Source: Argopecten irradians | Lineage: Eukaryota > Mollusca > Bivalvia > Pectinida > Pectinidae | Assembly (NCBI RefSeq): GCF_041381155.1 | Contig: NC_091135.1 | Coordinates: 66,243,067 to 66,307,066, forward strand | Length of the DNA: 64,000 nt | Direction: 5' to 3' | Shown here: positions 1 through 64,000 of the stretch, one piece after another | How positions within the stretch are numbered: position 1 is the stretch's first letter | Layout of the letters: each line of letters begins with the position of its first letter | The notes under the pieces: model-generated | Told to the model about the DNA's origin: nothing | Seen by the model: only the letters and a program-made list of their open reading frames with translations | Databases searched by the model: none | Made by a program: the position numbers and the translations under genes

Positions 1-9
1 TCAATTTTT

Positions 10-939
10 AGCTCACCTGGCCCGAAGGGCCGGTGAGCTTATGTCATGGCGCGGCGTCCGTCGTCCGTCGTCCGTCGTCCGTCCGTCCGTCAACATTTCC
101 TTTAAATCGCTACTAGTCATAGAGTTCTGCATGGATTGTAACCAAATTTGGCCACAAACATCCTTGGGGGAAGGGGAACAGAACTTGTATAAATTTTGGC
201 TCTGACCCCCCAGGGGCAGGAGGGGCGGGGCCCAATAGGGAAAATAAAGGTAAATCCTATAAAACGCTACTTGTCCTAGAGTTCTGCATGGATTGTAACC
301 AAATTTGGCCACAAACATCCTTGGGGGAAGGGGAACAGAACTTGTATAAATTTTGGCTCTGACCCCCGGGGGGCAGGAGGGGCGGGGCCCAATAGCAGAA
401 ATAGAGGTAAATCCTATAAAACGCTACTTGTCCTAGAGTTTTGCATGGATTGTAACCAAATTTGGCCACAAACATCCTTGGGGGAAGGGGAACAGAACTT
501 GTATAAATTTTGCCTCTGACCCCCTAGGGGCAGAAAGGGCGGGGCCCAATAGGGGAAATACAGGTAAATCCTATAAATCGCTACTTGTCCTAGAGTTCAT
601 CCTTGGGGGAAGGGGAAAGAACTTGTATAAATTTTGGCTCTGACCCCCAGGGCAGGAGGGTGGGGCCCAATAGGGGAAATAGAGGTAAATCCTATAAATC
701 GCTACTTGTCCTAGAGTTCTGCATGGATTGTAACCAAATTTGGCCACAAATATCCTTGGGAAGGGGAACAGAACTTGTATAAATTTGGCTCTGACCCCCC
801 GGGGGAGGAGGGGCGGGGCCCAATAGGGAAATAAGGTAAATATTCAAATTCCTTCAGAAAAGAAACAATGAACCTGTATTCAGAACATGACTTGACATTA
901 CAAACCAGGTGAGCGATACAGGCCCTCTGGGCCTCTTGT
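10..939 (+). mobile_element. Helentron-like non-autonomous element (HINE), copy H1
   Basis: The 5' end is AGCTCACCTGGCCCGAAGG, which itself folds (GCTCACC...GGTGAGC). A GTCCGTC-rich stretch follows, then about six ~150 bp tandem units (each with TTGTAACCAAATTTGGCCACA and a run of C/G around 'CTGACCCCC'). A unique tail precedes the inverted copy CAGGTGAGC and the 3' hairpin GGCCCTCTGGGCC followed by TCTTGT. An inverted repeat set in from the 3' end, ahead of a stem-loop, is the asymmetric arrangement known for Helentrons and for bivalve pearl/HINE elements. No coding capacity. Family naming is inference; the end structure is seen directly. Confidence 0.75.
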
Positions 940-941
940 TT

Positions 942-2366
942 AGCTCACTGGTCCGAAGGACCGAGGTGAGCTTATGGGATACCGCAGCGTCGCGTCGGCG
1001 TCCGGCGTCCGTCAACAATCGACTTCTTCTCCATAACCGCTGGTTGGATTTCAACAAAATTTGACTGGTAGCATCCTTATGGGCTACTAACTATAAATTG
1101 TACAAATGATGGGGCTGACCCCCCAGGGGCCTGAGGGGCGGGGCCAAAAGGGGTCAATTTGGCTATTTCCATATAAATGACTTCTGAAACCAAGCATGGG
1201 ATAGCACCCATAATGCTATGGTAGCATCCTTATAGGGTGGGGATTCAAAATTGTACAAATGATGGGGCTGACCCCCCGGGGGCCTGAGGGGCGGGGTCAA
1301 AAGGGGTCAATTTGGCTATTTCCATATAAACGACTTCTTCTCTGAAACTATGCATGAGATAGCACTCAGAATGCAATGGTAGTATAATTATAGGGTGGGG
1401 ATTCAAAATTGTACAAATGATGGGGCTGACCCCCGGGGGGCCTGAGGGGCGGGGTCAAAAGGGGTCAATTTGGCTATTTCCATATAAAAGACTTCTTCTC
1501 TGAAACCAAGCATGGGATAGCACCCATAATGCAATGGTAGCATCCTTATAGAGTGGGGATTCAAAATTGTACAAATGATGAGGCTGACCCCCCGGGGGCC
1601 TGAGGGGAGGGGTCAAAAGGGGTCAATTGCGCTATTTCCATATAAATGACTTCTTCTCTGAAACCAAGCATGGGATAGCACCCATAATGCAATGGTAGCA
1701 TCCTTATATGGTGGGGATTCCAAATTGTGCTAATGATAGGGCTGACCCCCCCGGGGGCCTGAGGGGCGGGGTCAAAAATGGTCAATTTCCATATAAATGA
1801 CTTTTACTCTGCAACTTAACATGGGATTACGCTCATAATGCAATGGTTACATCCGTGTAGGGTTTGGATTCAAAAGTTTGCAAATGATGAGGCTGACCCC
1901 CCTGGGGGCCTGAAGGGTGGGGTCAAAAGGGGTCAATTTAGCTATTTCTATGACTTTTTCTCTGCAACTAATTAAGCATGAAAGAGCACTCATAATGCAA
2001 TGGTAGCATCCTTATAGGGATGGGATTTGAAATTGTGCAAATGATAGGGCTGACCCCCCCGGCCTTAGACGGCAAGAGATGCGGGGTCAAAAAGGGGAAA
2101 TAGAGGTAAATCCTATAAATTGCTACTTGTCCTAGAGTTCTGCATGGATTGTAACCAAATTTGGCCACAAACATCCTTGGGGGAAGGGGAAGAGGACTTG
2201 TATTAATTTTGGCTCTGACCCCCTGGGGGCAGGAGGGGTGGGGCCCAATAAGGGATTAAGAGGTAAATATTCAAATTCCTTCAGGAAAGAAACAGTTAAC
2301 CTGTATTCAGAACATTACTTGGCATTACAAACTAGGTGAGCGATACAGGCCCTCTGGGCCTCTTGT
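942..2366 (+). mobile_element. Helentron-like non-autonomous element, copy H2 (chimeric core)
   Basis: It begins two T bases after the H1 terminus with AGCTCACTGGTCCGAAGG and ends with AGGTGAGCGATACA, the hairpin GGCCCTCTGGGCC and TCTTGT. The core is about seven tandem units of ~157 bp of a different subfamily from H1 (CATGGGATAGCACCCATAATG), but the last unit (~2090-2230) and the whole 3' tail are H1-type. No open frame of interest; short ORFs here are repeat artefacts. Confidence 0.75.
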
Positions 2367-2774
2367 AATTCAGTGTGTGTGTATGTGTGTCAAAATTAGA
2401 CTTGTAATTCCACTTCACTACGATGCTCATCGATATGCTCCAATACAAGATCTAACAACTCCTCGTTCGGGGTCACCTCAGTATGACCTCTGGGTTAGAA
2501 TATGAACATCTGGGGACATATTACATTGTAGTGGCCGTTAATAATTCCGAGAGAATTAACCACACCAAAGATTTCATAGGCGACATGCTAATTGGACAGA
2601 TTTCGTCGAAACTGTTAAATTCCGAAGCATATAAAAAGCTATCAATAACCTCGAGATATTTTAAACATTATATACAAGTCATTTCCAAATTTGACGTGTC
2701 AGGTTTGTATTTGTCCAATTAGTACCTCAATCTCATTCACTGTCTATGTATACATACACATCAAAATAACATTT
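2367..2774. other. Unassigned stretch, no gene supported
   Basis: A short TG-rich run (~2380-2395) is followed by about 350 bp of ordinary AT-rich sequence. A 79-codon open frame at 2483-2722 shows no recognisable domain or splice context. An upstream exon of the Lys-rich gene could lie here or further left, but I could not identify one. Confidence 0.5.
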
Positions 2775-2786
2775 ATACAAAAATGA

Positions 2787-3004
2787 GAGGCCGCGATGGC
2801 CGAGTGGTTAAGATGTCCCGACATATTACCACAAGTCCTTCGCCTCTGGGATGCGAGTTTGAATCCCATGTGGGAGAGTTGCCAGGTACTGACCACTGGT
2901 CGATGGTTTTTCTCCGTGTACTCCAGCTTTCCTCCACCAAACCTGGCACGTCCTTACATGACCCTGGCTATTACTAGTAATAGGACGTTAAGCTAATAAA
3001 ACTC
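2787..3004 (+). mobile_element. tRNA-derived SINE (V-SINE/RUDI-like) with perfect 12 bp TSD
   Basis: The 5' head is tRNA-Leu-like (GGCCGCGATGGCCGAGTGG, A box, then GAGTTTGAATCCC as B box). A conserved body follows (CTGACCACTGGTCGATGG, CACCAAACCTGGCACG) and the tail reads AATAGGACGTTAAGCTAATAAAA. The direct repeat ATACAAAAATGA flanks it exactly at 2775-2786 and 3005-3016. A second copy lies on the minus strand at 51882-52100. RUDI/V-SINE is my best family match from memory. Confidence 0.85.
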
Positions 3005-3103
3005 ATACAAAAATGAATGTCAAATTTCTTCGATAATGTTATATAGTGAACAAACATGGGAAATATGAATATTCTCACATAAAGTACATTTCTTCTATTT
3101 TAG

Positions 3104-6100
3104 ATGAATTGACAAAACATCTGCCAACTTCCATACAAGAGAATGTGAATCTCTCTGAGAGTACAGAGGAGAAAGGGATACAGGAGAGACTCAACCCTCC
3201 CCCACAGCCACCATCTCCCCCCGAGGTCGAGGAGGAACAATATGGCCCAGCCCTTCCTCCTCCAGGTAAAATATGCATCACATTTTTCTCCATCTTGTGT
3301 CAGAAATCTCACACCTAGAGTGTGCAACAAATTATTTTTTAATGTTGTTATGATGACTTATAACAATCTTCTGATACAGGTGCCTCCAGTACTTCCTCTA
3401 CAGCGTATGTAGATCTGACGTCATCTTCTAGTCGTAAATACAGACACAAGGACAGACACAAAGACAGACACAGGGAAAAACACAAACACAAGAAAGAGAA
3501 AAAGGTATGTCGTCATATCTATAAAACATGTGAAACTGAATCTTACTTTTCATGTTGCTTGATGAAGAACGATAAACAATTTAATAATTGTGTTAAATAT
3601 GCTTTTTATGCCCCTCCATGAAGTGGGAAGGTGGACATGGTGTTAATTCTGTGAATTGACAAGAATAAAGCATTACCTTAATCATTATTTGTAGTACATG
3701 TTATAATATCCAACACCAATTTATAAATATTTCTTTCATTGCTATCATGACTTATGTCTACCAACATTATAGGTTGTTCTTAGTGTTTCCTACATTTATT
3801 ATACCCCGCCCAACGAAGTTGGCGGGGGATATACAAATGGGTTCCGTCCGTCCGTCTGTCCGTCTGTCCGTACGAATGGTTTCCGGAGCATAACTCTAAA
3901 ACCAGTAGAGATATTTCCATGAAACTTCATACACACATTGGTCTTATGGTCTAGTAGTGCCTTTTGCTATTTTTAGGTTTGCATTTTTTGCATTTTTACC
4001 GTAACCATGGAAACATTGCTGAAAATATCATATTTTTGTACCAGGTTCGTTTCCGGAGCATAACTCTAAAACCAGAAGAGATATTTCCACGAAACTTCAT
4101 AGACACATTGGTCTTATGGTCTAGTAGTGCCTTTTGCTATTTTTAGGTTTTCATTTTTTGCACTTTTTCCGTTACCATGGAAACATTGCTGAAAATATCA
4201 TGGTAAATGGTAAATGTTACTTTGCAAAACTCCACCCATCTTTGTGTATATAGTCTAATATAAATGTCAAGGCTGTATACCTGATTCAACAATTGCAGCC
4301 CCGCTCTACTTGAATTATACTCCATCTTTCTTTAGCTCAACTTCCTTTTTCCTGTTTTTTTTTCATACACATAAGTCTCCACAATCAAACTTACTTCAGC
4401 TTTGATATCTCCATTGGCGGGGGATCTGAATGACTATGTCCTTGTTTGAAGATTGTTTTATGCATTGAATTTTCAAAACATACCGGTATGTAGCTGTGCC
4501 TTGCCAAATTTTTTTTCAGTTTCTCTGTTTTAAACCGGAGATGTTTACCAAGGGATTAAAGAACAGTTCTAGACATCAATATTATTTCGCCTTTCAGGCT
4601 AAACATAAGAAAGACAAACACAAAGAGAAAAAGAAAAGTAAGAAACACAGACGACGTAGTGACTCCAGCGATTCGGATTCAAGTGACTTGGAGGATGATA
4701 AAGAGCTATTTCAGAAGTAAGTGTTTCCTTTGACCTACAGTTTGTCCCCACTTATTGTGAAACTGTGGAACAGTCAACCTGAAGAAGTTATTTCAGCATC
4801 CAACATAAACTGCTTTAACTAGAGGCCCATGGGCCTTAACCGTCACCAGTGAGTGCGGATAAATAATGACACAAAGACATACAAACACTATTTATTGACC
4901 CATCAGGCCCTTGAAGTCAGTGATTTTATAGATTTGCCTTTTTAGGTCATCTGACCGAAGGCCAGGATGACCTATTGTCATCATGTTTTATCCGTCGTCG
5001 TGCGCTGTCCGCCGTGCGTCGCACAAAAGACTACATTGTATTTATTCAAAAGCCTTCTCATCCTTAACCCTTGAGTGGATTACATCCATATTTGGTGTGA
5101 AAGATCATTGGGGATTGCAATCATATCTTATATCAATGGGTTAGGTCCGACCCCTAGGGGCAGAGAGGCGGGGCCCCAAAATGGGAAATTTTCTTAATTT
5201 AATCTTTAAAATCCTACTCCTCCTTCATCCAAATTGGTGTGAAAAATCATTGGAGAAGGACAATCTTTTTTTTCATAAATGAGCCTGGTCCAACCTCTAG
5301 GGGCTGGGGCCCCAAAAGGGCAAATTTTCTTAATTTTAGCTTTAAAATCCTACTCCTCCTTCATCCTTGCTTGGATAGCAACAAAATTTGTTTTGAAACA
5401 TTGTTAGGAACAGGCAATCATATTTTATATAAATGAGTTAGGTCTAAAATCTTCTTAATTTTAGCTTTAAAATCCCACTCCTCCTTCATCCTTGGTTGGA
5501 TAGCAACCAAATTTGTTTTGAAACATTGTTGGGAACAGGCAATCATATTTTATACAAATGAGTTAGGTCTGACCCCTAGGGGCAGAGGGGTGGGGCCCCA
5601 AAAGGGCAAATTTTCTTAATTTTACCTTTGAAATCCTACTCCTCCTTCATCCTTGGATGGATGACGACCAAATTTGTTTTGAAACATTGTTGGGAAAGGG
5701 GAGGGGGGGCTCAAAAGGGGGAACTTTACAGCACCGTTACAATAAGCGTACGTGTGACGGCCAGTCTAGTAGGTGGTTCGCTTGATTGGTAGCTAGTCAG
5801 GTTGCCAACGACATTCAATAAGCTGTGTAAGCACGGCTCTCATTGGCTGTCGCTTCAATGTAGGGGCGGAGCTAAAACAGTTGGAAATGTCTGTCGTCGA
5901 TTACTACATAAAATGATCGGCATCGTAAGCTTCATAATGTAAAAAGGTTACACAAATACATTTTAATTACCTCATGTATAGACTCTAAATCAGCGCTAAT
6001 CAGTGAAGTACTTATGGAAAGAGCTACTGTTGTAGTGGAAAAGTCAGTCAGAAATTGTACGGAAAAGAAATCACCTGCTTCTGACTAATTATAACTTTAC

Positions 6101-9100
6101 CGCAAGGTGTGTGAAACCAAATCGGGTACAATGTACAACCGACCATTGTGTTTTGTCAAAATATATTCCGATAAAACACGGCTTTGACACATACCTGGAT
6201 GTTAGTAGGGGATGCTATTCCAGCTGTAGGCGTAGATTTTTTTTAACTTTGTCACCAGTATTTAATCAGAGAGATGCATTTGAATCTATAGTGTTGACAA
6301 TTTCTCGGCTAAAATCAACCTACATTTTGTAAACTACCGCCGTGCATGCGTCAACGTCCGAGAACATTACCTCGAATATGAATCAAATTAAATTATAAAT
6401 ATTTAGGCAATGCATTCAAACTCAAAGTCTACAACTAGAATAACATCCCCTACTACATGTAACATCCAGGTATGTATCAAAACCGTGTTTGATCGGAATA
6501 TATTCTGATAATACATAATCTATTGTCAGTCGTACCTGATTTGTTTTTCCACACCAAACGGACCTTGCACAGCGGAAAAGTCAGTCAGAAGGAACAACAG
6601 TAGCTAGATTCGGCTGTGACATTACATGTAGCATTAGAATGGATAGAATAGATAAGAAAAGTTTGATCCATTGGAACGTTGGTAGATACATAACGTTACG
6701 CTACAGTATGACTACTCTTCGAAGTCGAGAGAAATAGCCAATAATTTATGAACAAAACATTCACTTAATAAGTGAAACAAAACAATTACGATTTTTTAAT
6801 ACAGTGATTGAATGTATACATTGTAAAAACATAAATAGTACACAACGTGATCAAACACATTGTACAACAGAGTCGGGTATGAACATCAAAGATCCGCTGG
6901 CTCCGCCTACTTCTCAATGTTGTCGCCGATCTTGTCAGTCAGGGGGCAATCAGTCGGGTAGCCCGAGATACTCTGGCCCTGACACCAGACTTAGACATTA
7001 TGACAGATAGATGTCTGGTTTAGGGCCAGAGCGCAGTAGTATTCGAAAATCTGGAATAAGCTGACACCATTTGGTATCGTGCCAGGTCATCTCTGATTCA
7101 GACTACTTACAAAATATTACCACCGAAAATCGCCACTTACCTTGGTCTTTTCAACAAATGAATAGTTTATCTTCTCATAGCCATCCATTTCATCACGAAT
7201 GCACGTTCTAGTGTCAACACAGTAGTTTCTTTTCCGCAGCTTTAAATTTCCCTCATCTTCGTCACCATTTTGTAGTAGTATGCAAATCACCTTAATCTCG
7301 ACAGATTACTATATTTGGGTAGATATAATATTCATTTGTTGAATAGACTAAGATTAGTGGTGCTTCTCGGTGGTCAGTCTAAATCGGAGATGACTTGGCC
7401 CGATACCAAAAGGTGTCAGCTTATTTCAGGTTTTCGAGTACTACTGCGCTGTGGCCCTAAACCAGACATCTATCTATCTGTCATAATGTCTAAGTCTGGT
7501 GTCAGGGCCAGAGTATCTCGGGCTATCAGTCGGGCTGCCGATGCTTTAGCCAATCAGTGCCTTCGTTACATGCCACCTAAAATCTAATCTACTGCATCAG
7601 TTACCAGCCTACTAGATCAGCTACCAGCCAACGTGTCTATCGAGTGAATGAATGTAAACAGGAACACTTGTTGTAACGGCGCTGTAAGTGAGGACAATCA
7701 TATATGTTTTTAAAGGACTGAGGTAAAGACCAATGGGATAGAACGGCAGGGGTTCAAAATGGGAGCTTTGCTGAAATTTGGCTTTAAAATCGGACTCCTC
7801 CTTAATCCTTGAATGGGTTACAACCATATATGGATGAAGGGCTACCAAGTTTGTTCAACAAAAGACCTTTACCTATTTCAGAAACTTACATATTCAACTA
7901 AGGAGTTCCTGGTATTGTTTATATTAATTGTTAACCACTACTTTATACTGTGACTTTGTTATTTTGTGCCATGAGTCAGATGACCTGTAAGGCCCATGGG
8001 CCTCTTGTTAATCTATGAAGATTATTTGGTTCCATCAAATCAGGGAATTAAGAAGAAGATTATTGAAGTTTTAGCCTAATTGGCCCATTTTGGCCCCGCC
8101 CCTAAGGCCCCTGGGGGTCAGTCATGGGAAATTTGTTAATAGGATTCAATGGCCATTTCATAGGGATAATTCTGACAACATTTGACTAATTTTCTATTAC
8201 AAATGACCAAATAATGTTCATAAATATGTTTTCCCTATATTAACTGTTATAGTAAACTTAACCCCCTCCCTAGGGGGAAACCTGAGACCCCATAGTCATA
8301 TAATTCACAATTTTGTAGAGAGCCTTGAAACCTTCTATCTATGAAGAGTATTTGATTCCACCACATCTGTGAGTGGAGAAGAAATGTTTAAAATTTAAGT
8401 CAATTTTATTCCTTTTGACACCTCCCATAGACCCCCTGGGGGGTGGGGGTCAGATAATTCACAATTTTGATTAGCCTTAGGCATTAAATGGTTTGTGCAA
8501 AATTTTATTGAAATTGCTTCAAGTGACCTAAAAATAAACAACAATTGGAAAAATCAGGAAATATTATTTAACTATATTAGACTACCTTAACCAGAATATG
8601 AACTTAATTTTCTATATTCTATTCTTATTACCAACTGTGCAGGATTTCAGTATGTGTGGAATAACATTTTATGTTGTTTATCCTCTGGTATCAATTGAAT
8701 CAAAATGAAGTTAGAATCATTACTCTTTGATGCCTATTGTGTACTTTGTAATACTTTGTGTAGGTCCATTTAATACTGGTCATCACACAAGCTTATGTTA
8801 ATATGGCCGAAAATACAACATGAAAATTGTTCACTTTACTCACAGTGCAATCAAGACCTCATTACCAAAAGCTTTTAAACAAAACTGCTGTTAGATTTTG
8901 TAACTTGTTCTTCCAGTTGTCATAGATATCATTCCATCCTGTTTCACAGAAAATAAGATATTCTTGCCTTAATTTACAAAATTACCAAATTTCATTTTCA
9001 TTGAAAATTTAAGCCAACAACTAATATATCTCGAGCTTTATGTATTACTGGTATGTCATGTACCATCAAGTGGGTATTGTTTCTGTATTCAGGTTGAAAG

Positions 9101-9144
9101 CTGCAACACAGAAAGGACTTCTCAGGAATTCAGACCTCATCTGA
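3104..9144 (+). CDS. 3' exons of a host gene for a Lys/Ser-rich protein with a YGPALPP motif
   Basis: Four coding exons join in frame: 3104-3265, 3380-3504, 4598-4716 and 9093-9144, each with AG acceptor and GT donor (gtaaaa, gtatgt, gtaagt), ending at TGA 9142-9144. The readable part is about 151 residues. It starts DELTKHLPTSIQ, passes a proline-rich acidic stretch (PPPQPPSPPEVEEEQ, then YGPALPPPG) and a Ser/Thr patch. Two Lys/His/Arg-rich blocks follow (RHKDRHKDRHREKHKHKK; KHKKDKHKEKKKSKKHRRR), then an SDSSDSDSSDLEDD acidic-serine run, and it ends ELFQKLKAATQKGLL...NSDLI. The basic and SD-rich blocks suggest a nuclear, possibly RNA- or chromatin-associated protein, but I do not recognise the family; GPALPP1 shares only the short motif. 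The upstream exons are not identified. Intron 2 holds a CCCCGCC-type repeat and intron 3 (4.4 kb) a nest of transposons. AATAAA lies 56 bp after the stop. Confidence 0.75.
3797..4447 (+). mobile_element. CCCCGCC/GGCGGGG repeat element with tandem core
   Basis: The left end is ATACCCCGCCCAACGAAG, folding back on TTGGCGGGGGAT, followed by a GTCCGTCC run. Two tandem ~150 bp units (from ~3879 and ~4049, TTTCCGGAGCATAACTCTAA) follow, and the inverted motif TTGGCGGGGGATCTGAATGA lies near the right end. The layout resembles the Helentron-like elements here, but no clear terminal hairpin is seen. It lies in intron 2 of the Lys-rich gene. Confidence 0.6.
4944..8008 (+). mobile_element. Helentron-like element B, inserted in A1 and itself interrupted by C1
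   Basis: It starts AGGTCATCTGACCGAAGG and ends with the inverted GTCAGATGACCT (13 bp match), then TAA, the hairpin GGCCCATGGGCC and TCTTGT. The interior holds ~150-170 bp tandem units (CTCCTCCTTCATCCTTG) in two blocks, 5080-5720 and 7700-7860. It sits at a T/T site in A1 with no long target duplication, as expected for Helentrons. Confidence 0.75.
5729..7684. mobile_element. TIR DNA transposon C1 (MITE-like, TA target duplication)
   Basis: The termini are CAGCACCGTTACAATAAG and, inverted, CAGCGCCGTTACAACAAG, each flanked by TA (5727-5728, 7685-7686). Inside are two further pairs of inverted repeats, ~6019-6250 against ~6425-6612 and ~6937-7110 against ~7365-7535, so the element can fold into nested hairpins. 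No transposase frame is visible. A terminal ~230 bp copy, inverted, lies at 57302-57532 in the NOP10 intron. TA duplication would fit Tc1/mariner-like mobilisation, but the superfamily is not proven. Confidence 0.75.
8546..9092 (+). other. Remainder of last intron of the Lys-rich gene
   Basis: AT-rich sequence without repeats I recognise. It ends in a pyrimidine-rich tract (TTTCTGTATTCAG) that serves the final exon at 9093. Confidence 0.6.
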
Positions 9145-9199
9145 CCACTGTTCTACCTGGTGTTTTTTTGGCTGTGATAAACAACTTCATTTTTTTTTT

Positions 9200-9205
9200 A
9201 ATAAA
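9200..9205 (+). terminator. Polyadenylation signal of the Lys-rich gene
   Basis: AATAAA, 56 bp downstream of the TGA stop, after a T run. Confidence 0.6.
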
Positions 9206-9589
9206 TACATATTTAAACTTTTTAAGTCTGTGATAAATTTATTTTCCAAAGACTTAGTTGTCTGGAAACTTTGAATACCAGACTCCAGTTTCATCAAATG
9301 TCTTTAATTTCAAAGAAATTCCACTACTTTTAAAACATTTCCTATATAGCATTCATTACAAAGGTTAGGGGGAAGGATCTTCATACAAGCAACACAACTT
9401 CTGTAATGCTTTCCTATGGAGGATTTGAATCATAGTTTCTTCAAATTGAGGCATATTGATGAAATTGACGCCATATTGCTTATTAGCCTTACCGTCATCC
9501 ACAGATCAAATCATCCACTGTCTATCATTCTGCAAACAATGCCTGTCACCACTATTCCTCAAATGGTACTCATCAGAACTATCTCAAAG

Positions 9590-9890
9590 GTGCATGTGGT
9601 TCCCCTTGATCCCTAGTTGTACACTTAGCATTTTGAGACTGTTTGGATGTTAAGATGGCTGCTGTTTGGATTTTAAGATGGCTGGCTGTTTGGATGTGAA
9701 AATGGCTGGCTGTTTGGCTGTCAAGATGGCTGGTTGTTAGGGTATCAAGATGGCTTACAGACATTATGGATTTTGATAATGTTTCAAATTTCATATGTAG
9801 GCTCCCCATGAGCCCTAGTTGTGCATATTAGTTGTACATATTGCATTTTAGAACCTATCAGACAAGATGGCAGACAGACAGACATCTTTG
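9590..9890 (+). repeat. Degenerate fragment of repeat D with short AAGATGGCTG tandem
   Basis: Contains GTTCCCCTTGATCCCTAG, typical of D units on the plus strand. About five ~31 bp copies carrying (A)AGATGGCTG(GCTGTTTGG) lie between 9650 and 9760. No gene seen. Confidence 0.5.
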
Positions 9891-10030
9891 ATTTTTCACT
9901 TTTTGTCTAGATTTGATGCCACATTAAAACTTGGTTACATTGAACCTCTGGGGACCAACCAAATCACTTTGTACTAAACACACCCGGGTAGTTCATTATA
10001 CAGATAATATATCATGGGAACCTTAATAGG

Positions 10031-10825
10031 GAACAAGAGATACCAGAGGGATCTTGGCACCCACCAAAGAATGATCTATGTCTGACAATGGAAAGAGGGA
10101 TCTTTTCTCTGCCTTTCAAACTTTTTCAAAATACCACATAAAATTAGAGACAGATCGCATCACTTTCTGAGAAACAGTGGTAGCAAACTTCAACGACGAA
10201 ATCCGAGATGGCGGCCAGTTGGTCATCTTGTTGACAGATCAGTCCGAAAAGGTACTATGCAGAACTAGGGCCCAAGGGGAACCTATTTATGGAATTTGAC
10301 AGATATTCCTTCAGTACTTTCTGAGAAATAGCGGTAACTATCAAAATCAAAGATGGCAGCTGATTGGCCATCTTGTTGACCAATCAGTTACAAAATGCAT
10401 TATGCACAACTACGGCCCTAGGGGAACCTACATATGAAATTTGAGAAAGATCTCTCCAGTACTTTCTGAGAAATGGCAGTAAAAAACTATTGTTATCAAA
10501 ATTCAATATGGCTACCAGGCAGCCATCTTGTTGACCGATCAGTCCCAAAATGCATTTTGCACAAGTAGGGTCCAAGGGGAACCTACATATAAAATTCAAG
10601 AGAGATCTCTTCAGTACTTTCTGAGAAATAGCGGTAACAAACTTTAACTATCAAAATCCAAGATGGCGGCCAGTTGGCCATCTTGTTGATCAATCAGTCC
10701 CAAAATGCAATATGCACAACTACGGTCTTAGGGGAACCTACAAAGAAATTTGAGAAAGATCCCTTCAGTACTTTCTGAGAAATAGCTGTAACAAACCTCA
10801 ACTATCAAAATCCAAGATGGCTGCC
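10031..10825 (-). mobile_element. Repeat D1, tandem-core element with terminal hairpin
   Basis: Read on minus, the 3' end is GATCATTCTTTGGTGGGTGC followed by the hairpin AAGATCCCTCTGGTATCTCT and TGTTC. The rest is about five ~148 bp tandem units (CAGTACTTTCTGAGAAATAG; CCAAGATGGCGGCCAG; CTAGTTGTGCAT on the other strand). The same family occurs at 21790-22262, 56790-57296 and 59818-59893. The hairpin plus tandem core resembles the Helentron-like elements. Confidence 0.65.
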
Positions 10826-11895
10826 TAACTATGATGTTACTTTTTTAATGTCGTCTGCGATTGTTGTTTCTTTTTTTTCCAGTTTCCATGTTTTTTTTAT
10901 AAACATAGCTAAATGGTTACTAAAGCCAAAAAATTACTGTTCATGTTCTTGGGGCATGGTCCATTCAAAAAAGATTTCAAACCACATTACTATATTAATA
11001 GGATCATGAGAAAAGACAATTAATGAAATGTTAATTGAAATGAAAAGTTTTAATAAATTCTACTACATGTACAAGCAAAGATGTTTTAATAGAAACAGCA
11101 AATGTACAACAATAAATGGTATAATAAATTATCTGAATAATAAATTAATTGCATCTAAGAACAGAACATTGCCCAAATCCGCCAAAGTACAGTTGTTGTT
11201 TTTTCAAAAGAAAATGAAAACCCAAAAAATGTTTAACAAATAATTGATTAATACTGGGTAATAACAGTTATGTTTAAACTTTAAATATATATAGTAAAGT
11301 TATCATTAATTGATCACATTTTTATGCAAATTGATTAATGGACATTGTCAGCTGCCCAAAAACACCAATAATACACATCCACTGTTACACGCCTGTCAAT
11401 CTTACCCTCCCTTCACTCTGACCTGGTGAACAGGTCCTGTGTAGTATCATTGGTATACACATATATGGTTCTTGGTGGGCTGTCCCACTTCAGGGAGAAG
11501 GGGTGGCAGGATTGACATGATGAGTTTGCCACCCTTTTAGACCCAGTATTGATTTGATTATTGATATGATGTAAATTCAGGATGGCGTCATTGGTGATGG
11601 CTTTTTGCATACATCAACAAGTTTTGTCTCTAGAAGTTTCCAACACCACTATAAATGAGTCTGCCACTGTTATAATTCGCTACAGATTGTGGTCCAGTCT
11701 CTGTTGAAGGCACACACTAAGATACTGGGTGGAATGTTCGGTGTTCGGTGATGCATCCCCTGTCATTAAGGACATGCATCCTCAGAGTGGCCATGCCTCC
11801 TTGCTGAGAGGATAGGCCACAACCAGAGGTTAAGATGATACACACACACATCGTGACATACAAAATACATGATGAAGTCAAGTGACAAAATTCAG
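10826..11895. other. 3' flank / 3' UTR side of HSBP1, no other gene seen
   Basis: AT-rich to ~11400, then a more complex stretch (11400-11895) directly downstream of the HSBP1 stop that may be its 3' UTR. No clear AATAAA on the minus strand; ATTAAA variants occur near 11050-11075. Confidence 0.4.
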
Positions 11896-14800
11896 CTATG
11901 CACGGTCATCTACACCAGCCTGTGTCATCAGATCAGCGATGTTCTTCTCCAGATCATCAATGCGGTTTCCCATCTCATCAAGTACAAGCAGTTAAGGAGT
12001 TCTAACTTCACAGGTACAATTGTAATTAACTAAGCATACAAATTCAATAAATCGTCAAAATATCTAAACGTGATTCTTTGGTTTCATTTCTTCATAAAAC
12101 AGTCCAATACATCTGACAACATTTACTTCTTCCACAACATGTGACTAGAAATCTGAACCCTTAACCAACTTTTAATATCAAAGAGAATATAATGGACTTG
12201 TGATTAGCTTATATAAAAAATAAGACCCCTACCTAAATCTTGCTATTACCTGTCTGATGGACAACTTTTACAACAATGAATTACATTAAAAACTCCAAAA
12301 TGTAGACCTAATACTAATAGATCAATGTAATCAGGCAAGTTATTTACAGATAATTAAACCCCCACCACTTTTGACCTTTTTCTCTTAATGGGTTACCTTG
12401 AAATATAATCAAATTCCTGGTTACCTTGAAATATAATCAAATTCCTAAGAATAAAGTTGATAAGCCTAGTATAGAGAGTAAAGGATATTTCTAGTGATCA
12501 CCTGGTCGGACATGTTCTGAAACTTGTCCTGCATCTGTTGTAGAAGGGTTTGTACCTGTAACACAACAACAAAGGTATAGGAATTTTAAATCATCAGTGC
12601 CCATCTTGCAAATCATTAGTTTTCTATCATTAATACATTGCTTGAGATTTTCATCATATTTAAGTAGTTTTATTCCATTATTCCAATGCAAAGTTAATGT
12701 ACAGTTAAAAAAAATACTGTAATCTTCAAGACAATAATAGAATAGTTTAACCTATAAATCAAAAAGATATGTAGAGTAGATGTTGATATTTTGTCATTGT
12801 AGTGATGTTACTTTTCATGTGAAATAATAAGAGTTTAACTGCTTTGAATTTTTCATTCCTGATTTTATGATGCATGATTATATATGTTGCCTACAAATAC
12901 ACAAGTAAATTTAAAAGTAAGGAACTTTAGGCTCTACCCTCTGTAGATTATTGATTTTATTTCCAACAAAGGAACTCCCACAATGGTGTGTTTGTTCTAG
13001 TGTATTGATTGTGCATGTCACTACATGTAACAGCACTATACACAAGGTTTCACTTCCCATAGTTCCCCACACATGTACAAAGTATTTACTGTGGACCACT
13101 ATATAACAGGGATTTAAGCAAACAGAAATCTCCATTAACTTTGAGCTAAAATTTATTGCCCACATATAGAATACTATAGAAGCATAAACTTTAAGATGAA
13201 ATGTTTCTCTACACAACAAGTACACAAGGTATTGTAAATCTCAGCTGTAGAAGTTACTCCTTCAGTTGAAGATCTCACCTGTCAGTTATAAAGGTATATG
13301 TGTACTTGGTCATGGCAATATGCATTGTAATTTCAGCAATAGAATACCGTATGAGGATTGGCCAGTAACACTTGTATATTAGATCGAGAGATCGCATTGT
13401 TATTCACAGAAAAATGTGTTTCAATCCCTTTGCTTAATTATAGTTCAGAAATATTCCGTGAAAGTATAATTTATTACATAATATGTTGTATGATGTGTAA
13501 TTATTAACAATGTTACATCCTTTTTTATAATATATATTTATTATTAAAATTTCAGAAAGTAGATAATTGGCTAGAACATGTTCCAAATGGTATGGATTTT
13601 GCTGACATATCTCTCTACCTAGACTCTATACTGACTGTTACATACATGTGGCCACAAGTTTGACAAACACTTGTATCCAACCACCCGCACGCCATATGTT
13701 TAAAGGTAATGCAATAAACATACCTGCCTGTATATGATACCTTTTATGACAATAACCCTTTGTAGGTATTGTCTATACCTATAATGTATATCTAAATAAT
13801 TCATATCCCTGCTATACCTACACAAGTTTCAGTCTCGCCTGAATGATTATAAGTACATACATATTGATTCTTTGAGCAGATTATGCTTAGGTGTGCAATT
13901 TACACATCTATGCTATGGTCTAGTGCTATCTCAAAGTTTTCTGGAAAGAAAAAAAATGACACTGGTCTTTATTGTAACTGGTGCAGATCTATTTATTTTC
14001 CTTTTTTAATTAGCTTAATCATTTGTTTAATTATCATAACATAGAATCAAGACGGTTGTACAGCATGAATCCAGATTAATCTAAAGAAAAATATAAACTA
14101 TATATAGCTACCATTTCCTACTGCAAAGCTAGAAGTAAGCTCTCTTAGAGTATTTAGTAAAGATATTGCATTGGTTAAAAGCAATTTTTATTAATACGAA
14201 AACAAAGAACAATATTAATCTGAAACATTACATGTTAATTAATTAATTCCAGACTGGTATAGTAAGTACCAGTAAACAATGTTTCAGCACTGTAAGTAAT
14301 AATTGAGAATAAATATATTGCAATTATCCAAAGAAAAAATATCCATTACTAATGATAGTAGAAGTGTACACTTGATATAGTAAATGTTATCAAACCTTTC
14401 AATATATTCAACTGTTGTCTTTAAATACTGAAAGTTAATAAAACCTTTAGACTTTAGCTGACATTAGCATTATAAAGCTTTAATATATGAGACTAAAGGT
14501 AGGCTTTAATTTCTATGGACATTTATTGTGCAGTGAAAATTGCTTTTCAAAGCTTTCATTTTCTGAACATTCCACTATACACAGCTGTACAAAGTATTGA
14601 ATGCAATATTTAAATGAAAAACTAAGCCCTTTGTCCTTTGTTGGACAATCCGCCGGGGTAATCATTTATTTTGGGAGTAACATAGTGGAGGTTTAATTTT
14701 CTGCTGTTGAATATACCATAAACCAGGTGGTACACAATTCATGCTATCATGATAAACATATTCCCCTAGTCTAAGTTAGTAGTCTTTGATGCAAACTTGA

Positions 14801-16750
14801 AAAACAGAAAACTTCATATCCTTTACGATCACTAGATAACCTTTTCGCTTTACATTATATTGCATTGTGTAAAACTAAAAAGATTAAAGTTCAAGAATGC
14901 TATATATAAATTGAGAAAATGTGAACTTTTATAATTTCAACGAATAATTAAAATTTGAGATGGAATAAGATTAAAATTGTGGTGGGTATGGTCAGCCTAG
15001 TGTCATTCAAGGAGTGAATAAATCACATACAAAAACTATAGCAACACTACAGGACAATTTCTCAGCTTTTTAAGAAACATTAATCACTATGGGAATTTTA
15101 ATTTAATTCATAACTGAATCACATATACAATGAGTCATGGTTTGAAAAAGTCTATAGATTAGTATATGCTGACTTCTTCAAATTCATGGACTTTTTACAT
15201 TAGTCATTACCTTGTGAAGCAGAGAGGTGGAGTTTAAGTATAGTAAATCTACTACGCTATACATACTTAAATGTTTTAAAATTACCACATGGCCAAAAAC
15301 TATACACGCATAATTTAAGTATAGTGTATAATTCTTGTAGTGAAAAAAAAAACGTCTTTGCCTTTTTAGGTTATGTCTTATGCTTTCCTGCTACAGCGTA
15401 TTGCATGTCTCTAGATCTGTCAATCTGTCATCAGCATTTTTATCTCGAAAAGGTCTTAGTCTGAAGTGATGACTCATCATATCCAATAAATATTCAATAG
15501 TTGTGTTAACAGATATTAATCCACCAACACAGTAGATTTTTTCCCCCAACCCTTTTAAGTAGGCCATAGGTCTGTTTCTAGTTATGCGATGTGTAGCGGG
15601 ATTGGACTGAGTCGATCATCGGTGACCAGGTAGCTCAGTCGGTAGAGCACTCGGCTAGTGTTCGAAGGGTCCTGGGTTCAAATCCTGGTCTGTCCGCTAC
15701 ATTTTCTCCTCTCCTGTTACAGAATTGGCGCCCAACTAAATAACCCATGGTGGTGGCGTTTGGAAGGGTCTTGATTGTATGTCTTCAAGGGCGAAGACTT
15801 CGAGAAAGGAGGGAGGAGATTAGAGGGATTGGACTGGGTCGATCATAGGTGACCAGGTAGCTCAGTCGGTAGAGCACTTGGCTAGTGTTCAGAGGGTCCC
15901 GGGTCCGAATCCCGGTCTGGCCGCTACATTTTCTCTTCTCCTGTTACTTCTTTTTAGGTTATGTCTTATACTTTCCTGCTACAGCGTATTGCATGTCTCT
16001 AGATCTGTCAATCTGTCATCAGCATTTTTATCTTGAAAAGGTCTTTGTCCGAAGTGATGACTTATCATATTCAATAAATATTCAATAGTTGTGTAGACAA
16101 GATATTGATCCAACACCAAAGTAGATTTTTTTCCAACCCTTTTAAGTAGACCATAGGTCTGCTTCTAGTTATCTGATGCATACCTTGGCCTGTATTATAT
16201 GTAGAGTAGTTACAGTGTACAGCTACATTGTATCTTAATGCATCAAGCGCATATCAATAAAACTCATAAATTCTTTTGAACTCACTCACTCAGAATAGTA
16301 AAACATATTTACATTACAGCAATCCAACGGTTGATGTGATGTCCTCCACGATAAAGTTCACCAGATATTACAATATTTTTTATAATGAAAATAAGTGCAA
16401 CATCAAAAATGCCAAGTGTTGTTTTATTAGCAAATCATGAAATTAGGCCTAATGCAAAGTTAGTTTATTTTATTGAAATATACACACAAAAATACCTATT
16501 CGTTGGCATAGAAATGATACATGGGATATCGACAGACCTACCGATCCTGACACAGTTTCGAGGGAAAACAAAGCGTGTTTGAACTTGTCAAATATGTTAG
16601 CTCCCTACTTCCAACCCCTCTTCACCTAGCCCAGGTAGAATAGCTCCCATGTGGAATAAAATAGAGAAATATACTTACAAATGCAGTAAGGTCTTGGACG
16701 TTCTTGGGATCGGCATTGTTAGCCATGTAGTCTTTGCCGTAGTCTGCCAT
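11896..16750 (-). CDS. HSBP1: Heat shock factor binding protein 1
   Basis: Complete three-exon gene: 16679-16750 (24 codons), 12489-12555 and 11896-11981, total 74 residues. It starts [20 protein letters not shown], continues [40 protein letters not shown], and ends [14 protein letters not shown]. This matches animal HSBP1 (76 aa in human) along its whole length. The family is a short coiled coil of hydrophobic heptads that oligomerises, binds the HSF1 trimerisation heptads and dampens the heat shock response; it also assists WASH complex assembly. The ATG at 16750 has G at -3 and +4. An in-frame upstream ATG at 16858 would add 36 residues including a duplicated LSEQHR, but has poorer context. 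Intron 1 is GT-AG (4,123 bp, holding a miniature LTR element). Intron 2 reads as AT-AC U12-type. Confidence 0.95.
11982..12488 (-). other. AT-AC U12-type intron (HSBP1 intron 2)
   Basis: Read on minus, the intron opens with ATATCCTTT at 12488, the minor-spliceosome 5' site. It closes with branch motif CTCCTTAAC (11999-11991) and TAC, the last intron base being 11982, ten bases beyond the branch adenosine. Only this junction restores the conserved ...VITRIDEMGNR... frame: the one nearby GT (CAG|gtgatc) has no AG acceptor that keeps the family residues, because an in-frame TAA lies just upstream. Confidence 0.88.
15363..16184. repeat. Direct repeat pair A/A' flanking a miniature LTR element
   Basis: A (15363-15590) and A' (15950-16184) are ~230 bp direct copies, about 90 percent alike by eye (GGTTATGTCTTATGCTTTCC; TCTAGATCTGTCAATCTGTC). 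The miniature LTR element lies exactly between them. They are far too long to be a target duplication. Both sit in HSBP1 intron 1. Confidence 0.8.
15592..15947 (+). mobile_element. Miniature LTR retroelement (TRIM-like) with tRNA-type pol III promoter in its LTRs
   Basis: Two ~128-130 bp terminal direct repeats (15592-15721, 15820-15947) bracket a ~98 bp interior. Just after the first is TGGCGCCCAACT (15726-15737), like a tRNA-Lys primer binding site. Just before the second is a purine tract, GAGAAAGGAGGGAGGAGA (15802-15819). Each LTR contains a tRNA-like segment with A box TAGCTCAGTCGG and a B box (15675-15685 in the first, GGTTCAAATCC). No coding capacity, as usual for TRIMs. The two LTRs differ at roughly 10 percent of positions, so it is an old insertion. 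No clear short target duplication. Confidence 0.65.
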
Positions 16751-17789
16751 ACCTTGATCCTGCTTCTTTGGAACTCGATGTTGTTCTGACAGTCGATGTT
16801 GTTCTGACAGTCGGGCAAGATATGAACAGGAAGTGATTAGTTTCTGATTACAACGCATGCGTATTGAAAACGTAGCGGGGCCCGCGAGGGGTACTAATTA
16901 ATGTTTAGTATAATCTACCTGGCATGCTACAGAGCTGTGTGATAAATATAACAACGTAAACGTTGTTTATCTCAAATACGTATCTAGTTATCGCGGATAA
17001 CAAACTACCGTAATCCCTATTTGTAACGCAATAACTATTTACATCGTAGTTTATGATATTGCCAGAAAATAATTGCTTATATGTGCCATAACTCGCCGAT
17101 TTTTTTTACATGCTTTTCTTTCTTTAGCAATCAATTGAAAGCCATTAGGTTTGGTTAAATAAATTGTGGAAATTAATCAAATGGCAGACAAAAGTATATG
17201 ATATATTACAACATGAAGTTATAACACATACAGAATTCCATGAAAGTGAATAGTCGGGCAAAGAAAACCAGTCTAAATGCGTTCATTGGCCTTTGTACGA
17301 CGGTCAAGTTCTGCTTAGTTTCCCAGTTCTGACCATTAAAGTAAAGGAAAGTTGAAAGCATTGAAAGCGAGGCTGCGTGGAAATGTAACCACGGACATAG
17401 TGAGCCGGGAGAACGTTTTAGACAGATTTTGACGAGAGATTTTATTTTTCCATTTCATAAGAAATTATACTGGATTCATTCACACCATTTTTACCGACTT
17501 TAGCCATCCTTGCCTGACTGTTCACTTTAAATGTAAAATGTTTATATGAAAACAAACTTGCAGTTATATAATAGCACCGTCAATTTGTTTTTAAACTGTA
17601 GACCACAACTTGCCTTCATAGTTTGATCGTATGCACTGATATAATCTTCAGCTCTAGTCGAATTAAAACCTTTGCATTTTATTAAGTATTGTACTTCTCA
17701 ATATGGTTGTAACTTTTCGTGATGAAAAACATATTAAAAACTCTTCTTGGTGATATTATAAAAAATGTAATATAACCCTATAACTAATG
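16751..17789. other. HSBP1 upstream region
   Basis: Likely holds the HSBP1 promoter. A short GC-rich patch (GCGGGGCCCGCGAGGGG) lies near 16876. No TATA box is evident close to the start codon. A ~85 bp segment at 17449-17530 recurs at 29266-29345. No gene seen. Confidence 0.4.
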
Positions 17790-19617
17790 TGCTATCACTT
17801 ATATCGACGAACGGCCGATGAGATTATGTCATGGCGCAGCGTCCTGGGTCCGTCCGTCCGTCCGGCCGGCCGTCGTCCATCCTGGGTCCGTCGTCAACAT
17901 TTCCTTTAAATCGCTACTTGTCATAGAGTTCTCCATGGAATGTAACCAAATTTGGCCAGATACATCCTTGGAGGAATGGGAACAGAGTTTGTATAAATTT
18001 TGGATCTGACCCCCAGGGAGCAGGAGAGGCGGGACCCTATAGGGGAAATAAAGGTAAATCCTTTAAATCGCTACTAGTCATAGAGTTCTGCATGGATTGT
18101 AACCAAATTTGGCAAGAAACATCCTTGGGCGAAAGGGAACAGAGTTTGTATAAATTTTGATTCTGATCCCTTGGGGCAGGAGGGGGGGCAATAGGGGAAA
18201 TAGAGGTACAACTTGTAAATCCTTTAAATCGCTTCTAGTCACAGAGTTCTGCATGGAATATGTAACCAAATTTGGCAAGAAACATCCTTGCGGGAAGGGG
18301 AACAGAGTTTGTATGAATTTTGGCTCTGAACCCTTGGAGCAGAAAGAATGGGTCCAAATAGGGAAATTAGAGGTAAATCTGAAATTCCTTCAGAAAAGAA
18401 ACAATGAACCTGTAATCAGAACATTATACTTGGCATTACAACAAAGAGATTGAAATTGTAGATTCGTTTTCTTATCTAGGAATATTGATGAATTACAATG
18501 GGAGTTTTCATAAAACGAAATTGAAACTGTTGGAACAGTCAAGAAAAGCTATGTTTGCTGTTTACAAGAAAATAAGAAACATCCCTCTTCCTATTGATCT
18601 CCAGTTAAAAGTATATGATTCCCTTGTTTTACCAATATTGATGTACTCAGTAGAAGTATGGGGTCACGAAAATATTACAGCTATAGAAAAGCTTCATTTA
18701 CAGTTTTGTAAACGTATACTCGGCGTTAGGAAAAGTACGTGTAATTACATGGTATATGGTGAATTAGGGAGATTCCCTCACTATATAGAGGTTAAAAACA
18801 GAATTATTATGTTCTGGCACAAATTGATTACTACTGATAATCTTTCAAGTAATATATATAAGTTGATGTTAAACTTGCAAACAAATAATATCATGGAATT
18901 CAAATGGATGCATAATGTTAAAAATATTTTTGAAGAAACTGGTTTGAATTATATATGGGACTTCCAGAATGTATGTACATATAATAGAGAATATTTAAAA
19001 TCTATCGTAAAACAAAGATTACAAGATCAATTTGTACAAAAATGGTTTAATGATATAGAGAATTCATCAAGAGGTCGTACTTATTCTATTTTTAAAAGTA
19101 ATTTTGAATTTGAAAAGTATCTTGTGAAACTAAAGCCAATAGATAGACAAATCATCATAAAATTCAGAACCTCGAACATGCACTTACCTATAGAAACTGG
19201 AAGATGGACCGGGGCCCTGAAGTAAATAGAACTTGTAATCTATGTTTTACTGATATTGGAAACGAATATCATTATTTGTTTCAATGCAGTAATGAAATGG
19301 TGAAACGTTTACGAGAAATGTATATACCAAGTTACTATTATAGAAACCATAGTGTTATCAAAATGAAAGGCCTGTTTACTATATGTAACATTACTGTTCT
19401 GACAAATATATGTAAGTTTTTGAAAAAAATTGAAAAAACTATTGAATGAGCATGTACATCACTAATACATATTGTAATGCACTGTTGCGCTATGGGCCCA
19501 ATATACTTGTATGTTTATATTATGTATAGTGACCTCCTGTTACATACTTGTATGTCTTGAGAGTGAAATAAAATCTGAATAACCAGGTGAGCGATACAGG
19601 CCCAATGGGTCTCGTGT
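17790..19617 (+). mobile_element. Helentron-like element H3 carrying a LINE fragment
   Basis: The 5' end is degraded (GGCCGATGAGATTATGTCATGG) and is followed by GTCCGTCC repeats, about three H1-type ~150 bp units and the H1-type tail to 18441. A LINE 3' fragment follows, and from ~19582 the element's own end resumes: CCAGGTGAGCGATACAGG, hairpin remnant GGCCCAATGGGTC, CTCGTGT. Confidence 0.7.
18442..19581 (+). mobile_element. 5'-truncated LINE fragment (RT C-terminal part), same family as 24930-28324
   Basis: Opens in mid reverse transcriptase (KEIEIVDSFSYLGILMNYNG), continues VLPILMYSVEVWG, and shifts frame near 19205-19225 into CNLCFTDIGNEYHYLFQCS, a Cys/His C-terminal motif. It ends at GAGTGAAATAAAATCTGAAT. 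Residue by residue it parallels the minus-strand LINE at 25081-26403. The polymerase active site is not included, so it is dead on arrival. No clear target duplication. Confidence 0.85.
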
Positions 19618-20457
19618 TTTATGATTACTTTTGAGTGAAGTTAATCGTACAATAACTTTGACTCGAATATAAATAACTAAAAGTGTGAAATTCGATGTTT
19701 CAAATACTCTGATTGCAGGCTTCGTGTAATTTTCGGAATTTTTGTTGAGTTCAGAAACGAATAAGTTTTGATATCTTTAATACATTGTGAATTGACAAGT
19801 TTGTGACTATACAATGAATTTTTACGTAACAATATTAAAGAAATCCTTTATTAATTAAAGCATCAAGGATATGTTGCTTTACGAACGCACACACCGATGA
19901 CTAATCATTACAAAGATTTTGTTGTGTGTTGCTAACCGAATTAATTGAGATACATTTATTACGATATCGTAATACGTTTCAACATGTGAAAAAAGGATTT
20001 ATTTTTGATATTATTAACGATCAAAATATCGAGATATTAAACAAAACAAACAAACTATTTTTCAGACCGTGCGGTCGCTTTCAAATTTTAATCGATATAC
20101 GAGTAGATACACCGATATAGATACATACTTAGCCATGCCTTTGGTTTGATGGTTATGTAATACACTGGACCAGGATGTTGTTTACGTTGTTTACCTGTAC
20201 ACAGACTAGAAAGCGAGCAAACATTAATGGAAGTTGACTTATTCAGAAACATAAATGGTTTTAAGAACTATTTCAACTAAAGATTTAATCATAAAAATTA
20301 TTCCAGTCAATTACTATAATTACGGAATCATGGCATATATAGCAATCTTCCATAATTTCCAAGGTATTAGTAAAAATTCTAAGCATGTATTTTCACCGTT
20401 TCGAATCTACATTTATAGTCATACGCGAACGGTTACAGCATCACCACAAATCCTTTA
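19618..20457. other. Unassigned AT-rich stretch
   Basis: About 840 bp of AT-rich sequence with only short open frames and no recognisable domains or repeats. Confidence 0.5.
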
Positions 20458-21300
20458 GCGGTCACCTGAGTTCATAATATATTGGCCCATCAGGCCCTTG
20501 AAGTCAGTCAGTGATTTATTTTGACTTTTTAATCTATGAAGTGTAGCTGGTTCCATCAAATCTGTGAATTCAGAAGAAGATTTTTGAAATTTTAGCCATT
20601 TTGACCCCTTTTGGCCCCGCCCCTCTGGCCAGAACCAGTTATGATATATGACGTTAAAAAGGTATTTCAGGTTAATAATTCTAACCCAGTTTGACTAATT
20701 TCCTATGAAAACTAAGCAAAGACTGTTCATAAATGTGTTTTTCCCATATAAACTATAGTAAACTTGACCCCCTCACCACTTTTAATTGAGACCCAGGGTT
20801 ATATAATTCACAAGTTTTGAAAAGGACCTTATTAACTTTCTATCTATGAAGAGTATTTGATTCTACCTGTTCCAGAATTTCAGAAGAAGATTTTTGAAGT
20901 AATAGTATAATTTAATGGCCATTTCATAGGGATAATTCTGACAACGTTTGACTAATGCTCAAAAATGTGTTTTCCCTATATAAACTATAGTAAACTTAAC
21001 CCCCTCCCATGGGGAAAACCCGAGATCAAAGAGTCATATAATTCACAGTATTTGTAGAGGGCCTTGAGACCTTTCGATCCATTGAAATTTTAGTCAATTT
21101 TGCCCCTTTTGGTCCCTCCCACAGCCCCCTGGGGGTGGAGGTATTATAATTCACAATTTTGATTGGCCTTATGCTTTAGAAGGTTTGTGCAAAATTTCAT
21201 TAAATTTGGAGAAGAAGTCTAAAATGTAAATTGTTTATCGTCGCACGACGGACGAGGACGACGACGGACAAAAGGCGATTAGAATAGGTCACCATGACCT
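20458..21300 (-). mobile_element. Helentron-like element A2
   Basis: On minus the 5' end is AGGTCATGGTGACCTATTCT, then GTCCGTCGTCGTCC. The body shares many blocks with A1 (CTATGAAGTGTAGCTGGTTC on plus; TTGGCCCCGCCCCT). GGTCACC near 20459 marks the subterminal repeat; the terminal hairpin is not preserved. It gives the uninterrupted order that proves the B insertion in A1. Confidence 0.7.
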
Positions 21301-21569
21301 AAAACAAAACTAGAAATATGTCTGTTAGACATTAAGTGCTCGCTAACTACTTTCTGACCTTAATTTCCAGTATGAAATAATTCTCGGTAACAGATTTAGA
21401 TGTACGTAGCACTTTCATTGGGACTATTATAAGGAGATGGTTTACGTCCTTGATGTATTGTAATAAATACTTTCCTTTACTTCATTATCTGAACTTTAAA
21501 TGTGAAATTACTTTGAACTTTCTTAATTGTGTTCAGTGTGTTTATTAGGCAAAAATATGTCTGTTTAGG

Positions 21570-21830
21570 GTTACATCATGATTGGCAAAAAATAGTGTTG
21601 GTAAGTCGGGAGGATTTTTTTAGTGTCTTTCAGTCTAAAATAATGGCCGGAACCGGATTGTGAGATCGAAATCCCGACTTTTTTTTTTGTAGAAAAGTGG
21701 GGGGGAAATAGGGTCGGGGGTAAAAAATTAGGGTCGGGACAGGTCATCTCCGATTGAGACTGCTTACAAAACATTACCACCGAGAAGCGTCACTTAACTT
21801 GGTCTTTTCAATTAATAAAATCAAAGATGG
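21570..21830 (+). repeat. Fragment related to the interior of transposon C1
   Basis: Shares GGTCATCTCCGATTGAGAC, ACAAAACATTACCACCGAGA and CTTGGTCTTTTCAA with C1 (7080-7170 and its inverted copy). Two flanking copies of AGGGTCGGG lie beside it. Probably a rearranged C-family remnant. Confidence 0.5.
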
Positions 21831-22262
21831 CGGCCTGACGACCATCTTGTTACTGCTATTTCTCAGAAAGCGCTGAAGAGGCCATTCTCAACTTTCATAT
21901 GTAAATTTCCCTAGGTCATTTGTTACGCATATTACATTTTGGGGCCGATCGGTAAAAAAGATGACAGCAGGCAGTCATCTTTGAATTTGATAGTTAAAGT
22001 TTGTTACAGCTATTTCTCAGAAATTACTGAAGGAGTCGTTCTCAAATTCCATACGTATGTTCCCCTAAGGCCCTAGTTGTGCATATTGGGACCGATCTGT
22101 CAACAAGATGGTTGACAGGCCGCCATCTTGGATTTGGGTACATGATGTTTGTACCGCTATTTCTCAGAAAGTACTGAAAGAATATGTCTCAAATCTCATA
22201 TGTATGTTTCCCTATGATTCTAGTTGTGTGTAATACATTTTGTGTTCGATCGGTCAACAAGA
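21830..22262 (+). repeat. Repeat D fragment
   Basis: About three degenerate ~150 bp D units on plus (CTATTTCTCAGAAAGTACTG; GTCAACAAGATGG). No terminal hairpin. Confidence 0.6.
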
Positions 22263-22507
22263 TGGTCTTTCTTGAGCGAAAGAAAAATGACATTGAATCA
22301 AATACTGATCTTGCCGGCAGACAGTGAGGAGTGTAATTGTTTATCGGGAGTAAATTCGTTTAAATTATTTTTTTCTACATTGCAAAAACGTTTTGTGTAA
22401 TATCCACAGTATTATTCTGGTCAACGATATAGTTTTTTCAGTTCTGATTACATTTTGTCAGTATGTAGTACTCAACACAGTGTGTGATTAATGATAATAT
22501 AACCTTT

Positions 22508-22570
22508 AGACACCTGCTCACTCCCGGGCCGCCCTGGCTACGCCCTGGAGTACCCGTACAATGCCAACCC
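22508..22570 (+). other. Candidate orphan coding exon (weak)
   Basis: A GC3-rich island in AT-rich DNA. One frame reads TCSLPGRPGYALEYPYNANP followed by GQ, with nearly every codon ending in G or C. An AG precedes it (CCTTTAG) and CCAG|gtgtac follows. It could be a real exon of an unidentified gene or a captured gene fragment. No partner exon was found. Confidence 0.25.
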
Positions 22571-22844
22571 TGGCCAGGTGTACATGTATATGCCCCGAAA
22601 CGTTATATATAGCGTCACAGCACGTAAAACTCTTCACTTTTTTATACACCATCCGTTGACTACTGCCCTGTGGTCAAATGCTCGGATTCTAACACTACTA
22701 GACTTGGATCCTGCTCTGGTAAAATGCTGTGTGTGTGTTGGGTTTTTTTTAAACGCAAAAAAAAAATATATATTCTCCAGACATGATAAGCATAAATGAC
22801 TGCCAGGGTTGGGACCCTGGATTCAGCATCCGTACATTTTCAAT

Positions 22845-23450
22845 TTCAACAATATTTTATTGACATTATATACATCAAAAGGATCGGACATCAGGCTACG
22901 CCTGTTTAAGTCCTCTCCAGTTCATATTTTTAAGTACAAACATAAATAGATACATTCTGCAAACCGTACATAATTGTCCTCTTACAAGAGGGCTTTCATT
23001 CAACATTCATTTCCCTATATTCTCTCTAACCTTCCAATCATTCACTTATTCTTTCTCATACTTGATATTATTCATTAATTCGTTCATTCTGTGAATCTTT
23101 CATACTCATTTATTACATTTCTCTCATTCTTAATTCATCCTCAAATTCTGTAGCTCATTCCTTAATTCTTAAATCTATCTTGAATATTCAGAACGTAATT
23201 TATTGATAAAATTTTCTTTTTCTTTGATTTTATAAACATTTCTAAATTACTTAGAAATAGGTATTGGACTTTCCTATATATATGATCAACAGCAATTTCT
23301 ATTTTGTTATACTTGATACCATTTCTACATTTCCAAATGGACCATTTGAAGGACAATAATGCTGAATTGAGAAGAACTGACAGATAATCGTTAGCTTGAA
23401 ATCCCAAAATCACAACATCTGATGTCAGCATTATCTTAATTGAATCCCGG
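22845..23450 (-). mobile_element. 3' fragment of an L1/Tx1-like LINE
   Basis: A minus frame (23162-23431) reads ...LLNSALLSFKWSIWKCRNGI, like the last part of L1/Tx1-type ORF2 after the C-terminal zinc motif. The 3' end on minus is rich in ATTC/ATGAA repeats and closes with AATAAAATATTGTTGAAATT. Severely 5'-truncated. Confidence 0.55.
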
Positions 23451-23637
23451 AATGGTTTTAAATGTATGTACAGAACAAATGTTCAGAATATTCACATTAA
23501 AAAATGCTGTTAATTTTCTATGTAAAGGTTTGGTGATTATTGATAGGCTATCGGCAAAATTATCGATAATCTATGTTGTTGTCTGGGAAGACCTTATCAG
23601 GCTTTCAAACATTATGAAACGGAACGACTGCACTCAA

Positions 23638-24165
23638 GGTTTGTTTGTTTGTTTGTTTGATTAATTAACGTCCTATTAACAGCTATGGTCATGTAAGGAC
23701 GGCCTCCCATGTATGCGGCGTGTTGCGTGTATGTTGTGCGAGGTGCGTGTTTTGGGAGACTGCGGTATATTCATGTTGTGTCTTCTTGTATAGTGGAACT
23801 GTTGCCCTTTTTATAGTGTTATATCACTGAAGCATGCCACCGAAGACACCAAGCAACACACCCCACTCGGTCACATTATACTGACAACGGGCGAACCTGT
23901 CGTCCCACTCCCTGTATGCTGAGCGCTATTAAGCAGGAGCAGAAACTAGAAACTACCACTTTTATAGACTTTGGTCTGTCTTGGCCAGGGGACAGAATCC
24001 AGAGCCTTCCTCACAGTGGCGAACGCTCATCTCAAGGCCAAAAGTGAGGCAGTGCCAAGGGAGGCATTAGAAAAGATAAAGTCAGTTAGGAAGAAGAGAA
24101 AAGACAAGATCCTAAATTTAGTCGCCTTTTACGATCATGCAATATGGACAGCAGGTACAATTCTA
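23638..24165 (-). mobile_element. Composite SINE-like element, copy S1
   Basis: On minus the head is GATCGTAAAAGGCGACTAAA, the body runs ~500 bp, and the tail is CTGTTAATAGGACGTTAATT followed by (AAAC)n at 23640-23660. The tail resembles that of the V-SINE at 2787. Other copies: 28325-28858, 31060-31375, a head piece at 30296-30365 (plus) and a degenerate copy at 54157-54345. Confidence 0.65.
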
Positions 24166-24929
24166 GGGTAATTATCGCCATAGATAATGAATTACATTTC
24201 AATATGTGGTGGCTATTAATATGATTATCTATTTGGATGTCGAGCTCAAATTATTTTATTGCATTTTTATATAGCTTCTGTCTCTTCCGCTGTATGACAT
24301 TTCATTTTCTAGTAATATTCTACGATGCTGCTGATTCCATTCCAATTAACTCCTTTGTTGCCGATTCTGGTACAATTTTTGTATCTGATACGCTTTCGTT
24401 CAGCCATTTTTGTTTACTTCTAGTATACAATAATGAACATGCGCACATCAAAAACCCTTCGAAGATTCATTTGCATATAACCCAGTCCGTCAGACATCGG
24501 TAATAAAGCAAGAATTTCCTTAAAATTGTAATCAAGATTTTTTTCTTTTTAATTTCCTACGCTTTCAAAAATTAAATTGGGATATTTTTAATAACCCGTT
24601 TATAGAAACCTACCCATAATTCATTATAAGGAAAACATACATGTAAAGGTTATGTCTTGTATCAATTGTGAATATTGTGATAACTACCAAAGTTTCTCCA
24701 AAGCTGTTTTGATAATGAGATTATTTTGGAATGGTTTGTAAACGCGTGCGTCATCAAACGGTCCTATATGAAAATGTAACTCAATTTGTTCATGTATGAT
24801 GAAAAAACGAAACTACTGATTATACATTATGTACCATGTCGCATAAGAGACTCAAATATTATCTGACAACCATCTTACCATCATGATTTCCTCAATTCGC
24901 ATTTTGACCTGAGTTGGTATTTGACAGAT
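24166..24929. other. Unassigned stretch
   Basis: AT-rich, only short open frames, nothing recognised. Confidence 0.5.
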
Positions 24930-27900
24930 TCAGATTTCTTTATTACTCTCTGACACACTTACGTGTGTAACAAGAGGTCAAATCAGTATATTACATTTTG
25001 ACATGACGGAACACATAGCATTAGTATAATACAATCAACACAACATAAGTATAATACAGAATATAATGGACTTAATTGATCTAATTATTATAAATTAATT
25101 TCTCTAATTTCTCAATAAACCTGCTAAGTTGCGAAAGAATACGTACATTACACAGTGAGATTAGACCTTTCATTTTTGTTCGATTAGGGTTCGTAAAATA
25201 ATATTTTGGTATATGCATTTGCCTAATTTGATGAACTGATAGGTGAGTACAATTAAATAAGTAATGAAATTCGTCACCAATACCGTTGGAACAAAGGGGA
25301 CAAATTCTTTCATTGCGTGGTATATTAGCCCATCGTCCCGTTTCTATGGGCAAATATAAATTAGAAGTACGAAATTTAACAATATTTTTTCTATCTTTTT
25401 CATTCAGTTTCAATAGATAATTCTCCATTTGAAAATCGTTTTTAAAAACTGTATACGTTTTACCTTTTGATGACAAATTCATATCATTAAACCACCTTTG
25501 AATAAATTGATCCTTAAGTATTTGTTTAATGGTAAATTTTAAATATATTTTGTTCAATGTACAAGATTCCTGTATATTCCATACAAAATTTAAGCCCGTC
25601 TCATAAAAAATATTTCGCACAAAATCGATCCATTTAAAACTTATGTTTCCATTTACATGCAATTGGTACATTAGTTTATATATTTTGCTTGACAATTTAT
25701 CAGTGGAAATTAAATTATACCAAAACATGGCCATTCTACATTTCACTTCAATACTCAACGGATATCTACCCAATTCACCATAGACCATAAAGTTGGGTGT
25801 ACTACGTCTCAAACCTAAGATACGTTTACAGAATTGCAAGTGAATTTTTTCAATAATAGTAATATTCTCAAAACCCCATACTTCAACAGAATATAAAAGA
25901 ATAGGTTGTACCAGAATGTCAAAAATCTTCAGTTGTAAATCAACTGGCAGAGAAATATTTCTAATTTTTTTGTAAACAGCAAATAAAGCTTTTTTCGCCT
26001 GTTCCGCTAATTTACTTTTTGCTTTAGCAAATGTACCATTATAGTTAAATAAAATGCCTAAGTATGCAAAAGATTCCAATATTTCTAATTCTTCGTTGCA
26101 AAATAAAAAACGCAAACGTGTTTGACACTTCCGTTTTGAGAATACAACAACTTTAGTTTTTTGCGTATTAACCGTAAGTTTCCACTCATTACAGTATATT
26201 TCAAACATATTCAATAAGGTCTGTAGTCCTTCTGCTGATTCGGAAATAATAACAGTGTCATCAGCATAAAGGATAAGAAACATCTTAATAAACAATCCAA
26301 CATCATCACTCAAGCTTTTCATAGTTTGGAGGCAACTGACGTCATTTTCATCAAAAAAGTCTTCTAAATCATTTAGATAAATTGCAAATAAAAAAGGTGA
26401 CAAATTTTCCCCTTGTTTTAGACCAATATTACAATCAAATAATCCTGACAGTTCATTCCCTTTCTTGACACACGCTTTCGTGTTGGCATATAAGTTGATT
26501 ATGACTTTTAAAATTTTCCCGGTTATGTTACTTTTTTGAACCTTTTTCCATAATCCTATTCTCCAAACAGAGTCGAAAGCTTTTTTGAAATCTACGAAAG
26601 AGCAGTATATTTTTTTCTTGAGTGATATATATATATAGATATAAGGGTATGTAAAACAAAAATATTATCAACAGTAGAATGTTGCTTTCTAAAGCCAGCT
26701 TGAGCACCACTAATGATATGAAGTTCATCAGATAACTTATTAAGTCTGGTATTCAAAATAGATGTGAACACTTTTCCTAGACAAGATACCAGGCTAATCG
26801 CTCTATAATTATCTAAGTTCTTCGGATCTCGTTTGTTTTTTTTACAAATGTTTTATTACACCTATTTTTCACGATTCTGGGATACATGCCGTATTTAAAA
26901 CAATATTGAACATTTTATGATAGACATTTAAAAATAGGTCCAATGTGTTTTTTATGTATTCATTTATAATACAGTCTATACCACCTGCCTTATTATTACT
27001 AAGATTTTTAACTGCATGCTTTATTTCATCCACAGTAATTACATCATTCAATATATCATCAAACAAACCATTATTTACATCATCGAAGTCAAAATGTTCG
27101 TCTGTATTATCTCCCTTGTTAAGATTTTTAAAATAATCATATAGTTCCTCAATTTTAATATCAACGTTTTGTTCGTTTGAATTACCTCCAATATCATTTA
27201 ATAACCTCCAAAATACTTTGGGGTTAGATTTCGCAGTATGTCTTATTTCATTCTGTTTCTTCTCTTTATGCATCATGAAATGTTTATTTAATGTTTGTCT
27301 ATACATTTTGCTCGCATGTTTTAACGTTGATTTATTGTCTAAATTTTTACAATGTTTATATTTATTTTTAGCTGCATGAAATTCTTTCCTCCTTTTATGA
27401 CAATCATTCCCAAACCAAGGTTTATTATTGGTTTGGCTAATATACTTTGCACTATTTTTTGTACCAAATACCTTTTTAGCAGATGTCTTAAAAAGATCAC
27501 TGATATTATTTACAACATTATCGATATCCTTAGATGTGATATTGTTATTCTCCTTCTCAGTTAAGGATTCTAACTGTTCATTTATAATATTTAATTGTTC
27601 ACAGCAGTCTTCTTGTACATAATTATAAAAGGACTGTTGTTTATCTGCTCTCCATTTAATGTAAGCATTATCTTTAGATAAGTTTAGATAATCCTCTCTT
27701 GGCGAAGTTTCAGTATTATTTTTACTACTTAAACGAAATACAATTCTACTATGTACATCAGAGAATAAAGGGTCAAAATCCATTACATCAAAATCAGTGA
27801 TTAATTCAAAGAAATTAGATGATACAACTAAATAGTCTACAACACTTGTGTCATTACAAGTAGTTTTTCCAACAGATTTATCCCTTCCGACTCTTCCATT

Positions 27901-28324
27901 TGCAATGTACATATTATTTTGTTTACACAATTGCAGTAACTTATAGCCAAAATTGTTAACATTACACTTGCATTGACTTGATCTCAATAAGGGTACATCC
28001 TGTTGGGTAAGTTTCTCGAAGTCATACATATAACTAAGAACATCTTCATTTTCTTCAATATCTAACATATTCATTAGAGAATTGTCTGGTTCTATGAAAT
28101 CTTGTAGAGCTTTGGTTTTAGCATTAAAATCACCAAGTAAAGCTACCTTACATGTCGACTTTTGGAGTTCTTTCATTTCATCCTCTATTTCGTCGAATGC
28201 ATTTATAGACGAATATTTAGAGTTTTCGGGGGGGATATATGTACATCCTATTATAATATCATTTTCAACACAAAGAACATCTTTGGACAGGATATGGAAA
28301 TCCGAATAGCATTGTAATAACAAT
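24930..28324 (-). mobile_element. Non-LTR retrotransposon (LINE), endonuclease plus RT, broken
   Basis: One frame (28324 down to ~26869) holds the C-terminal part of an APE-type endonuclease (ALLGDFNAKTK, VVDYLVVSS, SDVHSRIVF), a linker with WFGNDCHKRRKEF, and the RT start (NNKAGGIDCIINEYIKN). The frame breaks between ~26870 and ~26400, where FKKAFDSVW can still be read. It resumes at 26403 with SPFLFAIYLNDL, the active site ILYADDTVII, VQPILLYSVEVWG, and a C-terminal ICPLCSNGIGDEFHYLFNC zinc motif, ending at 25081. The 3' end on minus closes GAGAGTAATAAAGAAATCTG. The N-terminal ~100 residues of the endonuclease are missing at the SINE junction (28324). Clade not certain (CR1/Jockey/RTE-like group). 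Confidence 0.88.
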
Positions 28325-28858
28325 CTTGTTTGATTAATTAACGTCCTACTAACAGCTATGGTCATGTAAGGACGGCTTCCCGTTTATGCGGTGTGTTGCG
28401 TGTATGTTGTGCGAGGTGCGTGTTGTGGGAGATTGCAGTATATACATGTTGTGTCTTCTTGTATAGTGGAGTGTCTTCTTGTATAGTGGAACTGTTGTCC
28501 TTTTTATAATGATATATCACTGAAGCATGCCGCCGAAGACACCAAGCAACACACCCCACCAGGCTACATTATACTGACAACGGGCAAATCAGTCGTCCCA
28601 CTCCCTGTATGCCGAGCGTTAAGCAGGAGCAGAAACTACCACTTTTATAGACTTTGGTTTGTCTCGGCCAGGGGACAGAACCCAGAGCCTTCCTCACAGT
28701 GCCGAACGTTCAACTCAAGGCCAAAAGTGAGGCGGTGCCAAGGGAGGCATCAGGAATCATATAGTCAGTTAGGAAGAAGAGAAAAAATAACATCCTAAAT
28801 TTAGTCGCCTTTTATGATCATGCAATAGGGTCAGCAGGTACAGTTCTAACACCCTACC
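28325..28858 (-). mobile_element. Composite SINE-like element, copy S2
   Basis: Same family and orientation as 23638-24165, with a local duplication of GTGTCTTCTTGTATAGTGGA. Its tail (TTAATTAATCAAAC on minus) abuts the truncated endonuclease end of the LINE. The head carries the most complete version of the 5' end (CCTGCAGGTAGGGTGTTAGA). Confidence 0.65.
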
Positions 28859-29464
28859 TGCAGGGCCACCGATTGGAGAATGTACGTGTTGTTCCATTAT
28901 TTGTTTCCGGAATGATACTTTATAGCGTTTGAAATAACTAATAATTAAAACTAAATCTATACTTCAGAAAACGACCTTTTTAACATGAGCTTAGCTGATC
29001 TAGATAACCTTGGATATGGAGGGAGTGTTATACCTGAACCGTACTTGGAGTTACTTGTCAGAGGTGGGATAGCAACGATCCCCATACACCACATCACTAC
29101 ATTCAACGGAGCGATCTTAGCAACAGATGTATGATTGGGGATAACGTTCGCCCTTGGTTTAACATGATGGATCCAAATGTGAGATGGGACTATTTCCAGT
29201 GCAGGAGTTAGACTGTGGACCTCCACCAAAGCTAAACACCCCTCCCGATCCCGCACCGAATGTATATATTTCATAAGAAATTATACTGGATATCAACACC
29301 ATTTTTACCGACATTAGCCTTTCTTTGCCCGGCTATTCACTTTAATACTTCGACTTGGATTGCAGGTTCTGCACTGAAATGTATTATGTGTACATAGAAT
29401 ACTCTGTAACTGGACCTGTACAAAATGTGTGAAAATTCAATTTCAATTCCAATTTCAACAAAGG
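28859..29464. other. Unassigned; contains an ~80 bp dispersed repeat
   Basis: 29266-29345 repeats the segment at 17449-17530 (TTTCATAAGAAATTATACTG; CACCATTTTTACCGAC). Open frames exist on both strands at 28957-29274, but neither shows a domain I recognise. Confidence 0.45.
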
Positions 29465-30011
29465 AGGTGTTGCATATAGGGTGAAAATCCGCCCACGATA
29501 ATTTTTTGATTTTTGAATTTAAATTAGTTAATTGCATTAATACACATATGTCTATAATACTCAAAACCCTATTGGACCATTATTAGGACTACAGCGCCCC
29601 CTACATTAACACTGGTAAATTTAAAGCCTTTTGGGCCTTTTACCTGGCATAAGTCATAGTAAAAACACTTAAATCTCGTTTTTCTTATGATTAAAAATAC
29701 CACATAAAATTGCCTTTTTAACGACGTATCACACTTGGCTGTATCCAATATCATTTTATCACAAATGAAACGTTAATATCAAATTTGACATAAAATACGA
29801 CTTTTTGAAGTTTTCAATTTTTCGTTTAAGCAACAGAATAAGTAGGCACTGCTCGAGTACCCTAAAAGTTTGATGTTTAAAATTATATTCAGGTTATCAT
29901 CGTTTCACCATAAACAGCTCAAGTTGATGAATCACTGGATATGCCACGTTTTTTAGGTTTATTACGTCTACCCCCTGTTTTTCCATAATATCAAAGTACT
30001 GAGAGTACACT
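29465..30011 (+). repeat. Dispersed repeat E, copy 1
   Basis: ~545 bp, left end GGTGTTGCATATAGGGTG and CCGCCCACGATAA, right end TTACGTCTACCCCCTG and ATCAAAGTACTGAGAGTAC. An inverted copy lies at 44963-45507. No tRNA head, hairpin or long terminal inverted repeat seen. Class unknown. Confidence 0.7.
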
Positions 30012-30295
30012 GTCAAATATTACCGACTTTACTGTAAGAGTAGAATGTGATGATGAGTTGCGTATTTCAACCAAGCCTTGAAATTATTATCATAAAATCA
30101 TGTTTATAATATTTTTCAGAAATTCTACTTATCTGTTTTGAAACAGTGGGACATATAATACTGACAGTTATGATTTAACATATACACAATGCCATATTGC
30201 ATTCCAGAAACTGTATAAGCATTAAGGTAATAAATATGACAGTATGTGTCCTTTGCCCACTGTTAAAGGGAATTATCAATGTTGCCATCGTCTCA

Positions 30296-30365
30296 GTTAG
30301 GGTGTTAGAATTGCACCTGTTATACCCATGCCATGATCGTAAAAGGCGACTAAATTTGGTACCTT
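30296..30365 (+). repeat. Head fragment of the composite SINE family
   Basis: GGGTGTTAGAATTGCACCTG then CATGATCGTAAAAGGCGACT, the 5' head of the S1/S2 family on plus. Confidence 0.6.
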
Positions 30366-30504
30366 TTTTGCTAGCGTCAATCAGACATCAGACGAGGCGC
30401 TATGGCTCATTTTACCTTTAGTGTCGCGAAATAATACCACCAAAAAGTTTACCAGGTACTGATTACAAGTTATTTCTCATCCAACATCCTTCATGAAAGC
30501 GCAT

Positions 30505-31056
30505 GCTTTCTAGATTATCTAATGAAAGTTCTAGAAACGCTCTAAAAAGTGCTAGACAGTTCTACAACGGTTCCAGAACGGTTCTACAATGTTAAATGAG
30601 ACTTTTTCAGAAATGTTCTGAAACTATTCTAGAAATGTTCTAGAACTGCTCCAGTTTTCAATTCCAGAATATTTCTAGAATTGTTCTAGAACATTACTCT
30701 AGAACAATCTAGAACAATTTCTAGAACACTGTTCTAGAACCGTACTAGAGCATCGTTCTAGAAAACGTTGTAGGACGATTGTAGAATTCCTTTAGAATAA
30801 TTCTAGAACAGTTCTAGAACTGTCCTAGAACTCCTCCAGTTTCCAATTCAAAAATTGTTCAAGAATTGTTCAAGAACATTATTCTAGTACGATTATAGAA
30901 CACTGTTCCAGAACAGTTCTAGAGCATCGTTCTAGAAAAGTCTCATTTAACGTTGTAGAAAGATTTTATTATTCCTTTAGAATAATTCTAGAATAGTTCT
31001 AGAACTCTTTCCAGAACCGTTCTGGAGCAGTTCTAGAACTGTCCTAGAAATCCCTG
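30505..31056. repeat. Dense array of TTCTAGAA palindromes
   Basis: About 550 bp in which at least a dozen TTCTAGAA(C) motifs, plus near variants, recur every 15-40 bp. Parts are arranged as an inverted repeat: TTCTACAATGTTAAATGAGA (~30591) is mirrored by AAAGTCTCATTTAACGTTGT (~30937). Each motif matches the TTCnnGAA core of heat shock elements, but simple-sequence expansion of a palindrome is the plainer reading. Confidence 0.8.
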
Positions 31057-31059
31057 CAG

Positions 31060-31375
31060 GGATATAAGCAACACATTCCCACCCAGTCACATTATACTGA
31101 CAACAGGCGAACCAGTCGTCCTACTCCCTTAATGCTGAGTGCTAAGCAGGGTGTAACGTGTGTTTCTGCCAGGTGACAGAACCCAGAACCTACCTCACAG
31201 GGGCGAGCTCTCAACCGAAGGCCAAACATGAGGCGGTGTCAAGGAAGACGTTAGGAAGTATAAATAATTTAAGTTAGGAAGAAGAGAAGCTATGATACGA
31301 TCCTAAATTTAGTCGCCTTTTACGATCATGCACTAGGGGCAGTAGGTACAATTTTCACGCCCGACCTGCAGGACC
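31060..31375 (-). mobile_element. Composite SINE-like element, partial copy S3
   Basis: Shares the head half of S1/S2 (CCTAAATTTAGTCGCCTTTT on plus, CACATTATACTGACAACAGG). The tail half is missing, replaced by the TTCTAGAA array. Confidence 0.6.
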
Positions 31376-31410
31376 GCGTTTTCATCGTTAGTTCATTTTA
31401 ATGTCATAAG

Positions 31411-32000
31411 GTCATCTAACCCGAAGGGTCAGGATGACCTAGAGTCTCCATGCTTTGTCCATTGTCGTGCGCTGTACGCATTTCGTCGTTCGTATAAACT
31501 TTTCATTGAAACGAATTCTTCTCAATATCCGAAAGGCCCAAGAAACTGATGTTAGGCATGTAGAATGCTGGAATGATGGACCACCAAGTTTGTGGAAATG
31601 AATTACCTTGACCTTCATTCAAGGTCACAGAATTCAAAAAGGCTAAATCTTTAAACGATTTCTTGTGAAGAACTAAGATACCTAGATACCTGATATAAGG
31701 CCTGTAGTATGCTGGCATGAAAGACTACCAAGTTCATTTAAGGTTACAAGGGTCAAATAGGCTAAAACCTTTAAACGACTTATTGTGAATAATTAAGAGG
31801 CGCATAGGAATCTGATATTGGGACTGTAGAATGATAGCTTAAACGACTACCGAGTTTGTTCAAATAAATGACCTTGGACTATCTTCATGGTCGCATGAGT
31901 CAAATAGACTAAAATCTTTAAACGACTTCTTGTGAATAACTAAGAGGACTAGAGACCTGATATTGTACATGTAGCATGTTTGGGTGAAGGGCAAATGTTC
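31411..32000 (+). mobile_element. Helentron-like element H4 (B-type 5' end, no 3' end seen)
   Basis: Starts AAGGTCATCTAACCCGAAGG, then GGATGACCTAGAGTC, followed by about four ~130-150 bp tandem units (ACGACTTCTTGTGAATAAC). No terminal hairpin before the next element start at ~32003. Confidence 0.6.
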
Positions 32001-32002
32001 CT

Positions 32003-32400
32003 AAATCATCTTGCCCGATAGGTCAGGGTGACCTAAAGTGATCGTACTTCGTGCGCTGTCGTTCATAAACTTTTCATTCAAACAACTTCTTCTCAATAAC
32101 TGAAAGGCATTAAAACTTGATGTTAGACCTAACGTATTCTCAAATAAAGGGTTACAAAGATGTTTGTGAAATGAATGACCTTGACGTTAATTGAAGGTCA
32201 CAGGGTTCAAATTGGCAAACATAAACGACTTCTTGACAAAACTAAGACGCCTAGCAGTATGCTGGAATAAAGGGCTTCAGACAGGTCAAATGTATGAAAA
32301 AGCTTTTCAATATGTGAAAGGCCTTAAGAACTCAGAAAGTGGGTCTGTAAAATTCCGCATGATTTGTTTACTTGACCTACTTTCATGGTAACCTTTTTTT
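32003..32400 (+). mobile_element. Helentron-like element H5 (5' part)
   Basis: A second B-type start (ATCATCTTGCCCGATAGGTC, AGGGTGACCTAAAGTGATCG) directly follows H4, with GTGCGCTGTCGTTC and two tandem units. The 3' end is not recognised. Confidence 0.5.
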
Positions 32401-33004
32401 TAACTATATCAGACACCAAGAACGTCAATTGAAGAGTTCCTAGCGTGCAATATATTATTTGGTGCCCCAAAAAAGTTGAACAATTTCAGTCCACTGGATT
32501 CTTTTTTCATTACTGTATAGTTTGACCATGTTTTATTGTGTGATTAATAGTCAGACATGGGCTGTTTGACATACGAAATAAATCCTAGTTATCCATGACA
32601 TGTAATAGACATCAAAACAACAGTATATCCTTTTGAGAAATATCTAAGGTCAACATATAAGTTACATCGAAATACGTTTCGCTGAACGGAACATTTGCTT
32701 AGTAATAAGTAAATACACCCATGAAGACAGAAATAGGAAATACTTCTGACGATTGGTGTAGGAAATACAAGTCATATCGACCTTATTTTGCTTGATGACA
32801 CAACATATTGTATAGTTCCATATATTACCCTAAAATTAACATTTTGTGATATATAGGCAAAACAAGTTTTTATTTAGATGTAGGTCAAATGTCAATATAC
32901 ATGTCAGTTTGACCGAACTTTGGTACACCAACTTACATGGGATACGTTTTATTCAACTATGACGTCGCTAAAGCGGCTTTTGATACATGATAGAGCCGAG
33001 AGAA
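32401..33004. other. Unassigned stretch
   Basis: About 600 bp, no gene or recognised repeat. Confidence 0.5.
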
Positions 33005-36000
33005 GGACAGCTTTCGTTTAACATTTTTTTTTAATTCATTTTTTATTCATTTTTTTTTCAAAAAATATTTACATCACAACATATACAGAAGATACATGAA
33101 AGACGAGTACAATAGAAGTTACATTTGTAGAGATATTTCAAATTGAATATTTTAACGTATGTACATACATATATTTACAAGTAACTTATTAACGTAACAA
33201 ATACACACACACATTCACATAAAAGGTATATCAAGAGTTATTTCCCTTCCTACAGATGTAATGAGAAATTGAACTAGGGGAGACAACTCTTGATAAAAAA
33301 TTACACCAAAGACAGGACAAAAAAAAAATTAAAAAAAAGAGGGGGGGGGGAGTAAACCTAGGTCACAGATCTTTCAATTTTTTTTTTAAATATTACTGTT
33401 TATACATTTAACCAATTTTGTAATTCTGCAAGTGCTTGTGGTTTCCGCTTTAAATTACTGTTGGATATTATAATCCTGTGAGCTTTTAGTTCAAATTTAA
33501 TATGATTTTTTAGACTGTTTAAATTGAGTTCTTTTTCTTGACATTTGCAGTTGTAAATGTGTTGTTTTACTAGAAGCAGTATCAAATTTTCAATATGGAA
33601 ATTAGTATTTGTACTATCTTGTTTGCCGAAGATAAAATCCTGTTTTTCGAATCTAAGACTTAATTTATTAGTAATTATAGAAATTCTTAATTGTTCAATC
33701 AAATTTGATACATTTTCACAGTCCCAAAATATATGAGTGATTGTTTCTGGATGTGTTTTACAAAATGTACATAGATTGTTGTTTGATTTACCAATTCTTA
33801 AAAGAAATGTTTTTGTAGGTAGTATTCTGTGATTTATTCGAAATTGTAACCATTGAAGCTTTGAGCTAGTAGTATCATTAAAAGGTTGTTTATAAATATT
33901 TCCCCATTCATCCCGATCAATTTCAAAATTTTGATTCCATTTATTTTGAGCAGTAGGTATAACTTCATTTTTAATTAATACATTATATATATTTTGAACA
34001 CCTTTTTTACAACTTAAAATCAATTTGAGGTTTATTGGTATGTTAGGAAGAGTTATATTTTTTCAGAGTCAAAACTTTGTTGATTGTTTCTGATGACATG
34101 ATTAATGGCATTTTTCATACCCTGATATTCTAGAAAATTGGTCTGAATATTATACGTTTCACGAAATTCTTCTAGACTATATATGGATTTGTCTGTTTTC
34201 AAAATGTTATAGATAAATATAACACCCTTTTCATACCATAACTTCTTAAAAATAACTTTATGATTTATTCTGATTTCATTATTAAACCAAATAGGGTTTT
34301 CTAAAATATTTGTTTTGTAAATATAATTTGAACTTAAGGTCGTACACCAAGCCTCTAGAGCATCTCTCCAAAATAAATTTTTACAATTTTTAGATTGTTT
34401 TTTTATGTGTTCAATTCCAGTATTCGCTAATTTTTGTTTGTCAAATAGAGATCTTAGAATAATATCCCAGTTTCCTTCTTTACAATAAATTCTTCTTATC
34501 CATGATACTTTTAGAGCAGTTATAAAAGATTTTAGATGAATCATTTTAAGCCCCCCTTCCTCATATTTTTTAATAATTACATCTCTTTTAATTTGATCCG
34601 GTTTACCATTCCATAAAAAATCAAAGCACAGACAATTAATTTGTTTAATATACAAGTTATCAGGATTTGGAAGCGATATAAATAAGTGGTTGAACTGGGA
34701 TATTAGTAAGGTTTTTATTACAGCTATTTTGCCAATTGGTGTAAGAATTCTTTTGTTCCAAATTGAAATTAGTGATTTTAGTTTTGCAAGTTTTTTGTCG
34801 AAATTCAGTTGGATTATTCTGCTTAGATCTACATCATATTCAATACCCAATAGATTAAAGCGTGTGGTTCCCCATTTTAAGTTAAGATTAGAATTAAATG
34901 TATTATTACTGTACTTCATACTGCCAATCCAAATTACCTGGGTCTTCGAGAAATTCATTTTTAAACCAGATATATTAGCATAGAAATTTAGTGATTTGAG
35001 AGTTTGATCTAAAGATTTTTTTGAGCCATCTAAAATAACAGATGTGTCATCAGCAAATTGAGATAATAGAATTTCATCTTCATGTAATAGTATACCTTTA
35101 ATATTTTCATTATTTCTTAGTAGTATGGATAAAATTTCTGCACATAAAATAAAAATATATGAAGAGACGGGGTCACCTTGACGACAGCCTCGCTCTATAT
35201 GGAAAAAGTTGGACAGATTTCCCCCAATATTTACTGCTGACTGTATATCATTTCTAAAGAGTTTTATCCACTTGATTATTGTAGGACCAAAATTAAAGTA
35301 TTTTAGAGTTTTATCAATAAAGTTCCAGGATACAGAGTCGAAAGCTTTTTCAAAGTCTATTAAAAGTAAAAGTCCCGGTATATTATTTTCTTCTGTATAT
35401 TGCATAACATCATATATTAACCTTGTGTTTTCGCCAATGTATCTTCCAGGGATGAATCCAGTTTGATTATTGCTAATTAATTTACTGATTACCTTTTTGA
35501 ATCGTTCTGCTATTGCGCCTGATGCTAATTTATATATATTATTTAAAAGTGTTATCGGCCTCCAATTACTTAATTTATCGCGGGGTTTATTGCCTTTTGG
35601 AATGCATGTAATTATTCCTTGTTTTTGAGTTATTGAAAGTTCTGATGTGCTAAAACTATAATTAAGTGATCTTAAAACAAATGGTCCCAATTGCTTCCAA
35701 AATATTTTCAAAAATTCCACTGTAAAACCGTCAGAGCCAGGACTTTTATCATTTTTCATTTTTAGCAGTGTGTTGTTTAATTCATTTATTGTAAGGGGTC
35801 CTTCAATATTTAAAGATTCTTGCTCTGATAATTTAGGAACAGTATAAGATTCTAGAAGTTGTTCAAGATTGACATTACTTAGATTCATAAAGAATTTTTT
35901 TTTTTATCCGAGATAACCGTTCCATCTTCTTTAGATATGTAAGGAATAATTTTACTAGTATAGTTGCGAGACTCTAAGTTGAAGAAATATTTAGTGGGTT

Positions 36001-37045
36001 TTTCTCCTTCCCTTATCCATTTCGCTCTAGATCTTATTATGCTACCATTTATTTTTTGTTTTCTTATTTCTTCTAATTCCTTCTTTTTATCTTCTAACTT
36101 GTTTACTGATGTATTATTTGGCCCTGTTTTTTCTAATGCCTTAATTTCATTAATTAAATTTTTTTCCCTTTCATTAGATGTTTTTTTTATATGACTTGAG
36201 TATGATATAGTTTTACCCCGAATTTCCATCATTAGTGCTTCTAAAATGAGTTGATCATTTATTGTAAATACTATAAGATTTGACGATATATCTTTTACAT
36301 TATTAATATTATATACGGGTACTGCATATTGAGATTTGGTATCTTCTATTGTAGATTTAATAAGGTTTAAAAATTCATTATCGAATAAAAGAGAATTATT
36401 AAATTTCCATAAACCTTTACCACGTTTAAAGTTATTAAAAGACAAGTTAATTATTGAGAAAGAATGATCTGAACGGTAACCTGGTTCAATTATTGAAGAA
36501 GTCAAACTTGGTAAAAGACTATCTGATATCAGTATATAATCTAATCTGGCCTGTTTTTGTGGATTTTTTCTACGCCAAGTATATCTTTTAGTCTCAGGAT
36601 TCTTTTCTCTAAATGTGTCTACTAGTCCAAAAGTGTCTATATATTCCAAAACTTTCTTTCTTGCATTTGGGTTGTTTATGTTTTTATAGTTTTCACAATC
36701 TAATTTAGGATCAAATATCATGTTAAAGTCTCCACATATTACATATTTGTCATTTCCAAACTCTTCTATAATATCAAATATTTCGTCATAAAAAGGAGGT
36801 TGGTCAATGTTAGGTCCATATAAAGTAATTAATGTTATTTTTTCTCCTTTAACTATTATATCTAAAGCTAACATGTTACCGTTCAGATCTTTCTGTAAAA
36901 TTTTATATTCAAAATTATTATTGAAAAGTATAGCAGTTCCTCTGGAAATAGAATTAAATGAGTTGAATACACAGTCAAAACCCCAGTTAGAACGAATAAT
37001 TTTTTCCTTATCAGATGTAAAATGTGTGTCCTGGAGGCATTAAAT
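33005..37045 (-). mobile_element. L1/Tx1-like LINE, nearly full ORF2, 5'-truncated
   Basis: Reading down the minus strand, CLQDTHFTSDKEKIIRSNWG (from ~37030) enters an APE endonuclease: LITLYGPN, ICGDFNMIFDP, RYTWRRKNPQKQARLDYIL and the catalytic GYRSDHSF. The frame breaks in an A-run near 35890. The RT (34053-35888) shows KSPGSDGFTVEF, CIPKGNKPRDKLSNWRPITL, LLIDFEKAFDSVSW, GCRQGDPVSSYIF, the active site SQFADDTSVIL and LLGIEYD. After another break near 34030 the C-terminal part has CTFCKTHPETITHIFWDC, the usual zf-RVT motif. The 3' end on minus is A-rich (33005-33060). The endonuclease start and ORF1 are absent. Few breaks, so relatively young. Confidence 0.9.
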
Positions 37046-37429
37046 ATTGTACTGTTTTTTTTTAAGGACGTTCCGAACAGTGGTCGAATGCGCCATTCGT
37101 TCGGACCTCCTCGGGTCAATGAGTACATTCGGAACTGCACATGAAAACTCTTTTGTGACTAAGATTATGAAGAATAGCCATCTATATGTTATCCGTCTAA
37201 CGATATCTTACCTTTTCACGTTAAAATCAGGATAGTGTAGTCGATAAACTGCGTAGTTGTCGATATTGTATTTAGTTCGGTTTGCCGAAAGCTTTATACC
37301 GGGTGAAAATCAAAGTTTGTACGGTAGGTGGGACCTAGTTTCGACAAACTAGAAAAAATAATGTTGTCAGATCTATGAAATGGGCTAGGATAATATAACA
37401 TGAAGCTACATGTATCTTTTGAGAAGCAC
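37046..37429. other. Unassigned stretch between two LINEs
   Basis: Contains GTCCGAACGAATGG-type sequence near 37080-37110 and no recognised gene or repeat. Confidence 0.4.
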
Positions 37430-40400
37430 ATTTGAAAAACCCCGGGTAGGGGGTTACTGATGTTAATAAATTCCAAGTTCATAGCAAAAGAAGTAATAAT
37501 GGAAACACAGTTTCGTGAAAATCTGTTTGTAGAAATTAAAACTGGGAAAACTACAAAACTGCTAATAGGATTGATATACAGATCGGAATCGGGAACCATG
37601 GACAACAACAAAAAATTACAAGATTTGATGGAAGAAGCCGCTCAGAAAAAAAACACAACAAACTTTTGATAATGGGAGACTTTAATTATCCAAATATAAA
37701 CTGGGAAACATGGAATACAAAGAGCGAGAATACAGATTCTCAAGAATACAAGTTCATTCAAAAACTCCAAGACAACTTTCTTTTCCAACATGTCCAAGAA
37801 CCAACAAGATGGCGAGGTCAAGACAATCCGAATGTCCTAGATCTTATCATAAGCAAAGACGGTGTCGGGAATTTTCGTACCGAAACATTTTCGTACCGGA
37901 GACATTTTCGTACCGGGGAATTTTCGTCCGGGTATTTTCGTACCGAAAATTTTTATTTCGTTTTTAGTGTTCCATTTAATTCTATTGATGATTAGTCTTG
38001 TCAACAACATTATTTTGATTATTTTAGGCGATTACAGACCTGTACATATTATTCAGTTTACGAAACTACGTAGTCTCTACGTACATGTGTTGTTAACTTG
38101 CTGGCACGTGTCAGCGTCGTTGTAGTAATTACGTTGTCATCTAGAGCCCTTGGGGTTTAATTGGGTGCTTGTTTAATGAATTACAAGTACATATATAGAA
38201 CAAAATGAAACTGATGAAAATGTTATCATGATTAGCTAAAGATGGACATGGGTCAATATCTCAATCGCAGACAATTTTCGTCCTTGATGTTTATCTCTTA
38301 ATCAAATATAATGCACGAAACAGAGACATAAATTTCGGCAAGTAATAAGTCTATTTAGGACAGCATAAAGAATAGTTTCTAGTTTTAAATTAAGCAAAAT
38401 AATAATAAAAGTTAGATCTATTAAACGATTTTGAAGAAAACATGTCCCTGTCAAATGTCCAAAACGTACACGTATGTATCAATTTCTCACATTGAATAAT
38501 ATAATGGTTATTGAGTTATTTCTTCAAATACTTGAACCAATATAGCACACATTAATCAGAAAAATGTTTAAAGAAGTCTATCTAATCTTTACAATGAATA
38601 CTATTCTTTCTATGCATGTCATTATCGTTACAGTACAGCACTAGAAATTGTTGAAAATGTTTGCCTGTCCTTAGTTATGGCAACATAAACCTCAATCATT
38701 GCTTACTATTTAAATTTTAACTGTTATTTTTTTTATTGTTCAGCACTTTGCCATTTTCATTATATCAATATACATTATACATGTCTATAAATTCGGAAGA
38801 ACTGGGCTGGTGACACTGCGTAAAATATGTATTCTTACCTGCATGAATAAAATTATCTGTCAAACGCTTCTTGAAACAATGTATACGCATATTCTTTATT
38901 TTTCACTAATCTAGTAGTTTTACTGAAAAACCTCACACAACTCTTAATCAAGTATTAGGGTATATTTACAGGCCTAGCTAATGCCTAAATAAAATTGTCC
39001 TTTGATATATTTTACAGGGTTTAACAGCTTAATAATTTTGTGTAAAATTTATTATGAAACATGTTCGAGTCTGTTTATGATCTTACAGGGCACTTACACT
39101 TTTAATGTATTTGAAAAGTATTTCGTTTTTACAGACATAGGATGTATAGACATAGGTATCACACAAAATGATCTTCATTAGTAACTGATTGCTTGCACCA
39201 ATTTTTACTGTAATTTTTGTTTTATCAAAAGTAAATCATATACAATGTAATCAAATACAAATGTATGATAAATATAGTGTACACGTGTAATCATTTTAAA
39301 AGCTGATTTTCCTTTTTTGTTTTGGACTGTCTTGTAAAAAGAATAGATCGTCATTTTTAATTAAAGGAGGATGTTAAATAAACCAAGGACTTGTAAATCC
39401 TTGAATAACCGAAAACCCTATACATAATGAAGATGTATGTATCACAAAATTAATTTCTTAGTAGTAACCGGTTGCTTGTGCCAAAGCCTTTCTACTTTTT
39501 GTAAAACAGGTCTGTAACCCCTAGAAAGTAACTTTCGAACAGAAGTTCAATAGAGAGACAATGAAGATTGAGAATAAACGGATTGCGTCAATTTACACAT
39601 TAGAAAAAATATAATTTACTGGCGCATATTTCAACTTGCGAGGTACTGTAAAACAGGATGACCCTAGCAATATATAAATTCAACATACATATATGTGTAA
39701 CGATTGTAGAACACAGTTTGATATTGACGTGCTCCCGTGCACGTGGCTGTTCCTTTGATCAATCAGTCAGTCAGGTATAATTGACAGGCACGTGAAGTGT
39801 ATGACTCCTCCCCCATTGAATATCATTGGCTGGCGAGCTCTCACCACACGTGTCAGTCAATATATTATTACAGGTGATTGACAAGGCGGTCTCCTCAACC
39901 GACCGGTGACTCAGCTACCTTTTCTTTAAGACATGTTTCTAAAATAAATGGCATTTTGTATGATTTTTAAATCATGGTTCACCAGAAAAATCTACTTGGT
40001 TCAGCAGATAATCTACGACTTGAATTTGTGTCAAACTAAGTACTGTTAGATACGTCATGTAATATATGTTTACTACCAAGCACTGACTGCCGCGATGTCT
40101 GAAAAGCTAAATACTGTACGCAAAAGAAATCGTCCATTGTAATTCATAGAGTAACTCAATACATCCACAGCATTAATAACACAACATTATATCATGTAAG
40201 TATATCAATAGTTTTGCGGTACGAAATTTCCCCGGTACGAAAATTCTCCGGTACGAAAATTCCCGGTACGAAAATTCTCCGGTACGAAAATTCCCGTATT
40301 CGCAAAGACGAGCATTCACTATCAGATATTGAATATCAAAGCGCTTTAGGTAAAAGTGATCACTGTGTACTACTGTTTAAGGTCATTTGTAAAGTAAAGA

Positions 40401-42717
40401 TAGCTCTACAAAGCAAGAAGAAAAAGAGTTATAAAAATGCCAATTATGAAAGGATAAACGAGGAGATAAGTGATACCAACTGGGACGAAATAATTATGAA
40501 CTCTAACAACATCAACGAGAATTGGAACACTTTCAAAAAGGTGGTCAAAGAAATAGAAGAAAGCCATGTCCCTACAAAAATCATTAAAATAGGTCGGAAC
40601 AACAAGCATAGTTTCCCAGCAGATACAACAACACTTGAAGCCATAAAAAAGAAGCATTCGTTATCAAGGAAGGCTGCAACTACAAAGGATATGAACGTGA
40701 GAAAGGAATACAATAGGGTCAGAAATAAAGTAAGGAAATTAACACGCAGATTGAGGAAAGAATATGAGCACAATATAGCGATAAAGACAAAGTCGGATCC
40801 AAAAGCAATTTGGAATTATATAAAATCTAAATCTACGTCGAAATCAGAGATTGGAGAACTATATGCAAAACCAGCGGACAAAACTTCAACTAAAGTTACA
40901 TCAAATAAGGGAAAAGCTGAAGTGTTATGTCGGTTTTTTAGCAGTGTATTCATACAGGAATCGGACACGACCCCTCATCTGTACATAAGAGAAGTCGCCG
41001 AAGAGATGTCACAAATGAATATAGAACAAGAAGCTGTATCAAAGATCCTAAAAAATCTCAAACCGGATAAATCCCCCGGACTAGACGAACTCCACCCGAT
41101 GTTCCTGAAAAACACCTCTGGTACAATATCATATCCAATAACGAAGTTATTCAACCAATCAATTTCAACAGGAACTCTCCCGGATGATTGGAAAAGGGCT
41201 CGAGTGTGTGCCATTTTCAAAAAAGGAGATAAGTGTGAACCGGGAAATTATAGGCCTGTAAGTCTCACGTCAGTTGTTTGTAAAACACTAGAAACTCTAA
41301 TAAGGGATCATATAGTAACATTTATGAGGAAAAACAAGTACTTCTCCAACAAACAATACGGTTTCTAAATCTTATCAGGTAGATCAACAACATTACAACT
41401 TTTAGAAGTTTTGGATAAATGGACAACTGCTTTAGATAAAGGTGACGTAGTCGATTGTATATACATGGATTATCAGAAAGCTTTTGATACAGTTCCGCAC
41501 AACCGTTTACTGAATAAATTAAACTCATATAATTTCAACCAGCAGATGAAAACTTGGATTTCATCTTTTTTGAAAGGAAGACATCAAATGGTAACAGTGA
41601 ATGGCAAAAATTCCGAATGGTCAAGTGTAACATCAGGAATTCCACAAGGATCGGTTCTTGGACCCTTATTATTTGTGATATTTGTTAATGATCTTCCAGA
41701 TATAGTGCAGTCAGACGTATACTTATTTGCGGATGATACTAAAATATTCAAGGCTATCCGTGGCAAAGATGATGCTTTAGATCTGCAAAGTGATTTAGAT
41801 ACAATGTCGAAATGGAGTGAAACGTGGCTTCTAAAAATGCACCCAGATAAATGCAAACACATGAGGATACACAAACAGAGAACAAGAAACCAACGTGAGG
41901 AAATTATACAATACCAGCTCAATGGAAAAACACTGCAACATATAGACCAAGAAAAAGATATAGGAGTAGTTGTAGATTCCACGTTAAGCTTCGACACCCA
42001 TATATCAGAGAAAGTAAAAAAAGCCAATTCCATGTTTGGACTTTTGAGAAGAACTTTTCAGTTTTTAGACATCAAATCATTTATTCCGCTATATAAATGC
42101 TTAGTTCGGTCTCATTTGGACTATGCTTGCCCCGTATGGGCGCCTTACCTACAGAAGCATATAGAAATGATAGAAAGTGTCCAAAGAAGAGCGACAAAAT
42201 GTCTACCAGGAATGTCACATCTAGCATACAGTCAAAGGCTGGAGAAACTGAAATTACCAACATTGGCATATAGAAGAATACGAGGAGACATGATAGAACT
42301 CTTCAAAATTTTAGATGGAATATATGACTCCGAATGTTGTAACATTTTATCTTTATGGAAAGATGCAACGGACCGCGAGAGCAGCAGGGGGCATAGGAGG
42401 AAGCTATTCCATACAAGATCAAACTATGAGATTAGGAGAAACTTTTTTTCACTAAGAGCTACTAAGATATGGAACGATCTACCAGAGAATGTAGTGATGG
42501 CGCCAAATATAAACTCCTTCAAAAATGCGTTAGACAAACATTGGAAAGAACAAGAACTCTTATACAACTACAAAGCCTTTATACATCATTAATTTATTAT
42601 TATTACCGGATAAAAATGTATTAACTGTAAACTCTATATTTTGTCTGAGTCTGGTATAGAGGACTTTACATATAAGTCCTGAACCAGAAATAAACTTATC
42701 TTATCTTATCTTATCTT
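37430..42717 (+). mobile_element. CR1-like LINE split by a foldback transposon
   Basis: The endonuclease part (37430-37861) reads FIAKEVIMETQFRENLFVEI, LIGLIYRS and, after a frame change, MGDFNYPNINW...NVLDLIISKD. The frame continues after the insertion at 40302 with DEHSLSDIEYQSALGKSDHC. The RT part has DKSPGLDELHP, DDWKRARVCAIFKKGDK, an in-frame stop at ~41367, YMDYQKAFDTVPHNRLL, SGIPQGSVLGPLLF and the active site LFADDTKIF. The C-terminal part includes RSHLDYACPVWAPYL and RRATKCLPGMS, ending at 42592. The tail is (CTTAT)n-like (42693-42717), as in CR1/L2 elements. 5'-truncated within the endonuclease. Confidence 0.9.
37862..40301. mobile_element. 2.44 kb foldback-type DNA transposon inside the CR1-like LINE
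   Basis: The LINE sequence GCAAAGACG is duplicated exactly at both edges (37853-37861 and 40302-40310), a 9 bp target duplication. Each end is an array of about five copies of a short unit, GGGAATTTTCGTACCG, with CGTACCG the constant core; the right-hand array is inverted. Outermost bases are GTGTC and, inverted, GAATA. The 2.2 kb interior is AT-rich with no open frame of interest. Subrepeat-built inverted ends plus a 9 bp duplication recall foldback elements and Mutator-like MITEs. Superfamily not proven. Confidence 0.85.
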
Positions 42718-43185
42718 ACATTACATAACTCATAAAAACGGACTGATATATGCCGATACGGTCTCAATCTTGTACTGAATAAACTGAGATTTCATAACAA
42801 TCAAGTGATTAAAACATTTTCTGTTCAATTCCGTTAAACTGTGAAGGGAGATGCAAATTAAATCAAGACATTCCAATTTTGCCGAGTAATACTCTAGTAT
42901 AAAACTACAGATACAGAAATATTTTCATCTCTCCATCGCCCTACCCCTACTTTTCGTTCAATTTGTACATGTTGTAGATGTCTAAATGTATCATGTTTAG
43001 CTAATATGATCCTCAATAAGCACTAACACGTTCGGGAAACAAGATTTTATTTACTGAATACATGTACGATAGGACATAGGCTGCAATTACTGTAATTAGA
43101 TGATGCATGTATTTCCCGTTTTGAGAAAATACACGGAAGTAGGCTACTCTGATTCAGTTGATCAAATACTATCTTACGAAAAAGT
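42718..43185. other. Unassigned stretch
   Basis: No gene or recognised repeat. Confidence 0.45.
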
Positions 43186-44253
43186 CAGTGCTAGCACTGG
43201 GTCAAAAATTGGATTCGCCAATTGAAATTTGCGGGTCGCATGTCAATCTACCTGGGCATTCTTCACAGGGACAGTTTTTTATATCTTTTATATTGATTAA
43301 AAGAAGGGGAAACAATGCCAATTAAACATGTATTTCAATCCTAATACCTTTATATTTTATATATCTTTCATTGAAATATATATATATATAATAATATATA
43401 TATATATATATATATAAAATACTGGGCTTAATTGAATGGAAATATTTACTGAATTTTCATCACAACAGAAGTACTAAATTAAAAAAAAATGTGTCAAACC
43501 TGAGTTGAAATAATAAAATATAGATCTTATTTGAGAGAGAGAGAAAAAGTGAAAATTTCTTTGAAATTTAATTGATTAAAATGCAATTATATTTACTATA
43601 TAAATATTTTTTTCATAATGTATTTTTTTTTTTCAAAAATGTACACAAAAATTCTGGAGAATAAAAATCCCTTTTTATTTTTTTAAACATGATTTTTAAA
43701 GAAATCCTGAAGTTGTACCGATCCGGACCGACTATTGATTTTATCCAAAATGGCGGCCATTACGATTGCAAACTTTGTGACTTGGGGGACAGTTAGGCCT
43801 ATTAAACATTAAAAACGTGAGTAAATCATTTTCAGTTGTAAGCTGTGCTTGTTTTTGATGTAATGCTCACTAGCTGTAATCACAAAATGTATTCAAAGGC
43901 CAGGTAATTGTTTTTTAATGGTGGCCAATCGGCCGATCAACTTCAGCTGTAATACACACGTGTGACACTACCAAGCCCAGGTGGAAACAGCCCCAGGCAG
44001 CTAATTAGGAACTTGGATCTGGGTGGTGGTCAGGAAGTGTTCACACCTCTTTTGTTTACCTAATTATCAAGTCAGTGACCCACTGTGTTGTGTATGGCTA
44101 GAATTGGCGAATTTCACCGTATGGAAACGTCTGTAGAGGGAGGAAAATTTTGGGTTCATGAAAAATTCTTCTTTCGCCAATGCTGTTTTTAAATCGCCAA
44201 ATGCATTTCAAATTCGCCATTGGCGCCTATGGCGACTGACAGCGCGAGCCCTG
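43186..44253. mobile_element. Possible hAT-like MITE
   Basis: The ends are CAGTGCTAGCACTG and, inverted, CAGGGCTCGCGCTG, a short imperfect terminal repeat starting CAG as in hAT elements. Both ends continue into TTCGCCA-rich sequence. The flanking 8 bp do not match, so the target duplication is lost or the call is wrong. No transposase frame. Confidence 0.4.
43376..43416. repeat. (TA)n microsatellite
   Basis: About 40 bp of TA repeats with one interruption. Confidence 0.9.
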
Positions 44254-44567
44254 GCAAGGTCTGACTTGGTGGCCATTTTGCTAAATTTGTCATTTAAGGT
44301 TTCTGTGGTAACCATTCCGGAAAGTTTCTGATCAATACAGCTGGCTTTGGACTCGAGATTACTTATCGCTTTCATCATATCCTCTCCGAACTTCTTCAGA
44401 TGAGAATTGTCAAATCTAAATGAAGCTAATGTAGGTTGGCAAGAGTTCAATCCAGTTTTCACTTTTTTCACAACCTTTTTGGTGGGCCTCATTGAGTGGT
44501 CTTGACCGTCATGATGGAAGCTACGGTCAGAGCTTGACGTTGACAGGGTTTTTCTTTTGTCAGCCAT
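44254..44567 (-). pseudogene. Truncated ORF with coiled-coil character, perhaps a LINE ORF1 start
   Basis: ATG at 44567 opens MADKRKTLSTSSSDRSFHHD, a basic stretch PTKKVVKKVKTG, then a heptad-like region (MMKAISNLESKASCIDQKLS; TLNDKFSKMATKSDLA). It is cut by the CAGGGCTCGCG end of the possible hAT element. Basic N-terminus plus coiled coil is typical of LINE ORF1 proteins, but a host gene start cannot be excluded. Confidence 0.4.
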
Positions 44568-44962
44568 TATTAATGTTTAAAGATCGATAGCAGATTAAAC
44601 ACAGTATCACAGGATACAGAGTATCTTATTCAGTACTTAATAGTTCACTAGGCGCACGATATACGAGAGAACGTACATGTATGTGGAGCATAAAGCGTAT
44701 CGTGTACGTATGAGATATAGTGAGTACAGTTCAGTTCATATTAGATGGTAGCAAAACATGCCTTGTTTACTAACATTTCGGGCGGTTATCGAGTTTTAGT
44801 CCTGATACTTTAGTCAATCATTGTCACATTTTCCATAATCCAGAAAGAGATGTAAAAAATCCAATTGGAAAAAGGTAAAAATATTGAGTGTCACGAGAGC
44901 GATATAAACACCGTCCACCTGCATTGACTGGTCACGTGCCTTCTCGTTTAACATTTTTAACC
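44568..44962. other. Unassigned stretch
   Basis: Upstream side of the truncated ORF. No promoter motif or repeat recognised. Confidence 0.4.
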
Positions 44963-45507
44963 CTCAGTACTCTCAGTACTTTGATATTGGGTAAGAAATA
45001 AAGGGGGTAGACGTACAAAAGTGCCAAAAGTCGGCATATCCAGTGATTCATCGGCACAATATTTTCATGAGTCAAGAAATGATATATGAAGATATTTTTG
45101 ATTGCTAAAATTTTAGGGTACTCGGGGTTTGTCATTGTTATCTAAGGAATTAATTAAAAACTAATGAAATGAACATTGCTCTATTTTTCATGAAAAATTA
45201 AGAGCAAAACTGGAAATTGCAAGAAAACCCCAACAGATCTATTGAAGTATTGTATATCGTTAAAAAGATAATACGAAATGCAATGTTATTACACCAAAAT
45301 AATTTATCTTTGGGTTTTGTATGCCTAAATATGATACATTAAAGGCGCACAAGTAGGAATCGGACGTAAAACTTACAAAAGGTGGAGCTGTAGTCGCATG
45401 ATTAATCTATTCATGGAATAAGTAATGTTCCGATACGTATTGCGTGCCGATTGATGTATTCGCACCAAAAAAACAAAAATCGATCGTGGGCGGCCATGCA
45501 ACACCTT
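44963..45507 (-). repeat. Dispersed repeat E, copy 2 (inverted)
   Basis: Mirrors 29465-30011: CTCAGTACTCTCAGTACTTT at the left, AGGGGGTAGACGT, and CGATCGTGGGCGGCCATGCA then ACACC at the right. A small end fragment (AGTACTTTCAGTACTTTGAT) recurs at 45901-45920. Confidence 0.7.
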
Positions 45508-45950
45508 TTATTTCAAAATAATATTTGAAAAAGGATTGAACAACAGGCATAACCTATATAAGTTATCTCCCTAAGTAACAACTAGTACATAACAAGATTG
45601 ATATAAGTTAAGATACGCAGTGTTGTTTACTATATATAACAGTAATAACATATACATTGTATAATTTTCAGATTTGGATGTGGAAGTTGTAGTTACAGAT
45701 ATTTTTTAATCATGTTTAATTGCTAAAAACTGAATGTGTGAAAATAAATCAATGTTTTAAATTCTTACAACGAAAAAAACCAACAACACTAACTTGTAAT
45801 AATATGTTGTTTTTCAGCCTTAGTTTATGTCCTGTCTTCTTTGGGTCGTTTACTAATTTGAAGTTGTACTAATACTATGACCATTGACATCTACCGCTTC
45901 AGTACTTTCAGTACTTTGATTGTGTAGAAACTATGGGTGTTTGCTATAAT

Positions 45951-46165
45951 TAAGTATACCAAAACCACTGAATTCCAGACGATACAAGAAAATAAGGTAT
46001 ACCCAAACCATTGAATTCCAGACGATACAAGAAAATAATGTATACCAAAACCATTGAATTCAAGTCGATACAAGAAAATAAGGTATACCCAAACCATTTA
46101 ATTCCAGACGATACAAGAAAATAAGGTATACCAAAACCATTGAATTCAAGTCGATACAAGAAAAA
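45951..46165. repeat. ~43 bp minisatellite, five units
   Basis: Unit: ACCATTGAATTCCAGACGAT then ACAAGAAAATAAGGTATACC. The long minus frames across it are repeat artefacts. Confidence 0.9.
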
Positions 46166-46615
46166 GACAAAACCAATGTCACTCGTAACGGTGATAAATC
46201 TCTAACAATGCACCATTACAATTTTACAATTTAGAACACACTAAGGAAGGCACTAACAAAATGGCACGATTGAAGAGTTTAAAGGAATATGATCAGCACT
46301 AAAAGTTAATTACACCGTCACAATTAAAAGAAACACTATTATGTAAAATCCACAGATAAAAACACAGGCACTTCAAATGAACTCTTGAAATATCTGCAAA
46401 GTGATAATAACACTATAATACTATAAAAGAATACAAGCAATAGGATTGGAGGAATAAAACAATATTCAAAGATCAGCAGAACATAAAATAAACGCTGGAA
46501 ATCAAATAATGCTGAAGATCAAAGTTAATTAAAAGTAAAATCATTGGATATATAACAGTAAAACATTACACCTATCTTGTGTGCTATATTGTTTCACAAA
46601 TATCACAGCTAGCCA

Positions 46616-48105
46616 TCATCTTTCTCCCAGCATTTTCATGACCTCCTCGTACACTTCCACGCTACCTTGGTAGCCGTTATCTGGAATGTCCTGTAGGTAA
46701 CCGACGTAATCCTTTGGGAGTTGGAGTTCCTTGGCCCCTCGTAGTATCACGTCCTTGTAGTGTGGGGATGGTCGGCTATCGTAGTCAGAGTTACCGATCT
46801 TTTCTAATTTATATGTGCGACAGGTGAACTCCTGACCTTCAGGAGAGACAACCTTTACATCAAATCCTTTGTAGATACCTTCTTGTCTGCAATTAATTCA
46901 AAAATACAATTCATAACACAAACAGGGCTTAAACGAACTCATTTAATCTGACTGTCTAGAACATCACAAGAAAAAACTTAATGGATCCACTCCTTATATG
47001 AAAAAAAAATTACATGCCACATGTGACACCGGTATAGATGAATGTTTTGTAGTATTCTCAAACAAATTTGTTATTCTAAACTATGCTTCTAATCTTGTAT
47101 TGAGAGTTTGAAACACTGGGACTCTTCCTTTACGTTAAGTTTTTGAAATGACTTACTTATCGAGACTAGCCAGATCTTTGACATCGAGTTCCCACACGCC
47201 ACCCCATACATTAGCTCCTGGGTTATCTACAATGGTAGCTACACTACCGTGCCATCTGCTTTGTTTAGGATTCTCGATAGCCTCGAATCCTAGTTTATAA
47301 TCCTTCAAACAGAAACAAAACAGCTTATACATTCTAACTCTATAGAAAGGTTTTTGGTGGAGAATTATCCCAAAGCAGTTGATACTGTCTATTTGGTGGA
47401 GAATAATTCTAAACAGTTGGTATCAATAATTTACAATTACTTCGCGGTTTATCGAGAGGTACACACATAATTTTGTGTATATCTCCATAACATATTAAAT
47501 ACATGTATATTCAAATTAATCCTTTTGATTCTATCTGCTACTATAGATAATCTTTTTCAAAAAATCTTTTTGCTCTATAACATCATTACATCGTTATGTT
47601 AGCCAATCTCAGTTGACGTTACAAACTGCAATGTCATTGTTTTCCTTCAATGATGATTAAATTTTGTGAGTTATCTTCATAAATGTATGAAAACATTATC
47701 TAGTTCTTTCATTCCAGCAAGATATAATCCTGAAATATATGTACATCTTCGTGAAGTCTTTGCAAGCAAATTTTGGAGGCTTACCGTCATGGGTCAGAGA
47801 ACTTAAACCTTTAGATAAGATTTTTATTTCATTTTGAGGAATGCAATTGAATACTTTCAAACAGAATAATTACAATTTCCATGATGATTCTTGACCTCCT
47901 GATGAGGAAGAAGTCTTAGTCTAGTGTATAGCGCTATTTCCTGAAGATTCGTTAACACTGATGGATGAATTAGCAGTTTTAGAATAATTTGGCCTACCTT
48001 AAGGTTGGCGATAGACTGGAAGACAGCTGTGGGATTGCGGAGTAGAAGCCGTTCCTTCAGTAAGTTACTGCCGTACGAGAAGTACATAAATGTGTGGCCG
48101 CTCAT
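46616..48105 (-). CDS. GGCT: Gamma-glutamylcyclotransferase
   Basis: Complete three-exon gene: 47998-48105, 47157-47302 and 46616-46886, all GT-AG, 174 residues (human 188). It starts MSGHTFMYFSYGSNLLKERL, with the YGSN substrate-binding loop of the family. Exon 2 carries the W-H-G/VATI and NVWGGVWELD stretch. Exon 3 begins KQEGIYKGFDVKVVSPEG, whose QEG glutamate is the likely catalytic acid, and includes CRTYKL, RPSPHYKDVILRGAKELQLP and DYVGYLQDIPDNGYQG. The enzyme converts gamma-glutamyl amino acids to 5-oxoproline plus the amino acid in the cytosolic glutathione cycle. The ATG at 48105 is the first in frame after a non-ATG stretch. Introns are 695 and 270 bp. Upstream lies a minisatellite-like hairpin and a long AC-rich tract. 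Confidence 0.94.
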
Positions 48106-48344
48106 TGTTGTGTAGTTTTGTCGTCTAACTGGAACCAATCAGACAAACCAAGCCACCATAATTACTGCTAATGATTCTTCTATGACATCACCGTGCAATA
48201 TCACATTTCATACTAAAGGTTAAAAAGTGTGACAACATTCCATCTTAAACCATAGAAAAAGGTCACCAAATGCCAGACGACAATGTAATATATATAGTTT
48301 AATATCTGAGTGTCATCTTATCTGAATACATGCGCCGATGTACG

Positions 48345-48480
48345 TTGAAAATGGACCACCGTTGAAAACTGACCTCGGGTCATTTTTCAATGTTGAAAAA
48401 TGACCCCGAAACCGTTGAAAACTGAACTTTAAGCGCACTTTTCACACCGACCCGTTGAAAATGGACCCCATTGAAATGTG
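48345..48480. repeat. GTTGAAAATGACC short repeats with a 14 bp hairpin
   Basis: Five or six degenerate copies of GTTGAAAA(A/C)TGACC. GGGTCATTTTTCAA (48377-48390) and TTGAAAAATGACCC (48393-48406) form a perfect hairpin with a 2 bp loop. It lies about 270 bp upstream of the GGCT start codon. Confidence 0.75.
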
Positions 48481-48504
48481 ACCCCAAAAGAACTCGTTTT
48501 TACA

Positions 48505-49160
48505 AAACGACACAACACAACACACGGGACCACAACATCACACAACCACACAGCATCACACAACACAACATCACACCAACTAACAACAACACAACACAAC
48601 AACACCACAATACAAAACCATGCAACAAAAACACTACCCAACAACAACACAACATCACACAACACAACATCACATATCAACACATCACACAACAACACAA
48701 CACATCATACAACACAAAACACAACCACAATACAACATCACAACAAAAACATCACACAACAAACAACACAACCACGTTACAACACCACAACACAACACAA
48801 CATCACAACATAACATCACACAACACAACAACACAAAACCATGCAACAACATCAACACCCAACAACAACACCCAACAACAACACCACCCAACATTAACGC
48901 AACACAACAACACAGAACAGCATAACACACGACACCACACAACACAACCTCACAAAACACAACATCAAACAACAACACATTACACAACCACGCAACACCA
49001 CAACATCACACATCACAACACAACACCACACAACAAACAACACACAACACAAAAACACACAACCACAAAACAACATAACAACACAATGCAACACAACACA
49101 AAGCAACACAACACAACTATACGCAGAACACAACACAACCATACACAGAACACAACATAA
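48505..49160. repeat. AC-rich, nearly G-free low-complexity tract
   Basis: ~650 bp of degenerate CACAACA/ACAAC repeats with very few G and T on the plus strand. It opens long frames on both strands (Thr/Asn/His-rich on plus, Cys/Val/Leu-rich on minus) that should not be annotated as proteins. Confidence 0.9.
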
Positions 49161-51870
49161 CCGATCCATACGCAGGTATGAAATGAAGAGATAGAACGAC
49201 AACTCTGTTACAACAGAGTTTTCGTTCTAGAACGAAATGTTAACACGGCTAAATAAACCAATCAACCCGCTTATTTTCGCGATTTGGGTAATAAGGAAAC
49301 TAACCGATATATTTTGCTGAAATTTTGAATGTAAGTTAATCTCAGCGTGATCTATCGATTGAAATAATCGTGTCAGCTACGAAAATTCATTAAAGGTGAT
49401 ATTTTTTAGGTCAAACAGGCAAAAATCGGCATTTTGATCACTGGTTTCTGTTTAATTCGTCCTAGTGAAATAATTAAAAAACTTAACAATCTGAGACTCT
49501 ACATTTAAATAGTCCTTGTAATTCTGAACAAAACGGTATGTCTGATTTTTGGAAATGTTACATACAACGACCCCAATACAGTCTTGAATAATGGTGGTAT
49601 TTCGCAGGTTCTCGGTAAATTTCCACAACAGACGAGATATTTCGGGGTCCCAGGCGCCTTCCTTCGGAGCTATTCTGAACGATTGGACCGGCAAATGTAC
49701 CATTTAAAAATGAGTGATATTTATGAAATTTTCTGTGGAACTAACTAAAAATCTTAAAATGCGTAAATAATTTATGCACTGATCATCACATTAATGTTAC
49801 AAAATGCGCTCAAAAAGTGCAACAATGAAATGGAGCTGTGTGCACCGTCTCGAATGCACAAAATCATGGCGCAGACTATCGCGCCCCCTGTGAGGAATGT
49901 GTATTGTTTGTATCCGGTTGAGTAAAAACGTTGAAGCCGCCTTGATGTTCAAGTTAAATCCGGCATTATCAGGTAAGTAATTGTTCATTTTACTTGTTAT
50001 AGACATCAATATCGTTATCGGTGGATATTAGTATTATCAGATATATTTGATTGTTTTTGTAGGCCTGAAATATAACGTTAGGTAGGCTACTGTTTACAAT
50101 CTGTTTATGATCATCATCGCGAGTGACTGTCTGACAACAGGACCATGCATGCGTTCTAAATCGTGGCTTAACAGCACGTAAACTGACATTTGTACTGCCT
50201 TTGAGGCATATGCCGTTTGAATATATGTATCTCCTAATATATTGTTTGATCATATGATTAAATTGCTAGTAGTTAAACCATAAAGTAATGCACATGTCGT
50301 TTCGTTAGTGCGTAGGCTCACATGTAGCGTACACACACACACACACACAGTAGCTTCGTTACATGTCATTTCGGTACATGCGGAAGTCTTTTCGGTATCA
50401 TAAAGTAAACATGGCGAAATGACTTTCAGAAGGTACCGAAACGCCTTTAAGTAATCTGAATATTAGACAACTAAAGAAAACAAACCAGAAAAATAGTAAC
50501 AATGAAGTTTGACAATGGATATGATCATCATTATTACATGTAGATACATGTATATTTGTATGCACTGCAGTTTTACATGACACATAATAATTGCTGTAAT
50601 AATGTTAACAATGAAAATTCATTTCACAATTTTGCTGTGTTGTGTATAGTGATAGTCAACTACTGCGTAATAATTAGGATGCCGACAGGAATCTTCAGAT
50701 TGACCCGCGTTGTGAAAATTAGCATACCCCGGTACATGTATAATATCACACTGACCCATTTAGCAATGTTATATACGGTCATGTCATAAATTTTGTAAGA
50801 CGAACACTATTGTGGCTTCGTAGATATTAATGACGACGGTGATGTTGTATGATTATCTCGGTTGAATTCAAGCCTGATTTCGCCACTCTTACATAAACAG
50901 AATTGAAAGTAATCCAAATTTTGACCCAGAGCTTAAGCCCTGGCTATTCTCTCAAGGATTCAATAGGTCTATAGTTAAATCAACAATGTTCAAGAAAATT
51001 TGTAAGATTTTTCCTTGTAAAGGAAGTTGTTGATATCTTCTTGGTGCCCCCTGTACTCTGATCTGGTGGTCATTTAATACATTTATTGAGGTCAAGGTGC
51101 ACTTTAAACTAAGCACCATGGATGCCCTTTTTTCCTGTCAGAATTACTGAAATTTTGACTATGTTTTGATTAATACTAGTTATGTGATAAAAAGAATCTT
51201 ACACTCATGGCTACATCATTTGAAATTTATGAAATTTAAATTGATAAAATTTGATATACCAAGATAACAACAGTTTTTCTAGGTTTTTTTAATATCATAC
51301 AGTATCTAGGTAAAAGGCGACCTAGTTATAACACTCACTATACAGTAGTGAATGTCAAACTTGTAACAGCCTCATCAGTTTTAAGCATTTTAGAAACAGA
51401 TAAATTTTGAATTTGAGAAATTTTTTCAAATTTTTTCTAAATCAAAAATAATTTTTTTTTTAAATTAATAAATTGAAAGCTATTTCGGTTAAGGTATAGA
51501 CTTTTAAATATATGTATATGATTTGCTTGCTCTTGACATTTTTTTCATCTGTAATGAATAACACTTGGAAACAGTAACTATTTTAAATACTAGTACCTAC
51601 ATGTATATACAAAAAAATGTGTGTATATATAGGTAATCTTCCTCAATATAAAAAATAAATATGCTGTGTTATCTATTCATGTAAATGATTAATAAAACAA
51701 AAGAGAAGCATGAAAGGTATACCAGGTAATTCATTTCTGCGTATGTATAAAAGCTACAAAAAGATCCTTAATGTGATGATTTATTTAACTGATTTTCATA
51801 TCCTTCAACAGTATCAAGGATTTAAAATAATTTAATTACCTGGTACCATATGTGTTCCAATTCGGATGTA
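49161..51870. other. Mostly unassigned; weak orphan exon and (AC)n
   Basis: (AC)n microsatellite at 50331-50349. On minus, 49703-49567 opens with ATG and reads MVHLPVQSFRIAPKEGAWDP, then EISRLLWKF, reaching GTT|GTATGT, a good donor. The codon use is richer in G/C than the surroundings, so it may be a first exon, but I found no partner and no family. The rest is AT-rich with nothing recognised. Confidence 0.35.
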
Positions 51871-51881
51871 GAACAGAGTTC

Positions 51882-52100
51882 TCTTTTTTTATTAGTTTAA
51901 CATCCTATTAACAGCCAGGGTCATTTAAGGATGTGCCAGGTTTGATGGTGGAAGAAAGCCGGAGAACCCGGAGAAAAATCAACGACCAGCTGTCAGTACC
52001 TGGGAAATTCTCCACATCGGATTCGAACTTGTGACCCAGAGGTGGGCGGCTTGTGGTAATATGTCGGGACATCTTTACCACTCGGCCACTGTGGCCCCAC
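51882..52100 (-). mobile_element. tRNA-derived SINE (V-SINE/RUDI-like), second copy
   Basis: Inverted copy of the 2787-3004 SINE: tail TTAGTTTAACATCCTATTAA at the left, tRNA head (GGCCACAGTGGCCGAGTGG on minus) at the right. The flanks GAACAGAGTTC (51871-51881) and GAATAGAGTTC (52101-52111) are a target duplication with one mismatch. Confidence 0.85.
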
Positions 52101-52111
52101 GAATAGAGTTC

Positions 52112-53460
52112 ATATAAAAGGTCTCATAAATGTTATGATAATTAGAAAGATTGGCACTTATTAAGTTATATAACCCATTACCCTAATTGCCAAACATGAA
52201 ATTCCAATTAGCATTATACATTTCCAAGGCATTTGTTGATTAAAGCATACTATATTGTTAAATATCTTATGTAAGTATGATCAGATGCATGTACATTTGT
52301 ATACCATCAAGGGTTGAAAATGACAACTGACTTAAAAGGGTACGTTGGTTTTTAATTAAAAACTTTATATTCTTTAAATATTCACATGAACAGTTTTCAT
52401 TTGGATTGGATAAAGGGAGGTAATTGGCTTATTTGTTTATTTTTTAAGGTATTTTTTCTAGCAAAATGCACAATATCACTAAAAGAATTTGCGAAAACAG
52501 AGAAATGTATGTTTTGTTATGGATTGAGTATTCGGTCAGAGACCAATATTGTCTATATTATGACAATTTTTTTTATCTACATGAGGAAAAACAGTTTCTT
52601 ATTGATAAAATTGGGGTAGCAGAGACTTTTACATGATTATTCGTGTATATACATGTATACATGTAAGTACATGATATTTTTCAAATCTTTGATGCCATGT
52701 CATTATGAAACGAAATAGTCCATATTAAATGAATTCTGGTTATTTTAGCTTGATTATAGCAGTAGTTTTATTTTGTTTTTTTTTTCTTTGTAAAAAACTG
52801 TTTAACATTTCTTGTTCTCTAAAATGAATGTGTTTGTAAGAGAATGAGTGTCCAGCTAGGCGATATTGTCTATTATTACCAATTTTTTTACTTATTTTTC
52901 GATAAAATGGGAGTAGCTAGCAGAGACTTTTACATGATTATTCATGAAAATGCATATTCCAGGCAGCAATAGCAATTATGATGAACTCCTTGCTTAATTG
53001 TATGTCATAGGGACAATTATAAAATGCCACATTATTTTATTTAAGAAATACCTTTACTTAAGAAAAGAGCCTGCTCAGAGTAATAGCCTAATCCTTCTCC
53101 ATACGCCAGGGGTTACTATCACTGACATACTATCTATCCCTGCACTATTTCATATTAAACTGATCGCCAGCTGTCAATCAAACCGCATTGTTTGTTTCGA
53201 CATTGAATAGAAACACAAGTGTTTGCGGGTAGAGGCGTGGCTATATTACACCTGATAAATCGGTCAATGAAACTGCAGGCAACAGAAGACACAGGTAATC
53301 AGATCATTTAACGTACATCAAAGAAATTGTATAATGTGGTTCACTGTACATATGTGTTGGTTTGAAGTTGGGTGCCAGTTTCTCTGTAATCTTGAAAGGA
53401 AGTCTATGCAGGACTCAGTTTTGAAGTCACCTGAGATGAAGTCTCCAGTGACCTAATCTA
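52112..53460. other. Unassigned stretch
   Basis: AT-rich. A loose duplication of TAGCAGAGACTTTTACATGA occurs at ~52617 and ~52917. No gene seen. Confidence 0.45.
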
Positions 53461-53477
53461 ATTTTGCAAAGATCTTA

Positions 53478-53995
53478 TAATTTTTCCCGGGGCAGAACCC
53501 AGCACCCCCAAAACAACAAAATCTCACGCTTTCGGTGCTTGCAAATTCATCAAAATACATAGTAAAACTCATCTCAGCCATTCTAAATCGTTATTTTTTT
53601 CCCGGGGGAGACTCCCGGACCTCCCAATCACCAAAATCTCGCGCCTTCGGCGCTCGCAAATTCAACAAATCATTAAATTCATCTCAGCTATTCTTAATCG
53701 TAATTTTTTCCCCGGGGGACCCCCAGACCCCCCAACACCAAAAGCTCGTCCCTTCGGCGCTCGCAATTCAAAAAAATGCATTGTAAAATTCAACTTTGCC
53801 ATTCAAAATCGTACAATTTTTTCCCGGGGGAGAAACAACAAAATTTTGCGTCTTCGGCGCTCGCAAAATCATCAAAATATATCGTAGAACTCATCTCAGT
53901 CATTATAAATCGTAATATTTTTCGAGGGGATACCCCGGACCCCCCAAACTCGCACGCAATTTTGCGTATTCATTAATATCCTGTTAGCGACGCCA
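53478..53995 (+). repeat. Repeat F1, five ~113 bp GC-rich tandem units
   Basis: Each unit has TTTTTCCCGGGGGA, CCCCCCAA, then CTCGCGCCTTCGGCGCTCGC and CTCATCTCAG. It ends CCTGTTAGCGACGCCACTGT, which also ends the inverted copy at 60967-61140. Probably a dispersed element with a tandem core. Confidence 0.75.
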
Positions 53996-54156
53996 CTGTC
54001 TATAGATGAGTACAAGGATTATATGTAATGATATATGAAAAAAAGTATATCAAGTATCTCCTGTGGGTGCGGGGCGCGCGAGGGGTGGGGGGGGAGTGTT
54101 ACGAAACATTGAGGACCTTTGCGCCCCTCCCCCATTACGTTTCATTTTCCTACGCC

Positions 54157-54345
54157 ACTGTAATAGCTAGGGTCATGTTGGGACGTCTTGTGTGTGTATA
54201 TAATATGTTGTCGCTTTTGCGTCTGTGAATGTACATCATATATGTCTGGGAGGCTGTGGCATATTTCACCTTTTGTAATAGAGTAACTCTTGCAGTTTTT
54301 TCAGTCTCACTGACACACCCACCTCTCAACCTCGACCTGAAGTGC
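54157..54345 (-). repeat. Degenerate composite SINE fragment
   Basis: TAATAGCTAGGGTCATGTTG and GGGAGGCTGTGGCATATT align with the tail half of S1/S2. Old copy. Confidence 0.45.
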
Positions 54346-54869
54346 GAGATCACGATATTGTGAGTGCGCGGTCGCCTTGCAATCTCGCGATCTTTTCGAT
54401 TTAAACATATTTTATTTGCAATTTTTACAATACAAAAAGGATTGGGCACAAGTTAAAAAACTTATATTATCTCGCGATCTCGCAGGCAATTATTTGAACA
54501 TGCGTATATTTTTCCAAAATTGTTTACTTTCGGACCGTTTTATAAATATATGTGAATTGATCGGTAGATCAGCTGATGTTTTAAGTGAAGTATTAATGTG
54601 GAATATCAAAGCTCTATTTTTTTAGCTCTGTATGTAAACAAATCCGATAATTTGCATGAAGTGGATTTTGCAGCCACCATACTTGATTTTTAGACTATTT
54701 ACATGCAAGTTTTAAATGTACAAATTTTATTTTGTTTCTGTACTCTTGGGCAAAGACATGAATTCCAGTTAAACCTGAACATCAGTTTATTTTACTCCGT
54801 GCACTAGTCTGCTAAATCGCTACATCATTAGGTTTTTACAACTACCACAACGGTGGTGTTATTTACTTA

Positions 54870-55274
54870 TTAAGGTTCATGTAATGGCTTTAAACAGTGA
54901 TATTTTGCAAGCCTAAAACGCATTACTGTGCTGCAATTGAACAGAACTAATTTCATTAATTGTTGGTATATACCCTGGCTTACTGTTGATATGTAATTTG
55001 TGGAGCTGCGTGTAAAATACAGTAAAATATGAGAAAAATGTATAGTTCTGGAGAAGACATAGAACTCGTGTGAATTGCATTGATGGAATATACATTTTTC
55101 TCTTATTTTACTGAAATTTACAAGCAGCTTCACAAATTACTTATCAACAGTAAGACTGAAAGTTAGCCAGGGTATATACCAACAATTAATGAAATTAGTT
55201 CTGTTCAATTGCAGCACAGTAATGCGTTTTAGGCTTGCAAAATATCACTGTTAAAGCCATTACATGAACCTTAA
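54870..55274. repeat. Long near-perfect inverted repeat (hairpin)
   Basis: Left arm 54870-55044 and right arm 55089-55274 are reverse complements, with only one indel in the outer ~110 bp and modest divergence in the inner part. The spacer is 44 bp. The outer arm starts TTAAGGTTCATGTAATGG. No terminal target duplication is obvious and no coding frame is convincing. Confidence 0.9.
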
Positions 55275-56246
55275 GGCGGTATCTAGGCTACCGGTAACTC
55301 ACTGGTTGAACGACAATGTATAGGCCTATTTATTAAAAATGAGACCAGTGCTGTTCAAAAAGTCGGAGAACAATGAATGAGACAGACAGTTATATACCCG
55401 ATTTCGGCCTAAATTATATACTAAATCATCTTCGGTTACCCACTTTACGGTCTATAAACGGAGCGTAACGTTATGTAGTGTAGTTTAAACTATGGGTTTC
55501 CGAGGGCGGAATACGTAGAATCTACTAAATGTAATTTCTAATATGTATTTATCAGAAACATAGTTTATATGTGTTTTTGAAATTATTTTGTAATTATTAC
55601 TCGTCCAAACTATTTTTGTCTCCTTGGTTCAAATTAAATAATAATATGTGTAAGATCATATTTAAAACCTAGATTTATGAGATTAAAAAACTTCCTACTG
55701 GGAGTTGCCTCCCGTTCACCTGCTTTGCTCGCCTCCGCCTCCAGCAGTTTCTGATTTTTAAATTGAGAAAAATCTTCTGAACGTCTAAACAAACAAATAT
55801 ATTGTAAGAGATCTTGTCAAAAGGTCATGTTTTATGGTGCATTTTAGCTACTAACGTTGGATATGGCTACATTATTATTTGACTTCAATGCTGAGCCAAT
55901 GCTGTATACAGTAGCTATATAGGCTTACAATAGTGTACTGTACACAGTTACTCACCTCATGAAGGTAGGATTTCTCGGACCGTTTTGTTTCAGCAAATAT
56001 TTTCTAATATGGTTTAAACACTGCAGGGACTTTATATGTCCATGTTATGTTTTAAACTAAGCTATTAGTGACTAAAATGAACCACAACCGAAACCGGACT
56101 TTGACTACATAATCCTACTCTCTATTTAGAATGTTCTTGTGTGATCTTAAAAACGCTTGAAACTCACACACTTTTAACGCGTGCCAACGACAAAGATTCT
56201 ATTATTGCTCCTCGTGCTTGCCGTGTTCTCATATATTTTTGACGAC
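55275..56246. other. NOP10 upstream region
   Basis: AT-rich, with a short GC-rich patch at ~55695-55750 (CCTCCCGTTCACCTGC). The NOP10 promoter should lie in the last few hundred bases. No TATA box is clear. Confidence 0.4.
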
Positions 56247-58489
56247 ATGTATCTGATGTATTACCTCAACGAAAAGGGAGACAGGGTTTATACGTTGAAG
56301 GTAATTATGTTGTACAATCAAGCAAAATATTATTTTACTAGAGACAATGCATTGGCCTTGGCTGAATAGACACGAATCTGCGATAGCCCCCCCTCCCGCC
56401 ACACACGCACTCGCTCTCACACAGACACTACTCTAAGGGGTGAAATTAAAATGAATTATGGCAAAGCCTTGTAAGAGCGCAGCTCATGTAATTAGTTAAG
56501 GAGTTGCATACATATTATATGGTAACACTCATGCCGTATTCCTGCATGTATCTTCATATTGTTTATTGTATAGACCCGAATAAAAGGTTTACATGGATCA
56601 CAGGTTTACGACGCGCAAAAAGAAGAAGAAAAAAAAACTAAAATGAATGGTTGTGTACTTAGCCCTGTATCCCATTTCCAGAAAATGGATAATTAATTTT
56701 GAAATACTCTGAACACCACAAAAATCATCCGATCTGAATATTATTTAGCTTACATTGTCCAGAAACATATACATGTATATATGTATATGCCGCCAGGCAG
56801 CCATCTTGGATTTTGTTATTCAAAGTTTGTTATCGCTATTTCTCAGAAAGTACTGAAGGGATCTGTCTCAAAATTCATATGTAGGTTCCCCTAGGGCCCT
56901 AGTTGTGCATATCGTGATTTGGGACCGATTGGTCAACAAAATTGCTGCCAGGCAGCCATCTTAGATTTTTATGTTCAAAGTTTGTTATCGCTATTTCTCA
57001 GAAAGTATTGAATGGATCTTTCTCAAATTTCACATGTAGGTTCCCCTAGGGCCTAGTTGTGCATATTGTGATTTGGGACCAATTGATCAACAAGATGGCC
57101 GCCGAGGAGTCATCTTGGATTTTGATAGTTGAAGTTTGTTACCGCTATTTCTCAAAAGGTACTGAAGCGATCTGTCTCAAATTTTATATGTAGTATGTAT
57201 GAAAAAGTTTAAAAAGTAGAGAAAAGTTCCATCTTTCCTTTGTCAGATATAGATAATTCTTTGGTGGGCGCCAAGATCCCTCTGGGATCTTTTGTTAAAT
57301 TATGGGGCTTACGATGCCAATCATTTTATATAGTAATCGACGACAGACATTTTCAACTAGCTGTTTTAGCTCCGCCCCTACATTGAAGCGACAGCCAACG
57401 AGAGCCGTGCTTACACAGCTTATTGAATGTCGTTGGCAAACTGACTAGCTACCATGCAACCTGACTAGCTACCAATCAAGCGAATAACCTACTAGACTGG
57501 CTGTCAGATGTACGCTTATTGTAACGGCGCTGTAAAACCAGCTACACCACTGCCCCTCCCCCCTATCAAACGTGTTCGCCCCCGAACACGGACCAACCCA
57601 GGTTCTGTCTCCAACAAAGCCTTGCAATCTCATATAGCTTTCTTTTGGAGTGGTCTATGGCACAAATGTAATTGGGAGAGAGTCGTGTGCTGCCAGCAAG
57701 GCTCGAACCTGCGACCCTGGACTTACTGGTCCACCGCTCTACCGAATGAGCTAAAGGGAAATTCCCCCTAGCACGAAGCTAAAAGGCGACCGTAACACTA
57801 TGTACAATGAAAACCTGCTACATTATTTATAACTTTTTCCATGAGCATAAATAGCATTATATTCACCTCTGGACTATCTGGTAGTAAAACTGAAGGCAGT
57901 TCAGGAGAAATATCTGACCTATTACAGGCCTGCAAAATCTTTCCTTGAAGACTATAAAGAGTGAAACCCAGCTTCAAGCCACAGTCAACCAAAGGGTACT
58001 ATTATATGATGATTGTTTTGACATACATCAAAGGACTAAATTACCTGTTCTGACTGTTGCCTCCAGTTTTACTCTGAGATAGTCCAGGGGTGTATATATA
58101 ACAACAGCAACAGTAATAGTAACCCCTGGAGTATAGAGGATGAAGCCATATATTAGACAGTGTCATTTTTTTAATTTTAAGAAACAATAGAAATTATCTC
58201 TATTTGTCTTTTTCATTATTTCGATCTGTTTTTAAATCTGTTATCAAAAATATTTTTATCTATTCTGTATAACGAGTCTTTGTGTTACGGTAAGTTTAAC
58301 CTTCAATTTGATTTGTCATTCATGAAACTTCTGCATATGTATTTACAGAGAGAGGATCCTGAAGGAAAGCCTACTTTCTCAGCCCACCCAGCTAGGTTTT
58401 CCCCTGATGACAAATATTCAAGGCATCGTGTCACAATCAAAAAGAGATTTGGAATTCTTCCAACACAACAGCCTAAGCAGGCATACTGA
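56247..58489 (+). CDS. NOP10: H/ACA ribonucleoprotein complex subunit NOP10
   Basis: Two exons, 56247-56300 and 58349-58489, joined GT-AG in phase 0, giving 64 residues, exactly the human length. It reads [18 protein letters not shown], then [30 protein letters not shown] and [16 protein letters not shown]. The [17 protein letters not shown] core is the most conserved stretch of the family. NOP10 bridges dyskerin (CBF5) and NHP2 in H/ACA snoRNPs, which direct rRNA and snRNA pseudouridylation in the nucleolus and Cajal bodies, and is part of telomerase RNP. An open frame continues upstream of the ATG but is not conserved. The 2,048 bp intron holds repeat D2, a C-family end and a tRNA SINE. AATAAA at 59113-59118 may serve its mRNA. 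Confidence 0.96.
56790..57296 (+). mobile_element. Repeat D2 with intact terminal hairpin (NOP10 intron)
   Basis: About three ~150 bp D units (CGCTATTTCTCAGAAAGTAC; CCTAGTTGTGCATAT), then GATAATTCTTTGGTGGGCGC and the hairpin AAGATCCCTCTGGGATCTT with TTGTT at the end. Confidence 0.7.
57302..57532 (-). mobile_element. Terminal part of TIR transposon C (copy C2)
   Basis: Reverse complement of 5729-5945, ending TACGCTTATTGTAACGGCGC then TG, followed by TA. The other end is missing; it begins right after the D2 terminus. Confidence 0.75.
57538..57775 (-). mobile_element. tRNA-derived SINE of another family (NOP10 intron)
   Basis: On minus: TTAGCTCATTCGGTAGAGC (A box), then CAGGTTCGAGCCTTGC (B box), and a ~170 bp body with GTTCGGGGGCGAACACG. 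The tRNA-like head is followed by unrelated sequence, so it is not a functional tRNA gene. Confidence 0.6.
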
Positions 58490-60240
58490 TGGTGTAGGGG
58501 TCAGACTTTGACAGATAGAAAAATTTCCAAGTCAACTGTACATTGAAGTAAAGCTGCACAGAGGAACCAAATGTGTCTCTACTTTCCATGAACACTAGGA
58601 CAATTCTATAAATGTTTAGAAAGAGATCTAAACTGAATTTTACGATTTCACAAAAAAAATCTCTTTAAGTTATTTGTGCTGGTACCTATGTGAGACTTTA
58701 AAACAGCCGAAAATTATTTCTTCAGGGAGGACAGCATACATTGCAGAACAGGAAAAACGACTGGACTCGGACTTGTTTATTTTGTCTATGGATACAGATC
58801 AATATTGTATTTGTGTGAATGAGGTGCTTAATGTAAAGCATACTTGAATCAAAGGCTAAAAAAAACCTTTTTTTTTCTGTCAAAAATCATGGACATGGTT
58901 TATTTCTTCTTTGATATTTGTTACATTTCTGTGATGAACCTTTGTAAAGAAAACTTTATACTTCAAGTATGACTTGATATTACCACTACACTATACCATA
59001 AAGTCCATTTAGAAATAACTTTAGTGTACTCTATACACTAGTGGTATCATAGTATGTTGAGTAATAGCCTTCATTGCATTTTTCCTATGGTGATTTTAGT
59101 TAAGTTTTGAATAATAAATGATGAAGATTTCTATTTCAACTTCTGGTACTTTGTTATTTGTTCTTTATTATTTCAATTTCCAAAACTAAATATTGTAAAT
59201 TAGTGTCATTATGCAAGTGAACTAAATTTTGCATTGGAACAAAAAAAAAGGTTAATAATAATCGGGTTGCACTTGGTGGGGTCGTTAACTAATCTGGCAT
59301 ATATATATAGACTGGTTTTAATCACTCTTGAAAGGAAAGGAATCTACAATGTATTTTAGACACAGTTGAATTTAGAACCATTAAGACAATATGCATACCT
59401 GATCTACTCAACTTTATGGCAAGGTATGGAATGGTGCCTATTGGTCCTAGTGAAGCACTGCTCTTAGGAATCACTCTGGCATAATTTTCTATATGGTTTA
59501 TTTAGTTTTCCATTTTCCAGCCATTTCATGCTCTTAGATCGGGGACATGATTCTTCTTGTATGATTGAGCAATATTTAGGAAAAACAAATATAATGTCAG
59601 GTGTGATCTCGAACATCATAGAATAACCATTTTAAACACCAAGATTACCTCATATTATATTAGTTGATGAGATATCTGGTCTCTTTCCTGATAGGATCAA
59701 TCGCATCCCTGGTGGGTACTTGTATATATCATTTTTGCTCATATATACATTAATGTATATACCAAACATAATCGGTCCTTTAAGATCTTCTTTGGTTTCA
59801 GATTATTAAGTCTCGTTTCATGCTGCCATCTTGGATTTTGAGATTTGATTACTGCAATTTCTCAGAAATTACTGAAGGGATCTTTCTCAAATTTATGCTC
59901 AGTATAGGCTTGTTTAACATGTCGATCCCATCAAGGGAATATTTCTTTGATTTCATTCTTCCTTTTTACTTCCATGTAGAGACATATATAATTTCAAATC
60001 TCTGTTACAGCTTCTTATCCCTACTATTTATCTCTGGTACATTGTACTAGAGAATTTAATGATATATGTCACTGATTGTACAAACTAAAAAAATCCTTAA
60101 AAGTAATTTTTGTCTTTGCTGATGGCAGAGGCTGAACTGGTGAAAAATTAAGGCGAATAAATAGTTTTGGAAAATACATCCACACATTTTAAGTAAAACA
60201 CAAAAATGAAATGATACACTGTCCAGAACTCCTTACTGGA
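58490..60240 (+). other. NOP10 3' UTR and downstream region
   Basis: Candidate polyadenylation signal AATAAA at 59113-59118. A single repeat D unit fragment lies at 59818-59893 (CTGCCATCTTGGATTTTGAG). Nothing else recognised. Confidence 0.45.
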
Positions 60241-60273
60241 GATTTAGATAGTGTATGCCGAGATTTAGATAGT

Positions 60274-60383
60274 GCATAGGTATGTAGCACGCTGATAAGT
60301 CAAAGACCCACTATAGACTAATATATAAAGATATATTAGTCTATAGTGGGTCTTTGACTTATCAGCGTGCTAAATACCTATGG
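60274..60383. repeat. Perfect 42 bp palindrome with 4 bp loop
   Basis: Arms 60285-60326 and 60331-60372 are exact reverse complements (TAGCACGCTGATAAGTCAAA...), loop AAAG. A further ~9 of 11 bases pair on each side. Flanked by short GAGATTTAGATAGTG repeats. Confidence 0.95.
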
Positions 60384-60966
60384 ATAGTGTAGGCCGAGAT
60401 TTAGATATTATAATAGGGAAGGGTTCCCTGGTGTTTATCCGCGCACACCGTCGGGATCCACATGAGGCCCGGAGGGGCGATAAAGTCCCAAATCGTGATC
60501 GTATAGTATTTTAGTATTACAACAAAGTCCACAGTCGAAACGAATCCTCCGGATCACTTTCCTCCACAGGTAACAGGCCTGTATCACAACAGGTTCGATT
60601 TGTAGGATGTAGCGGAAGCACTGATACTACAGGTACAAATAACTATTTATTATATGAAGACAAGTAATACAAAATTGACAAAGAATATATTTACAATGGT
60701 GCCTGATGTAGACAACTTGCATATTTAAAGAGAAATGGGCCTGCGGTTATCATATATATGTATATACATGTATGTAGCGAGGGGAGCCTGTAGCGAAACC
60801 CTAATCATATAGCTACAGAACAATAAAACACAGTCCAACAACACCTAACGGAGACAGCTGTCCTACCAAATGTTCTCAATTCTAAAACACATGTGTAAAT
60901 TAGGTTTCCTATGGATGTCTAAGCACAAACCTCTGACGATCCCCTTCTACTCTGTGCGACATCTAT
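60384..60966. other. Unassigned stretch
   Basis: Moderately GC-rich at 60420-60610 (CGCGCACACCGTCGGGATCC), then AT-rich. TGTAGCG occurs three times. No gene recognised. Confidence 0.4.
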
Positions 60967-61140
60967 AGACAGTGGCGTTGCTAACAGAAAATGAATGAAT
61001 ACGCAAATTAGCGTGCGAGCACCGAAATATCGAGATTTTGGATGTTTGGGGGTCCGGGGGTAACCCCCTGGAAATATATTATGAAGTAGAATAAATGAGA
61101 TGAGTTTTACGATGTACATTTGTATTTTGATGATTTTGCG
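60967..61140 (-). repeat. Repeat F2 (inverted single unit plus end)
   Basis: Mirrors the right end and last unit of F1 (ACAGTGGCGTTGCTAACAG, GGGGGTCCGGGGGTAACCCC). Confidence 0.7.
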
Positions 61141-61536
61141 AGCGTCAAAAAGACATGTTTTATTAAAGTATCTAACCTAATTTTCGTACATTTCTCTGTT
61201 CATCAGGCTTGGTCAATACTTGGCCAATATTTTGTTCATTTAGCCAAGGATTTATAAGTCTCACTTATAAATTCTTGATCAAGCACACGTTTGAAACTGA
61301 CATATAAAACCCGTTTAATAAAAAATAAAACGGAGTAAAAATTTGTCCATCTTTCTCTACCGTAGAGTAATACATGTACCTACTGCTGGTTAGAAATTCG
61401 TGCCATGTCCCTATGGTATTGCCCTAAGTTTCATATACATGTATTTATTATATACTCTATATATTCAAACCAGAGACATATGTTTCTGATTTTTAAACGT
61501 GTACAATAACATTTTGTGCCCGCTTCTGACAGTTAG

Positions 61537-62610
61537 TTATTTATAGTGTATATAAACGATCTCCCTGAAATAACAACATCTTCATCGCCACTATTTGCAG
61601 ATGACACAGGCAGATTAGAAACGATGATGATGTGAGAATTCTCCAAGAGGACCTGTATAAACTCCAAAACTGGTCGAACAGATGGTTACTCAAATTCCAC
61701 CCAAACAAATGTAAGGTGATATCAATAAAAGCTTCCCAAGAAAAGACATTACTACATGTATATGAATGGAGATGAAGGAGAGAGGATTCAATTGGAAAAC
61801 ATCACACACGAAAAGAACATTGGGGCAGAAATTTATATAGTTATATTTAAATCTCTTATATTTAAATCTCTGATTGGGGTAACTATATATCGATGAGGAA
61901 TGAATTTTAAAACCCACCTGCATAATATCGTTAACAAAGTGAACAGCATAGTTGGACTGATTCGAAGATCTTTTGTATATCTTGATGAGTCAATGTTCAA
62001 GTTACTATTTCAAGCTCTCGTTAGACCACACCTGGAATACGCGGCGAATGTATGGAACCCATATAGAGTGGCAGATATATCGACCTGATCGAGAAGTCCA
62101 GAGAAGGGCATCAAAACTTATTCCGGGACTCAAAAACCTAACATACGAGGAACGCTTAGAAAGACTAAATCTTCCAACTTTACAACATCGGAGAACTAGA
62201 GAGGACATTATAAATGTTTTTAAAATAGTTAAAAACATATATGATCATAGAGTAACTGAGAACTTTTTCCAAATGGACAGTACAGGCAGAACGAGAGGTC
62301 ACTCTGAGAAAATTTTTAAGAAACGTTGCAATTTAGAATTAAGAAAGAATTTCTTCAGTAACAGAATAGTAGACATATGGAATAATTTGCAGCAATATAT
62401 TTTAGATGCAGATACTGTATACAACTTTGAAGTAATGTTAGATGAATACTGGAAAAATATTTGTTTTAAAATCTAATAGATTCTAGTCTTTATTGTCGGA
62501 TCATAGCCATTGATATACTGGAATTTATTTACTTATTTTTTATGAATGTATATATTGTTGATATGGATATAGAGGCTTCCAGCCTGCATCCAATAAATCC
62601 TAATAGAACA
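61537..62610 (+). mobile_element. CR1-like LINE 3' fragment, broken
   Basis: Begins in the RT (VYINDLPEITTSSSPLFADD, polymerase active site) and breaks frame several times. The thumb and C-terminal part follows (IVGLIRRSFVYLDE, LVRPHLEYAANVWNPY, VQRRASKLIPGLKNLTYEER, NLPTLQHRRTREDIINVFKI), with the stop at 62474-62476. Similar to but distinct from the CR1-like LINE at 37430. It ends near AATAAATCCTAATAGAAC. Confidence 0.85.
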
Positions 62611-62649
62611 ACACGTGCTTTTGTTTACATGGGTATCATGGGATTGGTA

Positions 62650-62657
62650 TGACGTCA
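62650..62657. promoter_or_regulatory. CRE palindrome upstream of the ankyrin gene
   Basis: TGACGTCA, a perfect CREB/ATF site, 176 bp before the ATG at 62826. The distance fits a promoter element; function is inference. Confidence 0.5.
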
Positions 62658-62825
62658 CGAACGGAACTAATATGGCGAACATGGAGACCACGAAATGTCA
62701 TTATGAACGGGAAAAGTGTCACGATGGGGTAGAAATTCGAGTTTAGAGCGACTATGAAGTCGCCAGGAAGTTGTTTTATTGACAATGGGATATCTTTCTG
62801 TTTAATATTTCAAGCTTAAACAGAC

Positions 62826-62948
62826 ATGGACCGTATTCGGTTGTTATTGAGTGCTTGTGAACATGGCGATATTCCGTCGGTACAGGCATTAATGGATGAG
62901 GGACAAGATGTTGACAGTACAGATGCTGACGAAACAACCCCTCTTCAG
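62826..62948 (+). CDS. First coding exon of an ankyrin-repeat protein
   Basis: ATG at 62826 opens 41 codons, MDRIRLLLSACEHGDIPSVQ then ALMDEGQDVDSTDADETTPL and Q, ending at a CAG|gtataa donor. ACEHGDIPSVQALMDEG is the helix pair of an ankyrin repeat and D-x-x-x-x-T-P-L opens the next one, so the protein continues in exons beyond the window. The N-terminal pattern (LLLSAC..GD......L...VD..D....T.LQ) is like that of ANKS6, but many ankyrin proteins would fit, so I give no symbol. A CRE site lies upstream. The 5' UTR probably starts near 62690-62770. Confidence 0.75.
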
Positions 62949-64000
62949 GTATAACAAGAGTGGTAATATTGGAAAAGGATCACTGTAAGCCATGTTGAAA
63001 TCAATCACAAGAACATAAAAACTACCCTTTATTATTATTACATAATTATTCAAAAACTTGGTCATAGGCCGGCTCGTCCATTGTTTTTTGTCAGGTCCGG
63101 TAGCACCGCTAAATCTAGCTATATAGCTAGATTTGACTCTATATAGCCAAATCTGACAACACGTATAGTGGACAAATGAAAACAAAAGTGACATACCTGG
63201 TCACAAAATCAGCGTACACATAGAAAATTGAATGACGAATCTTGAAAATCGGCAAAACCAAGGACGTATATGAGAAGGATAAGTCACACTGAGTTTTGGG
63301 CAAAGACAGCGCAGGCGCTTTTGTGTTTGTGCACTGACCGTGACGATGGGCGACGACTGATTTCCTTTGATATCCGCCGCCGCAGCCTTTGATGTAGCAT
63401 GGGGGTGCGAGGGTTACCGTCTTACTTTCTGAAGCGTGCTGCCATTTCATGAGCGGTCGTATTTTTTTTAACGATAGTTTAAGACATTTCTTCTAAATCT
63501 TCCGTCTTTAAAGCAAGTTATAAACGTTGTGAAATTTAATTTACTTTACATTGGCGTTTCGTTTGACTCGATAAGACAAGTATTTGTTGAGAAAAAACGG
63601 TTTTTATTCCCGGTTCATAAGCGTCTCGCGTGGTGTTTAGTAGTGTAAACAGACAGACACGAATCCTTCTCACTTATAAATCCTTGGCAAAACGAAATAT
63701 TTTTGTCCTCCAAGATAATTTCCGGTGATTTTTAATACAACGCGAGTAGCGTTTGTATTATTGCTATCCGGTTTACTATGATTTGTAGGACTTGCCCTAC
63801 AATGACATCTAGTGGTGACCTCTTGAACCATTTCATTCATAAACTTCCATTCATAAATTCCCTATTCATTGAATAATATTCCTTTGGACCAATCGGTAGT
63901 CATGGGAAGACTGCCTTCTGATTGGTAGAATACACAGAGTGTGTATAGAATACACAGAGTGTTATATAATACACAGCCCATCTAGGTCAAATGTTGCCTG
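62949..64000 (+). other. Intron 1 of the ankyrin-repeat gene (continues past the window)
   Basis: No second ankyrin exon seen. Short duplications such as GAATACACAGAGTGT occur at the right edge. Open frames on minus at 63139-63450 show no known domain. Confidence 0.5.

Follow-up and report, generated by a model that had tools for sequence, protein, structure and literature searches.

The second intron of the HSBP1 gene begins and ends ATATCCTTTACTC...AACTCCTTAACTGCTTGTAC, as read from the sequence and checked by script, and raises the question of whether it belongs among the minor (U12-dependent) spliceosomal introns, in their AT-AC subtype, or is an ordinary intron with other borders. The gene lies in the window, the whole stretch of 64,000 nucleotides that was analysed (G000:C2:66243067-66307066), within a genome of 845.8 Mb. 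It occupies the minus strand and contains 74 codons and a stop over three coding exons, in agreement with the 74-residue gene described by the sequence-only reading. The layout is as follows:

16679 to 16750, minus strand: HSBP1 coding exon 1, encoding 24 residues; the GTAAGT donor of intron 1 adjoins it
12489 to 12555, minus strand: HSBP1 coding exon 2, encoding 22 residues and ending with an additional A
11896 to 11981, minus strand: HSBP1 coding exon 3, starting with TT, followed by 27 residues and the stop
11982 to 12488, minus strand: putative U12-type AT-AC intron (HSBP1 intron 2), 507 bases, phase 1

The joined protein matches the Pfam HSBP1 family (PF06825) with 102 bits, above the curated cut-off of 28.6 bits, and its residues 19-69 cover positions 1-51 of 51. 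The closest known protein is HSBP1 of PDB 3ci9, a chain taken here to be human. The C-terminal end is short (AGVDDRA), whereas human HSBP1 has a longer tail. Across the whole genome, the Pfam profile gave two exon matches at E <= 0.001, and the protein itself gave three at E <= 1, all of them its own exons. Because these matches are to its own exons only, the gene looks single-copy and without a retrocopy; no retrocopy recording the spliced junction was found in the whole genome at E <= 1. Scans of prokaryote and viral contigs returned no HSBP1 relatives, as expected for such contigs.

Intron 1, 4123 bases long, is of the ordinary GT-AG type. It contains two Rfam tRNA matches (15624-15696 and 15851-15923 of the window, + strand, approximately 230 bases apart) on the strand opposite to HSBP1, which are possibly tRNA-derived repeats. 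Elsewhere in the window, long open frames resembling LINE reverse transcriptase/endonuclease were recognised by eye at 18416-19225 (+), from 26664 and 28383 (-), at 33400-37039 (-), at 40103-42600 (+) and at 61961 (+).

The signals within intron 2 are the following:

12480 to 12488, minus strand: 5′ splice site ATATCCTTT, 9/9 to the U12 consensus, at the exact exon edge
11991 to 11998, minus strand: branch-point word TCCTTAAC, complementary to the U12 of this genome; 11992 is the presumed branch A
11982 to 11984, minus strand: 3′ splice site TAC, read directly and placed by junction enumeration
12391 to 12446, minus strand: perfect 28-bp tandem duplication, to which no role is ascribed

The U12 donor and branch consensus sequences were taken from PMC6259924 (legend to Fig. 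6). Compared with the donor consensus, ATATCCTTT, the HSBP1 donor agrees at 9/9 positions, and it carries the ATATCCTT(T) used as a criterion. The branch region CTCCTTAACTGC agrees with the long consensus TTCCTTRACYCY at 10/12 positions, and its core, CTCCTTAAC, read directly, with TTCCTTRAC at 8/9 letters. A second 12-mer in the intron also reaches 10/12; beginning at base 3 of the intron, it shares bases with the donor. The A at 11992, which is taken to be the branch adenosine within TCCTTAAC, lies 10 bases before the last base of the intron. The earlier description of textbook minor-spliceosome signals (donor, branch and terminal TAC), with a branch adenosine ten bases from the junction, is thus borne out. 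The intron splits an Ile codon as A/TT, in phase 1, and with unlike bases next to it the junction cannot be shifted. According to PMC10639083, phase 0 is the one that minor introns classically avoid. In its ATATCCTTT donor, TCCTTAAC branch word, terminal AC, short branch-to-acceptor distance and phase other than 0, the intron resembles A-type U12-dependent introns, with no structural difference. Both copies of the 28-bp duplication contain AAGGTAACC on the minus strand.

The position of the junction was examined by enumeration. Donor positions 12560 to 12441 were combined with approximately 200 acceptor positions, and the 2867 junctions with an open in-frame product were retained. When these were compared with the HSBP1 stretch of 3ci9, the AT-AC junction 12488/11982 ranked first with a score of 157. 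Ranks 2-5 are shifts of 1-2 bases that change Ile to Leu or Asn and have unusual termini (AA-GT, AA-TA, TA-CT and AT-TT); among the five top placements, Ile is given by 12488/11982 only. It had been claimed that the AT-AC junction is the only one to restore the conserved reading. This holds for the full conserved sequence, for which it is the top of the 2867, but not for the frame, as 8 GT-AG junctions in the scanned range also keep it, in the best case with a loss of just seven residues.

An extra micro-exon within 11982-12488 was considered as well, and no support for one was found in that interval. 3ci9 aligns with the joined protein over the junction without a gap, and 51 residues account for all 51 profile positions, so no residues are missing there. 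A micro-exon is on these grounds exceedingly improbable, and readings with a micro-exon or a shifted junction were rejected on the gap-free alignment, the junction ranking and the Pfam profile.

The donor and branch words by themselves are not rare and recur by chance. Over both strands, the window holds 8 copies of ATATCCTT and 4 of TCCTTAAC, and two loose donor-branch pairings occur at distances of up to 5 kb; the second of these, identified by elimination, is on the + strand at 750/5061. At least one loose pair occurred in 35/200 first-order Markov resamples of the window. The occurrence of donor, branch and AC at the junction fixed by the protein has a chance of approximately 1.5e-9, calculated from the word frequencies of the window. 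The coincidence of the signals with a single protein-fixed junction is not due to chance.

The alternative of an ordinary U2-type GT-AG intron from 12501 to 11974 would give a protein without VITRIDE, one heptad of the coiled coil. Its borders are:

12500 to 12501, minus strand: rival or cryptic GT donor CAG/GTGATC in exon 2, 7/9 to CAGGTRAGT
11974 to 11975, minus strand: rival or cryptic AG acceptor GATGAG/ATGGGA in exon 3, from the junction enumeration

This is the best of the 8 in-frame GT-AG junctions. It starts 13 bases inside exon 2, ends 8 inside exon 3 and keeps the frame, removing exactly VITRIDE to leave 67 residues. For donor scoring, CAGGTRAGT, as the U2 donor consensus, and the letters of U1 were taken as background. 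On this scale the rival donor exceeds that of intron 1 (7/9 vs 6/9) and its duplex with U1 has an energy of -8.2 kcal/mol, while the acceptor at 11974 has 13/20 pyrimidines before the AG, the same as intron 1. The product does not keep the conserved family sequence, from which the seven residues are lost, at a cost of 30 bits against the family profile (71.5 vs 102) and 39 points against 3ci9 (118 vs 157). A U2-type intron would also give no reason for a perfect U12 donor and branch lying in exact register, a coincidence of approximately 1.5e-9. That the intron is an ordinary GT-AG intron is very unlikely; judged from the sequence, the 12501/11974 junction is unlikely to give the main product and believable as the source of a cryptic one.

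Two products may also be made: the main one by AT-AC splicing and a shorter one, cryptic or regulated, from the GT-AG pair at times of weak minor splicing. The pair is in frame and takes out exactly seven residues. It has been reported that human cells losing CENATAC retain A-type minor introns and/or turn to alternative major sites (PMC8280824). Against this, the +5 position of the rival donor is not G, and an in-frame pair is expected in approximately one in three cases by chance. This arrangement is rather unlikely. A true switch between minor and major splicing is an improbable proposal: efficient minor splicing would yield the full coiled coil, and poor minor splicing, as might occur in heat stress, would divert the transcript to the GT-AG pair with the loss of one heptad. 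If true, it would result in a shortened coiled coil and altered control of the heat-shock factor. The AT-AC intron could instead be excised by the major spliceosome as a rare U2-type AT-AC intron, since major AT-AC introns are known (PMC8280824). HSBP1 intron 2 has a full-length U12 donor and a near-full branch consensus at short spacing, which speaks against this. Major AT-AC introns are not known to need the full U12 donor and branch consensus, and excision by the major spliceosome is highly improbable here.

The components required for minor splicing were sought in the same genome. U12 snRNA was found with 108.5 bits, U6atac in two copies (96.9 and 92.8 bits), U4atac with 77.1 bits and U11 in two copies of 100.8 bits each, all above their curated cut-offs. 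The HSBP1 donor can pair with stretches of this genome's U11, at its 5′ end (-5.2 kcal/mol), and of its U6atac (-6.4 kcal/mol), and the branch word TCCTTAAC forms a duplex of -7.6 kcal/mol with its U12; these energies stand without a shuffled control. Among the proteins, CCDC84/CENATAC gave 4 exon matches and PDCD7 gave 2 matches in the genome. The U11-48K-type zinc finger gave 2 matches, with a short model that also matches 1/14 control genomes (an archaeon). CENATAC promotes the splicing of AT-AN minor introns in human cells, according to PMC8280824.

The two U11 copies (G000:C2:16868355-16868483 and 16907088-16907216) are approximately 39 kb apart and show no difference across the matched 129 bases. 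Their nearest 60-base flanks are also alike, at 60/60 on the 3′ side and 55/60 on the 5′ side. As the matched stretch and flanks are near-identical, the duplication is considered recent.

Channel genes served as controls within the same genome. Sodium and calcium channels have in common an AT-AC minor intron located in domain I, segment 1, as described in PMC6259924 and PMC3634016. From the 74 Ion_trans matches, some were picked, and nine stretches of approximately 10 kb lying at these or upstream of them were inspected. One (L047), presumably a Nav1-like (sodium-channel-like) gene by its sequence features, contains a complete AT-AC U12-type intron, ATATCCTTTTACGTC...TCCTTAACACAATGTAC, of 1582 bases at 4871-6452 (G000:C3:42244870-42246451), and its joined exons read LRRISICILTHPCFNLCVILTIIVNCVFMAMNG. 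Another (L053) contains a complete GT-AG minor intron, GTATCCTTTATA...TCCTTAACTTAAACCAG, of 425 bases (G000:C4:4160278-4160702, minus strand). Its joined exons give a calcium-channel-like segment of 31 residues, and the gene is assumed, again from such features, to be calcium-channel-like. A third (L052), taken on the same kind of features to be the domain-I exon of a Cav3-like gene, shows an acceptor TCCTTAACCTTTTGTAC followed by 25 residues; a donor for it was not found in approximately 48 kb upstream. A minor intron was recognised in none of the remaining six of the nine stretches. Beside one channel gene (L046), an occurrence of ATATCCTT was considered as a splice site and rejected, as it is coding sequence.

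The channel AT-AC intron of domain I, segment 1, has the same signals as HSBP1 intron 2 and a copy in this genome, but it belongs to another gene and lies in phase 2, in contrast to phase 1 in HSBP1. When the HSBP1 and sodium-channel introns were aligned, the donors lined up but the branch words did not, and the lengths differ threefold.

The Cav3-like stretch carries a further feature. Directly before the domain-I exon, at 876-1400 of L052 (G000:C5:32767875-32768399, minus strand), there are eight tandem units of approximately 65 bases. Each consists of a branch-like word, 9 bases ending in ATAC or GTAC, and a copy of the first 11 exon bases. The branch-like word is TCCTTRAC in 7/8 units and TCTTTGAC in 1/8; the exon copy is ATGGTTTGAGC in the last unit, ATGTTTTGAGC in six and ATGTTTTTAGC in one. 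The last unit is the Cav3-like acceptor itself and the sole unit with TCCTTAAC and an open channel reading, while the seven upstream units lead into a stop. A genome search for the unit, in which very common words were skipped, returned these eight only. The array looks as though a minor 3′ splice site had been duplicated in tandem, and it would offer a natural test of the choice that U12 makes between branch sites.

Taken with the exact junction, the family profile, the four minor snRNAs and associated proteins, and the minor introns of channel genes, which support the AT-AC reading at sequence level, HSBP1 intron 2 almost certainly belongs to the AT-AC subtype of minor (U12-dependent) spliceosomal introns. 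In the proposed sequence of events, ATATCCTTT would base-pair first with U11 and afterwards with U6atac. U12 would form its duplex with TCCTTAAC, leaving the branch A bulged. The TAC ten bases downstream of the branch A would mark the cut, and the A of the split Ile codon would be joined to TT to restore the conserved 18-residue sequence. The transcript is accordingly predicted, in this scheme, to be spliced at AT-AC. The intron may depend on CENATAC, and slow minor splicing may affect HSBP1 output.

Minor introns of the AT-AC kind are well known. The sequence-only reading regarded them as a small minority even of U12 introns, a view tempered by their share of approximately a quarter among human minor introns (24% in PMC8280824; ~26% in PMC10639083). 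Molluscs are relatively rich in minor introns, as noted in PMC10639083. A search of open-access papers, with supplementary tables and intron databases outside its scope, found none on a minor HSBP1 intron. Such tables or databases may well include it already, and the HSBP1 case would appear to be either new or simply unlisted.

The HSBP1 intron by itself leaves the knowledge of minor introns unchanged. The prediction that gene callers restricted to GT-AG would mis-annotate this gene goes somewhat too far: a shortened protein could result, but the gene would not necessarily be broken. With the false junction 12501/11974 in frame, such a caller could silently give a plausible protein of 67 residues, and the error in annotation could pass unnoticed. 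Should other animals have the intron too, HSBP1 would serve as a compact reporter of minor splicing of the A type. In this animal, a small and highly conserved heat-shock regulator appears to depend on the minor spliceosome.
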